Part shown: in pieces, positions 1-42,630 of the stretch
How the letters are laid out: every line of letters starts with the position of its first letter
Numbering within the stretch: position 1 is the stretch's first letter
From: Pirellulales bacterium
GTDB lineage: Bacteria; Planctomycetota; Planctomycetia; Pirellulales; JAIMBC01
Direction: 5' to 3'
NCBI GenBank assembly: GCA_023511675.1
Contig: JAIMBC010000012.1
Span: forward strand, 1-42,630
Length of the DNA: 42,630 nt
Notes under the pieces: generated by a model
Told to the model about the DNA's origin: nothing
Seen by the model: the letters and a program-made list of their open reading frames with translations, nothing else
Databases searched by the model: none
Position numbers and translations under genes: made by a program

Positions 1-2184
1 GTCATGCATCTCAGCCACCCACAGGCGGCCGTCCGGCCCCCAGGCAAAGGCCACGGGATCCACAACCAGCGGTTCTGCTGCCGCCAGTTCCACGCGGAAG
101 CCCGGCCTCGCGCGGAACGCACGCCGGCTGGCCTCCGGGCTGCGCGGCGCGGGCGGCAGATCCGCCAGCAGCTCATTGAAAGATCGCACGTCCACCAGAT
201 GGGGCAAGCGATGCGTCGTTTCGTTTTGATACCAGATGTGCCGATCCGCAATCCAGCCCCCGTAGTTCTGGCCATCCACCACAAACGGCGGGAAGGAACG
301 CTCATCCCCCGCCCGGCCAGCCAGCACCTTCCGGCTCCACCCCCGATCCATGTCCTCAAATAAATACAGCAGGTAGCGATGCTCATCGGCAAACAGCAGA
401 TCCAGGGTGCCGTCCTCATCCACATCTTGCAGCCGAAGGCCGGCGTCGCGCCCCTGGGCATCGACTGCCGCCGCCTGCTCCGGCAGAGACCAGGGCAGAC
501 GCTCCCAGGTTTGCCGGTCCGCTACCCAGCGGAAGACAGCCTGTACCTGCGGGTTGGCGCAGAGCAGTTCGCACTGGCCGTCACCATCGAGGTCCCTCAG
601 TCGCAGGCCCTGGTCGACGCCGTGCCGTGCGGTGGCCAGCGGCTGTCCCTCCCCTTCGAGCCCGCGCCACAGGGCGGGCTGCTCCACCCACTCGCCCTCG
701 ATCAACTGCCACGCGCCCTGCTCGACTTCGTCCCTTACCAGAAGCGTCACGCGTTGTTCCGGGCCGACAATCCCCCACACGGCCGACGTGGAGAGGGACT
801 CTCCGCCAGGGCCACGGCGCACCAGGCGCGCGGGGAAGGACCGCTCTGCCCATGCGCCCTCTTGAGGCTGCCAGATACGCATCAGGCGCAACGCCTCGTT
901 GCCGATCACCACGTCCTGGAAACCGTCTCCATTCAGGTCCAGCAGCCGCACGCCGTTGTCTCCGCCCTGCGCATCTCGCAGTGCCTGGCCGGCGAGTAGA
1001 TGCTTGACAAGCCGATCATGCGCCTCGCGGAAGGTGAGAAACTTTACCCGGCCGCCGTGGCGGCTCACGCCATGGTCGACAAGCTCGACGACCTGCTCGG
1101 CACGGATCCAGCCGTATGGGTGGAAGACCAGGTTGAACACACCCTGCTTGATCACCGTCAGGTCGAGCGCCGCTTGCATGTCCGCCACGGTGCGCGGATT
1201 GGCCGGCTGGTGCAGATGCTGCGCCTCCCAATCACTGGGCACCATGCAGGGAAACTCCCAGCACAGCCGGCCCACCACGTAGGGGTAGGGATAATCTTCC
1301 ACGAAGTTGACAAATCTGCGTTCCGCCGGCACGTACTTACCCAACCGCTCGGTGCCGTCCGCATCCTGGACCAACGCGCGCGGCAACTGCGGGTCGTTGG
1401 ACGTAAACAGCACGAACACCGAGGAATCGATAAACAGAAAGTTGCCCGCAGGCGTGGTACGGTTGAAAATCTCGCTGAAAAACCTCGGGCTGGGGGTATT
1501 GAGCGAGTCGCAGCAGGGCGTACGAAAGGCCACCGGCCGACTGCCGGGGATGGCGCACATCTGGTCCACGCAGCGGTCGTAGGTGCTCTTGGCGGCGGCA
1601 AAATCTCCGTTGGCCAAAAGCGGGCAGGGATGGTCGGCCGTGTGTGTCTCAATACTCAGTCCCTCTTGCAGCCAGCGTTGCAAGTGCGGGTCGAGCGGGT
1701 CTACACGGCAAGTCATGATGCTTGTCGGCGCGCGGCCGTCGATCTGTTGCAGCCGGGTCAAGATGGGACGTAGGTAGGCTTCCCAGGGTTGGGGATCCCT
1801 CATATCGTCGATCGCCAGGACGACCACGGCCTCTACGCCCGGCTCGCCTACCCACTGGGGAGTGATCAGTTTGGGGAAGCTCAGCCCCACGTAGTAGGGG
1901 TCGGCCCGATCGAGATACGCCAGGCGATTGGCGTCTGCCGCTAGCGCCGGCCCTGCCGCCACCACGACAAGCGCTGCCACGGCAACCCACAGCCTGGCAT
2001 GCCGTGGGCTGCTGGAGGGGGCAAGCCGCTGCCAGCGCGCCGCTCTGCCAGGGCGGGCACGCCTTCTGTTTGTCTTAGGCGGTAGTAGTGCGGTCGAGCA
2101 CGAACACGCACAGGTGCGCCAACGCCGGGCGGTTTGCGGGCTCCCAACCTGTGCGGGCAATGGCGTCGTTGTCATTCCAACCAT
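1..2184 (-). CDS. Polysaccharide deacetylase / FG-GAP / PVC-type membrane-bound dehydrogenase fusion, C-terminus beyond left edge
   Basis: A single open frame of 728 codons runs from ATG 2184 off the left edge without a stop. A GGGGAG SD lies about 6 nt before the ATG. Residues ~62-83 form a signal-peptide-like stretch ending ALA-AD; the 60-residue leader before it is odd, so the true start could be internal. Residues ~120-390 look like a NodB-type polysaccharide deacetylase: IDD at 125-127 and H181-x3-H185, the metal-binding H(S/T)xxH pattern. Three FG-GAP-like D-x-[ND]-x-DG motifs follow (LDLNGDG, LRDLDGDG, DVDEDG; ~395-600). The last visible ~35 residues (PGFRVELAAAEPLVVDPVAF, then WGPDGRLWVAEM) match the start of the planctomycete/verrucomicrobial 'putative membrane-bound dehydrogenase' propeller (TIGR02604 type). 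Expected outside the cytoplasm. The substrate is unknown. The fusion order is read directly; the enzymatic roles are inferred from families. Confidence 0.85.
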   Translation of the reverse strand, partial: MVGMTTTPLPAQVGSPQTARRWRTCACSCSTALLPPKTNRRRARPGRAARWQRLAPSSSPRHARLWVAVAALVVVAAGPALAADANRLAYLDRADPYYVGLSFPKLITPQWVGEPGVEAVVVLAIDDMRDPQPWEAYLRPILTRLQQIDGRAPTSIMTCRVDPLDPHLQRWLQEGLSIETHTADHPCPLLANGDFAAAKSTYDRCVDQMCAIPGSRPVAFRTPCCDSLNTPSPRFFSEIFNRTTPAGNFLFIDSSVFVLFTSNDPQLPRALVQDADGTERLGKYVPAERRFVNFVEDYPYPYVVGRLCWEFPCMVPSDWEAQHLHQPANPRTVADMQAALDLTVIKQGVFNLVFHPYGWIRAEQVVELVDHGVSRHGGRVKFLTFREAHDRLVKHLLAGQALRDAQGGDNGVRLLDLNGDGFQDVVIGNEALRLMRIWQPQEGAWAERSFPARLVRRGPGGESLSTSAVWGIVGPEQRVTLLVRDEVEQGAWQLIEGEWVEQPALWRGLEGEGQPLATARHGVDQGLRLRDLDGDGQCELLCANPQVQAVFRWVADRQTWERLPWSLPEQAAAVDAQGRDAGLRLQDVDEDGTLDLLFADEHRYLLYLFEDMDRGWSRKVLAGRAGDERSFPPFVVDGQNYGGWIADRHIWYQNETTHRLPHLVDVRSFNELLADLPPAPRSPEASRRAFRARPGFRVELAAAEPLVVDPVAFAWGPDGRLWVAEMHD

Positions 2185-2226
2185 GGTAGCTCCCCAGGGC
2201 GGCGGGCACAGGGACCAGGCGAAAAT

Positions 2227-2243
2227 CCTTGCGGAGAGCAAGG
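2227..2243. promoter_or_regulatory. Inverted repeat between divergent genes
   Basis: CCTTGC-N5-GCAAGG is a perfect 6-bp-arm dyad in the 120-bp gap between the leftward deacetylase fusion and the rightward DUF4114 gene. It could be an operator or the stem of a 5' leader. Arms this short occur by chance in GC-rich DNA, so the support is positional only. Confidence 0.25.
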
Positions 2244-2304
2244 GATGTGCAAACAATAGAACCATATCATCCCTGGCTGATGCAAGCACCACGAGACACT
2301 GGCG

Positions 2305-4710
2305 ATGGGTGGCTGGGAGTTTTTGCACTACTGGCTCGGTTGGGGCAGGGGGCAGAGAGCTGCAAGGCACGGGGCCCAAGGGGCGGGCAGGGTTCCGCAG
2401 AGGCGAGGGCGCAGCGAGCATGCCTCGCCTCGGCCAGGCAGCCGGCGCCGCTCGCGGAGGCGCCCTGCGTGGCAGCGTACGCTGACGCTGGAGTGCTGCG
2501 AGACGCGGGCCATGCTGCACCACACTCTGTACGTGGTGGAGGGTACGTTCGACCAGTCTGTCGCGATCAGCTTCGAGGGACTGGGGCGTAGCGCCGGCTT
2601 CCGCAACGAGATTGGCGTGTTCCGCGTGGAGGATGCCGAGGGCCGGGTGGCCGGCCTGCTGCCCGGCGATCCCGGCTATGCCCAGGCTGCGGTGCGCGCC
2701 GCGCAGCTCGTGTTCGGCAGCCGTACGCCCAGCGGCGCGACGCAGCAGCTTGTCTTCTCCGGAGGAGACCGCCTGGCCTTTGTGCTGATTCAGAACGGCA
2801 CCATGGCACGCTTTTTGGAGCGCAATCCGCAAAACGTGTCGGGTGCCGGCCCGCTGGCGTTCTTTTCTCTGGCAGCCGCCAATCCCGACTCCTTCGACCA
2901 CCTGCGGATCACGCACCTGCCCGATGGTACGGTGCTGTATGCCTGGGAAGACCAAACTGGCGGCGGCGATCAGGACTTCAACGACGTGATCTTTCGTGTC
3001 GGCAGCACGGGCAGCCATGCCCTGCGCGAGGAGCATGGCGATGGACTGGGAGAACGGCAGGCCCGCTTTACCGTGCTGAGCCGCAGCGCGGCATTCTCCA
3101 ACGAGCTGGGCATGTTCCTCGTGGACGACGCGGAGGGCCGCATCGGTACGCTACGGCCCGGCGATGCGGGCTATCTCCAGGCCGCGCTCGATGCCACGCG
3201 CCGCACGGTGCTGTTCTCTCCGCAAGATCAGGCCGGCGCCACGGCAACGCGAGACCTGCCGCTGGGCAGCATGTTCGGCATCTATCTGGTGTCGAATGGC
3301 ACCACGGAACAGGTGCTTGTGCAGAACCCGCAGAATCTCGCTGGCAAGAAGCGCCCCCAGGTGTTTTTCTCCTTTGTGCGGGCCAACCCGGATGGGATTG
3401 ACCATTTTCGCTGGCTGAATGGCACGGACGTGGCAGTAGAAGATAAACACGGGGGGGGAGACCGTGATTATAACGACCTGATCTTCCGCGTGGAGATCGT
3501 CGAGCGGCCCGGCAGCCCGCCGCTGGTGGGAAACCCGCCCGGCAATGGTACGCCGCCCGACACCACGCCGCCGGCAGCCCCGCGATTCGATCTGGACTTT
3601 GCCAGCGATACGGGCACCGTGGGCGATCAAACCACCACGCTCAACTCGGTGGTCGTGAACGGCCAGACGGACCCCCACACCACCGTGGAACTGTTTGGCT
3701 TGCCCGCCGGCGCACCAGGCCCTGTGCTGCTGGGCAGCGTCACGAGCGATGGCACGGGGCGATTCACGTTCAGCGGCGTGCCGCTGGCAGTGGGCAGCAA
3801 CACCATTCGTGCCGAGGCCGTGGATGCGGCCGGCAATCGCAGCCGCTTCGAGAACGTGTTTCAGCGCGTGCGCGCCCCGGTGGTCGCGGCTCCGTTGCAG
3901 GACGTCACGATCTCTTCCACCGCAGGCGGCGTGAACTTCGACCTGAGCGGCGTGTTCGACGATCTGGACCTGCACGTCAACACGCTGGTGCGCATGCTGA
4001 CCACGATGGGTAATATCGACCTGGAGCTGTTCGACGATGCAGCGCCTCAGACCGTGGCGAATTTCCTCAACTACGTCAACGACGGCGACTATCAGCGAAC
4101 GATCATCCACCGTTCGATACCCGGGTTTGTCATTCAGGGCGGCGGCTTTCAGCTTCAGAGCGGCACGCCGCGGCTGGTGCCGGTTCCGACCGATCCGCCC
4201 GTGGTCAACGAGCCGGGCATCTCCAACACCCGCGGCACGCTGGCCATGGCCAAGCTGCCTGGAGATCCCAACAGCGCCACCAGCCAGTGGTTCATCAACC
4301 TGGCAGACAACGGCAGCAACCTGGACCACCAAAATGGCGGCTTCACCGTGTTCGGCCAGGTGCTGGACATGACCCCGGTCGATGCCATGGCGGCCGTGCC
4401 CACGTTCGACTTCGGCGGCACGTTCACCGACGTGCCGCTGCAAAACTTCGTGCCGGGGACCACCTTCCCCGACGACGTGCCAGATGCCAGCTTCCTGGTG
4501 ATCGACAACATGACGGTGACCCGCCGGCGCGACCATCTGAGCTTCACGGCCACCAGCTCCAATCTGGCGGTGGCCACGCCCGCCATCACGGGCACGCAGT
4601 TGACAATAGCGCCACAGGTGGGCATTACCGGCACTGCCCAGATTACGGTCCGCGCCACGGATCTGGACGGCCATTCGGTCGAGTTTGCCTTCACCGTGAC
4701 GGTGACGTAA
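2305..4710 (+). CDS. Planctomycete extracellular protein: two DUF4114 domains, Ig-like domain, cyclophilin-type PPIase
   Basis: 801 aa as called. The first ~58 residues are Arg/Gly-rich. LTLECCETRAML at 60-71 is the planctomycete extracellular-protein N-terminal motif (Planc_extracel, PF07595 type). Two homologous DUF4114-like units follow (~76-232 and ~253-395), each ending in an acidic GGGDxDxND(V/L)IFRV motif that probably binds Ca2+. A bacterial Ig-like domain with the usual TPPAAP...AVDAAGN pattern spans ~418-525. A cyclophilin domain (~563-705) keeps the catalytic Arg (R603 in IHRSIPGFVIQGG) and TSQWFIN, so prolyl isomerase activity is plausible. A beta-rich tail ends at 801. No clear SD precedes ATG 2305, and a later non-ATG start is possible. 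A G8 run (3451-3458) lies inside the second Ca-type motif. Likely a secreted or surface protein; the partner is unknown. Confidence 0.85.
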   Translation: MGGWEFLHYWLGWGRGQRAARHGAQGAGRVPQRRGRSEHASPRPGSRRRSRRRPAWQRTLTLECCETRAMLHHTLYVVEGTFDQSVAISFEGLGRSAGFRNEIGVFRVEDAEGRVAGLLPGDPGYAQAAVRAAQLVFGSRTPSGATQQLVFSGGDRLAFVLIQNGTMARFLERNPQNVSGAGPLAFFSLAAANPDSFDHLRITHLPDGTVLYAWEDQTGGGDQDFNDVIFRVGSTGSHALREEHGDGLGERQARFTVLSRSAAFSNELGMFLVDDAEGRIGTLRPGDAGYLQAALDATRRTVLFSPQDQAGATATRDLPLGSMFGIYLVSNGTTEQVLVQNPQNLAGKKRPQVFFSFVRANPDGIDHFRWLNGTDVAVEDKHGGGDRDYNDLIFRVEIVERPGSPPLVGNPPGNGTPPDTTPPAAPRFDLDFASDTGTVGDQTTTLNSVVVNGQTDPHTTVELFGLPAGAPGPVLLGSVTSDGTGRFTFSGVPLAVGSNTIRAEAVDAAGNRSRFENVFQRVRAPVVAAPLQDVTISSTAGGVNFDLSGVFDDLDLHVNTLVRMLTTMGNIDLELFDDAAPQTVANFLNYVNDGDYQRTIIHRSIPGFVIQGGGFQLQSGTPRLVPVPTDPPVVNEPGISNTRGTLAMAKLPGDPNSATSQWFINLADNGSNLDHQNGGFTVFGQVLDMTPVDAMAAVPTFDFGGTFTDVPLQNFVPGTTFPDDVPDASFLVIDNMTVTRRRDHLSFTATSSNLAVATPAITGTQLTIAPQVGITGTAQITVRATDLDGHSVEFAFTVTVT

Positions 4711-4724
4711 GGCCGGCCTCGCGC

Positions 4725-4743
4725 CGCGCCTTCGGCCGCGTTT
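4725..4743 (+). terminator. Possible intrinsic terminator after the DUF4114/cyclophilin gene
   Basis: CGCGCC-TTC-GG(C)CGCG forms a short GC hairpin with one bulge, starting 14 nt after the stop and followed by only TTT. The weak T tract makes this tentative. Confidence 0.3.
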
Positions 4744-4821
4744 CGGCTTGCAGCCCTGCTGCCTTCGCACCGGCGGCCAAAGCTCCCGCCTGGGTTGCAC
4801 AAGCGCCCACACATGCCGGCC

Positions 4822-4850
4822 TTGAACCACCGCGGCCTGGCCGCTAGCTT
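4822..4850 (+). promoter_or_regulatory. Weak promoter candidate implying a leaderless transcript
   Basis: TTGAAC (4822-4827), a 17-nt spacer and TAGCTT (4845-4850) end 6 nt before ATG 4857. That ATG has no SD. If real, the dehydrogenase mRNA would start at or next to its AUG. The -10 matches consensus at only three positions. Confidence 0.2.
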
Positions 4851-4856
4851 ACCGCC

Positions 4857-5864
4857 ATGCCAACACACGCAACACGCCGCTACAAAGTGCTCGTGGCAGA
4901 CTTCATCACCGGCCCGCTCGATCCTGAGCGCAGCGTGCTCGGCGAACTGGCTGATGTTGAGGCGGTGGCCGCCCACACAGAACAAGATCTGCATCGACGC
5001 GTGGAAGATGCCCACGCCCTGATGATCTACCACACCATTGCTATCACTCGGCAGACCATCGACCGGCTGGAGTGCTGCAAGCTGATCGTCCGCTGCGGCG
5101 TGGGCTATGACAACATTGATTGTGCGGCTGCCCGCGCCCGCGGCATCCCGGTGGCCAACGTGCCGGATTATGGTACGGAGGAAGTGGCCGATACGGCCTT
5201 GGGGCTGGCCCTCTCGCTGGTGCGCGGCATCAACCTGCTCAACTCGCGGCTGCGCGCGGGGGTGGGAGAGTGGTCCTTTCAGCAGGCGGTCCCCATGCGG
5301 CGCTTGCGCGGCAGGGTGTTTGGCATCGTGGGGTTGGGACGCATCGGCACGGCGACGGCGCTGCGTGCCAAGGCCCTGGGCATGGACGTGGCCTTTTACG
5401 ACCCCTACGTGCCGGATGGCCGGGACAAGGCCCTGGGCATCCGCCGGTGCGAAACGTTGGAAGAACTGTTGCGCCAGAGCTGGGTGCTCTCGCTTCACTG
5501 CCCGTTGACCGCTGAGACCCGGCACATGCTCAACGCAGAGAGCATGCGGCTCATGCCACGAGGCGGCTATCTCGTCAACACGGCCCGCGGGGCCGTGGTC
5601 GATACGGCGGCGGTGCCGGCTGTTTTGGCAGAAGGCCATTTGGCCGGTGTTGCCCTGGACGTGCTGCCCGAAGAGCCGCCAGCGGCGGGGGATCCGCTCG
5701 TGGCCGCCTGGCGCGATCCCCAGCATCCTGCGCATCACCGCTTGATCCTCAATCCTCATGCGGCCTTCTACTGCGAAGAGGGCTTGACCGAAATGCGGCT
5801 GAAGGGGTCGGAGGCGTGCCGGCGGGCACTGTTGGGCCTGCCGCTGCGCAACGTGGTGAACTAG
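4857..5864 (+). CDS. CtBP-like NAD-dependent D-2-hydroxyacid dehydrogenase
   Basis: 335 aa, the normal length for the family. The D-isomer-specific 2-hydroxyacid dehydrogenase fold is clear. There is an N-terminal substrate domain, a Rossmann motif G159-L-G161-RI-G164, and the catalytic triad R244 (NTARGAVVD), E273 (VLPEEPP) and H301 (NPHAAFY). The C-terminal NPHAAFYCEEGLTEMR pattern resembles the C-terminal-binding-protein subgroup more than SerA phosphoglycerate dehydrogenase, and there is no ACT domain. It would reduce a 2-keto acid or oxidise a D-2-hydroxy acid in the cytoplasm; the substrate cannot be read from sequence. It stands alone, 146 nt after the upstream stop, with a weak promoter and no SD. 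The family is confident; the specific reaction is open. Confidence 0.9.
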   Translation: MPTHATRRYKVLVADFITGPLDPERSVLGELADVEAVAAHTEQDLHRRVEDAHALMIYHTIAITRQTIDRLECCKLIVRCGVGYDNIDCAAARARGIPVANVPDYGTEEVADTALGLALSLVRGINLLNSRLRAGVGEWSFQQAVPMRRLRGRVFGIVGLGRIGTATALRAKALGMDVAFYDPYVPDGRDKALGIRRCETLEELLRQSWVLSLHCPLTAETRHMLNAESMRLMPRGGYLVNTARGAVVDTAAVPAVLAEGHLAGVALDVLPEEPPAAGDPLVAAWRDPQHPAHHRLILNPHAAFYCEEGLTEMRLKGSEACRRALLGLPLRNVVN

Positions 5865-6043
5865 CCGCGGCATCCAGGGAGACGCAAAGCAGCAAGGGGG
5901 GGCCAGCGGTGCCTGCCGGCGGCCGGCACCCCGCCGGGCGGGCGAAACCTGAGAGCCCTGAAGCATGCGGGGCCCGTGCAGGTGGCGCTGGGGCTGCTGA
6001 TGCGCGGGCAGGCGGCCTGGCCATGTGCCCAGTGGCGTTCCGC

Positions 6044-6076
6044 CTGGCAGCCTTGTGGCGTTTCGGTATCATACCG
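6044..6076 (+). promoter_or_regulatory. Promoter with a dyad covering the -10, upstream of the lipoprotein propeller
   Basis: CTGGCA (6044-6049), a 17-nt spacer and TATCAT (6067-6072) match the sigma-70 consensus at 4/6 and 5/6. The perfect dyad CGGTAT-C-ATACCG (6064-6076) is centred on the -10, where a repressor could block polymerase. The expected transcript start is near 6079, about 55 nt before ATG 6134. The regulator is unknown. Confidence 0.4.
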
Positions 6077-6133
6077 GAGTGGTGCGCTAAGGATCGCCCG
6101 CATCGGCGGGCCGGCACGCGACAGGGAAGCCAG

Positions 6134-7432
6134 ATGGCCATGCAACGCCGTACGTTTCTGGGCATGCTGACCGCCAGCCTTGCGGCTGGCTGCGCGCGGC
6201 AAGAGCCGGTGGCGGAGGTCCGACCACAAGGCCGCCGCCGACCGCAGGCCGCACCGCCGCCGGCTGCGGGAGATTGGCCCTGGTGGCGTGGTCCCACGCT
6301 GGATGGCAAGGGGGAGGGGCAACCGCCGCTGCGGTGGAGCCGCAACGAGAACGTACTGTGGCGGACGCCAATCCCGGGCAGGGGCCATGCTTCTCCGGTG
6401 GTGGGCGGGGGGCTTGTATACCTGCTCACGGCGGAGGAAAAGTCGCAGCAGATCCGCTTGCTGGCGGTAGATCGCACCACGGGGGGCGTGCAATGGAATA
6501 CCCTGCTGCACGAGGGGGGCTTCATCCACCGCCACGAGAAGAACTCGCACGCCTCGGCCACCCCGGCGTTTGATGGCCGGCGGGTGTACTGCGTGGCCGC
6601 CGTGCAGGATGCGGTGTGGGTTACCGCCGTGGACGCTGACGGCCGGATTGTCTGGCAGCAGCAGGCAGGACCGTTTGCATCGCAGCACGGCTATGGTTCG
6701 TCTCCGGTGATCTACGGAGAGCTGGTGATTGTGGCGGCCGACCAGGACGGCCCTGGCTACCTGGCGGCCTTCGACCGTGCGCGGGGCCGGCTCGTGTGGC
6801 GTGTGCGGCGGTACGAGTCGCCCAGCTATGCCACTCCCATCGTGCTGCGTGCGGCGGGCCGGGATCAGCTTCTGCTGGCAGGTTGTGCCAAGACCGCGGC
6901 ATATGACCCAGCCACCGGCGAGTTGCTCTGGTACTGCGAGGGGCCTTCGCAGGTGGCGGCCTGCACGATGTGCGCGCAAGGAGACCTGGTGGTGTCCAGC
7001 GGGGGTTATCCTGAGAAGCGCTTGCTCTGCATCAGGGCAGACGGCCGCGGCGACGTTTCGGCCAGCCACGTCGTGTGGAGTACCGATCAGGCCGTGACGT
7101 ATGTGCCCTCCCCCCTGATCCATGATGGGCTGTTGTTCGTGGTCAACGATGGGGGCGTGGCCGCCTGCTGGTCCCTGGAAGATGGAAAGGCTCGCTGGCG
7201 GCAGCGGCTGGGCGGCAACTTCTCCGCCTCTCCGGTTCTGGCCGGCGGCCACATCTATGCAGCCGATGAGACGGGTACCACCTACGTGTTCAAGGCGCTT
7301 GGCACGTATGAAGAGGTAGCACAGAATGTCTTACCCGAGGGACAGTTCGCAACCCTGGCTGTGTGCGGCCGCGAGTTGTACTTGCGCACCACTGAGGCTG
7401 TGTATGCCATCGGCCATGCCCCGGCCACCTGA
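6134..7432 (+). CDS. PQQ-type beta-propeller repeat lipoprotein with Tat-like signal
   Basis: 432 aa from ATG 6134, chosen because AGGGAA lies just upstream and the signal peptide starts here (the frame is open further back to 5816). MAMQRRTFLGMLTASLAAGC combines a twin-arginine motif (RR at 5-6) with a lipobox LAAGC (C20), so an exported lipoprotein is likely. The mature part opens with DWPWWRGPTLDGKG and RWSRNENVLWRTPIPG, the typical start of planctomycete 'PQQ-binding-like beta-propeller' (BamB-like) proteins, and carries repeated V.AxDxxxGxxxW blades. No PQQ-dehydrogenase catalytic signature was seen, so a scaffold or binding role is more likely than an enzyme. The 428-aa protein at 32810-34096 is a paralog. 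It is co-directional with the VWA/caspase-like giant 188 nt downstream. Confidence 0.85.
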   Translation: MAMQRRTFLGMLTASLAAGCARQEPVAEVRPQGRRRPQAAPPPAAGDWPWWRGPTLDGKGEGQPPLRWSRNENVLWRTPIPGRGHASPVVGGGLVYLLTAEEKSQQIRLLAVDRTTGGVQWNTLLHEGGFIHRHEKNSHASATPAFDGRRVYCVAAVQDAVWVTAVDADGRIVWQQQAGPFASQHGYGSSPVIYGELVIVAADQDGPGYLAAFDRARGRLVWRVRRYESPSYATPIVLRAAGRDQLLLAGCAKTAAYDPATGELLWYCEGPSQVAACTMCAQGDLVVSSGGYPEKRLLCIRADGRGDVSASHVVWSTDQAVTYVPSPLIHDGLLFVVNDGGVAACWSLEDGKARWRQRLGGNFSASPVLAGGHIYAADETGTTYVFKALGTYEEVAQNVLPEGQFATLAVCGRELYLRTTEAVYAIGHAPAT

Positions 7433-7620
7433 GGCAGGGAGAATTGCGTCCTGGCAGTCAAGGCTGTGCCGTGTTTCAGGCCCCTGGCCTGCCGTGCCGC
7501 GGGCAGCGGCCCGCGTGGCGCAACCGTCGCCGGCCTCTTTCAGAACTTGCTCATGCATCACCCGGCGGTGGTGTCTGCAAGCTGACACACTGGGTGGGCG
7601 CAAAAGGGATCCTTAAAGTT

Positions 7621-10600
7621 ATGCCTGGCGATCGACCTGAGCGGGGACGACCACCGCACCAACCCGTAAGCTGGCGCGGCGAGCGCAAACAAGCTGCCCG
7701 TGGCCCGCGCGAGTATGAGTTTCGCGGTGCCAAGGAGGAAGAGTTGCGCCGCCGCCGCTTCCGCCGGCGGATGCGTGCCAGCGCGTTCACCGTGGTGGCG
7801 CTCCTCCTCGTGGCCGCATGGATCTACTGGGTCTGGCGGATCCCAGTGCGAACGCCGGTGCTGGTTCTCACCCTCACGAACTATCCCGCGCCCATTCCTC
7901 CCAATGCCTGGGCACAGGAAGACGCGCGGCATTGGCCGACCGCGGCCAGCGACAGCAACCTGCTGGGCAGTATCGTGCGGGCGGGTTCTGGGGGCGCAGC
8001 GGATGTCGAGGCGCTGCTGGCTGCCGTGCGGCGCGCACGGCCCGGCGGGCCGAACAAGGACGTGGTGCTGGTGTACGTGAGTGCCCACGGGGTCGTCAAC
8101 AGTGAGGGGGAGCCGTGCCTGCTGCTGCCGCCCGCGGCCGGGCGCCCGGCCGGAGAACTCTGGCACCTGGACGAAAAGCGTTGGTTGCCTGTCCGCCGAC
8201 TGCTGGCCGATCTCTCCGCGCACCGTCCGATGCCACGTTGGAACTGGTTCCGCCCTGCTCGGGAAACGAAGATCGTGCTGTTTCTCGACGCGCATCGGCT
8301 GGCGAACTGCTGGCCGCTAGGCCTGGCTACCAATCCGTTCGCCGCTGCGCTGCGGCGTACGGTGGCAGAACTCGTCGAGGCCCGCAAGACCCCGGGAGTG
8401 TACGTGGTGGCCGCTGCCGACGAGGGGGAGGCGGCGTTGACCAGTGCCCGGCATGGCCGCAGTGCCTTTGCGGCATACGTGCAGCTCGGCTTGCAAGGTG
8501 CGGCCGCCCAGCAGCGGCACGTGACGTTGTTGGGGCTGCAGAACTATTTGCGCAGCGCGGTGGATGCCTGGGCCATTACAGCGCGGGCTTCTCACCAGCG
8601 TCCTGTGCTGTTGCCCGCAATCCGACCCGATCGAGATTTTCCCCTGGCCCATGCCGCCACTCCCCCGCCAGATCCTCAGGCCGACCGTCCGCCCAAACCT
8701 GCCGTGCCCTGGGAAGACGTGAACGCACTCTGGGACTTCCTGGCAAACCACCAGCCGTGGCTAGAGAGCCCGCGCGGATTGGCCACGCGCGGGCGATGGC
8801 TGCAATGGGTCCATCTGCGTAATCAGTTGTTGCGTCTGGAGCGGCTCAACCAGGCCGGCCAGGCTTATCGCCAAGAGGCCATCGATCTGTTGGCCACGTG
8901 CAGCACGCTGCGGCAGAAGATGCAGTCGTTCAGCCTACCTGGTCAAGTACCCAGCCTGTTGCTGGCGCGTGCCTGGGATCCAGAGCTGGATCAGACGGTC
9001 AGCGGCGATGCGGAGCGGGTGCGCGGTTTTTTGCAGAAAATAGCTCAGGCACTGCCCGATGAGCAGCTCGCCGAGGCCTATGCTGAAGTGCGTTCCATCT
9101 CTTTAGAGGCGTGGGTGGCGGCCATCTGGCAGTGGAGCCAACAGCCGGACCGCACGGCCGACGAGCTGCGGCTGGCGTTGAGCCGGCTGGACGGAGCCAC
9201 ACGGTCAGCAGCGGCCGGCATGCCCTGGGCGGAGGAATGGCTTCTGCGAATGCTGTTCGCGCCGCAGCGGGGCGAACACGCAGAGTATCCCGCCGGGCTA
9301 TTGCCGCCCGGCGTGCCTGCAACGTGGTGGCAAGCACTGCTTGCCTGCCGCCAGCAGGGCCAAGCGGCCGCGGCCCTGGCAGACCCGCGTGCTGCCCTGT
9401 TCTTGCAGCCCGCCTATGCGGGGCCGGACGAAGCGCAGCGCCGCGGCCTCGATCTGCTGTTTTGCGGAGATGGCCAAGCAGTGGCTGCGTGCCAGGCTGC
9501 GGCACGAGGATATGCGGAGGCCCGCCAACGTGCGGAGCAGCTCGAACAGGCCTGGCTGGCGTGCGACTGGGCCACTGCCGATCTGCCCTGGTACGGGCAG
9601 GCGAGTTTGCAGGAGCCTGAGGCGGCTGCGTCCGCCGAGACGGAAGCAGGGCTGGCTGCAGGATGGGAGACGTGGAATGCATTTCGCGCCTCGGCCGGCC
9701 GTGTGGCGGATCTGGCCCGCCAAGAGCGCACCCTGTTGCGGCAGCTTGACGAGGCGGCCGCCCGCAGCCTGGCCGGAGAGGCATGGAACGAGGAGGAGCC
9801 TCCCTGGAACAATTTGCTGAGCCGATCGCAGCAGTTGCAACGGCGGCTAACCGAACTGCGTGCCCGGTACGACGCCTGGCTGGGCGAGCTGGAAGAATGG
9901 TCGGCGCACGCGCTGGCACGGCGCGCCTGGGGCGAGGTGCTGTCTCTGCCGCTGGCCCTGCAAGGGCGGGGAGCGTGGCGTGCCCGTTACCAGAAGGCCC
10001 TGGAACGCGAACCGGAATTCCAGGTGCGGCCGCGGCGTCGGCAGGCCGAGAAGCAGGACCAGCGGCAGCCTGCCTCGCGCCGTCCTACTCCGGAGGCACC
10101 GCTCATGGCCCTGCTGGGGCTGGAGTCTGCTGGGGGCGCTCAGACGCAGATGTACCAGAACGCGGCGCGGATTCGGAGCGAGCTGCGCCAGCGCTGGCGG
10201 CAGGCCTGGCCATCCGCATCGCGGAGCCGTGAGGCCGTACCCCTGCCTCAAGATGCGGCCGAGGCACGCCGGGCCATCGCAGATGCCGCACGTCCCGTGC
10301 GCGAAGCCGCGGTGCTCTGGGGCGTGGCGCCAGCAGCCGCAGAGGATCCCATCGCCCGTCTGTTCCAGTTTGACTGGCACCTCGTCCTCCTCTGGCACGG
10401 CCGCCGGGCACTGGAAGACTTCTGGCTTGTGCGCGACGCAGCATCTTCCGGTCCTGCCTTCCAGAGGCTGGCCCGACGCTTTATCGACGCAGCCGATAAT
10501 GTCCTCGGCTCCAGCGGAGATGCCTCACGCGCCCTGCGCGAGCGGCTGCGACAGGCCGAACGTGCTGCCCAGGACCTGGCACAGCTCGATCTCCCCTCCG

Positions 10601-12717
10601 AAGTGCTGGTGGACAACGAGCAGAAGACCTTTGAACTCGATGTATCCGTCTCACTGGCCCAGAATCTGCCCAGTCCAGGCCAGGCGGCAATCTTCGCGCT
10701 TGCGATTCTGCACGCAGCGCCCCGTCCCGACACGCCTCTGGCCGCCCGCGCCTCCCTGTCCATCCCTCCGCCTCAAAGCCCCCAGGTGAAAAAACTGCAA
10801 GCGGAGGCACGGCCGGCCCAGTGGGTAACAGCGCTGGTCTATCGCGGCTACGTGAAGGAAGCACCCTTTACGGTCCGCGGCCCCGGCACCGCCCTGGAAG
10901 TCGTCTATCGGCCAGCACCCGTTCTGCCCGCCGCCGTTTATGTCGAAGGCGAAGCCGCGCGCGACCCCATCATCGTGTTCATCTTCGATTACTCGGCCAG
11001 CATGAACGAGCCGGCGCCGGGGAACAAGAAACGCATCGACTATGCGCGGCAGGCCATGTTGGACGTGCTGGCCGATCTGGCCCAGCCGGGGCGGTACGAC
11101 GTCGGCCTCTGGCTGTACGGGCACCGTGTGGGCAAGCGCACCGGCACGGGAGAGCGCCACTGGAGGGTGCCCGCAGAAGTGCAAGCCAGCCTGGAGCGGC
11201 AAGGCATCTGGCCCAACAACGACGTGGAGGAAGTCATCGCTCCGCGACGGTTGAATGCGCAGAGCTACGGGGCCTTTGAGGCAGCCCTGTCGCCTCAACT
11301 GGGCTGGGGCGTCACGCCGCTGTACCAGGCCATGACCCAGGCCATGGAAAAGGGGTTCCCCAGCCCGGAGGAAGTGGGCAACCGGCCGCGCTGGCTGGTG
11401 GTGGTCACCGACGGCGTCAACGAGGTGGATCAGCTTCAAGGGCAGCCGCCGCTACCCCGCGCCTACTCCCTGGCAGACGTGGAGGCCGCCCTGGTACGCG
11501 ATGCGCAGCGATACCAGGAACCGCTGCGGCTGTGCATGGTCTTCTGCGCGCCACCCCCCAGTGAACCCGAAAAGGCCGCCCAGTACGCGCAGCTCAAACG
11601 GCTGGCCGATAGCGCCGAACGCGGCAGACAGTTTGTCGAACGTCCCGAGGCGGACCAGATCATCAACGCCCTGCGCGACTCGCTCGGCCTGCGCGAATTC
11701 GTGCTGCTGGAAGAGTCAGCCACCGTGGGACAGCGCGAACGCGGACGCGCGCCGCTGGGCACCGCTGTGCGTGTGCCTCCCCCCTTCGCCTCCGATATGC
11801 GGTTTCGGGTAGAGCTGGCTAGCCTGCCCCAAGTCGCCCCCGCTCCGCTCATCCTGCTGGGCGGCGAAGCCATCCGCCTCTATGCCGAGCGCCGCGGCAC
11901 GAGCTGGATGCTGCGCCACCGGCGCTACCCCACCGCCGGTGAGGATGTGGTCCTGCTGCCAGCAGCGAGAGAACACGTGTCCAACCCCTGGGCACACCCC
12001 CAGGAACCGCTCCAACCGGCGGCCTTCTACGTGGCGGTGCACGACGTCAAGCGAGAAGGCAGGGGCCGTAGATTTCGCGTCTCCGTGCAAAACGACGACG
12101 GCAGCCGCTTCAGCCCTCGTCCCGCACAGATGCTCGCCCTGCTGCGCCCCTCTCCCCTTGATCGCCGAACGGATGCCCTCGGGACCTTCTTCTTTTGTGA
12201 CCTGGATGTGGAACCGGGCCACCCTGTGCCCATCCTCAGCTTCCATGCCGCCAACTGGCCGGCCGGCGTGCGCCGCGCCGTGTTGGACCTCTGGTTCCGT
12301 ATGGCCCAGGCGCAGCCGACCAGGGAGCTTTCCGTGGGCGAACTGGAGCGCGACGGCTGTGAACTTACCGGCGAGGCAGGCCAGAAGCTGCTGTACAGCG
12401 TTCAGATCGCCGCCGAACCCGCCGGCGGCTTTGCCGTGGTACTGCTGGAGAAACAGCCGCAAGCGGCCGATGGCGACTGGTACCCCGTGCTGGTCGAGTT
12501 CGCCGCAGGGGACCTCTCCCCCCCCACTGCCATCGTCCGCCGCTACTTCCCCGAGAGCCGCTCGGCCCAGCACCGCTTTGTCTTTCCAGACGTCGCGACT
12601 CCTGACGAACTGCGGCCGCGACGCATCCGCCTCACTACCCTGGCAGACTTCCGCCGCGGAACAGGCGGCAAGCCCGCGGTGGAGGTCAAGAACCTCCAAT
12701 TCGAATGGAATGAGTAA
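7621..12717 (+). CDS. Large single-pass membrane protein with degenerate caspase-like domain and VWA domain
   Basis: 1698 aa from ATG 7621 (the frame is open back to 7444 with a TTG). Residues 1-54 are basic and probably cytoplasmic; one TM helix spans ~55-72; the remaining ~1620 residues should face the periplasm. Residues ~78-330 resemble a peptidase C14 (caspase-like) fold: YVSAHG (H156) fits the His motif and KIVLFLDAHR (D223-H225) fits the strand that normally carries LDAC. The catalytic Cys is replaced by His; the nearest Cys is C230. Residues ~350-1110 are Ala/Leu/Arg/Gln-rich and probably helical. A VWA domain (~1117-1310) has an intact MIDAS: D1123-x-S1125-x-S1127, T1232 and D1264. 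A beta-rich tail follows. It probably binds metal-dependent protein partners rather than cleaving. The C8 run at 12518-12525 keeps frame. The family name is unknown to me. Confidence 0.85.
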   Translation: MPGDRPERGRPPHQPVSWRGERKQAARGPREYEFRGAKEEELRRRRFRRRMRASAFTVVALLLVAAWIYWVWRIPVRTPVLVLTLTNYPAPIPPNAWAQEDARHWPTAASDSNLLGSIVRAGSGGAADVEALLAAVRRARPGGPNKDVVLVYVSAHGVVNSEGEPCLLLPPAAGRPAGELWHLDEKRWLPVRRLLADLSAHRPMPRWNWFRPARETKIVLFLDAHRLANCWPLGLATNPFAAALRRTVAELVEARKTPGVYVVAAADEGEAALTSARHGRSAFAAYVQLGLQGAAAQQRHVTLLGLQNYLRSAVDAWAITARASHQRPVLLPAIRPDRDFPLAHAATPPPDPQADRPPKPAVPWEDVNALWDFLANHQPWLESPRGLATRGRWLQWVHLRNQLLRLERLNQAGQAYRQEAIDLLATCSTLRQKMQSFSLPGQVPSLLLARAWDPELDQTVSGDAERVRGFLQKIAQALPDEQLAEAYAEVRSISLEAWVAAIWQWSQQPDRTADELRLALSRLDGATRSAAAGMPWAEEWLLRMLFAPQRGEHAEYPAGLLPPGVPATWWQALLACRQQGQAAAALADPRAALFLQPAYAGPDEAQRRGLDLLFCGDGQAVAACQAAARGYAEARQRAEQLEQAWLACDWATADLPWYGQASLQEPEAAASAETEAGLAAGWETWNAFRASAGRVADLARQERTLLRQLDEAAARSLAGEAWNEEEPPWNNLLSRSQQLQRRLTELRARYDAWLGELEEWSAHALARRAWGEVLSLPLALQGRGAWRARYQKALEREPEFQVRPRRRQAEKQDQRQPASRRPTPEAPLMALLGLESAGGAQTQMYQNAARIRSELRQRWRQAWPSASRSREAVPLPQDAAEARRAIADAARPVREAAVLWGVAPAAAEDPIARLFQFDWHLVLLWHGRRALEDFWLVRDAASSGPAFQRLARRFIDAADNVLGSSGDASRALRERLRQAERAAQDLAQLDLPSEVLVDNEQKTFELDVSVSLAQNLPSPGQAAIFALAILHAAPRPDTPLAARASLSIPPPQSPQVKKLQAEARPAQWVTALVYRGYVKEAPFTVRGPGTALEVVYRPAPVLPAAVYVEGEAARDPIIVFIFDYSASMNEPAPGNKKRIDYARQAMLDVLADLAQPGRYDVGLWLYGHRVGKRTGTGERHWRVPAEVQASLERQGIWPNNDVEEVIAPRRLNAQSYGAFEAALSPQLGWGVTPLYQAMTQAMEKGFPSPEEVGNRPRWLVVVTDGVNEVDQLQGQPPLPRAYSLADVEAALVRDAQRYQEPLRLCMVFCAPPPSEPEKAAQYAQLKRLADSAERGRQFVERPEADQIINALRDSLGLREFVLLEESATVGQRERGRAPLGTAVRVPPPFASDMRFRVELASLPQVAPAPLILLGGEAIRLYAERRGTSWMLRHRRYPTAGEDVVLLPAAREHVSNPWAHPQEPLQPAAFYVAVHDVKREGRGRRFRVSVQNDDGSRFSPRPAQMLALLRPSPLDRRTDALGTFFFCDLDVEPGHPVPILSFHAANWPAGVRRAVLDLWFRMAQAQPTRELSVGELERDGCELTGEAGQKLLYSVQIAAEPAGGFAVVLLEKQPQAADGDWYPVLVEFAAGDLSPPTAIVRRYFPESRSAQHRFVFPDVATPDELRPRRIRLTTLADFRRGTGGKPAVEVKNLQFEWNE

Positions 12718-13041
12718 ACGGTGCCAGGCTGCCCCTTTCGTGCCTCCAAGAGCCGGGCGACCTGGTACGTCGTTCGAGCGGCAGCCACCCGAGCTGGAAT
12801 TGCCTGCTGCGATTCGGCCGCCGCAAGAGAGCGTCCGTGTGGCAACGGCCCAGGCAAGGTGCGTGGATGGAGGCAGCGCAACATGCGTTCGGTCGCGGGC
12901 AAGGCGCGCATACGCCTCGGCCACGAGCGCCTGCCATCGATCCCGTGGGAGCGAAAGGCCCCCGCCGCAAGCGCCATCGGCTACCCTCTGCCCGTGTGCT
13001 GATGCTGTCCAGCCAGGGCACGCCGCCCTACCCATGCCCAC
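12718..13041. other. Intergenic, convergent, no gene seen
   Basis: 324 bp between the convergent VWA and DJ-1/PfpI genes. Open frames here are GC-driven shadows with no start signals or recognisable domains. No clear terminator was found. Confidence 0.6.
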
Positions 13042-13629
13042 TCAGCCGCCTACCGGCGTGCCCAGAACCTGCAGAAAGGCTCGCATCCAGGCGGCCTGTG
13101 CAGGCCAGGCAGGCGCGGTGACCAGGTGCCCGTCCACATGGGTGTTGTCGAGTCCCTCGCTAGGCTCCTGCCAGACCGCTCCGGCGGCCTGGTCATCCGG
13201 CCGCAGGGCGGGATAGGCGGTGCAGGAGCGGCCCTTCAGCACACCGGCGGCGAACAGGACCTGCGGTCCGTGGCAGATGGCCCCTAGCGGCTTGCGGGTC
13301 TCATGAAAATGGCGGACCAACTGCAATACACGCTCATCCAGCCGCAGGTATTCAGGCGAGCGCCCTCCGGGGATCAACAGCCCGTCGTACGCTTCGGGGC
13401 GAACCTCGTCGAAGGTCGCCGTCAGACGGAAATTGTGGCCGCGCTTCTCCGTATACGTCTGGTCTCCCTCAAAGTCGTGAATGGCCGTGGGCACCACGTC
13501 CCCAGCGCGCTTGCCAGGGCACACGACGTCTACCTGATGGCCTACCAGCAGCAGCATCTGATAGGGGACCATCGCCTCGTAATCTTCCACATAATCACCC
13601 ACCAGCATCAGGATGCGTTTCTTGGGCAC
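13042..13629 (-). CDS. DJ-1/PfpI superfamily protein
   Basis: 195 aa from GTG 13629, chosen because AGGAGAGG lies ~7 nt upstream and the protein then begins directly with the first core strand ([19 protein letters not shown]). The upstream extension of the frame looks random. The DJ-1/PfpI fold is clear: an acidic cluster E15-D16-E18 near the N-terminus, the DGLLIPGGR loop, and a nucleophile elbow AICHGP with C119 followed by H120. The family includes proteases/deglycases, chaperones and amidases; the exact activity cannot be assigned, though C-H adjacency is typical of PfpI-type members. Probably cytoplasmic, as no signal peptide is seen. Transcribed divergently from the MgtE-like gene across a 149-bp gap with two dyads. 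Confidence 0.88.
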
Positions 13630-13661
13630 GACAGCCTCTCCTGATCGTCTCCGTTTCCGTG

Positions 13662-13676
13662 GCACCGCCGCGGTGC
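13662..13676. promoter_or_regulatory. Dyad in the divergent DJ-1 / MgtE-like gap
   Basis: GCACCG-CCG-CGGTGC is a perfect 6-bp-arm inverted repeat lying 33 nt upstream of the DJ-1 start. It is a possible operator. Its GC-rich composition raises the chance expectation. Confidence 0.25.
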
Positions 13677-13701
13677 GACACAACCGTGTTTGTACTGCGT
13701 G

Positions 13702-13716
13702 GGCGATGCCATCGCC
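13702..13716. promoter_or_regulatory. Second dyad in the divergent DJ-1 / MgtE-like gap
   Basis: GGCGATG-C-CATCGCC is a perfect 7-bp-arm palindrome with a single central base, near the middle of the 149-bp divergent region. It is longer than most dyads in this window and well placed to control both genes. Confidence 0.35.
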
Positions 13717-13778
13717 AGGGGTTCTCGTTTTGCCGGGGATCGAGTAGCTTTGCGGTTTTCCTCGTTGCGGCCCGCACC

Positions 13779-14762
13779 ATGACCCTGGACCACCGACTTC
13801 ACCAACCGGCACTCGACCACGCGCATCGCGACTTTGCCCGGATTCGCGCGGGGCAAAGCGTGGCGGAGGCCCTCGCTACCCTTCAGGGCAGCGAGCTGCA
13901 CAGCCGCATCGTCTACTTCTATGTGCTGGATGCCCAGGAAAGGCTCTGCGGCGTGCTGCCCACCAGGCGGTTGCTCTTGGCCAATCCCGCCACGTGCGTC
14001 GACGATCTCATGGAGCGGCGCGTGATCAGCCTACCCGCGGATGCCACCTTGCTGGATGCCTGCGAGTTCTTCATTGCTCACCGTTTGCTGGCGCTGCCGA
14101 TCGTGGACCACCAAGGGAAGCTGCTGGGCGTAATCGACGTCGATCGCTACACGGACGAGATCCGCCGCCTCGACGCGCAGCATGAGGCGGATGCCATCTT
14201 CCAACTGATCGGCCTGCACGTGGCCGAGGTGCGGCGGGGCGGAGTGCGCGAGCAGTTTCGCGGGCGGTTCCCCTGGCTGTTGTGCAACGTGGGCGGGGGC
14301 CTGGCTTGCGCAGCGATTGCCGGGCTGTTCACGCCCGTGCTGCAACGGGTCCTGCTGTTGGCGCTGTTCATTCCGGTGGTGCTGTCGCTGGCGGAGGCGG
14401 TGAGCATCCAATCCCTGACGCTCAGTTTGCAGCTTTACCAGGGCTCGTCCACGGCGCTGTCGGCCGTGGCGCGGAGGCTGGCCAGGGAGGCGGTGCTGGG
14501 GCTGGCCCTGGGTGCTGCGGCGGGCGCGCTGGTGGCCATAGCGGTGCTGATCGGGGGAGGGTTGTGGGACACGGCCGTGTGTGTCTTTGCCAGCATCGCA
14601 GGGGCGGTGATGTGCGCCGCGTGGCTAGGGATGTTCCTGCCCTGGCTGCTGCTGCGTGCCCGGCGCGACCCGAAGGTCGCCTCCGGGCCATTGGTGCTGG
14701 CGGCGACAGATGCGGCGACCACGACGCTCTATCTGGCACTGGCCACCTGGTGGCTGTTGTAG
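13779..14762 (+). CDS. Shortened MgtE-like cation transporter (CBS pair plus membrane domain)
   Basis: 327 aa from ATG 13779. A CBS pair occupies ~22-130 ([49 protein letters not shown]). About five membrane helices follow from ~165 to 327. This is the MgtE order, but the N-terminal helical domain of full-length MgtE (usually ~450 aa) is missing. In MgtE the Gly-Gly-Asn-x-Gly-Thr-Gln stretch after the conserved Pro is nearly invariant; here it reads AEAVSIQ (205-211). The acidic residue of the last helix pair is kept (D311 in [10 protein letters not shown]). Mg2+ (or Co2+/Ni2+) channel function is inferred from family; the altered motif leaves selectivity uncertain. The frame is open back to 13659 but domain structure supports 13779. 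Confidence 0.82.
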
Positions 14763-15160
14763 GCGGGCAAACGGGCCAAGCCGATCCTGCGTTGCCTTGC
14801 CCGGCATAGGCGCGGCTGCGGCTCCCTCGCGTTCGAGCCGCCACGCTGGCGACGGGGGCCGATGGGCTGCCAACGCGTGTTCTGCGATGAAATGGGGGCC
14901 CGCCTCCTACTGCTCGGTGGCACGGTGCGTGCGGCGTGGTCTCACTGGTTGCAAACGCCGAGCATGGCTCGCGCCTTCGGGCCTGTACGATGCGCTGGGC
15001 GAAGAGCTACGGCTGGTTGACTGCCTCGCGGTGCAACTGGCACACTACAGCACACACGTATCTTCGGCGCGCCTCCAGCAGGCGGGACATCACAGGTTGA
15101 CCGGCGCGTGCCGCCTGATCAGTCCGTGCCCCCGCGAGCCGATCGACAAGGACCGAACCC
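14763..15160 (+). other. Intergenic with a long-loop inverted repeat after the MgtE-like stop
   Basis: 398 bp. CGGGCAA (14764-14770) pairs with TTGCCCG (14797-14803) immediately after the stop, giving a 7-bp stem with a 26-nt loop and no T tract; this could stabilise the mRNA end. Otherwise only a weak promoter candidate (next entry) was found. Confidence 0.35.
15017..15046 (+). promoter_or_regulatory. Weak promoter candidate for the P-type ATPase
   Basis: TTGACT (15017-15022) matches the -35 consensus at 5/6. With an 18-nt spacer the best -10 is CACACT (3/6). The long leader to ATG 15161 (~110 nt) and the poor -10 keep confidence low. Confidence 0.22.
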
Positions 15161-17851
15161 ATGACGACCCCTACGCCGCTGCGCGATTGGCATACGCTAC
15201 CGCAAGCCGAGGTCTTGCAAGCACTGGAGACGAGTGAGCAGGGCCTGAGCCGTGCCGAGGCCGCGGCCCGGTTGAACATCCACGGCCTCAACCGCTTGCC
15301 GCAACAGCCCCCCCCTTCGTGGTGGCAGATTCTGCTGCGGCAGTTCCAGAGCCCGCTGATCTATGTGTTGCTGGCAGCCGCGGTGGTCGCCGTCGCCGTG
15401 GGAGATGCCAAGGACGCCGTTTTCATTGCGATCGTGCTGCTCATCAACGCGCTCATCGGGGGCTACCAGGAGTGGAGGGCCGAGCAAAGCAACCGGGCGT
15501 TACAGCAGTTGCTGCGTGTGACGGCGGCCGCTGTGCGAGATGGAGAAGTGCGCGAGGTGGATGCCGAAAGCCTGGTGCCAGGAGACGTGGTATGGTTGGA
15601 GTCGGGGGCCCGCGTGCCGGCTGATCTGCGTTTGCTTTCGGCCCAGGGCCTGGAAGTGGACGAGTCGCTGCTGACGGGCGAGTCGTTAGCAGTGACGAAG
15701 GATGCCTCCTGGGTGGGGGCGGCAGCCACGCCGCCGGCCGATCGCTACAACCTGGCGTATGCCGCCACCGTGGTGGTGCGGGGGCGGGCCAAGGGAGTGG
15801 TGGTGGCGACGGGCGCCCAGACCATGGTGGGCCAGCTTGCCATGGACGTGTTCAGCGCCGCAGGAGGCAAGCCGCCCTTGGTCGAGCGCATGGAGCGGTT
15901 CGCCCATACGGTGGCGTATGCCGTGCTGGTCGCTGTGGCCGCCGTGGCCCTGCTGGGTATCGTCGTGCACGGCCACACGTTGCACGACATGTTCATGTTC
16001 GGGGTGGCTCTGGCGGTTTCCGCCATCCCCGAGGGCCTGCCTGCCGCGCTCACCGTGGCGCTCTCGATCGGCGTGGCTCGGATGGCCCGGCGCGGCGTGA
16101 TTGTGCGGCGTCTGGCGGCCGTGGAGGGACTGGGAAGCTGCACCCTGATTGCCAGCGACAAGACCGGTACCCTCACCTGCAATGAGCTGACCGTGGTCGA
16201 GGTGCGACTGGCCGACGGTACGGTGCTGCAGGTGGAAGGCCAGGGGTTCGCGCCGCACGGCCAGGTGTGCCTCGACGGCAAGGCGGTGAGGGCCGATGAC
16301 CAGCCCCTCCTTGCCAGCCTGCTGCGTGCCGCCATGCTTTGCAATGAGGCGGATCTGCACCAGCGGGATGGCACATGGTCTTGGCGCGGAGATCCGACCG
16401 ATATTGCCTTGCTCTCCCTGGGACACAAGGCGGGCTGGCAGCGGGAGACGCTGCTGGAGCAGCATCCTCAGGTGAACGAGATACCCTTCGAGCCGGAGCG
16501 GCAGTTCGCCGCCACATTTCACCGCGATGGTGACGCCGTGCACGTGTTCGTGAAAGGGGCGCCGGAACGCGTGCTGAACATGTGCCGCTGGGAAGACCCG
16601 GATCGCCGGGAACACCTCCGCGCCGTGGCTGAGCAGATGGCCGCCGCGGACCGCCGCGTGCTGGCTGTGGCCGAAGGCGTCTCCCCTGCGAGCCTGTCCA
16701 GCGGCGACGTCCCCCTCCCGCCGCAGGAGTTGGAGTTCCTAGGCTATGTGGGCATGATCGACCCTCTACGCCCCGGCGTGCGCGAGGCCGTGGCCGATTG
16801 CCATAACGCCGGCATCACGGTGTGCATGGTCACAGGCGATCACCCCGTCACGGCACTGGCCATTTCCCGCGAGCTGGGCCTGGCAGACTCGCCTCAGCAG
16901 GTCGTCACCGGTGCCGAACTTACCGATAAGACCCCCGAGGAGCTGCGCGCGGCCATCCGCCAGGGCCGCGTCTTCGCCCGCCTCGTGCCACGTCAAAAAC
17001 TCGAGCTGGTACAGGCCGCGCAGGCGGAGGGCCACTATGTCGCTGTTACGGGAGACGGCGTGAACGACGCCCCCGCCCTCCGCGCCGCCAACATTGGCGT
17101 GGCCATGGGCAAGGGCGGCACCGATGTCGCCCGTGAAGCAGCCGATCTTGTCATCAGCGACGACAACTTCGCCACCATCGTCGCGGGCGTGGAAGAAGGC
17201 CGCGTCGCCTATGACAACGTACGCAAGGTCATCTACCTGCTCGTCTCCATGGGCGCCGCGGAAGTACTCCTGGTGGCCCTTGCCTTCGCTGCGGGGGACG
17301 TGTTGCCCCTGCCCCTGCTGCCCGTGCAACTGCTGTGGTTGAACCTCGTGACCAACGGCATCCAAGGAATCGCCCTGGCGTTCGAACCCGCCAAGCAGGG
17401 CATCCTGCGCCGCAGGCCACGTTCGCCGACCGAGCCAATTTTCAACCGCCTGATGATCGAGCGGACGCTGGTGGCAGCCGTGGTGGTGGCGGGCGTGGGG
17501 GTAGCAGCCTTCTGGTGGATGATCCGCCACGGCTGGACGGCCAAACAGGCCAGCAACTCGCTGTTGCTGCTGTTAGTGCTGTTCGAGAACGTGCATATCG
17601 GCAACTGCCGTTCCGAGACGCGCTCCGCCCTGGTGACCTCTCCGCTGCGCAGCCCCTTCTTATTCTTCGGGGTCTTGGGGGCGCTGGCGGTACACGTCCT
17701 CGCCATGTACACGCCCCTGTTGCAAAAAGTGCTGCGCACCGAGCCCGTCAGCCTGCGAACCTGGCTGGCCATGGCGGGTCTGTCCAGTACCGTGTTCCTG
17801 GCCATGGAGCTGCACAAGTGGGTTTGGAGGTGGCGCGGAAATCCGTCATGA
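15161..17851 (+). CDS. P2-type cation-transporting ATPase
   Basis: 896 aa; ATG 15161 follows AAGGA at a good distance. All P-type signatures are present: actuator TGES (172-175), M4 PEGL (P290-E291), phosphorylation loop DKTGTLT with D333, and hinge GDGVNDAP (D632, D636). The N-terminal cation-ATPase domain (LPQAEVLQALETSEQGLSRA...) and C-terminal helices M7-M10 are complete, so length matches the Ca2+/SERCA-like P2A family. In M6 the ion-binding stretch reads NLVTNGIQGIALAFEP: Asn stands where SERCA has the ligand Asp (NLVTDG), a variant also seen in many bacterial relatives. The ion is therefore uncertain (Ca2+, Mn2+ or other). It follows the MgtE-like gene in the same direction after 398 bp. 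A C8 run (15308-15315) is in frame. Confidence 0.93.
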   Translation: MTTPTPLRDWHTLPQAEVLQALETSEQGLSRAEAAARLNIHGLNRLPQQPPPSWWQILLRQFQSPLIYVLLAAAVVAVAVGDAKDAVFIAIVLLINALIGGYQEWRAEQSNRALQQLLRVTAAAVRDGEVREVDAESLVPGDVVWLESGARVPADLRLLSAQGLEVDESLLTGESLAVTKDASWVGAAATPPADRYNLAYAATVVVRGRAKGVVVATGAQTMVGQLAMDVFSAAGGKPPLVERMERFAHTVAYAVLVAVAAVALLGIVVHGHTLHDMFMFGVALAVSAIPEGLPAALTVALSIGVARMARRGVIVRRLAAVEGLGSCTLIASDKTGTLTCNELTVVEVRLADGTVLQVEGQGFAPHGQVCLDGKAVRADDQPLLASLLRAAMLCNEADLHQRDGTWSWRGDPTDIALLSLGHKAGWQRETLLEQHPQVNEIPFEPERQFAATFHRDGDAVHVFVKGAPERVLNMCRWEDPDRREHLRAVAEQMAAADRRVLAVAEGVSPASLSSGDVPLPPQELEFLGYVGMIDPLRPGVREAVADCHNAGITVCMVTGDHPVTALAISRELGLADSPQQVVTGAELTDKTPEELRAAIRQGRVFARLVPRQKLELVQAAQAEGHYVAVTGDGVNDAPALRAANIGVAMGKGGTDVAREAADLVISDDNFATIVAGVEEGRVAYDNVRKVIYLLVSMGAAEVLLVALAFAAGDVLPLPLLPVQLLWLNLVTNGIQGIALAFEPAKQGILRRRPRSPTEPIFNRLMIERTLVAAVVVAGVGVAAFWWMIRHGWTAKQASNSLLLLLVLFENVHIGNCRSETRSALVTSPLRSPFLFFGVLGALAVHVLAMYTPLLQKVLRTEPVSLRTWLAMAGLSSTVFLAMELHKWVWRWRGNPS

Positions 17852-18443
17852 ATGTCCGCCAGAAAAACGTCAGGGGTGTCCCCCCCACCGGTTCCCATGT
17901 CGCACCGCCATACTGACTGTCGCAAGTGTTGGGTAGCCTAAACCTCCATGGCTGCGGCTGCCGCAGGTAGGCGGGCATGCCACTCGCCTCTTGCGCTACC
18001 GTGCCCGTGGCACCCTCCCGGAGCCTACGGCAGGCCCGCTTGGGTCCCCCACTTTACAAGACGGGCGAGGGAGGGTAGGTCCAGCGCAGGAATGGCAGTA
18101 GTATACGGTTACCCTCCACCTGTGGGCCCCCCGCCACCTGCTGTGGCCCCAGTTGATGCGTTCAAGCCCTTTGTCCGAGCGCGCCAGTCTGGGCCGCCGG
18201 ACGCGTCCCCCCACGCTCCCCGCAGCCGCCGGACGCGCCCCCAGCCCCCCCATCGCGAAGCGCGTGCACCTTTCAGCCCAGGGTCGCGTGAGCACACGCT
18301 CGGTGGCCCGACGCCACCCAAAACGTCCCCCCGGCCTCCAGGGCATGTAGAGAGGTGCCGCCCCCAAAGACCCTACCCCATACCCAGCTCTCGTGCCCGG
18401 AGGCGCCAAGCAGGGGGCGAACGCCTCAAGCCGCCGCGCCAGC
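17852..18443. other. GC- and C-rich intergenic region, no gene recognised
   Basis: 592 bp between two convergent genes. The frames at 17948-18535 (+) and 17996-18466 (-) encode only Pro/Arg- or Gly/Arg-rich random-looking peptides. It contains a ~19-nt direct repeat (separate entry). No SRP RNA, tmRNA or RNase P signature was recognised. Confidence 0.5.
18193..18242. repeat. Short direct repeat, 32-bp period
   Basis: GCCGCCGGACGCG(T/C)CCCCC occurs at 18193 and again at 18225, differing at one base. Two copies only; probably a local duplication. Confidence 0.4.
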
Positions 18444-18746
18444 TCAGTGCCGGGCCAGACGACCAAGCTGCTGCTCGACGCTGGAAATCATTTCTGCCAA
18501 ATGGTGAGGCTGATGTTTCCGATCGTCGATGGTGATCATGGTCACCACGCGGTCGTGATCGCTCGCCAGCAACTGATGACAGCGGCGGATCGCTTCCATC
18601 ACCTGGTCCCAATCTCCCTCCACCGACGTGCTCATCGGGCCCAGATGATATGGCAGGCCGGTCTGCTCCAGGGTCTCGATCACCCTGGCAATGTGCCGGC
18701 TCATGTGCTCTGCGTGTAACGGGTAGATGCTGAATTCGGCAAGCAT
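18444..18746 (-). CDS. MTH1187/DUF77 family (thiamine-binding-like) small protein
   Basis: 100 aa from ATG 18746, chosen over the upstream extension because GGAGAGGA lies ~9 nt before it and the family begins exactly with MLAEFSIYPL. The family pattern is clear: a ferredoxin-like beta-alpha-beta fold with SRHIARVIETLEQTGLPYHLGPMSTSVEGDWDQVMEAIRRCH. Structures of relatives (e.g. YkoF/MTH1187-type) bind thiamine or related ligands as oligomers, but the physiological role is poorly defined, so the ligand here is inference. Cytoplasmic. It lies 117 nt downstream of the 83-aa gene in the same direction, so the two may be co-transcribed. Confidence 0.85.
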   Translation of the reverse strand: MLAEFSIYPLHAEHMSRHIARVIETLEQTGLPYHLGPMSTSVEGDWDQVMEAIRRCHQLLASDHDRVVTMITIDDRKHQPHHLAEMISSVEQQLGRLARH

Positions 18747-18863
18747 GTCTGGGTTCCTCTCCCTTGGCGGCTGTGTCTCGGTGGCAGCACGCGCCATGCC
18801 CACGCGGCTGGCGGATGCTGCCCACCCCGGCGCGACCGCCTGGGGTGCGGTCAGCCCTCGTGC

Positions 18864-19115
18864 CTAGAAGCAGCCCTGCTGGATCTCGTCCCGAATCGCC
18901 TGTTTCAGCCGCTGTACCTCCTGCTGGCATTGGTTCTTGAAATCGCGCCACAGGGACTGAATGGCTGGCCGGTCCTCCGCATTGGCAATGTACTGGTCGT
19001 AGCGCCAGAGGGCATCCAGCTTCTTGCTCAACTCGTGGACCAGGTCATGGTCGTGGTCCTGGCAGCCGAATGTCTCGCCGATGTGAGCGTATTCCTTTCC
19101 TGCTGCGGGCATCAT
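18864..19115 (-). CDS. Small helical protein of unknown function
   Basis: 83 aa from ATG 19115 (a second ATG is at 19112); AGGAG lies 8 nt upstream. The frame is open back to 19472 but the added sequence is low in structure and lacks start signals. The N-terminal part contains a Cys-His cluster (CQDHDHDLVHEL), followed by an amphipathic helical hairpin rich in Gln/Glu/Lys/Arg and a terminal GCF. The His/Asp cluster could bind metal and the helical hairpin is ferritin-like in flavour, but no family is recognised. It precedes the DUF77 gene on the same strand. Confidence 0.6.
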   Translation of the reverse strand: MMPAAGKEYAHIGETFGCQDHDHDLVHELSKKLDALWRYDQYIANAEDRPAIQSLWRDFKNQCQQEVQRLKQAIRDEIQQGCF

Positions 19116-19697
19116 CTCGGGTCTCCTGTGCTTGGGTAATGCATGTGCTCTCGAACCCTGGACGGTGGAGGGAGGTACGGCTGAACTGGCTGCTATGCCT
19201 CCCTGTTGTTGCTCGAACCGCCGCGGCAGAATGGGTTCAGAATGTCCGCTCTCCTCATAGCCTGGGTGTCCCTCGGTGATGTCGGGGTCGATCTGGACGG
19301 CCTCGAGAGCGGAGACGATGGGTTCTACTGTTCCGGGCAAGACCGCTGGCCGATGCGGCAAAGCAGGCGGCAATTGCTGCGCGGCAGGCGCGTCTGACCG
19401 CTGGCCGCCTTGAGGGCTGGCGGAACTCTGCAACCGTGTCTCGGTCTGCCGTCTACGTGGCCTGGCTGCCATGTTGCTGCTTCCTCGGTATGTTGCAGGT
19501 TACCGCTGCTCGGCGGGGTGCGTGAGCATCCGGCGATGCTTGCGCACTACTCGCGTGGCTCTTGCCCATGGCGGGCCGCTGCACGCCGCGCGCATCTGAG
19601 GTGCAACCCGTGTGCCGAAAGGTTCCCCCTGCACGCCGCCTCTCTCAGCCTGGCGTGCCACGTCGGGCCACGCACTGCCTGCGCCGTCAGCTCCATG
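19116..19697. other. Intergenic upstream of the first ECF sigma gene, no gene recognised
   Basis: Part of an ~800-bp gap between a leftward and a rightward gene. Open frames here lack domain character and start signals. The right end leads into the promoter at 19698. Confidence 0.5.
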
Positions 19698-19741
19698 TTG
19701 ACGCTAGCGCATCCGTGTGCCATACTGCACACTGTGTGTGC
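19698..19741 (+). promoter_or_regulatory. Promoter with dyad over the start site, for the ECF sigma / kinase operon
   Basis: TTGACG (19698-19703, 5/6), a 17-nt spacer and CATACT (19721-19726, 4/6). Directly after it, GCACAC-TGT-GTGTGC (19727-19741) is a perfect 6-bp dyad covering the expected transcript start near 19733, a standard repressor position. The leader to ATG 19923 would be ~190 nt. Confidence 0.42.
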
Positions 19742-19922
19742 GGATGGGTACAGAGAGGCGTCAGCGCCGCCTGCCCCGTTGCCGGCTGCCGAATGCACGA
19801 TGCGTGCCCTGACCGCCCCACGGGGACGCGCCGCTTGCAATGCCGGTGTCAGTTCTGCCTGACGCCGCACTCTGGGCGTGCTGCCCCTGGCGAGGCCCGA
19901 TGGCGTCTGCGAGGTGAGGCCG

Positions 19923-20501
19923 ATGGGCACCATTACCATGCTGCTCGAGCAGTGCAAGCAGGGCGATGAAGAGGCGTTGCGCCTGCTGTGCGCCAAGTAC
20001 TGGGATGAACTCGTCGTCCTGGCACGGCGGCGGTTTGGCTCGCTGCCCAGGGTTGCTGTGGATGACACGGATGCGGTGAACAGCGCGTTGATGGCCTTCT
20101 GGTCCAAGGCACGTCGCGGCGAACTGCCAGGGGTGCAAGACTCGGGGCAGTTGCACGCCTGGCTGAGCACGGTGGTGGCCAACAAGGTGGTGAGCGAGAT
20201 TCGCCGTCAAACGGCACAGAAGGCAGGCGGCGGGCGGCGTAGCGACATGCCCTTGCTGGAACACCTGGCGCACACGTGGGAACTGTCTCCGCTGGAGCAC
20301 CAGCTTGTGGCCGAGACGTTGCAGTATTATGTAGAGCAGCTTCCCGAAGATGTGAAGTCCTTTGCGGCCTTTCACCTCGCCGGCCTGAACCACCAGGAGA
20401 TTGCCGACCGGCTGGGCTGCTCCCGGCGCACGGTCATCCGCAAGCTAAAGGTGGTCTTCGAGATCTGGGCCGAACTGGCCGCGAAGCGTGGGGAGGGGTA
20501 A
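19923..20501 (+). CDS. ECF-family RNA polymerase sigma factor
   Basis: 192 aa from ATG 19923 (GAGGTGAGG just upstream; the frame is open to 19878). Region 2 lies in ~10-85 (LLEQCKQGDEEALRLLCAKYWDEL... DDTDAVNSALMAFW). Region 4 occupies ~130-185 with an HTH, LAGLNHQEIADRLGCSRRTVIRKL. The DDTDAVNSAL pattern and the 'LARRRF' segment match the planctomycete ECF type (Sigma70_ECF, PF07638-like) that is commonly encoded next to Ser/Thr kinases. It directs RNA polymerase to a small regulon; the regulon is unknown. Its stop is three bases before the kinase ATG, so the pair is almost surely one operon and the kinase likely controls the sigma factor (known association; not proven here). Confidence 0.92.
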   Translation: MGTITMLLEQCKQGDEEALRLLCAKYWDELVVLARRRFGSLPRVAVDDTDAVNSALMAFWSKARRGELPGVQDSGQLHAWLSTVVANKVVSEIRRQTAQKAGGGRRSDMPLLEHLAHTWELSPLEHQLVAETLQYYVEQLPEDVKSFAAFHLAGLNHQEIADRLGCSRRTVIRKLKVVFEIWAELAAKRGEG

Positions 20502-20504
20502 GCC

Positions 20505-23500
20505 ATGGCCGATGAAGGGCAGCAGGCGGGCATGGGCGGCGCGGACAGGCCCTGGCAGGCGATCGACGGGCTGGCCAGCCGCTTTGATGCCGCGTGGCAG
20601 CGGGGCGAAACACCGGAAATCGAGCCCCTGCTGGCCGACTGCCCTGCCGAGCACCGTTTCGTGCTGCTGTGTGAGCTGGTGGCGCTCGACATCGAGTACC
20701 GCCGGGCCCGTGGAGAGCCGCAGGCACTGGAAGATTACTTTGACCGGTTCCCCGAACTGGCGGATCCGCGGATGCAACTTCCTGCCGATCTGCTCGAGTA
20801 CCTTCGCGCGCTGCCGACGGTGGCGGACGCCGGACTGTACCTTACGCCGCCTCCGGCTGCACGGGGGGATGCAGCGATGGGACGCTTTGTCGGACGCTTC
20901 GAGCTGCTCGATGTGGCAGGGGCCGGCGCCTTTGCAACCGTCTACCGCGCACGCGATATCCAGCTCAACCGGCTGGTGGCTATCAAGGTCCCGCGCGGCG
21001 CCCTGCTGAACAACGAGCGCGACAAGAGCCGCTTCCTCCGCGAGGCGCGAGCCGCCGCCGCACTAGACCACCCCGGCATCGTGCGCATCTTCGAGATCGG
21101 CGAGCATGAGGGGCTGCCGTTCCTGGTGAGCGAGCTGGTCGCCGGCCGCAGCCTGGCTGAAACTCTGCGGCAAGAGCGGCTCCCCTTTCACCGCTCGGCC
21201 GAGATCTTGATGGATCTGGCCATCGCCCTGCAGTACGCACACGAGCGCCAGGTGATCCATCGCGACCTCTCCCCGGCCAACGTGCTGATCGATGGGACAG
21301 ACCGCGTGCGGCTGACGGACTTCGGACTGGCACGTCTCCTCAACGAGGACACCTCGTTGACCCTCGATGGAGCTGTACTGGGCACGCCGGCCTATCTTTC
21401 TCCCGAGCAGGCCAGCGGCCGCTCGGCCGAGGTCGATCCTCGCAGCGACGTGTACAGCCTTGGCGTCATGCTGTACGAACTGCTTACTGGTCAGAAGCCC
21501 TTCTCCGGCGAAGTCACCGCCGTGCTACATGCCATCCTTCACGCCGAACCCGCCCGGCCCACGCGTCTGAATCCCCGGATTCCGGCGGATCTCGAAACCA
21601 TTTGTTTGAGCGCCATGAACAAGTCTCCCGCGCAGCGCTATCCGTCGGCCGCCGACCTGGCCGACGACTTGGGACGCTACCTGCGCGGGGAGCCGATCCG
21701 GGCCCGGCGTCCCGGCCTTGCCCGCCGCGGGCTCAAGTGGTGCCGGCGGCATCCGCTGGCGCTGCTCGTCTGCTTGGTCTCTCTGCTGGTAGCGGGAGAG
21801 CGGGCCGTGCGCTGGTGGACCATGCCCGGCACGCTGTCTGTGGTAGCCACACCCCCCGGCGCGAAGCTGGAGATTGCCGGGCAGACTCTGCAGGCCACGG
21901 GCGGAGTGCAACAGATTGCCTTGCCGGCGGGAACCTACCAGCTCGTGGTCAGTGCGCCCAATCATTTGACAGCCAGCATGCGCGTGCTGGTCCGGCGCGG
22001 TCGAGACGAGCCGCTCTCGATTGCCTTGCAGCACTTCCAGGGCCGCCTCGATCTGGCGGCCGAGCCGCCGGGTGCCGAGATCCTCCTCTGGGGCGAGCAG
22101 TGGGAGGAAGCGCGCAACTTCGGCTCGCAGATCGCGAACCTGGCCTTCCCCGTGGGCACGTACCGGGCGGAGGGACGGGGTGAAGGATTCTTCGATTCCG
22201 CCGAGGTCGTACTCCACCTGCACAAGGACGAGCGGGTGAACCGCCGCATCTGGCTCGACCGCGGCATGATCTGGCAATACCGCTCCAGTGGCTTGCAGCA
22301 AAGCCTGGTGCTAGAGGATCTCGACGGGGACGGAGCGCCAGAAATCGTCAATAATGAGCTGCGCAGGCTGGTGGTCTTCTCTGGCGCCACCGGCGAGGTG
22401 CTCTTCGAGCGGCCCTCGCTGGACGCCAACGCTATGAACCTCCGCCTAGCCGACCTGGGCGGAACCGTGGGCCGTGTTCTGATCACTTACGTTCAGCACG
22501 GGAGTACTCCCACACACGCGGGACAGCTTGAGGTCGCGGTCTATTGGCTGCACTCCTTGCGGGAACAACTGGCCTCGCAGCGCGGCTCAACGAAAGGGGG
22601 CAAGGGCAGGCCCCTGGACGCCGACTCTGTCTGGCGCGGCCCAGAGCTTGAGGAACCTTTGCCCACTGGTTGCTCGCTGAGCGTGCTTCAGGACCTTAAC
22701 GCCGATGGCGTTCGGGAACTCGCCGTGTGCGGCCTGCTACCGGTACTCTACGTGCTCGACGGTGCGGCCACGGACAGCGGCCTTGAGCTGGGCCGCTTTC
22801 CGTTGCACGTTCCCGCTTCCACCGAAGTCACTCACCTGTGGCTACCTTTGGAGGCCACGGCCGTAGCGTATTTGGCCGGCATCAGGAAGCCCGGACCAGC
22901 CGCCCAGGAACGAGCCAAATTCCCGCCACCGCGCCGCGCCCGGTCAGGACAGCGCGGCCTTGTCCAACGAGCCATGGGAGCCGTGGACCCTGTCACTGGA
23001 ACGCAAATCTGGTACCATACCTTTCCCACGCGTTTTGCTTCGCTTTCAGACCTCGATGGCGATCGCGCGCCGGAAATCGTCGTGGTGCTGGCGGACCGCT
23101 GGCAGGTGCTGGACGCCAAAACGGGCGAGCAGCTCTTCTCCGGGGAGATTCCCGCCCACCTGTTGCCCCTCTGGGACACCGACCCCGAGGCCGTGCATGT
23201 TGCCCTGGCAGACGTGGAGGGTGATGGCCAGGTCGAGTTGCTTTTTTTGGCCTCGCGGGCCAAGCCGCCGCTGGTGGCCGTGAATCTCGCCAGTGGGCAG
23301 ACGGTCTGCGATTACTCAGGCAACCTCCATCAGTCGCAGCCGGTTCTGCCTCACATGAGGTTTGTTACCGCAGGGTCCTATCTCCTGTTGCTTGAGCCCG
23401 CGGGGCTGGTGGCCCTGCGAGCCGACCTGCCGGCGCGGCGGTTTCAGGTCGCCTGGCGCTTCGCTGAGCGGATCACGGGCGTGCTCGTCGGCGATTGGGA

Positions 23501-25049
23501 CGCCGACGGCACCGAGGATGTCGTGTGCAGCATGCCGGGGCAGGGCATCGCCTGCCTGGAAACGAGTGATGGGAACGAGGCGCGGGCGCGCTGGCTGCTG
23601 CGGACCGCCAGTGAAATGCGCGCCGAGATGTGGTGTGGGGACGTCGACGGCGACGGCTGCCGCGAGATCGTTGTGCAGCGGTGGGCCGCCGCTCTGGGCG
23701 TGGCCCGCGGCCCGCGCTATTTCTGGCGACACATGGCCCAGGGGCCGCTGCAAGCGACACCCGTGGTATGCGACCTCGACGCCGACGGCCGATTGGAAGT
23801 GCTCCAAGTGGGCGACTGGGGCGAGGCAGGACGCTTGCTGTGCCTCAACGCTGCGACAGGTGACGTACGCTGGTACAACGGCCTTTCCGCATTGGCCCCG
23901 GGGAGTTACACCGGCCGCCCCGCCGCGGAGCGCCGCACGCCAGTGTCCATCCCTCCCAATTGCCCACCCGCTCTGGTGCCGGGGAAAGGCCGGCAAGGCT
24001 TCGACTTCGTGTCCATGGGAGTGATGGAAGGAGTCGTTCGCGGCCGACGCGGCATCCGTTCTGCCGCATGCACCTGGAGCGGCAGAGACGGGAGCCTGAT
24101 TGAATACGCCGTGCTGCCCGGCGCGCTTGAAAAAGTGTGGAACGCCACCACCCCGCTGTTCTGCGACTGCAACGGCGACGGGGCCGACGAGATCGTCGTG
24201 CTGCGATATTATCCCTACGACGTCGTGGCCCTCGACGGCAAGAATCCAGCTCAATGCTGGCGGCACGTGACGCACGGCCCCAACCTCGGCTCGGCGACTG
24301 CCGCCGACTTCGACCGGGACGGCCGTGCCGAAGTGGTTGTCGGCTCCTCCGACGGACTGGTTTACGTGCTCTCTGCCCCTGATGCCCGGGAACCCGATCC
24401 GGTGCGGCCCTTTGACGTGCTGTGGAGCTGGAACGTGAAAGGAGGCACGTTTTCCATTCCTTGCATTGCCGAAGTCACCGGGGACGAGCGGCCCGAAATC
24501 CTCGTAGTGAACAGCTCGGGCACGCTCTTCGTGCTGGACCCTGTGCTGAAGGAGTGCATCTGGCAGTACAGCGCTCCGCAAGGATCCGGTGACATTTTCG
24601 GCGGGCCGGCGGCGTACCGGCTTGCCCCGCCGCCCCAAGGGGGCGCCGAGCCCGACGCAGACGGCGAAGTGGGCCCAGCGATCGTGGTGGCTCCATTTGG
24701 TGACGGCGGCGCCGCTGCGCTGGATGTAACAAACCGTCGAGAACTCTGGAACATCACGGACCATCCGATCGTCTCTACCCCTCTGATCAGAGATCTGGAC
24801 GGCGACGGCCGCCAGGAACTCGTGCTCACCACCGGGGACGGCTATCTGCTGGTGCGCGCTCTGCTGACCGGCGAGCCCTTCTGGCACCTGCGCGTGAGCC
24901 AGCAACCTATCCAAGGCGATCCCGTGGCCGCCGACCTGAACGGCGACGGGATCGACGACTTTGTGATCGCGGCAACGGACTTCCAGCTCTCGGCCATCGC
25001 GGGCGTCAAACCGCGACGGCAGCCGCCCCGACCAACGGTACACCCGTAG
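20505..25049 (+). CDS. Membrane Ser/Thr kinase fused to PEGA repeats and an FG-GAP beta-propeller
   Basis: 1514 aa, ATG 20505. Residues ~1-115 are an N-terminal helical region like that of other planctomycete kinases. The kinase domain (131-393) has the Gly loop AGAGAFATV, K161 (VAIK), H252-R-D254, N259, D272-F-G and SPEQ (300). The catalytic loop is HRDLSPAN: Ser256 replaces the Lys typical of Ser/Thr kinases. A TM helix at ~417-431 follows. Two PEGA-type beta domains come next (~442-508 and ~512-590, each with PPGA and AGTY/VGTY). About eleven D-x-[DN]-x-DG/FG-GAP motifs (from LEDLDGDG to DLNGDG) build one or more extracytoplasmic propellers. The architecture suggests a receptor: outside ligand binding signals to the inside kinase and the co-encoded sigma factor. 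The ligand is unknown. Confidence 0.92.
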   Translation: MADEGQQAGMGGADRPWQAIDGLASRFDAAWQRGETPEIEPLLADCPAEHRFVLLCELVALDIEYRRARGEPQALEDYFDRFPELADPRMQLPADLLEYLRALPTVADAGLYLTPPPAARGDAAMGRFVGRFELLDVAGAGAFATVYRARDIQLNRLVAIKVPRGALLNNERDKSRFLREARAAAALDHPGIVRIFEIGEHEGLPFLVSELVAGRSLAETLRQERLPFHRSAEILMDLAIALQYAHERQVIHRDLSPANVLIDGTDRVRLTDFGLARLLNEDTSLTLDGAVLGTPAYLSPEQASGRSAEVDPRSDVYSLGVMLYELLTGQKPFSGEVTAVLHAILHAEPARPTRLNPRIPADLETICLSAMNKSPAQRYPSAADLADDLGRYLRGEPIRARRPGLARRGLKWCRRHPLALLVCLVSLLVAGERAVRWWTMPGTLSVVATPPGAKLEIAGQTLQATGGVQQIALPAGTYQLVVSAPNHLTASMRVLVRRGRDEPLSIALQHFQGRLDLAAEPPGAEILLWGEQWEEARNFGSQIANLAFPVGTYRAEGRGEGFFDSAEVVLHLHKDERVNRRIWLDRGMIWQYRSSGLQQSLVLEDLDGDGAPEIVNNELRRLVVFSGATGEVLFERPSLDANAMNLRLADLGGTVGRVLITYVQHGSTPTHAGQLEVAVYWLHSLREQLASQRGSTKGGKGRPLDADSVWRGPELEEPLPTGCSLSVLQDLNADGVRELAVCGLLPVLYVLDGAATDSGLELGRFPLHVPASTEVTHLWLPLEATAVAYLAGIRKPGPAAQERAKFPPPRRARSGQRGLVQRAMGAVDPVTGTQIWYHTFPTRFASLSDLDGDRAPEIVVVLADRWQVLDAKTGEQLFSGEIPAHLLPLWDTDPEAVHVALADVEGDGQVELLFLASRAKPPLVAVNLASGQTVCDYSGNLHQSQPVLPHMRFVTAGSYLLLLEPAGLVALRADLPARRFQVAWRFAERITGVLVGDWDADGTEDVVCSMPGQGIACLETSDGNEARARWLLRTASEMRAEMWCGDVDGDGCREIVVQRWAAALGVARGPRYFWRHMAQGPLQATPVVCDLDADGRLEVLQVGDWGEAGRLLCLNAATGDVRWYNGLSALAPGSYTGRPAAERRTPVSIPPNCPPALVPGKGRQGFDFVSMGVMEGVVRGRRGIRSAACTWSGRDGSLIEYAVLPGALEKVWNATTPLFCDCNGDGADEIVVLRYYPYDVVALDGKNPAQCWRHVTHGPNLGSATAADFDRDGRAEVVVGSSDGLVYVLSAPDAREPDPVRPFDVLWSWNVKGGTFSIPCIAEVTGDERPEILVVNSSGTLFVLDPVLKECIWQYSAPQGSGDIFGGPAAYRLAPPPQGGAEPDADGEVGPAIVVAPFGDGGAAALDVTNRRELWNITDHPIVSTPLIRDLDGDGRQELVLTTGDGYLLVRALLTGEPFWHLRVSQQPIQGDPVAADLNGDGIDDFVIAATDFQLSAIAGVKPRRQPPRPTVHP

Positions 25050-25698
25050 AGGGCGGAGGCTTCGCGCCGTCCGGTCGTGCTGCTGGCATGCCTCTGGACG
25101 GCTGGCTCGCGCCTGGGCCTGGTACAGCCTACTGCCCGGCTAGCGCATGTCGGAGCCGCGCTGTGGGATGCTCATGCATGAACCGCACCGGCAGCTCGGC
25201 CACCGTGCCCTCCTCCCTTGCGCTGGGGTGTGCCGCCCTGAGCCAGGCATTCTTCATGCCATGACAGGTCGTCCGGCTTGTGGCCGGCCTTGCCTGCGGC
25301 CCACAGGCAGGGGCCCCACAGGAGAATCGGCGCCCGTGCGCTCCCACGTGCGGTATCGTGATTGAGTTCCGCGTCTCCCTCGATCTGCGGAAAGATCAGC
25401 CCTCCCACCGCAAATGCAGACTGGCAGGCGTGAGGCTCCTGGTTCAAGGCGGTTCTGCCGCGGCCCGCATGGCTGCTGCTGGAGAGGTATGCCACTCTCA
25501 GATTTCGAAACGTTTATTGAGCTGCGGCACAATGACCAGCACGTTTCCCTGCGCCTCCCCCAAAGGTGGTAGGAAGCTGGCTGGGCCGGTAAAATTGTCT
25601 GGTGCTGAGAAGCCACGGGCATGGAGGCCTGCCAGCTCCAAGCCGGCTTGTTGCCATCCGGTTACCCGGCGCAATAGGGACGAAGGAAGGAAGGTCGG
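25050..25698. other. Intergenic, no gene recognised
   Basis: 649 bp between two rightward genes. The frames present (e.g. 25280-25852 +, 25172-25495 -) look non-coding. The segment near 25500-25600 is lower in GC and contains TAAAAT (25590-25595), but no -35 at a good distance, so no promoter is called. Confidence 0.5.
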
Positions 25699-26637
25699 AT
25701 GCCTGCCGTTGTTGTGCGTAGCTCAATTGTTGCGGCGATGTGCTGGGGGGCCTGCCTTCTGTCGGCCCACGCCCAGCAGGCGGCCGTGGGCGTGCCGTTT
25801 GTGGCCGCCAACCATGGCTTCTTTGAGCGGATCGGCCTGGCGTGGGGGCTGAGCGGGCCCGGTTTTGCCGCGCAGTTCAACAATGGATTTGCCGCCGCGC
25901 TGCCGCAGTTCGGGGGCTTTCAGCCAGGTACTGGCGTCACAGGGGGGGCGGCCTGGGGCGGCGGTGGACTGCAGGGCGGTTTCGCATTCGAGGCCGGGCA
26001 GGGTGCCCGTAGCAGCGTCGTCTCCCAGGTCCCCCTCATCCTACTGCCCAACGGCCAGGGTGGTTTTGTCGGTGATGTGGTCTTGCAGCCATTTGTCTTC
26101 GGGCTGGTGCCGGTTGTGAACGACTATGCCCTCTCGCCCTCGCTCGTGGCAGCTCCCACCGCTGCGGCACAGGCCCTGGCAGCCCGACGCGCCGCACGTG
26201 CCGCCGGGGACGATGATGCGTTTGCCGACGCCAAGGATGCGGACCTGGCGGAGCAAGACGCGGCTCCTCTGGAGCCGCCCGCTGCAAGAGCGCTGCCGAG
26301 CACGGCAGATCAGCCCGTTGTCAGCCTGGCAGAGTTGAGACGCCGTAAGGCGCAGGCCCAGGCAGATGCGGCGCAGCGTAGGCAGCCTGTGCTGCGCCTG
26401 GGCATGCAAGCCGAGCAACCAGATGGCGTCGCTGCTCCCCAAGGCGGCAGAGCAGCGCCCGTAGACCGAACGGCGCAGCGAGAGGCGGAAAAGTACCTTG
26501 AACTGGGGCTGGATGCAGAACGCAAGGGCCAACTCGTTGAGGCCCGTGTGGCTTATCGCATGGCGGCCAGACGCGCCAGCGGCGTGTTGCTTGAGATCAT
26601 TCAGCACAAGCTGGCGGCACTGACGCAGCAGCCGTAG
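25699..26637 (+). CDS. Secreted protein of unknown function
   Basis: 312 aa; ATG 25699 is preceded by a GGAAGGAAGG SD. A clear signal peptide ends at AHA-QQ (residue ~25). The next ~110 residues are Gly/Phe/Val-rich (FGGFQPGTGVTGGAAWGGGG), probably beta or low-complexity. Residues ~150-235 are Ala/Asp/Arg-rich and likely disordered or helical (AALAARRAARAAGDDD). The C-terminal ~55 residues (DRTAQREAEKYLELGLDAERKGQLVEARVAYRMAARRA) look like a single TPR-like helical hairpin. No enzyme motif. Similar secreted unknowns with a short C-terminal repeat are common in planctomycetes. It converges on the cyclophilin lipoprotein gene 90 bp away. Confidence 0.75.
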   Translation: MPAVVVRSSIVAAMCWGACLLSAHAQQAAVGVPFVAANHGFFERIGLAWGLSGPGFAAQFNNGFAAALPQFGGFQPGTGVTGGAAWGGGGLQGGFAFEAGQGARSSVVSQVPLILLPNGQGGFVGDVVLQPFVFGLVPVVNDYALSPSLVAAPTAAAQALAARRAARAAGDDDAFADAKDADLAEQDAAPLEPPAARALPSTADQPVVSLAELRRRKAQAQADAAQRRQPVLRLGMQAEQPDGVAAPQGGRAAPVDRTAQREAEKYLELGLDAERKGQLVEARVAYRMAARRASGVLLEIIQHKLAALTQQP

Positions 26638-26727
26638 CCGCCCCAACCTGCTGCCTCGATTCCGCCGCTGGACCAAGAGACTAAGCTACCCCCGGCAAGG
26701 GCTAGGTATGAGGCGGCGGTCGCACGC

Positions 26728-27396
26728 CTAGCGCAGCTCGACCGCCCGTTGGATCAGCACTGTTTTCACCGGCAGGTGAGAGAACCCCTCGTGCCGACGC
26801 ACTTTGACTCGGCTGATGCGGTCCACCACGTCCATTCCCTGGACCACACGCCCAAATACGCAGTAGCCGCAGGCGTCAGGAGACGAGCCGCGGTAATCCA
26901 GCTCCGGATTGTCCACAACATTGATAAAGAACTGGCAGGTGGCGCTGTCGGCATGGTCGGGGTCGCGTGCCATCGCCACGCTGCCGCGAACGTTCTTCAG
27001 GCCGTTATCTGACTCATTGCGAATGGGCGATCTGCCGCGTCGCACATAGAGCTGGCGAGTATAACCGCCCCCCAGCACCACGTAGTCCCGCTCAACGTGG
27101 TGGAAAATGGTATGGTTGTAGTGGCCCTCGCGCACATATCTCAGGAAGTTCTCCACCGTGGCGGGAGCGTGCTGCGCTTCGAGTTCCACCACAATCAGGC
27201 CCGCCGTTGTGTGCAGCTCTACCCGCGGGTGCAGCGGGTCATTGTCTGCGCTGGCGGAGGTGCCCGCTTCGTCGTGGCCGGGTCTGGCGGGGGTGGTGCC
27301 CTCGCCCGCGGAAGTGGCAGCCGGTCCGCCGCAACCTTGCAGCGGCACTAGAGATAGCAGAACGCAAATGGCGGCAGGCGAGAAATATCGGTTCAT
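26728..27396 (-). CDS. Cyclophilin-type PPIase-like lipoprotein, catalytic Arg replaced
   Basis: 222 aa from ATG 27396. The N-terminus is a lipoprotein signal (VPLQGC, C22), followed by a ~30-residue low-complexity linker and a cyclophilin domain from ~57 (HPRVELHTTAGLIVVELEAQ... APATVENFL). CQFFINVVDN and CVFGRVVQGMDVVD match the family core. The catalytic segment reads FHHVERDYVVLGGG instead of FHRxxPxFxxQGG: His100 replaces the essential Arg and Leu replaces the active-site Gln. Isomerase activity is therefore doubtful; a peptide-binding or structural role is more likely. Expected to be anchored in a membrane facing the periplasm. Contrast with the cyclophilin domain at 2305-4710, which keeps the Arg. 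Confidence 0.85.
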   Translation of the reverse strand: MNRYFSPAAICVLLSLVPLQGCGGPAATSAGEGTTPARPGHDEAGTSASADNDPLHPRVELHTTAGLIVVELEAQHAPATVENFLRYVREGHYNHTIFHHVERDYVVLGGGYTRQLYVRRGRSPIRNESDNGLKNVRGSVAMARDPDHADSATCQFFINVVDNPELDYRGSSPDACGYCVFGRVVQGMDVVDRISRVKVRRHEGFSHLPVKTVLIQRAVELR

Positions 27397-27402
27397 GGTC
27401 GA

Positions 27403-27417
27403 AACAGGTGATCTGTT
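27403..27417. promoter_or_regulatory. Dyad in the leader of the cyclophilin lipoprotein gene
   Basis: AACAG-GTGAT-CTGTT, 5-bp arms, 7 nt upstream of ATG 27396, where an SD would be expected but none is clear. It could be an RNA hairpin affecting translation. Short arms, so weak. Confidence 0.22.
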
Positions 27418-27596
27418 ACAGAGGCCCCGTGCCAGAGCGGCTCGGTATGATGCTGCGTTCTCGCCTTGGATGCAACATCAGATCGACCGGTATAGTCGTT
27501 AGCCATGATGGAGCCGTTGCGCGAGGAGGTGCTGCCCGCCGGGGTACCAGCGGGGGCGGGGCTCCTTCGCCCTAACCCAAACGGAGTAACCGCTTT

Positions 27597-27625
27597 TTGA
27601 CCATAGGCCGGCCGTGGCCTATAGG
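27597..27625 (+). promoter_or_regulatory. Promoter with operator-like palindrome in the spacer, for the coiled-coil gene
   Basis: TTGACC (27597-27602, 5/6), exactly 17 nt, then TATAGG (27620-27625, 4/6); expected start near 27632, 36 nt before ATG 27668. ATAGGCC-N6-GGCCTAT (27603-27622) is a perfect 7-bp-arm palindrome that fills the spacer and enters the -10. This is the most convincing operator candidate in the window. Confidence 0.5.
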
Positions 27626-27667
27626 AAATAGTGAAGCATTCTGCGGGCCGCCCCGATCTTGTAGCTC

Positions 27668-29320
27668 ATGTCCGACCCCTCCGTGCACGACGAGACTGCC
27701 AGCAGCGAGGCCGAGGAACTACTCCAATCGCTGGCGACACAACGTCTTCGCGCGCAAGAAGTTGCACACCAACAGCGAGGTCGGTTGCAGGCCATCGAGG
27801 CGGACCTGGCCCAGCGCGTTGAGCGGGTGGTTGAGCATCTAACCCGCCAGCAGATCGAAGCAGAGGAGCACCTGCGGCGGTTTGGCGAGCAGCACAGGGA
27901 ACTGGCCGCGCGTGCAGCGGCCTTGCAAGAGGCAGAGCGGCGGCTGCGCGAGGAGCAGACCCGCCTTCAGGCCAGGGAGGCCGAGCTGGCAGCGCTTGAG
28001 GCAAGCCTCTCAGCCTTGCAAGCATCCACGGCTGACGATCGGCAGGCGATTGAATCCCGCCTGGCCGAGCTGGCTGCAACCGAAACTCGCCTCGCTCACG
28101 AACGGGTTAACATGGAACGCGCCCAGGCCGAGCTAGCACGCTCCCGGGCAGAGCTTGCCGCCACTTCCGCCCGCGTCGAGCAGGATCAAGCCACACTCGT
28201 GAGCCGTCACGCCGAGCTGTCAAAGGCCGAGTCTGCCCTTTCCGGGCGTGAGGCGGCTGTGGCCGAGCGTGAAGCTGCCGTGGCTGCACTGGAGGCTGCC
28301 CTGGCGGAGCGCGACGCCGTGCTGGCCGCCCGTCAGAGCGAACTCACGCAGCGCGAAAACGAACAGTCGCAACGTGAATCCCAACTGAAGCAACGTGAGG
28401 CGGACGTCACGCAACGTGAGGCGGAACTCACGCAGCGTGAGGCGGAGCTTGCGGAACGTGGCGACGAACTTACGCGACGGGAGACTGCGCTTGCCGAGCG
28501 GGCCGCCGAGCTGCACCAGCTTGCGGCCAAGGCAGCCGCAGACGGGGCGGCCCACGAAGGCTCAGCACAGGCCGCCGCCGCTGCCGCGTTGCAGGTCCAG
28601 CAGGCAGAGTTCGAGGCCCAGCAGGCGGCATTGCAAAAACGCATCCATGAGCTGACGCAACAGCTTGAAGCCGCCAAGTCTCAGGCCGCCGATGTGGATG
28701 GTTGGCGCCGTAAGTATGAGCTGGCTCTCGAGGACGGCCGCAGCCTGCGCCAAAGACTTGCCGAGGCGGAGCGGCGCGCAGCACAGCCGGCCCCCACGCC
28801 CACGGACGGCCGGCTGGATTGGGAAGCGCAAAAACGACGCCTGCTACAAATCCTCGAGGATGATGAGGACGAAGATCTGGATGCCCAGCAACGCGTGCAG
28901 ATGAAGGATTTGATCGCAAAGACCGACGCCGCGCTCGCCATGAAGCAGGCAGAGTTGGACGAGCTGCGGGCCCTGCTGCAGGCACAAAGCAGCGCGGTGG
29001 AGGCCGTCGCCGTCGGTGCCGCGGCCGTTGAGCAGGTCTTGAACAAAGACGAACTGATCTTGCAGGAGCGCGAACGGCTGCGGCTGCTGCAGGCCGAGTG
29101 GCAAGAGAAGCTGCGCACGGCGGAAGTGGAGCTTTCTCTAGAGCGTGCCCGCCTGGCACGCGAGAAGGCCGAACTCGTCGAACAAATGCGCACGCTCGAA
29201 GCAGAGCGCGCGGCACACCAAGAGGCTGTGCCGCCACAGGAAGGCAAGAAGCAGCCCCCACGCGGCCGCTGGCTGGCCTTTCTCGGTCTCAAGGATGACC
29301 CGCCCGCAGAATCCCGTTAG
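27668..29320 (+). CDS. Heptad-repeat coiled-coil protein of unknown function
   Basis: 550 aa, ATG 27668. Apart from the first ~20 and last ~25 residues the protein is Glu/Arg/Ala/Gln/Leu-rich with almost continuous heptad periodicity, i.e. a long coiled coil. Residues 194-284 consist of 13 exact seven-residue units of the type REAELTQ (encoded by 21-bp repeats). An acidic patch (EDDEDEDLD, ~398) interrupts the coil, followed by another helical segment, and the C-terminus is basic (GKKQPPRGRWLAFLGLKDD). No signal peptide or TM helix, so probably cytoplasmic. Proteins of this shape act as scaffolds or cytoskeletal elements, but nothing here assigns a role. It has its own well-formed promoter and palindrome. 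Confidence 0.85.
   Translation: MSDPSVHDETASSEAEELLQSLATQRLRAQEVAHQQRGRLQAIEADLAQRVERVVEHLTRQQIEAEEHLRRFGEQHRELAARAAALQEAERRLREEQTRLQAREAELAALEASLSALQASTADDRQAIESRLAELAATETRLAHERVNMERAQAELARSRAELAATSARVEQDQATLVSRHAELSKAESALSGREAAVAEREAAVAALEAALAERDAVLAARQSELTQRENEQSQRESQLKQREADVTQREAELTQREAELAERGDELTRRETALAERAAELHQLAAKAAADGAAHEGSAQAAAAAALQVQQAEFEAQQAALQKRIHELTQQLEAAKSQAADVDGWRRKYELALEDGRSLRQRLAEAERRAAQPAPTPTDGRLDWEAQKRRLLQILEDDEDEDLDAQQRVQMKDLIAKTDAALAMKQAELDELRALLQAQSSAVEAVAVGAAAVEQVLNKDELILQERERLRLLQAEWQEKLRTAEVELSLERARLAREKAELVEQMRTLEAERAAHQEAVPPQEGKKQPPRGRWLAFLGLKDDPPAESR
28247..28519 (+). repeat. 21-bp tandem repeats encoding heptads
   Basis: Thirteen in-frame 21-bp units within the coiled-coil gene (codons 194-284). 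The central ones are nearly identical at DNA level (ACGCARCGTGAGGCGGAAC), pointing to recent unit duplication. Unit number may vary between strains. Confidence 0.8.
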
Positions 29321-29330
29321 CCCAGAAAGC

Positions 29331-29347
29331 GCAGGCGTCCCGCCTGC
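29331..29347. repeat. Short palindromic interspersed repeat, copy 1
   Basis: GCAGGCG-TCC-CGCCTGC: perfect 7-bp stem with a 3-nt loop, 10 nt after the coiled-coil stop. It resembles GC palindromes scattered through planctomycete genomes (recalled, not searched). It could also help end the transcript, but there is no T tract. Confidence 0.55.
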
Positions 29348-29396
29348 CCCTGCCCCCCTACCGCTACCCTGCGCGCCAGCCCCTCTCCCTGCGAGC

Positions 29397-29413
29397 GCAG
29401 GCGTCACGCCTGC
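29397..29413. repeat. Short palindromic interspersed repeat, copy 2
   Basis: GCAGGCG-TCA-CGCCTGC, identical to copy 1 except for one loop base, 66 bp further on. The flanking AGC before each copy is also shared. Confidence 0.55.
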
Positions 29414-29629
29414 ACGCGCAGTCCTGCCCCAGCGTATGGCACGAGCGCTCGTATCTCCCTTTCTTACAAGCGCGGCGACCAGGGCGTAGGTGCATCTCAC
29501 CTTGGACACGGGTGTACGGTTCCGATTCGCCCTCACGCGTTCGGGTGCGCTTCAATCACTTTACCAGGCGATTCTGGAGCTGCTGCGGCCTGCGGCGGCG
29601 TGTGCCCGGCCCGGCAGCGGACCGTGAAG

Positions 29630-30400
29630 CTATGGTTTAGCCCGCGGACGTGGCACATCAGGCTCAGTGTCATGGCCGCAGGCCTGCTTGAGGTGTGCCA
29701 GCAGTTGGTCTGCCGTGTAAATGCGGCCCGTGGGCCGGTTAAAGTCCTTTCCCCGTGGCACGGCAGCGAGTTGATTACCCAGGGCGCGTCCGCCTGGGGC
29801 GGTGGCCAGGTACTCGATCATCTTGTAACCGTCCGGACCGTTGATCAGGCTTTGCAAGATGCGTTCACCGTCGGGCAGCGAAGAGAGCCGATCGAGCGTA
29901 TCAAAGGGCAATCCACGGCGGGTGCAATCTCGCATCAGTTTCTTGCCTGCGCCCGTGCGCAGCTTGCGGATCAGCAGCGCACGATCATCCAGCACCAGTT
30001 CGAGGATGTCTGCCCGGTTGGGAGGAGACCATCCTAGTTCAGCCGCACCATCGAGGATGGCCGCTGCCTCGCGGCGCGAGATCAAATCGCCCGGCTGATA
30101 CCCGGGGCGGGCCGTCAGGTGGGCCTGCACCTGCTGCACAACGGCATCGAAGTCTGCCCGTTGCGGTGCCCTCTCGGCCGCCCGGCCCGGCTTGGTCTGC
30201 GCTTCCCCCGCAGGTCTCGCGGCAACGGCTCGCTGGTTGGCCGGCACCCGCTCGGCCTCCCCCCTGCAAGTCAGTGCCCAGGCAACATCGAAAAAAACTG
30301 CTAGAAGCCAGATACAGGCCGCCATATGCCACGCAGGGGCGGCTCCCGCGCGATCTTCGGCCGCCGTGCCTGCCACGCCTTGCTGTGCTGACGCTGCCAC
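29630..30400 (-). CDS. Membrane-anchored or secreted protein of unknown function
   Basis: 256 aa from GTG 30400, chosen because AGGAG lies 8 nt upstream; ATG 30325 (231 aa) is the alternative and begins right at the hydrophobic segment. Residues ~27-43 (AACIWLLAVFFDVAWAL) form a signal anchor or signal peptide. A ~35-residue Ala/Arg/Pro linker leads to a compact helical domain (~85-245: DFDAVVQQVQAHL, SRREAAAILDGAAELGW, RADILELVLDDRALLIRKL, IEYLATAPGGRALGNQLAAV). No catalytic motif or known family is recognised. Expected location is the periplasmic side of the membrane. Convergent with the coiled-coil gene. Confidence 0.72.
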   Translation of the reverse strand: MAASAQQGVAGTAAEDRAGAAPAWHMAACIWLLAVFFDVAWALTCRGEAERVPANQRAVAARPAGEAQTKPGRAAERAPQRADFDAVVQQVQAHLTARPGYQPGDLISRREAAAILDGAAELGWSPPNRADILELVLDDRALLIRKLRTGAGKKLMRDCTRRGLPFDTLDRLSSLPDGERILQSLINGPDGYKMIEYLATAPGGRALGNQLAAVPRGKDFNRPTGRIYTADQLLAHLKQACGHDTEPDVPRPRAKP

Positions 30401-30707
30401 GTTTGGTGCTCCTGGCCCCAAGGCTTGCCCCCACTTGTGCCGCCGACGGCCCGCTTACAGTAAGCATCGGCGCGCAGGCCGACCCCTCACAACTCTACCT
30501 TGCACGCCATCCGATTGAGCTGCTTATGGTTCCGCCGAAGACTCCAAGCAGCCGTCATGTTTTTCAGTGTCCGCCCAGTCGTTCCCATGCCATCAGACAG
30601 CACGGGTATGCCGACGCGGCGGCCCGTGAACAACTTTGCAGTTCGTGCCGGCTTTGTGGTACCCTGAACGCAAACATGCCATACCCGCTCGCGGCGAGAG
30701 CATTTTC
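30401..30707. other. Divergent intergenic region with one dyad
   Basis: 307 bp between a leftward and a rightward gene. GCTTAC-A-GTAAGC at 30453-30465 is a perfect 6-bp dyad ~55 nt upstream of the GTG 30400 start. No convincing promoter pair was found on either strand. Confidence 0.35.
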
Positions 30708-31022
30708 ATGACGGTATTCGTTCACGCCGTGGGTCGGCCTGAAGTGCCGCCCCTCCGCTTGCCCGATCGATTCCGCACCGAGGTCGCCTATTTCATGGCC
30801 CTGCCGGGCGAAGGACAGCCGCATCTCCCTCCCGGGGAGTACCGCGTTGATCTTGGCGACGCGCGTCGCTGGCTCGAAGAGGGCGAAGTCTCGGTTGTTT
30901 CGCCGCTCGACAGCGCTGCCCGTGCCCAAATCGAGCTGAGAGAAGAGCACGAGCAGTTCCTGGAGTGGCTCGTCGCGCACGGCGTGGAGCACGTCCGCTT
31001 GCAAGCCGCCACGGAACCCTAA
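30708..31022 (+). CDS. Small acidic protein of unknown function
   Basis: 104 aa from ATG 30708 (the frame is open back to 30636, but the added residues look random). The product starts MTVFVHAVGRPEVPPLRLPD and has an acidic, helical C-terminal half (IELREEHEQFLEWLVAHGVEHVRL). No signal peptide or TM helix, so probably cytoplasmic. No family recognised. Codon use matches neighbours and the frame is clean; the SD is weak (GAGAG ~9 nt upstream). The next gene lies 381 bp downstream with its own promoter, so it is likely monocistronic. Confidence 0.6.
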   Translation: MTVFVHAVGRPEVPPLRLPDRFRTEVAYFMALPGEGQPHLPPGEYRVDLGDARRWLEEGEVSVVSPLDSAARAQIELREEHEQFLEWLVAHGVEHVRLQAATEP

Positions 31023-31333
31023 GCTAGCCTCGGCATCGGCTGCGTTCGCCCCCCTTCTGCTTGCCCGTCCGGCAAGGCGCATTGCCACTTGCCAATGCAT
31101 TCACATGCAGTGCCCAGGCTCGGCAAGGGAGCCCCCGTGCCGGCACCAGAGCGCACCGGCACGAACCCTGCTGCACGTCCCGCCCAAGCCTTCTGCTTGC
31201 ATTGCCCGCAGCAGGGCACCGCCAGCCCGGCCGCCTCGCCAGGCGCTGCGTGCCGCCGATGCACGCCGCTTGTAGAGAGATTTCTCGCTTGCTCTCACCA
31301 ACCCGTTCTCTGCTGGCTGCCACGCAATCAGCG
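31023..31333. other. Intergenic, no gene recognised
   Basis: Part of a 381-bp gap between two rightward genes. Nothing was recognised before the promoter at its right end. Confidence 0.45.
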
Positions 31334-31362
31334 TTGGTCGTAACCGCAAGCAAATGTATAAA
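31334..31362 (+). promoter_or_regulatory. Promoter candidate for the deoxyhypusine-synthase-like gene
   Basis: TTGGTC (31334-31339, 3/6), 17-nt spacer, TATAAA (31357-31362, 5/6), set in an unusually AT-rich stretch for this window. Expected start near 31369, ~35 nt before ATG 31404. Confidence 0.42.
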
Positions 31363-31403
31363 TACTCACTTCCGTCCCAGCAGCGAGGTTGGGCCACAAC
31401 GCC

Positions 31404-32390
31404 ATGAGCCGCTATCCGCTATTCGACCGCAGCCGCATCGAGCTGAAGAGCCTTGCCGAACGTGGACACGATCTGTGTGCCGCCGCTTGCCTGCCCCTCG
31501 CGCCGCCGGCCGAGCCGTACGAGGCACCGGAGTTTGGCTTGCTGGTGGAGGCCGTGGTACAGGCACGCCGTCAAGGCCGCCCTGTGGTGTTGATGATGGG
31601 CGGCCACCCCATCAAGCTTGGCCTGGCCCGCTATCTGGTCGATTTGATCGAACGCGGGGTCGTCACACACGTGGCAGGCAATGGCTCCGTGTTGATCCAC
31701 GATTACGAGCTGGCCGCCTACGGAGGCACGAGCGAGGATGTGCCGCGCTGGATTGCCGCTGGGCAGTTCGGCCTGTGGCGAGAAACATCCGGCTTGAACG
31801 AAGTGGTGCGGCAGGCGGCTGCACGCGGCGAGGGGCTGGGCGAGGCTGCGGGAAGGACGATCGACGAAGGCCGCTTCCCCTACCGCGACCTGAGTGTGGC
31901 CGCCGCCGGCTGGCGGTGTGGCGTGCCGGTGACCATCCACGTTGGCATCGGCAGCGACATTATCCACGCCCACCCCAATTGCGACGGTGCCGCCCTGGGC
32001 GCTGCCAGCTATACCGACTTCTTGATCTTCGCCCACACCATCGAGCAGCTTGAGGGAGGCGTGTTTCTCAACGTGGGTACGGCCGTGGCAGGGCCCGAGG
32101 TGTATCTGAAAGCGCTCGCCATGGCCCGCAATGTGGCACGCCAGCGCGGGGAGCAGATCCGTCGCTTTACCACGGCCGTGTTCGATCTGGTGGAGCTGCC
32201 GCCAGACTACCGCCGAGGTCCGCCGGGCAAGGACCATCCTCAGTATTATTACCGGCCCTGGAAGACAATCCTGGTGCGTACCGTGGCTGACGGCGGTCAA
32301 AGCTACTACTTCTGCGGCGACCACCGCCGCACCCTCCCCACTCTCTGGCATGCCGCCTGCTGCGCGTGCGCGCGGCGCAGCGCTGCCTAA
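31404..32390 (+). CDS. Deoxyhypusine-synthase-like conserved protein of unknown function
   Basis: 328 aa from ATG 31404 (a TTG at 31389 keeps the frame). The sequence follows a bacterial family that resembles deoxyhypusine synthase: MMGGHPIKLGLARYLVDLIE, VTHVAGNGSVLIHDYELA, YGGTSEDV, and the GVPVTIHVGIGSDIIHAHPN block, then LNVGTAVAGPEVYLKAL. These fit a Rossmann-like NAD-binding fold. Bacteria lack the eIF5A substrate in standard form, and the active-site Lys context of true deoxyhypusine synthase is not evident, so a different reaction is likely. The C-terminal ~12 residues are Cys/Ala/Arg-rich and may be an extension. Cytoplasmic. The family resemblance comes from memory; the function is unassigned. 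Confidence 0.72.
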   Translation: MSRYPLFDRSRIELKSLAERGHDLCAAACLPLAPPAEPYEAPEFGLLVEAVVQARRQGRPVVLMMGGHPIKLGLARYLVDLIERGVVTHVAGNGSVLIHDYELAAYGGTSEDVPRWIAAGQFGLWRETSGLNEVVRQAAARGEGLGEAAGRTIDEGRFPYRDLSVAAAGWRCGVPVTIHVGIGSDIIHAHPNCDGAALGAASYTDFLIFAHTIEQLEGGVFLNVGTAVAGPEVYLKALAMARNVARQRGEQIRRFTTAVFDLVELPPDYRRGPPGKDHPQYYYRPWKTILVRTVADGGQSYYFCGDHRRTLPTLWHAACCACARRSAA

Positions 32391-32809
32391 ATCGGCACAA
32401 GCCTGCACGCCTACCCTTGCTCTCGTCCCCAGGCTCCTGCCTGGGCACGCGCTGTCCAAGAGGCTCCGCCTTCCTTGGCTTCACCCGAGGGCACGTCCAA
32501 CCTCCTCGACCGCTCGCTACAGCTCATCTCTGGTTGGTTTGGTTGACCATCCGCGCCTGCCGCGCCTTGCACCGGCTGAGCCGCTGCGGCATCGCGTGCC
32601 AGCGAACGCGAAGATGAGACGCCAGGGCGCTGAGGAAGGACGAGGCAGCCTGATCGAGCGGCGCCGCAAGGTGCGCTGGCGATGGAGCGTCTGCTTGCGG
32701 GGAGGGGATGCGTACCCGTGCGAACGCACAAGAGGCTCAGCCTTAACGGAGCACGCGCGACGCACGGGCGAACGCAGATCGTGCTGATGCTGGGCGATGC
32801 CAGCCGCCC
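32391..32809. other. Intergenic with an interspersed palindrome
   Basis: 419 bp between convergent genes. Apart from the repeat at 32421-32471 no coding or RNA feature was recognised. Confidence 0.45.
32421..32471. repeat. Interspersed double-hairpin repeat
   Basis: Two hairpins in ~50 bp: CCCAGGC-TCCT-GCCTGGG (32428-32445) and AGGC-TCC-GCCT (from 32460). The arrangement, with CTCGTCCCCAGGCTC followed by GTCCAAGAGGCTCCGCC, closely matches a repeat I recall as abundant in planctomycete and some cyanobacterial genomes. It starts 31 bp after the upstream stop. Confidence 0.6.
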
Positions 32810-34096
32810 TTACGGTTGGCCGATGCAGTAAAGCCGGCGCTGCGAGCGGAGGTAGAGACAGCCGTCCGCCAGCGCGGGGGTAGCGCTAAAGTCGCTGGTA
32901 TCGTCGGCAATCGCGTTTTGGGAGACGAGCTTGAACTCAGGCCTGGCTTCCAACACATAGGTGCCGCCATAACGGCTGACGGCGTACAGTCGGCCGCCGG
33001 CCGCCACGACGGAGGCATAGAAGGCGGCATTACCCGGCAAGCGTTCGCGGTAGGCGACCTGTCCCGTCTCCGCATTGAGGCAGAAGGCGATGCCCCGATC
33101 GGACACCCAGTACAGGTGGCCCTCGTAAAGTACAGGCGAGGGTACATAGGATCCCACGCGCGCCGTCCAGAGCACATGGGATTGCGAGACGTCCCCCTTG
33201 CCGCCTGCGCGCACGGCCACGGCAGAACCAGCGCGGCCGCCGATCAGGTACACCACGCCTGGCCCCGCCACCAGGCTGGTGCACAGCACGTTCTCGTCCA
33301 CGCCGCTGGCGTACCAAGCAAGTTTGCCGGTCTGGAAGTTGAATGCCCAGATCTCGCCAGGCACACCCAGCACCACCTCCTGACGTGGCGCCCCATTGAT
33401 CTGTGCCTCGACCACCACGGGCGTGCACCAGGTGCCGGCCATGCCGCCGGCCTGGGCACGCCATACCTCCTTACCGGTGGCCGCATCAAGGGCCACCAGC
33501 GCCTCGCTCTCCGCCGAGGCATTCATGATGACCACCTCCTGGTGCACAATGGGGCTGGCGGCTGAACCCCAGCCCATCACGGCCGAGCCATCACCTAGAT
33601 CCGCGGACCACAGCTCGTTGCCTTCCAGGTCGTAGGCAAACAGGCCTGACTTGCCATAGAAGACGAACACGCGCTTCCCGTCCGTGGCGGGAGAACTCGA
33701 GGCGTAACCGTGTTCCTGGATCATGCCTCTATAGGGATCCTCCGCACGGCGGGTCTTGACCGCGCGCTGCCACCGCAGGCTGCCGCTGCGCCGGTCAAAG
33801 CACAGCAGATGCCGCGTCAGGTCGTCCGGCCGAGACGTGTCCGAGCGGGTGGTGCCATATCCCGTGTAGCAGGTGACAAGTACGAGGTCCCCCACCACGC
33901 AGGGGCTCGAGCTGCCCGGACCGGGCAGGTCCACCTTCCAGCGTATGTTCTCGTCTGCCGACCAGCGGACTGGCACCTCTCCACCGAACACAGCCGCGCC
34001 GTTGGGTCCGCGGAAGCGGGGCCAGTCGGCCAATGCTGAGAGCGGGGCCAGCAGCACAAGGGAACACACAGTTAGTCGTAAGAGAGATGTGCGCAT
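32810..34096 (-). CDS. Secreted PQQ-type beta-propeller repeat protein
   Basis: 428 aa from ATG 34096, chosen because AAGGAT lies 7 nt upstream and the signal peptide (MRTSLLRLTVCSLVLLAPLS, cleavage after ALA ~23) begins there; the frame is open to 34174. The mature protein starts DWPRFRGPNGAAVFGGEVPV and RWSADENIRWKVDLPGPG, then shows repeated propeller blades (LVALDAATGKEVWRAQAG, IWAFNFQTGKLAWYASG, FCLNAETGQVAYRERLPG). This is the BamB-like/PQQ-repeat family common in planctomycetes. It is a paralog of the lipoprotein at 6134-7432 but has an ordinary Sec signal and no lipobox. No catalytic signature; probably a periplasmic binding or scaffold protein. Confidence 0.88.
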   Translation of the reverse strand: MRTSLLRLTVCSLVLLAPLSALADWPRFRGPNGAAVFGGEVPVRWSADENIRWKVDLPGPGSSSPCVVGDLVLVTCYTGYGTTRSDTSRPDDLTRHLLCFDRRSGSLRWQRAVKTRRAEDPYRGMIQEHGYASSSPATDGKRVFVFYGKSGLFAYDLEGNELWSADLGDGSAVMGWGSAASPIVHQEVVIMNASAESEALVALDAATGKEVWRAQAGGMAGTWCTPVVVEAQINGAPRQEVVLGVPGEIWAFNFQTGKLAWYASGVDENVLCTSLVAGPGVVYLIGGRAGSAVAVRAGGKGDVSQSHVLWTARVGSYVPSPVLYEGHLYWVSDRGIAFCLNAETGQVAYRERLPGNAAFYASVVAAGGRLYAVSRYGGTYVLEARPEFKLVSQNAIADDTSDFSATPALADGCLYLRSQRRLYCIGQP

Positions 34097-34267
34097 GGGC
34101 AAATCCTTGCTGGCCATGACAACGGGTTGCCGGCTCAAAAACCGAGTGCTGTGCATCGTGCGCAACAGCACCACGCCAGAGAGCGACGGCAGGCCCGGCC
34201 GCGCGGCAGCAGTTTCGCGCGACCGGGCAGCTACCGAAGTATCAGATGCCCCAACTCTCTACGCCCA

Positions 34268-35248
34268 CTACTCTTGTGGGGGCCGCTCAGGCTGCCCACC
34301 ACGGCGGCCTCCCGCGCCGCCACGGCCTCCCCCAAACTGGCCAAAGGCACGACGGGCGGCCTCCTGAATGGCAGCAACATCCACTGGCTCGCCTATCAAG
34401 GACTGCCACTTGCCACGCTGCTCGGCCGAGAGCACCTCCAGCAGCTTGGCGTCCCGTTCCTTCTGAAGCTGCTCGACCTGCTCGCGAATCTGCCGGAACC
34501 GCTCGCCCTGTCCGCCAGGCTGCTGGTTGTCTGGACCCTGTTGAACCAGCACAATCGGCGTGCGGCCGTCAGGCGTCAGACCGCCTGCCTGAGCATCTTG
34601 ACCGCCGCCTTGATTGCCGGGCCTGCCGCGGCCCCTGCCACGGCCCGGCCCACCTGGTCCGCCCGGTCCGCCCCGGCCCGGAAACGGCATCAGCTCCCGG
34701 ATCTTCGTTTCATACGTGGACACAATCTCGGCAATCTGCTTCTGCTGGGCATCCGTCAGGGCCAGGGCCTCCACCACCTCGGCATCCTGCAAGGCGGCCG
34801 GCAAGTCCATCTGCCACACGATCTGCTTCAACCGCTGCATCTGCGGCGGCAGCAGAATCTCCGCCAGCTTGGCGCGGTACTTCTTGTTCAACTCATCAGA
34901 GATCGACCGCATTTGTGCCTCGGCCTTGGCACGCTCCTCGTCCGACATCTCAAACAGCCGGCCAAAGTCGACCCCTGCCTTCTGCATCTCTTCCTGCATC
35001 TCGGCGAACATCTGTTGCGGAAGCTGCTGCAACTGGCCGGTCTGCTCCGGTACCAGGTCCAGCTCCTTCTGCACGACCTCGTTGTTCACAAGCTGCAAGG
35101 GATTGTTCAGCCCAGCGCCCCTGCCAAACCCGCGAAATCCAAATCCGCGGCCGCGCCCGCCCGGTTGCTGAGCCATCGCCAGGCTCGCGCCCAGCAACAC
35201 CGCCAACGTGCCCAGCACAACGCCAGGCCTCTTCAACACTTCACGCAT
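34268..35248 (-). CDS. Secreted Spy/LTXXQ-like helical protein with Gly-rich segments
   Basis: 326 aa from ATG 35248, which has AGGAG 7 nt upstream; ATG 35263 is in frame but would put the SD inside the gene. Signal peptide to ~26 (GASLAMA-QQ). Gly/Arg-rich stretches follow at ~28-45, ~190-215 and the C-terminus. Between them are helical segments with repeated LTDAQQKQIAEI and LSAEQRGKWQSLIGE motifs, as in Spy/CpxP-type periplasmic proteins. Such proteins act as periplasmic chaperones or metal-stress sensors; here the role is inferred only. Gly/Arg-rich segments are typical of planctomycete secreted proteins of this kind. It is 171 bp upstream of the propeller gene on the same strand. Confidence 0.8.
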   Translation of the reverse strand: MREVLKRPGVVLGTLAVLLGASLAMAQQPGGRGRGFGFRGFGRGAGLNNPLQLVNNEVVQKELDLVPEQTGQLQQLPQQMFAEMQEEMQKAGVDFGRLFEMSDEERAKAEAQMRSISDELNKKYRAKLAEILLPPQMQRLKQIVWQMDLPAALQDAEVVEALALTDAQQKQIAEIVSTYETKIRELMPFPGRGGPGGPGGPGRGRGRGRPGNQGGGQDAQAGGLTPDGRTPIVLVQQGPDNQQPGGQGERFRQIREQVEQLQKERDAKLLEVLSAEQRGKWQSLIGEPVDVAAIQEAARRAFGQFGGGRGGAGGRRGGQPERPPQE

Positions 35249-35267
35249 CTGCAAACTCCTCATGAAA

Positions 35268-35277
35268 GAACCGGTTC
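35268..35277. promoter_or_regulatory. 10-bp palindrome in the leader of the Spy-like gene
   Basis: GAACCGGTTC, perfect, ~20 nt upstream of ATG 35248 and just before the SD. A small operator or RNA stem is possible; the support is weak. Confidence 0.22.
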
Positions 35278-35757
35278 ACCTCTATGCCGCCCGTGCGGCC
35301 CGCCTCCTTACCGTGCCAAGACAGATGGCAACAGCATAACTCGAATGTTCTCAAAGACTTACGTGCCAACACACCCTCTCTGGCCGCCCATGGACCGCCT
35401 GGAACGGCTGTTTCTCTCCCTTATTCAACACCACTGGCACCGCCAGGTTTCGGCCAACGTCGCTTCTGCCCACACCATAAGCGCACCTGGGTAATCGCCG
35501 GGGCCACAAAATCCCCCTTCGGCCCCCAGCTTGCAACCGTGGGAACCAGCCTAGGCCTGCCGGCTACCTCGAGGTTCTTCTTCCCCTCAACCCGGGAGCC
35601 GCAGCCCCCTCCGAGACAACTGGGAACCCCTCTCCCTCCTTGCTCCAGGCTCAGGCAGCCCCCCGGCAGACAGCAGTGGCAGCCGCCCGTGCAGATGGCC
35701 CGTGTAGCCTGAGCAGCCTATCGCCGGGCTGTTCGTGACGGAACGCGCCGCAGCCCC
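35278..35757. other. Intergenic, no gene recognised
   Basis: Most of a 558-bp gap between two leftward genes. TATGCT near 35330 on the minus strand lacks a matching -35. Nothing else recognised. Confidence 0.45.
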
Positions 35758-35818
35758 GTGGTCAGCCGCCCGGATATCAGCCATCCGAGCGTGATCCGCC
35801 CGGCGGTCAGCCGCCCGG
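35758..35818. repeat. Degenerate GC repeat at the 3' end of the second kinase
   Basis: G(T/C)GGTCAGCCGCCCGG occurs at 35758-35773 and 35803-35818, with a partial third copy (ATCCGCCCGG) between. The second copy overlaps the kinase stop at 35807, and its GGCGG/CCGCC part can form a short hairpin there. Confidence 0.4.
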
Positions 35819-37480
35819 CAGGGGCCTGCGTTCATAATACCGGCTCAGGGCGCGGACGCGCCATACCTGGTACGCCGTGACCGTGCCAACCATCAACAGG
35901 GCCGCGACGAAGATCAGATGGTGATGCCACAGCCCCGCCTCTTCGCTGGGTGGCTGGGCCGTGGCGGTCAGCAACGTGTAGGCCACTGCCGCGAGCGCCG
36001 TGCTGAACCACACGAGGCGTACGCGAAACCAGAGTCCAGCGGTAGCGATCAGCAGTGGAAACGCCACCACCAGCGGACTGAATGGGTTGTGCGTGATCCA
36101 GAGAATGAACGACGCCAGCAGCATGTCGGCCGTCGACCAGGCAAACGGAACAAGGATCTTGTTCCGGGCACGAGCAGCAGCCCACTCAAACGCCGCCGCC
36201 GCAGCGGCAAACATACCCAGCGCCCCCAACACAGCCGCGTGCCGTAGCGGAGTGACTTGCTGTATGAGTGTGTAGGACAAATGCGCTACCAGGGCAAATA
36301 TCAGCGCGGCCGCCAGGCGAATGGCCAGCGCTGGACGCCGCCGGCACCAGCGTGCCAGGCGGTGCAGCGGCCCACGCGGCCGCGCCTCAACCGGCTCTTC
36401 CCTGAGAAACCGCTCCAGGTCCGCCGCCAAGGCACCGGCCGAGGGATAGCGAGCCTCCGGCCTCTTCTCAAGACACCGCAGGATGACGAGTTCCAGATCC
36501 CTCGGCAGGTGCCGGTTGAGGGTGCGCGGCGCCGGCGGCTCGCCTTCCAGGACCTGCACAAGAGTTTCCAACGGGGTGGGCTCATCAAACGGGGGCCGTC
36601 CCGTTGCCAACTCATACAGAATGGCACCCAGGCTGTAGACATCCGCCCCCGGCCCCACAGCCTGCCTGCGCCCGGCGGCCTGCTCGGGGGCCATGTAGCT
36701 CGGCGTGCCCACAATCATGCCCGACTGCGTAAGTTGGCTATCCCCGCCGCAGGCCAATGCCAAGCCGAAGTCTGTCACATAAGGGTGCCCCTCTTGGTCC
36801 ACCAAGATGTTGGAAGGCTTGAGATCCCGGTGCACAATGCCGTGCTGATGCAAATGCTCCACGGCCCCCGCCACCTGAGCCATCAATCGAGCTGCTGCGC
36901 GCGGCTCCATGGGTTGACCAGCCGCTACGGCACCCAGCTCGCGTCCCTCGACATAATCCATCGTGAAATAGGGTTGGCCGTGCAGCTCTCCCACCTCATG
37001 TACTGCGACCACGTTGGGGTGGCGCAGCCGTGCCGCTGCCCGCGCCTCCGCCTGAAACCGCAGCACCGCCTGCTCCGTGGGAAGCTGGGTGGGAAGGATC
37101 ATCTTCAGCGCTACCACGCGGCCCAGGCTTTTCTGCCGGGCCTTGTACACGACCCCCATGCCGCCGCGACCCAGTTCCTCCAGCAGCTCGTAGCCGCCAA
37201 AGTCGACACGGGTCTGCCACACGCCCATCGAGGGCCACTCGGGCGACAACGGTGCGGCCTTGTGGCGTGCCTCAACGCCTGGCGCCGACACGTCCGCCAC
37301 GCCAGACTGCGCCAGCCGCTCCACTGCTTCCAGGCAGGTCAGTGTGGTGGCCAGCTCGGGGAACTCGCGCAGCACGCACTCGCGATCAGGACGTTCGCCT
37401 TTTTGCAGTGCGTCCACATAAGCATCCAGTGCCGCCAGGGCCCGCTCATCCAGGGGCGTGTCGCCCTCAGCATCGTTCAT
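35807..37480 (-). CDS. Ser/Thr kinase with C-terminal multi-pass membrane domain
   Basis: 557 aa, ATG 37480. Residues 1-90 are a helical region with the DAYVDALQKGERPDRECVL pattern found in planctomycete kinases. The kinase domain (97-360) is complete: GRGGMGVVY, K126 (VALK), H217-R-D219-LK-P-S-N224, D237-F-G, APEQ (264-267). All catalytic residues are canonical, unlike the kinase at 20505. Residues ~387-538 contain about six TM helices with short loops, without a large extracellular part, so the sensed signal may be membrane-borne. It overlaps the upstream ECF sigma gene by 14 nt, which indicates translational coupling. It probably modulates that sigma factor (inference from the known pairing). 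Confidence 0.93.
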   Translation of the reverse strand: MNDAEGDTPLDERALAALDAYVDALQKGERPDRECVLREFPELATTLTCLEAVERLAQSGVADVSAPGVEARHKAAPLSPEWPSMGVWQTRVDFGGYELLEELGRGGMGVVYKARQKSLGRVVALKMILPTQLPTEQAVLRFQAEARAAARLRHPNVVAVHEVGELHGQPYFTMDYVEGRELGAVAAGQPMEPRAAARLMAQVAGAVEHLHQHGIVHRDLKPSNILVDQEGHPYVTDFGLALACGGDSQLTQSGMIVGTPSYMAPEQAAGRRQAVGPGADVYSLGAILYELATGRPPFDEPTPLETLVQVLEGEPPAPRTLNRHLPRDLELVILRCLEKRPEARYPSAGALAADLERFLREEPVEARPRGPLHRLARWCRRRPALAIRLAAALIFALVAHLSYTLIQQVTPLRHAAVLGALGMFAAAAAAFEWAAARARNKILVPFAWSTADMLLASFILWITHNPFSPLVVAFPLLIATAGLWFRVRLVWFSTALAAVAYTLLTATAQPPSEEAGLWHHHLIFVAALLMVGTVTAYQVWRVRALSRYYERRPLPGG

Positions 37481-38072
37481 CCATCAGGTCCTTCAACCGA
37501 CGCACGGCGCGCAACCACAACATTTGCACGGCTGGCCGCGAGCGCTGCATGCGTTGTGCGACTTCGTCGAACGGAAGCTGCTCGAAGTGCCGCAATTGGA
37601 TCACTTGTTGATAATCGTCCGACAAGGCCGTGATGGCCTGTGCCAGACGTAAAACCTCTTCGTGCACCACGGCTTGCTCGCTCGGGCTGGGAATGTCTGC
37701 CGTCGGTTCGCACCGTATCGCCGAACGGTCGTCCGCGCCGGCCAGGGAGACGTGGCCTGCCCCCCTCTTCGCCGTGCAGAACCAGCGTACATAGTCGACT
37801 GCGTTGCGCAGCAGAATCTGCCGCAACCACGCCAGCCACTCTCCTTCTGTGCGGCCGGCGAAACCTTCAAAGGCGCGGTATGCCTCGAGCAATGTCTGCT
37901 GCACCAGATCGGAAGGGTCGACGCGTGACCGCAGCTTCTCTTCCAGACATGCGCGCGCCACGATGGCCAGCCAGGGACGCGATGCCTCGTAGAGGCGGTT
38001 GAGAGCATCGGCATCTCCTTCTCGGGCACGTGCCAATAACTCGCTGACGGCCGCGGACGTGGTCTCTGGCAT
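37467..38072 (-). CDS. ECF-family RNA polymerase sigma factor
   Basis: 201 aa, ATG 38072. Region 2 lies at ~10-100 (LLARAREGDADALNRLYEAS, RVDPSDLVQQTLLEAYRAF, GEWLAWLRQILLRNAVDYVR). Region 4 at ~140-198 has an HTH (LPFDEVAQRMQRSRPAVQMLWLRAVRRL). The SDLVQQTLLEA motif is typical of planctomycete ECF sigma factors paired with Ser/Thr kinases. Its 3' end overlaps the kinase start (37467-37480). It is a different ECF subtype from the one at 19923, so the two pairs are not a recent duplication. A weak promoter candidate lies ~90 nt upstream. Target genes are unknown. Confidence 0.92.
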   Translation of the reverse strand: MPETTSAAVSELLARAREGDADALNRLYEASRPWLAIVARACLEEKLRSRVDPSDLVQQTLLEAYRAFEGFAGRTEGEWLAWLRQILLRNAVDYVRWFCTAKRGAGHVSLAGADDRSAIRCEPTADIPSPSEQAVVHEEVLRLAQAITALSDDYQQVIQLRHFEQLPFDEVAQRMQRSRPAVQMLWLRAVRRLKDLMDERC

Positions 38073-38162
38073 GGCCTGGCCCTCTCACCGCGATGGCAAC
38101 TTTCCCATCTAGCCACCCCTCGCCACGGCGCCCTCGCGCCCGCTGCGAGGCGGCCAAGCCGC

Positions 38163-38191
38163 ACTATACAACCCCACACCAGCCGCTGCAC
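38163..38191 (-). promoter_or_regulatory. Weak promoter candidate for the second sigma/kinase operon
   Basis: On the minus strand TATAGT (38168-38163, 5/6) is preceded by a 17-nt spacer and GTGCAG (38191-38186, poor). Expected start ~84 nt before ATG 38072. An ECF-type -35 cannot be excluded. Confidence 0.28.
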
Positions 38192-38846
38192 GATCCGTAT
38201 GAGACTTGCGCAACACAGGGCTACCGGCCGCCGCCAACCTGCCTGATCTGGCTGCGACCTTCCCCCGGCGTGGGGCGGCTGCGCGCGGTGCTCAAGCTGC
38301 ATACGGCGGGGGGCATGGATCAGGGCAGCGCGTGAGCCCGATGGTTACAGCGAATCTGCCAAGGACGGCCCATCGGGACGGTGAACGCCCGCAGCACACC
38401 CACGCCTTGCGCCGTTGTGGCGGTGCCTCTGGCCTTCTCCTACACTTGTGAAGCCGCTTTCGCAGGGCGGCCTCTCAAAACCAGCGGGCAGCAGCACGCT
38501 GCCCTTGCGCTCCATCCGCCCCCAAGGCGCGGCCCATGTCTTCCGCTTCAGCAATTCGCAGGGTTCCCCCTTCCTTCAGCTCGCTTGGTTGCCATGCCCC
38601 CCGCAGCTCGTACGCTAGCCACTGGCCTCGTCATCGTGGTTGGGGCGAATGCACCCCACGCAAGTGCCGCTATCCCGCAGGGCGGACAGCGGCGACGGCT
38701 AGCGCCATTTCTTGGATCGCGGAGGCCGCATTCGATCACCGACTCTTTTCACCCTTGTCGCCATGCACGTCGCGGGCCAGAAACCGCCCGCGCCTGGCAA
38801 TGGCAATCCGCTCGCTCAAGCCTCGGCCCGCCAGTACGGCGCTGGC
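38192..38846. other. Intergenic, no gene recognised
   Basis: Remainder of a 774-bp gap between two leftward genes. The frames present (e.g. 38381-38989 +) carry no domain or start signal. Nothing recognised. Confidence 0.5.
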
Positions 38847-39322
38847 TCACGCAAATCGACCTGCTAGCCGTTTCTGGTCAGAGTGATCCATCACCTTTAC
38901 CAGAATCATGGAGACCAACACCTGCAATGCGAAGACATAAAGTCCTATTTTGGCCTGCGCATCAGCGAGCGCGGACAGCTTGCAGCTGACAATCATCACC
39001 GCCAGGACAAACACATCCAGCATCGACCACTTGGAAATGAAAGCCGGCAAAGAGAGAAGCTTTTTGGCTTCGTCGTCAGGAAACACTTCCTGCCAGAGCA
39101 AATGCACCCCATCTTGAGAGCGGGCATGGCAACGGAGAAGAACAGGACGATGAAGCCAATCACGACATGCCCCTCGTTGAATAGCGTCTCGATACCCGAG
39201 AGGATGGACCACGTCGTATTATCCACCTCGAAGATCAGAATCTGCTTGCTGGTGTTTATGATGCGCAAGCATAATCCGAGAACCAGCGAAACCCAGCCCG
39301 TCCAGATAAGGGGCCTATGCAT
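38847..39322 (-). pseudogene. PqiA-like (paraquat-inducible protein A) membrane protein, single frameshift
   Basis: Two overlapping frames together make one PqiA domain of ~158 aa. From ATG 39322 the first frame gives TM1 (LIWTGWVSLVLGLCL), then WSILSGIETLFNEGHVVIGF, IVLFFSVAMPALKMG. From the G run at 39110-39107 (minus strand GGGG) the second frame continues VHLLWQEVFPDDEAKKLL, SLPAFISKWSMLDVFVLAVM and IGLYVFALQVLVSMILV. KWSMLDVFV is the family signature. Adding one base at the G run (or a -1 slip) restores the product. It may be a true pseudogene, a sequencing error or a slippage switch. GC is clearly lower than in neighbours, suggesting transfer. PqiA-type proteins sit in the inner membrane and take part in lipid/envelope transport with MCE partners; none is seen here. 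Confidence 0.75.
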
Positions 39323-39869
39323 GCAGCCAGGGCTGGCGTTTGTGCTGTGATGTACTTTCTGAGCGTCATGGAAGGCTTGTCAGATGAAGAAGTGCAGGCC
39401 AGCGGCCCATGTTACGCACCAACGCCGGGCCGTGCGGACGCCTGCCCGCGCGAGCGGCCTCAGGTAACCGGCGGGGCAAGAGCGGGTCATCGACCTAGGC
39501 ACAGCATGGTATTGCATTTTGGCGGACACGACGCGGCAAAGAAGGGCACACGCACTGCGCTGGCGCGTTCGCTTAAGGCCATTACGAGCCATGGGCGAAC
39601 TCCCCGTGCGAGGCACGCTGTTCGCTCTCATATTCCATGCCGCTGCCTCTTCGGCGTGGCTGACGGGCGAGGCAGCCAGCCACATCGGTACCACCATGGC
39701 CACACCGCACCTGGCCCTCATTCAATCGCCTGTGGCGCGGTTTATAAATGGCCCCGGGAGGCTTGTCAACCTAGCGACGCCTCGCAGGCACGGCAGGGAC
39801 GCAAGAGGCGATGCGATGCTGCCCAGCCACACCAACGCAGGGGCGCGATCCCCGCAGCGCGACGACGCT
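39323..39869. other. Intergenic upstream of the PqiA-like gene
   Basis: 547 bp. It contains the strong leftward promoter (next entry). The leftward frame 39380-39721 has an N-terminus that looks like a signal peptide (VVPMWLAASPVSHAEEAAA) and begins 13 nt after the expected transcript start, but its body is Arg/Ala-rich and unlike any known protein, so it is not called a gene. Confidence 0.4.
39741..39769 (-). promoter_or_regulatory. Near-consensus sigma-70 promoter, leftward
   Basis: On the minus strand: TTGACA (39769-39764, 6/6), exactly 17 nt, TATAAA (39746-39741, 5/6). This is the best hexamer pair in the window. Expected start near 39734. The nearest recognised gene downstream is the PqiA-like frame at 39322, which would have a ~410-nt leader; a small RNA or small protein in between is possible. 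Confidence 0.55.
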
Positions 39870-40805
39870 CTAGAAAAGAGCGATCAACCAACCCACGCCA
39901 GCGAGTGCGAGAAAGTCCAACATCAGGGCGCCGGCGTACATCCATTTGGCGCGCCGGCCAAGGGGTTGGTTCCAGAACCCCAGCACGAACAATACGCCCA
40001 GGGAGTACAGATGCGCGACGCCCGGGCAGACAAAGAGGCCGATCACGGCCGCCCACCAGGCCCGGCGGATGGCCTGTTCAGCGGCGCGTGCCGTGAGATC
40101 CGGCTGGTTTTTTTGCGGGGGGACGGCACTTCCTGCCGATGGGACAGGCTCGACGCGCAGCGACGTAGGGTGAGGCGGCAGGGTGTCCGCCGGCAAGGGG
40201 GGGGCAGGCAGCGGCGCTCTAGCACGAGGCGGCGGCGAGGCAGGCACGAAGTCTACTTCCCAGTCCAGGGCGTCGAGCAGTGCTCCGGGCGGAGGGGGGG
40301 GAGAGCCAATCGATTGCACGGCCCCGCAGGCCCAACAGACGCCGGCCTGGGGATCGACCGGCCGCCCGCAGGAGCTGCAATTTGCCGGCGGCGGCACAAA
40401 CTGAGGCGCGGCGAGTTCCAGTCGCGACGCCGCGGCCGGCACGGTCGGTGCGGCCGGCACATCCGGCAGCGGGAACAGCACGCGCATGGCCCGCACAAAG
40501 TCTGTCTCGGCAACCTCAACCCGTACCCGGGGTGCCGACGCCGGGGACGGAGCGGCGTCGGTGCCGGTTGTGGGGGGGGCATCATCACCGGCTCGCACCC
40601 CAGCGCCATCGTCAGCCGACGAAGGAGCGTTGGCGTCGGCAGGTGGGGCAGGCGGGGCGGTGGCGGCGTCGGGCGTGCCCGCAGCCGCCGGCGCGCCATC
40701 ATCGGCAATCGTAGCGCAGACGCCCTGCTCGGCCAGGCGCTCCAGGACCAACTGCGCTTCGGCAACAGTACGAAAGACGCCGACGGTGAGCCGTTGTTCT
40801 GACAT
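39870..40805 (-). CDS. Zinc-ribbon membrane protein with N-terminal DUF2007-like domain
   Basis: 311 aa, ATG 40805. The N-terminal LTVGVFRTVAEAQLVLERLAEQG, resumed at ~93-115 (VRVEVAETDFVRAMRVLF), resembles the DUF2007 'signal-transducing' fold, split by a ~55-residue Pro/Ala/Asp insert. A zinc ribbon follows (C143-x2-C146-x10-C157-x2-C160), then a Pro-rich linker and two or three TM segments from ~249 to 310. Probably an inner-membrane protein with a cytoplasmic Zn domain. It starts 21 nt after the ABC ATPase stop, so it is likely in that operon. Three 8-G runs in the plus strand (40197, 40294, 40572) fall in Pro codons of this gene. Function unknown. Confidence 0.82.
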   Translation of the reverse strand: MSEQRLTVGVFRTVAEAQLVLERLAEQGVCATIADDGAPAAAGTPDAATAPPAPPADANAPSSADDGAGVRAGDDAPPTTGTDAAPSPASAPRVRVEVAETDFVRAMRVLFPLPDVPAAPTVPAAASRLELAAPQFVPPPANCSSCGRPVDPQAGVCWACGAVQSIGSPPPPPGALLDALDWEVDFVPASPPPRARAPLPAPPLPADTLPPHPTSLRVEPVPSAGSAVPPQKNQPDLTARAAEQAIRRAWWAAVIGLFVCPGVAHLYSLGVLFVLGFWNQPLGRRAKWMYAGALMLDFLALAGVGWLIALF

Positions 40806-40826
40806 GGTGGGCCGCGTGCGGGGACT

Positions 40827-41753
40827 TCAGGCTGTCATGCCCTTGGTGAGTTCCATGAAGGCGGTTTCCAGGTTGATCTCCTCTTCCTTGAACATGCGCA
40901 GCTTGTGGCCGGACTCGATGAGCAGAGTGGGCAGATCGGTATAGTCCTCAACGCCCGGCTTGAGCTTTACGGTCAGCGTGCCGTTGGACATGGCGACCGA
41001 CTCGACGGTGTGGTGCTGGGTGAGCAGGTCGGCAGCCTTGTCCGCAGAGCCGGCTACTCCCACCTTAAGCACCGTCTGGCGGCGCACCCGGCGCATCACC
41101 TCGGCCACCTCGGCGTTGATCTGCAGCTCGCCGCGTTCGATGATCCCCACTTTATTGCAGACATCGGCCAGTTCCGGCAGGATGTGGCTGGAAACCATGA
41201 TCGTCTTGCCCATGCTGCGCAGCTCCTTGAGCAGGCCGCGGATCTCGATGCGGGCTCGCGGATCGAGGCCGCTGGCGGGCTCGTCCAGCAGCAGGACCTG
41301 CGGGTCATGCAGCAACACGCGCGCCAGGCCAAGCCGTTGGGTCATGCCGCGCGAGAGGCTGGTGACGAAGGCATCTCGCTTGTAGCCGAGGTCGACGAGG
41401 TCGAGCACATCGTTACAGACTTTTTTGCGTGCGGGGCCGGAGATGCGGTAGGCGGCGGCGAAGAATTCGAGATACTCGATCACCTTCATGTCGTCATACA
41501 CGCCGAAGAAGTCGGGCATGTAGCCGATCACGCGGCGGATTTCTTTGGGTTTGGTGTAGATGGAGTAGCCGCAGACATAAGCCTCGCCATACGTGGGGTT
41601 GAGCAGCGTGGCGAGCATGCGCATGGTGGTGGTTTTGCCGGAGCCATTGGGGCCGATGAAGCCGAAGACGTCGCCGGCTTCGAGCTTGATGTCGAGGCTT
41701 TTCACGGCGTGTACGTCGCCGTAGATCTTGGTCAAGTCGCGGGTTTCGATCAC
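40827..41753 (-). CDS. ABC transporter ATP-binding protein (ABC-2 / Gld-type)
   Basis: 308 aa from GTG 41753. Walker A GPNGSGKT (34-41), signature LSRGMTQ (133-139, in place of LSGGQ), Walker B VLLLDEP with E158, D-loop SGLD and H-loop H190 are all present, so ATP hydrolysis is expected. The Q-loop reads GYMPDFFGVYDDM: Asp81 stands where most family members have Gln. The C-terminal ~90 residues form the regulatory domain seen in exporters of the NatA/GldA type. A matching permease is not in the window and may lie beyond the right edge. Its start overlaps the stop of the upstream gene by 4 nt (GTGA), so the two are translationally coupled. Substrate unknown. Confidence 0.92.
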   Translation of the reverse strand: MIETRDLTKIYGDVHAVKSLDIKLEAGDVFGFIGPNGSGKTTTMRMLATLLNPTYGEAYVCGYSIYTKPKEIRRVIGYMPDFFGVYDDMKVIEYLEFFAAAYRISGPARKKVCNDVLDLVDLGYKRDAFVTSLSRGMTQRLGLARVLLHDPQVLLLDEPASGLDPRARIEIRGLLKELRSMGKTIMVSSHILPELADVCNKVGIIERGELQINAEVAEVMRRVRRQTVLKVGVAGSADKAADLLTQHHTVESVAMSNGTLTVKLKPGVEDYTDLPTLLIESGHKLRMFKEEEINLETAFMELTKGMTA

Positions 41754-42630
41754 GGGCCAGATTCCTGAGGGGCGGGTTGGATGGGCAGGATGAAGCGCCA
41801 GACGGTCCAGGTACGGCGGAGCGCGTTGCCACCGCTGCTATCGACCTGGGCCGCCGGTTCCGCCACCTTGGCCAGCAGGATGGCACGGCCTGCGGCAAGG
41901 TGGCGGCTGAGATCGGTGAAGGCCCACTGGTGGTGGTCGAGCCGCACGAAGCTGCGCCCGCCGGCGGCCTGATAGAACAGCATGGCCTGGAGGATGTAAG
42001 GTACGTCGGCGCTTTCGGTGTTGTACGGGTCCCCCTGGCGCACGTAGCGGTCGAACTGACCCTCTTGGCGGACGAGGCGCCAGTTGCGCAACACGCCTTC
42101 CAGGTCGCGCTGGTCTTCGGGGCGGACGGCCACCCTGTCTCCCGGCTTCAAGTCTCCCAGCAGCCAGGCCCAGGTGCCCCCCGCCAGCAGACATTCTCGC
42201 AAGGTCACCCCAGGGAGCGTATTGCGCAGGCGGCCTGCCAACGAACCATCGGCCTGTTCCTGCAACTCGACTTCCAGGGGGGGGGAAGCCGTGCTGCCCC
42301 ACCACCGCGCCATCACAGCTCGCGAAGACCAGACGGGGATGGGCAGTTGCTCCAGCACGCCTGCTTCGGGCACACAGACGTAGGGTTCGGCAAAGGCTTG
42401 AGCCGCGGGGGCTTGCCGCAAGGGTCGGCCGCCGGACACAGGCGCTGCCCAGCCGAGCAGCACGCCGCTCCGGCTAGACGAAGCTGATGGCGCTACGAAC
42501 AGGGTGGAGCGAGGCTGTTGTCCCGCTCCGGCGCCGTTCGGCTGGGTACCTTGGCTCGTGCCGGACAGCGTGGGCTGCAGCCTCAGTTGGTAGGGATGCG
42601 CTTGAGGGCTATACACATTGAGCCAGGTGG
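41750..42630 (-). CDS. C-terminal part of a protein of unknown function, start beyond right edge
   Basis: The frame is open to the right edge (at least 293 codons) with no convincing internal start; GTG 42616 has no SD. The visible part has a disordered Ser/Gly/Gln-rich segment, then a beta-rich domain (VELQEQADGSLAGRLRNTLPGVTLRECLLAGGTWAW) with LKPGDRVAVRPED, and near the end DHHQWAFTDLSRHLAAGRAILLAKVAEPA followed by TWTVWRFILPIQ. No enzymatic motif. In planctomycetes such large extracytoplasmic proteins are encoded beside Gld-type ABC genes (recalled). The 4-nt overlap with the ABC gene supports one operon. A G9 run (42277-42285) is in frame as Pro codons. Confidence 0.72.
   Translation of the reverse strand, partial: TWLNVYSPQAHPYQLRLQPTLSGTSQGTQPNGAGAGQQPRSTLFVAPSASSSRSGVLLGWAAPVSGGRPLRQAPAAQAFAEPYVCVPEAGVLEQLPIPVWSSRAVMARWWGSTASPPLEVELQEQADGSLAGRLRNTLPGVTLRECLLAGGTWAWLLGDLKPGDRVAVRPEDQRDLEGVLRNWRLVRQEGQFDRYVRQGDPYNTESADVPYILQAMLFYQAAGGRSFVRLDHHQWAFTDLSRHLAAGRAILLAKVAEPAAQVDSSGGNALRRTWTVWRFILPIQPAPQESGP

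Follow-up and report, generated by a model that had tools for sequence, protein, structure and literature searches.

The window, i.e. the whole stretch of 42,630 nucleotides that was analysed, carries on its forward strand an ECF sigma factor gene followed by the gene of a large receptor kinase. As the preliminary description, made from the letters of this DNA, had stated, the two genes lie three bases apart: the TAA stop codon of the sigma gene is followed by GCC and then by the ATG of the kinase gene. The features are the following:

19878 to 20501 (+): ECF sigma factor gene, 207 residues from a GTG start (PF07638, 92 bits)
20058 to 20102 (+): sigma region 2.2, VDDTDAVNSALMAFW, with Ser69 (codon 20082-20084) where most ECF factors have Glu or Asp
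20505 to 25049 (+): receptor kinase gene, 1514 residues, three bases past the sigma stop codon
20547 to 20789 (+): N-terminal helical domain, residues 15-95, without match in Pfam or the PDB, which recurs in ECF-linked kinases
20883 to 21683 (+): PknB-like kinase domain, residues 127-393
21258 to 21281 (+): catalytic loop HRDLSPAN, residues 252-259, with Ser256 (codon 21270-21272)
21741 to 21809 (+): single transmembrane helix, about residues 413-435, from hydropathy
21828 to 22031 (+): PEGA domain 1, residues 442-509, from Pfam
22038 to 22274 (+): PEGA-like domain 2, about residues 512-590, weak, from BLAST and alignment with the relative L186
22272 to 25034 (+): FG-GAP/PQQ-type beta-propeller region with 12 DxDxDG-like motifs

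The score of the sigma ORF with PF07638 is far above the cut-off of 21.1 bits and identifies it as an ECF sigma factor; an alternative start is possible at the ATG of codon 16. In the receptor kinase, Pfam detected Pkinase (PF00069) on residues 135-379 (E = 5e-44, 151 bits for a cut-off of 31.7) and the first PEGA domain (23.9 bits for a cut-off of 20.8). FG-GAP_3, FG-GAP, PQQ_2 and the lambda-carrageenase propeller family were also above cut-off. The hydropathy profile of the 1514-residue ORF has its hydrophobic maximum at 417-435, directly after the basic stretch RRGLKWCRRH, so that a kinase inside and a C-terminus outside would fit; a further peak at 953 falls within the propeller region. 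The solved chain nearest to the kinase is Mycobacterium PknB; a Foldseek match to PknB was obtained as well, from the low-confidence kinase part of a single-sequence model. At residue 288, where PknB has its second activation-loop Thr (TQT, here TLD), there is an Asp that possibly acts as a built-in phosphomimic. Asp or Glu stands in this column in 31 of 181 aligned kinases, a set enriched for Ser, Thr and Cys loops.

The next gene downstream, at 25699-26637 (+), encodes 312 residues without Pfam match, and it is possible that its product belongs to the sigma-kinase unit. The window also contains a second ECF-kinase pair, at 35807-38072 (-), with the sigma motif DLVQQT and the kinase loop HRDLKPSN, and without the N-terminal domain.

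The PEGA and propeller half of the receptor kinase

No Pfam match was obtained on residues 512-595 alone. Compared directly with the first PEGA domain, the second is 31% identical over 42 residues (BLAST, E = 1e-6 in this one pairwise test), and a single alignment block with the closest relative, L186, spans residues 437-600 at 39% identity; the second PEGA domain is weak and probably real. The region that follows, of about 920 residues, has 10 FG-GAP-type motifs by a strict pattern and 12 by a looser one. Pfam, hydropathy and motifs agree with the kinase-PEGA-PEGA-propeller order, with about eleven FG-GAP motifs, read in the preliminary description.

A profile built from the propeller of the window protein and six relatives matches a hemolysin-related structure (6mlt, 2e-13), quinoprotein dehydrogenases and BamB, and also 7eq5, a "membrane associated protein kinase with beta-propeller domain" (2e-8). 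From the spacing of the motifs, the propeller probably forms two rings; a single-sequence AlphaFold2 model of the region has a mean pLDDT of 35.8. An N-terminal kinase, a single transmembrane segment and a C-terminal propeller make up, by sequence, the layout of a beta-propeller receptor kinase.

The two halves differ in their relatives. The kinase half is closest to kinases of the same order, with a best identity of 54%. For the propeller half, a search of the order's 295 other sampled genomes gave no match at E = 1e-10; with a threshold of 1e-3, the genomes listed included one from the order, G082, where the match has 98 residues and contains an in-frame stop. At 1e-3, 95 of 392 sampled genomes of the phylum match, with strong full-length relatives in G332, G545, G376 and G300, and at 13 of 20 loci around phylum matches there is a kinase ORF in which five or more FG-GAP motifs occur. 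The propeller is 30-32% identical to those of six relatives from other families of the phylum, and when the distribution of the architecture was followed, as the preliminary description had proposed, PEGA domains were found together with kinase and FG-GAP motifs in L186, L187, L189 and L190. In a tree of 78 kinase domains, those of the FG-GAP relatives fall in other clades (the incomplete L188 was left out). An ECF-like ORF is absent at 18 of the 20 FG-GAP loci, and the two others, L195 and L199, have one on the strand opposite the kinase. Since an order-typical kinase half is joined to a propeller from a phylum-wide set, we read the protein as a recombinant, that is, a chimera of an order-typical, ECF-linked kinase and a phylum-wide FG-GAP sensor. 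A search of genome contigs for related loci returned L062 alone, where only the kinase part matches by ORF comparison. The same genome also holds a second set of ECF, kinase and FG-GAP genes (L111/L125), without PEGA match.

Ser256 in the catalytic loop

The Lys of the catalytic-loop motif HRDxKxxN, which is usual and not absolute, is replaced by Ser256 in the receptor kinase. The preliminary description had noted this Ser together with K161, D254, N259 and D272, and all five were confirmed by position; with E180 and E301, the other catalytic residues are present from the VAIK Lys to the APE Glu. Between AAG (Lys) and TCC (Ser) there are three base differences, so no single sequencing error explains Ser256.

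We counted the residues found at this place in 97 genomes of the order, with motif patterns that are blind to AGR-coded Arg and to other residues: among 2159 motif places, Lys stands in 2066, Cys in 75, Thr in 10 and Ser in 8. Such a Ser is therefore rare in relatives, where its being common would have spoken against the atypical loop first described. In the kinase tree, the receptor kinase belongs to a clade of 27 rows (support 99/95) in which the 26 others have Lys, and Lys is likewise present in all 13 FG-GAP kinases that were located; Ser256 is thus a lone, derived residue. It appears to be an isolated substitution in an enzyme that is intact in other respects, on a branch of ordinary length (0.52 for a median end branch of 0.44).

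The alignment of 181 kinases was enriched on purpose for loci with Ser, Thr or Cys loops, and the relatives L032-L060 were selected by similarity to the whole 1514-residue protein. The 16 rows with a Ser or Thr loop require at least three label changes, and no other Ser or Thr occurs in the 27-row clade; a single family of Ser-loop kinases was ruled out. All 26 aligned Cys rows and all 7 of the other Ser rows keep the five other catalytic residues tested, and so do 9 of the 12 rows with Thr. The Lys has therefore been replaced by Ser, Thr or Cys several times in otherwise intact planctomycete kinases, and its loss alone is no proof of a pseudokinase.

The Cys-loop kinase, HRD[IVF]CPRN, is nearly universal, with one copy per genome in 75 of the 97 order genomes (for example L064-L080), mostly as ORFs of about 300 residues; the copy of the genome studied here is at G000:C420:6557-6582.

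LIMK1 provides a precedent: it has HRDLNSHN in its catalytic loop, according to PMC8750758, and PMC6835155 reports its kinase activity. An active kinase with HRDLN indicates that the catalytic-loop Lys is dispensable. Since the remaining catalytic residues are intact, the branch is ordinary and LIMK1 is active, a pseudokinase produced by decay was dropped as first choice. We infer that the receptor kinase is catalytically competent despite Ser256; by this analogy, the loss of the Lys may be harmless in this very protein. The preliminary description stands for the architecture, Ser256 and the coupling to an ECF gene, whereas its suggestion of a possibly slow, regulated or partly pseudo activity is not our preferred reading. 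It did not mention the N-terminal domain found in ECF-linked kinases, the Ser of sigma region 2.2 or the chimeric nature of the protein. A literature search for HRDLS-like motifs returned noise only.

Ser256 could also be adaptive, adjusting the rate or the choice of acceptor in the manner of LIMK-like loops, and not neutral drift. The appearance of Thr or Ser on several separate branches with the other catalytic residues mostly intact, and the Cys conserved at the same place in one kinase per genome, agree with such tuning, which would be compatible with the phosphorylation pathway proposed below. As it rests on one sequence, with no close orthologue among the sequences compared, we consider it rather improbable.

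The N-terminal domain and the sigma factor encoded upstream

The domain ahead of the kinase, called here the N-domain, had no match in Pfam or the PDB and matched no anti-sigma family; two of ten aligned members resembled PF20271 weakly (best E = 0.003). Its residues 21-70 are predicted to be helical with pLDDT 81-88 without an alignment, in a model that is mostly poor elsewhere. Profile matches occur in 35 of 39 order genomes. We examined 90 N-domain places among those listed, namely 30 loci and then the next 60 by E-value, 28 other listed places lying outside this set: kinase ORFs carry the domain in 85 cases and other ORFs in 4, and the remaining one, L315, is truncated at the end of its contig. 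One N-domain ORF of 120 residues, L386, is probably a split gene.

Directly upstream of 42 of the 90 N-domain ORFs, on the same strand, there is an ECF or HTH gene. Once the LuxR-type HTH gene upstream of L326 was left out, 41 ECF factors remained, and 39 of them lack Glu or Asp at the region 2.2 place (Ser 33, Gly 2, Asn 2, Ala 1, Cys 1, Glu 2). The sigma factor of the window is of this kind: it reads DDTDAVNS, with the acidic DxxD pair kept and Ser69 at the later Glu/Asp place. Eleven other N-domain kinases face an ECF gene on the opposite strand, with Glu in nine, Asp in one and Arg in one. The rule that the N-domain occurs only with Ser-type sigmas failed, first on five kinases opposite Glu/Asp-type ECF factors and then, in the wider set, on 10 of 11; these divergent pairs indicate that a Ser-type sigma is no precondition for the N-domain. 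This divergent class includes L286, L289, L250, L300, L275 and others, and the region 2.2 of its ECF factors resembles VEPDDxxQEVxxEAV.

The position after DxxDxxQ was also followed from the sigma side, in 147 ECF ORFs (141 loci, 13 genomes) that comprise the earlier loci and those of about 150 listed matches which start before about profile position 20. Among the matches listed, 91 ORFs have Glu or Asp there and 34 have Ser. With one gap row left out, a kinase is adjacent downstream for 23 of 35 Ser/Thr-type sigmas and for 44 of 111 others (p = 0.011, among the matches listed). This association is only modest and was not retained as a rule that a Ser-type sigma means an adjacent kinase: 44 of the 67 adjacent sigmas are not Ser/Thr. 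Among these 67 adjacent pairs of the matches listed, the N-domain is present in 19 of the 23 with a Ser/Thr-type sigma, the window pair included, versus 8 of the 44 others; at E = 1e-5 the counts are 18 of 23 versus 3 of 44. In the sigma tree, the Ser-type and N-domain rows lie nearly all on one side of a branch with support 95/87, where 23 of 26 rows have Ser, and the other side holds 42 rows with one Thr. As the Ser-type sigmas are mostly on one side, these counts are not independent events, and the link between Ser-type sigmas and the N-domain is mostly shared descent over long branches. In two single ORFs, L213:2039-3559 and L237:2733-4256, a Ser-type ECF sigma and a kinase domain with an HCDLKP loop are joined.

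In the genome studied here, an ECF gene lies near 2 of 2 N-domain kinases versus 3 of 27 kinases without the N-domain (p = 0.025); among the relatives the proportions are 10 of 16 versus 5 of 13, which is not significant (p = 0.27). Seen over the whole set, 34 of the 85 N-domain kinases have no ECF gene within the stretch examined, and two have a far one. These kinases, the absence of a nearby ECF-like ORF in the architecture relatives L186-L190 and the acidic DxxD pair kept by the sigma would all suit an active receptor kinase that acts mainly on other proteins, with an ECF gene that is only co-transcribed or autoregulatory. The gap of just three bases and the repeated occurrence of Ser-type ECF factors in operons with such kinases argue against this, and we regard it as quite unlikely.

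Two N-domain proteins pair with an ECF factor where there is no kinase. In L311 (46-2441), a Ser-type ECF is followed by a protein that combines the N-domain with TPR repeats and has a hydrophobic segment at 140; this protein is a candidate membrane partner of the sigma. In L318 (1051-2390), the ECF is followed by an N-domain protein of 243 residues whose end is weakly similar to sigma region 4. In L326 (962-3222), the LuxR-type HTH gene mentioned above precedes an ORF that joins the N-domain to a flavin amine oxidase-like enzyme.

In L311, the N-domain thus accompanies an ECF factor where no kinase is present. The receptor could then behave like an anti-sigma factor, its N-domain sequestering the sigma at the membrane until a signal at the propeller frees it, with the kinase weak or a scaffold, as the departure of Ser256 from the loop consensus might also suggest. 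However, 85 of 90 N-domain ORFs being kinases, the preserved catalytic residues and the lack of a match to any anti-sigma family make this unlikely.

The N-domain appears to be a marker of kinases that accompany ECF sigma factors of this sort, and its recurrence is a new observation here. Our literature search, with most subscription journals outside it, returned no paper on this domain, and none on PEGA/FG-GAP kinases paired with an ECF factor.

A proposed envelope-to-transcription pathway and comparison with known systems

From the observed gene order, domains, catalytic residues, Ser at the Glu position and pairing of N-domain and ECF, we propose a pathway from envelope to transcription encoded by one operon. 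The FG-GAP/PQQ-type propeller, probably in two rings, would stand outside, kept off the membrane by the PEGA domains, and would sense a ligand or a surface, probably with bound calcium. The signal would pass through the single helix to a Hanks-type Ser/Thr kinase competent despite Lys256Ser. The N-terminal helical domain would hold or recruit the sigma encoded just upstream, and the kinase would phosphorylate it, most likely on Ser69 in region 2.2, where the phosphate would restore the negative charge required for binding to RNA polymerase. Taken as a whole, with sensing by the propeller, phosphorylation of the operon sigma at Ser69 and docking by the N-domain, we give this pathway slightly better than even chances.

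More tentatively, and with somewhat less than even confidence, the N-domain (about 70 residues) may be a new planctomycete sigma-partner module for Ser-type ECF factors, attached to kinases with diverse sensors and now and then to other proteins, a docking domain and a phosphorylatable Ser then replacing an anti-sigma factor. To our knowledge, hardly any partners have been established for the dozens of kinases and numerous ECF factors that a planctomycete genome encodes. The N-domain together with a Ser-type region 2.2 would allow kinase-sigma pairs to be called from sequence, and these could then be tested within one strain.

Phosphorylation in region 2.2 is known to switch ECF43 factors, and five more groups, ECF59, 61, 62, 217 and 283, have a link to kinases, with members from planctomycetes in four of the five (PMC8103513 and PMC8999054); in the review PMC8103513, a serine is the predicted site in ECF59. 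Phosphorylation in region 2.2 is proven for EcfK/PknS and EcfP/PknT (PMC13147305 and PMC8999054). According to PMC13147305, EcfK is directly phosphorylated by PknS, partly in the linker, its T51A form is functional, and about 81 N-terminal residues of PknS are predicted to form three to four helices.

Like EcfP/PknT of Vibrio parahaemolyticus and EcfK/PknS of Xanthomonas citri, the pair described here consists of an adjacent ECF factor and transmembrane Hanks kinase; it shares with the ECF43 pairs a Ser or Thr in sigma region 2.2 and with PknS a helical stretch ahead of the kinase. Unlike in ECF43, where DxxD is replaced by uncharged residues with Thr, the acidic pair is kept here and the Ser is at the later Glu/Asp place. 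Because DDTD is kept, the sigma need not depend on phosphorylation, and since EcfK T51A is still functional, the main switch may be something other than a site in region 2.2. The sensor also differs from those of the ECF43 pairs, being an FG-GAP propeller, and the N-domain has no sequence link to any solved chain. By gene context, the pair resembles ECF59, ECF61, ECF62 and ECF217, which are, in the table of PMC8999054, planctomycete ECF factors beside Ser/Thr kinases with predicted control by phosphorylation.

As regards the receptor, 7eq5 and 7dxn also combine a kinase and an outside propeller in a single membrane protein, whereas here the propeller is of the FG-GAP type, with PEGA spacers, and the gene is in an operon with an ECF gene. 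PknD of M. tuberculosis and DR2518 of D. radiodurans are kinases with an outside propeller. The loop of Mycobacterium PknB, whose outer part consists of PASTA domains, is HRDVKPAN versus HRDLSPAN here. The absence of the catalytic-loop Lys is shared with LIMK1, a eukaryotic TKL kinase which has Asn where Ser is found here. An ECF factor with an adjacent Ser/Thr kinase is already known in planctomycetes, and the propeller/PEGA kinase with its ECF factor and N-domain is a variant of this arrangement.
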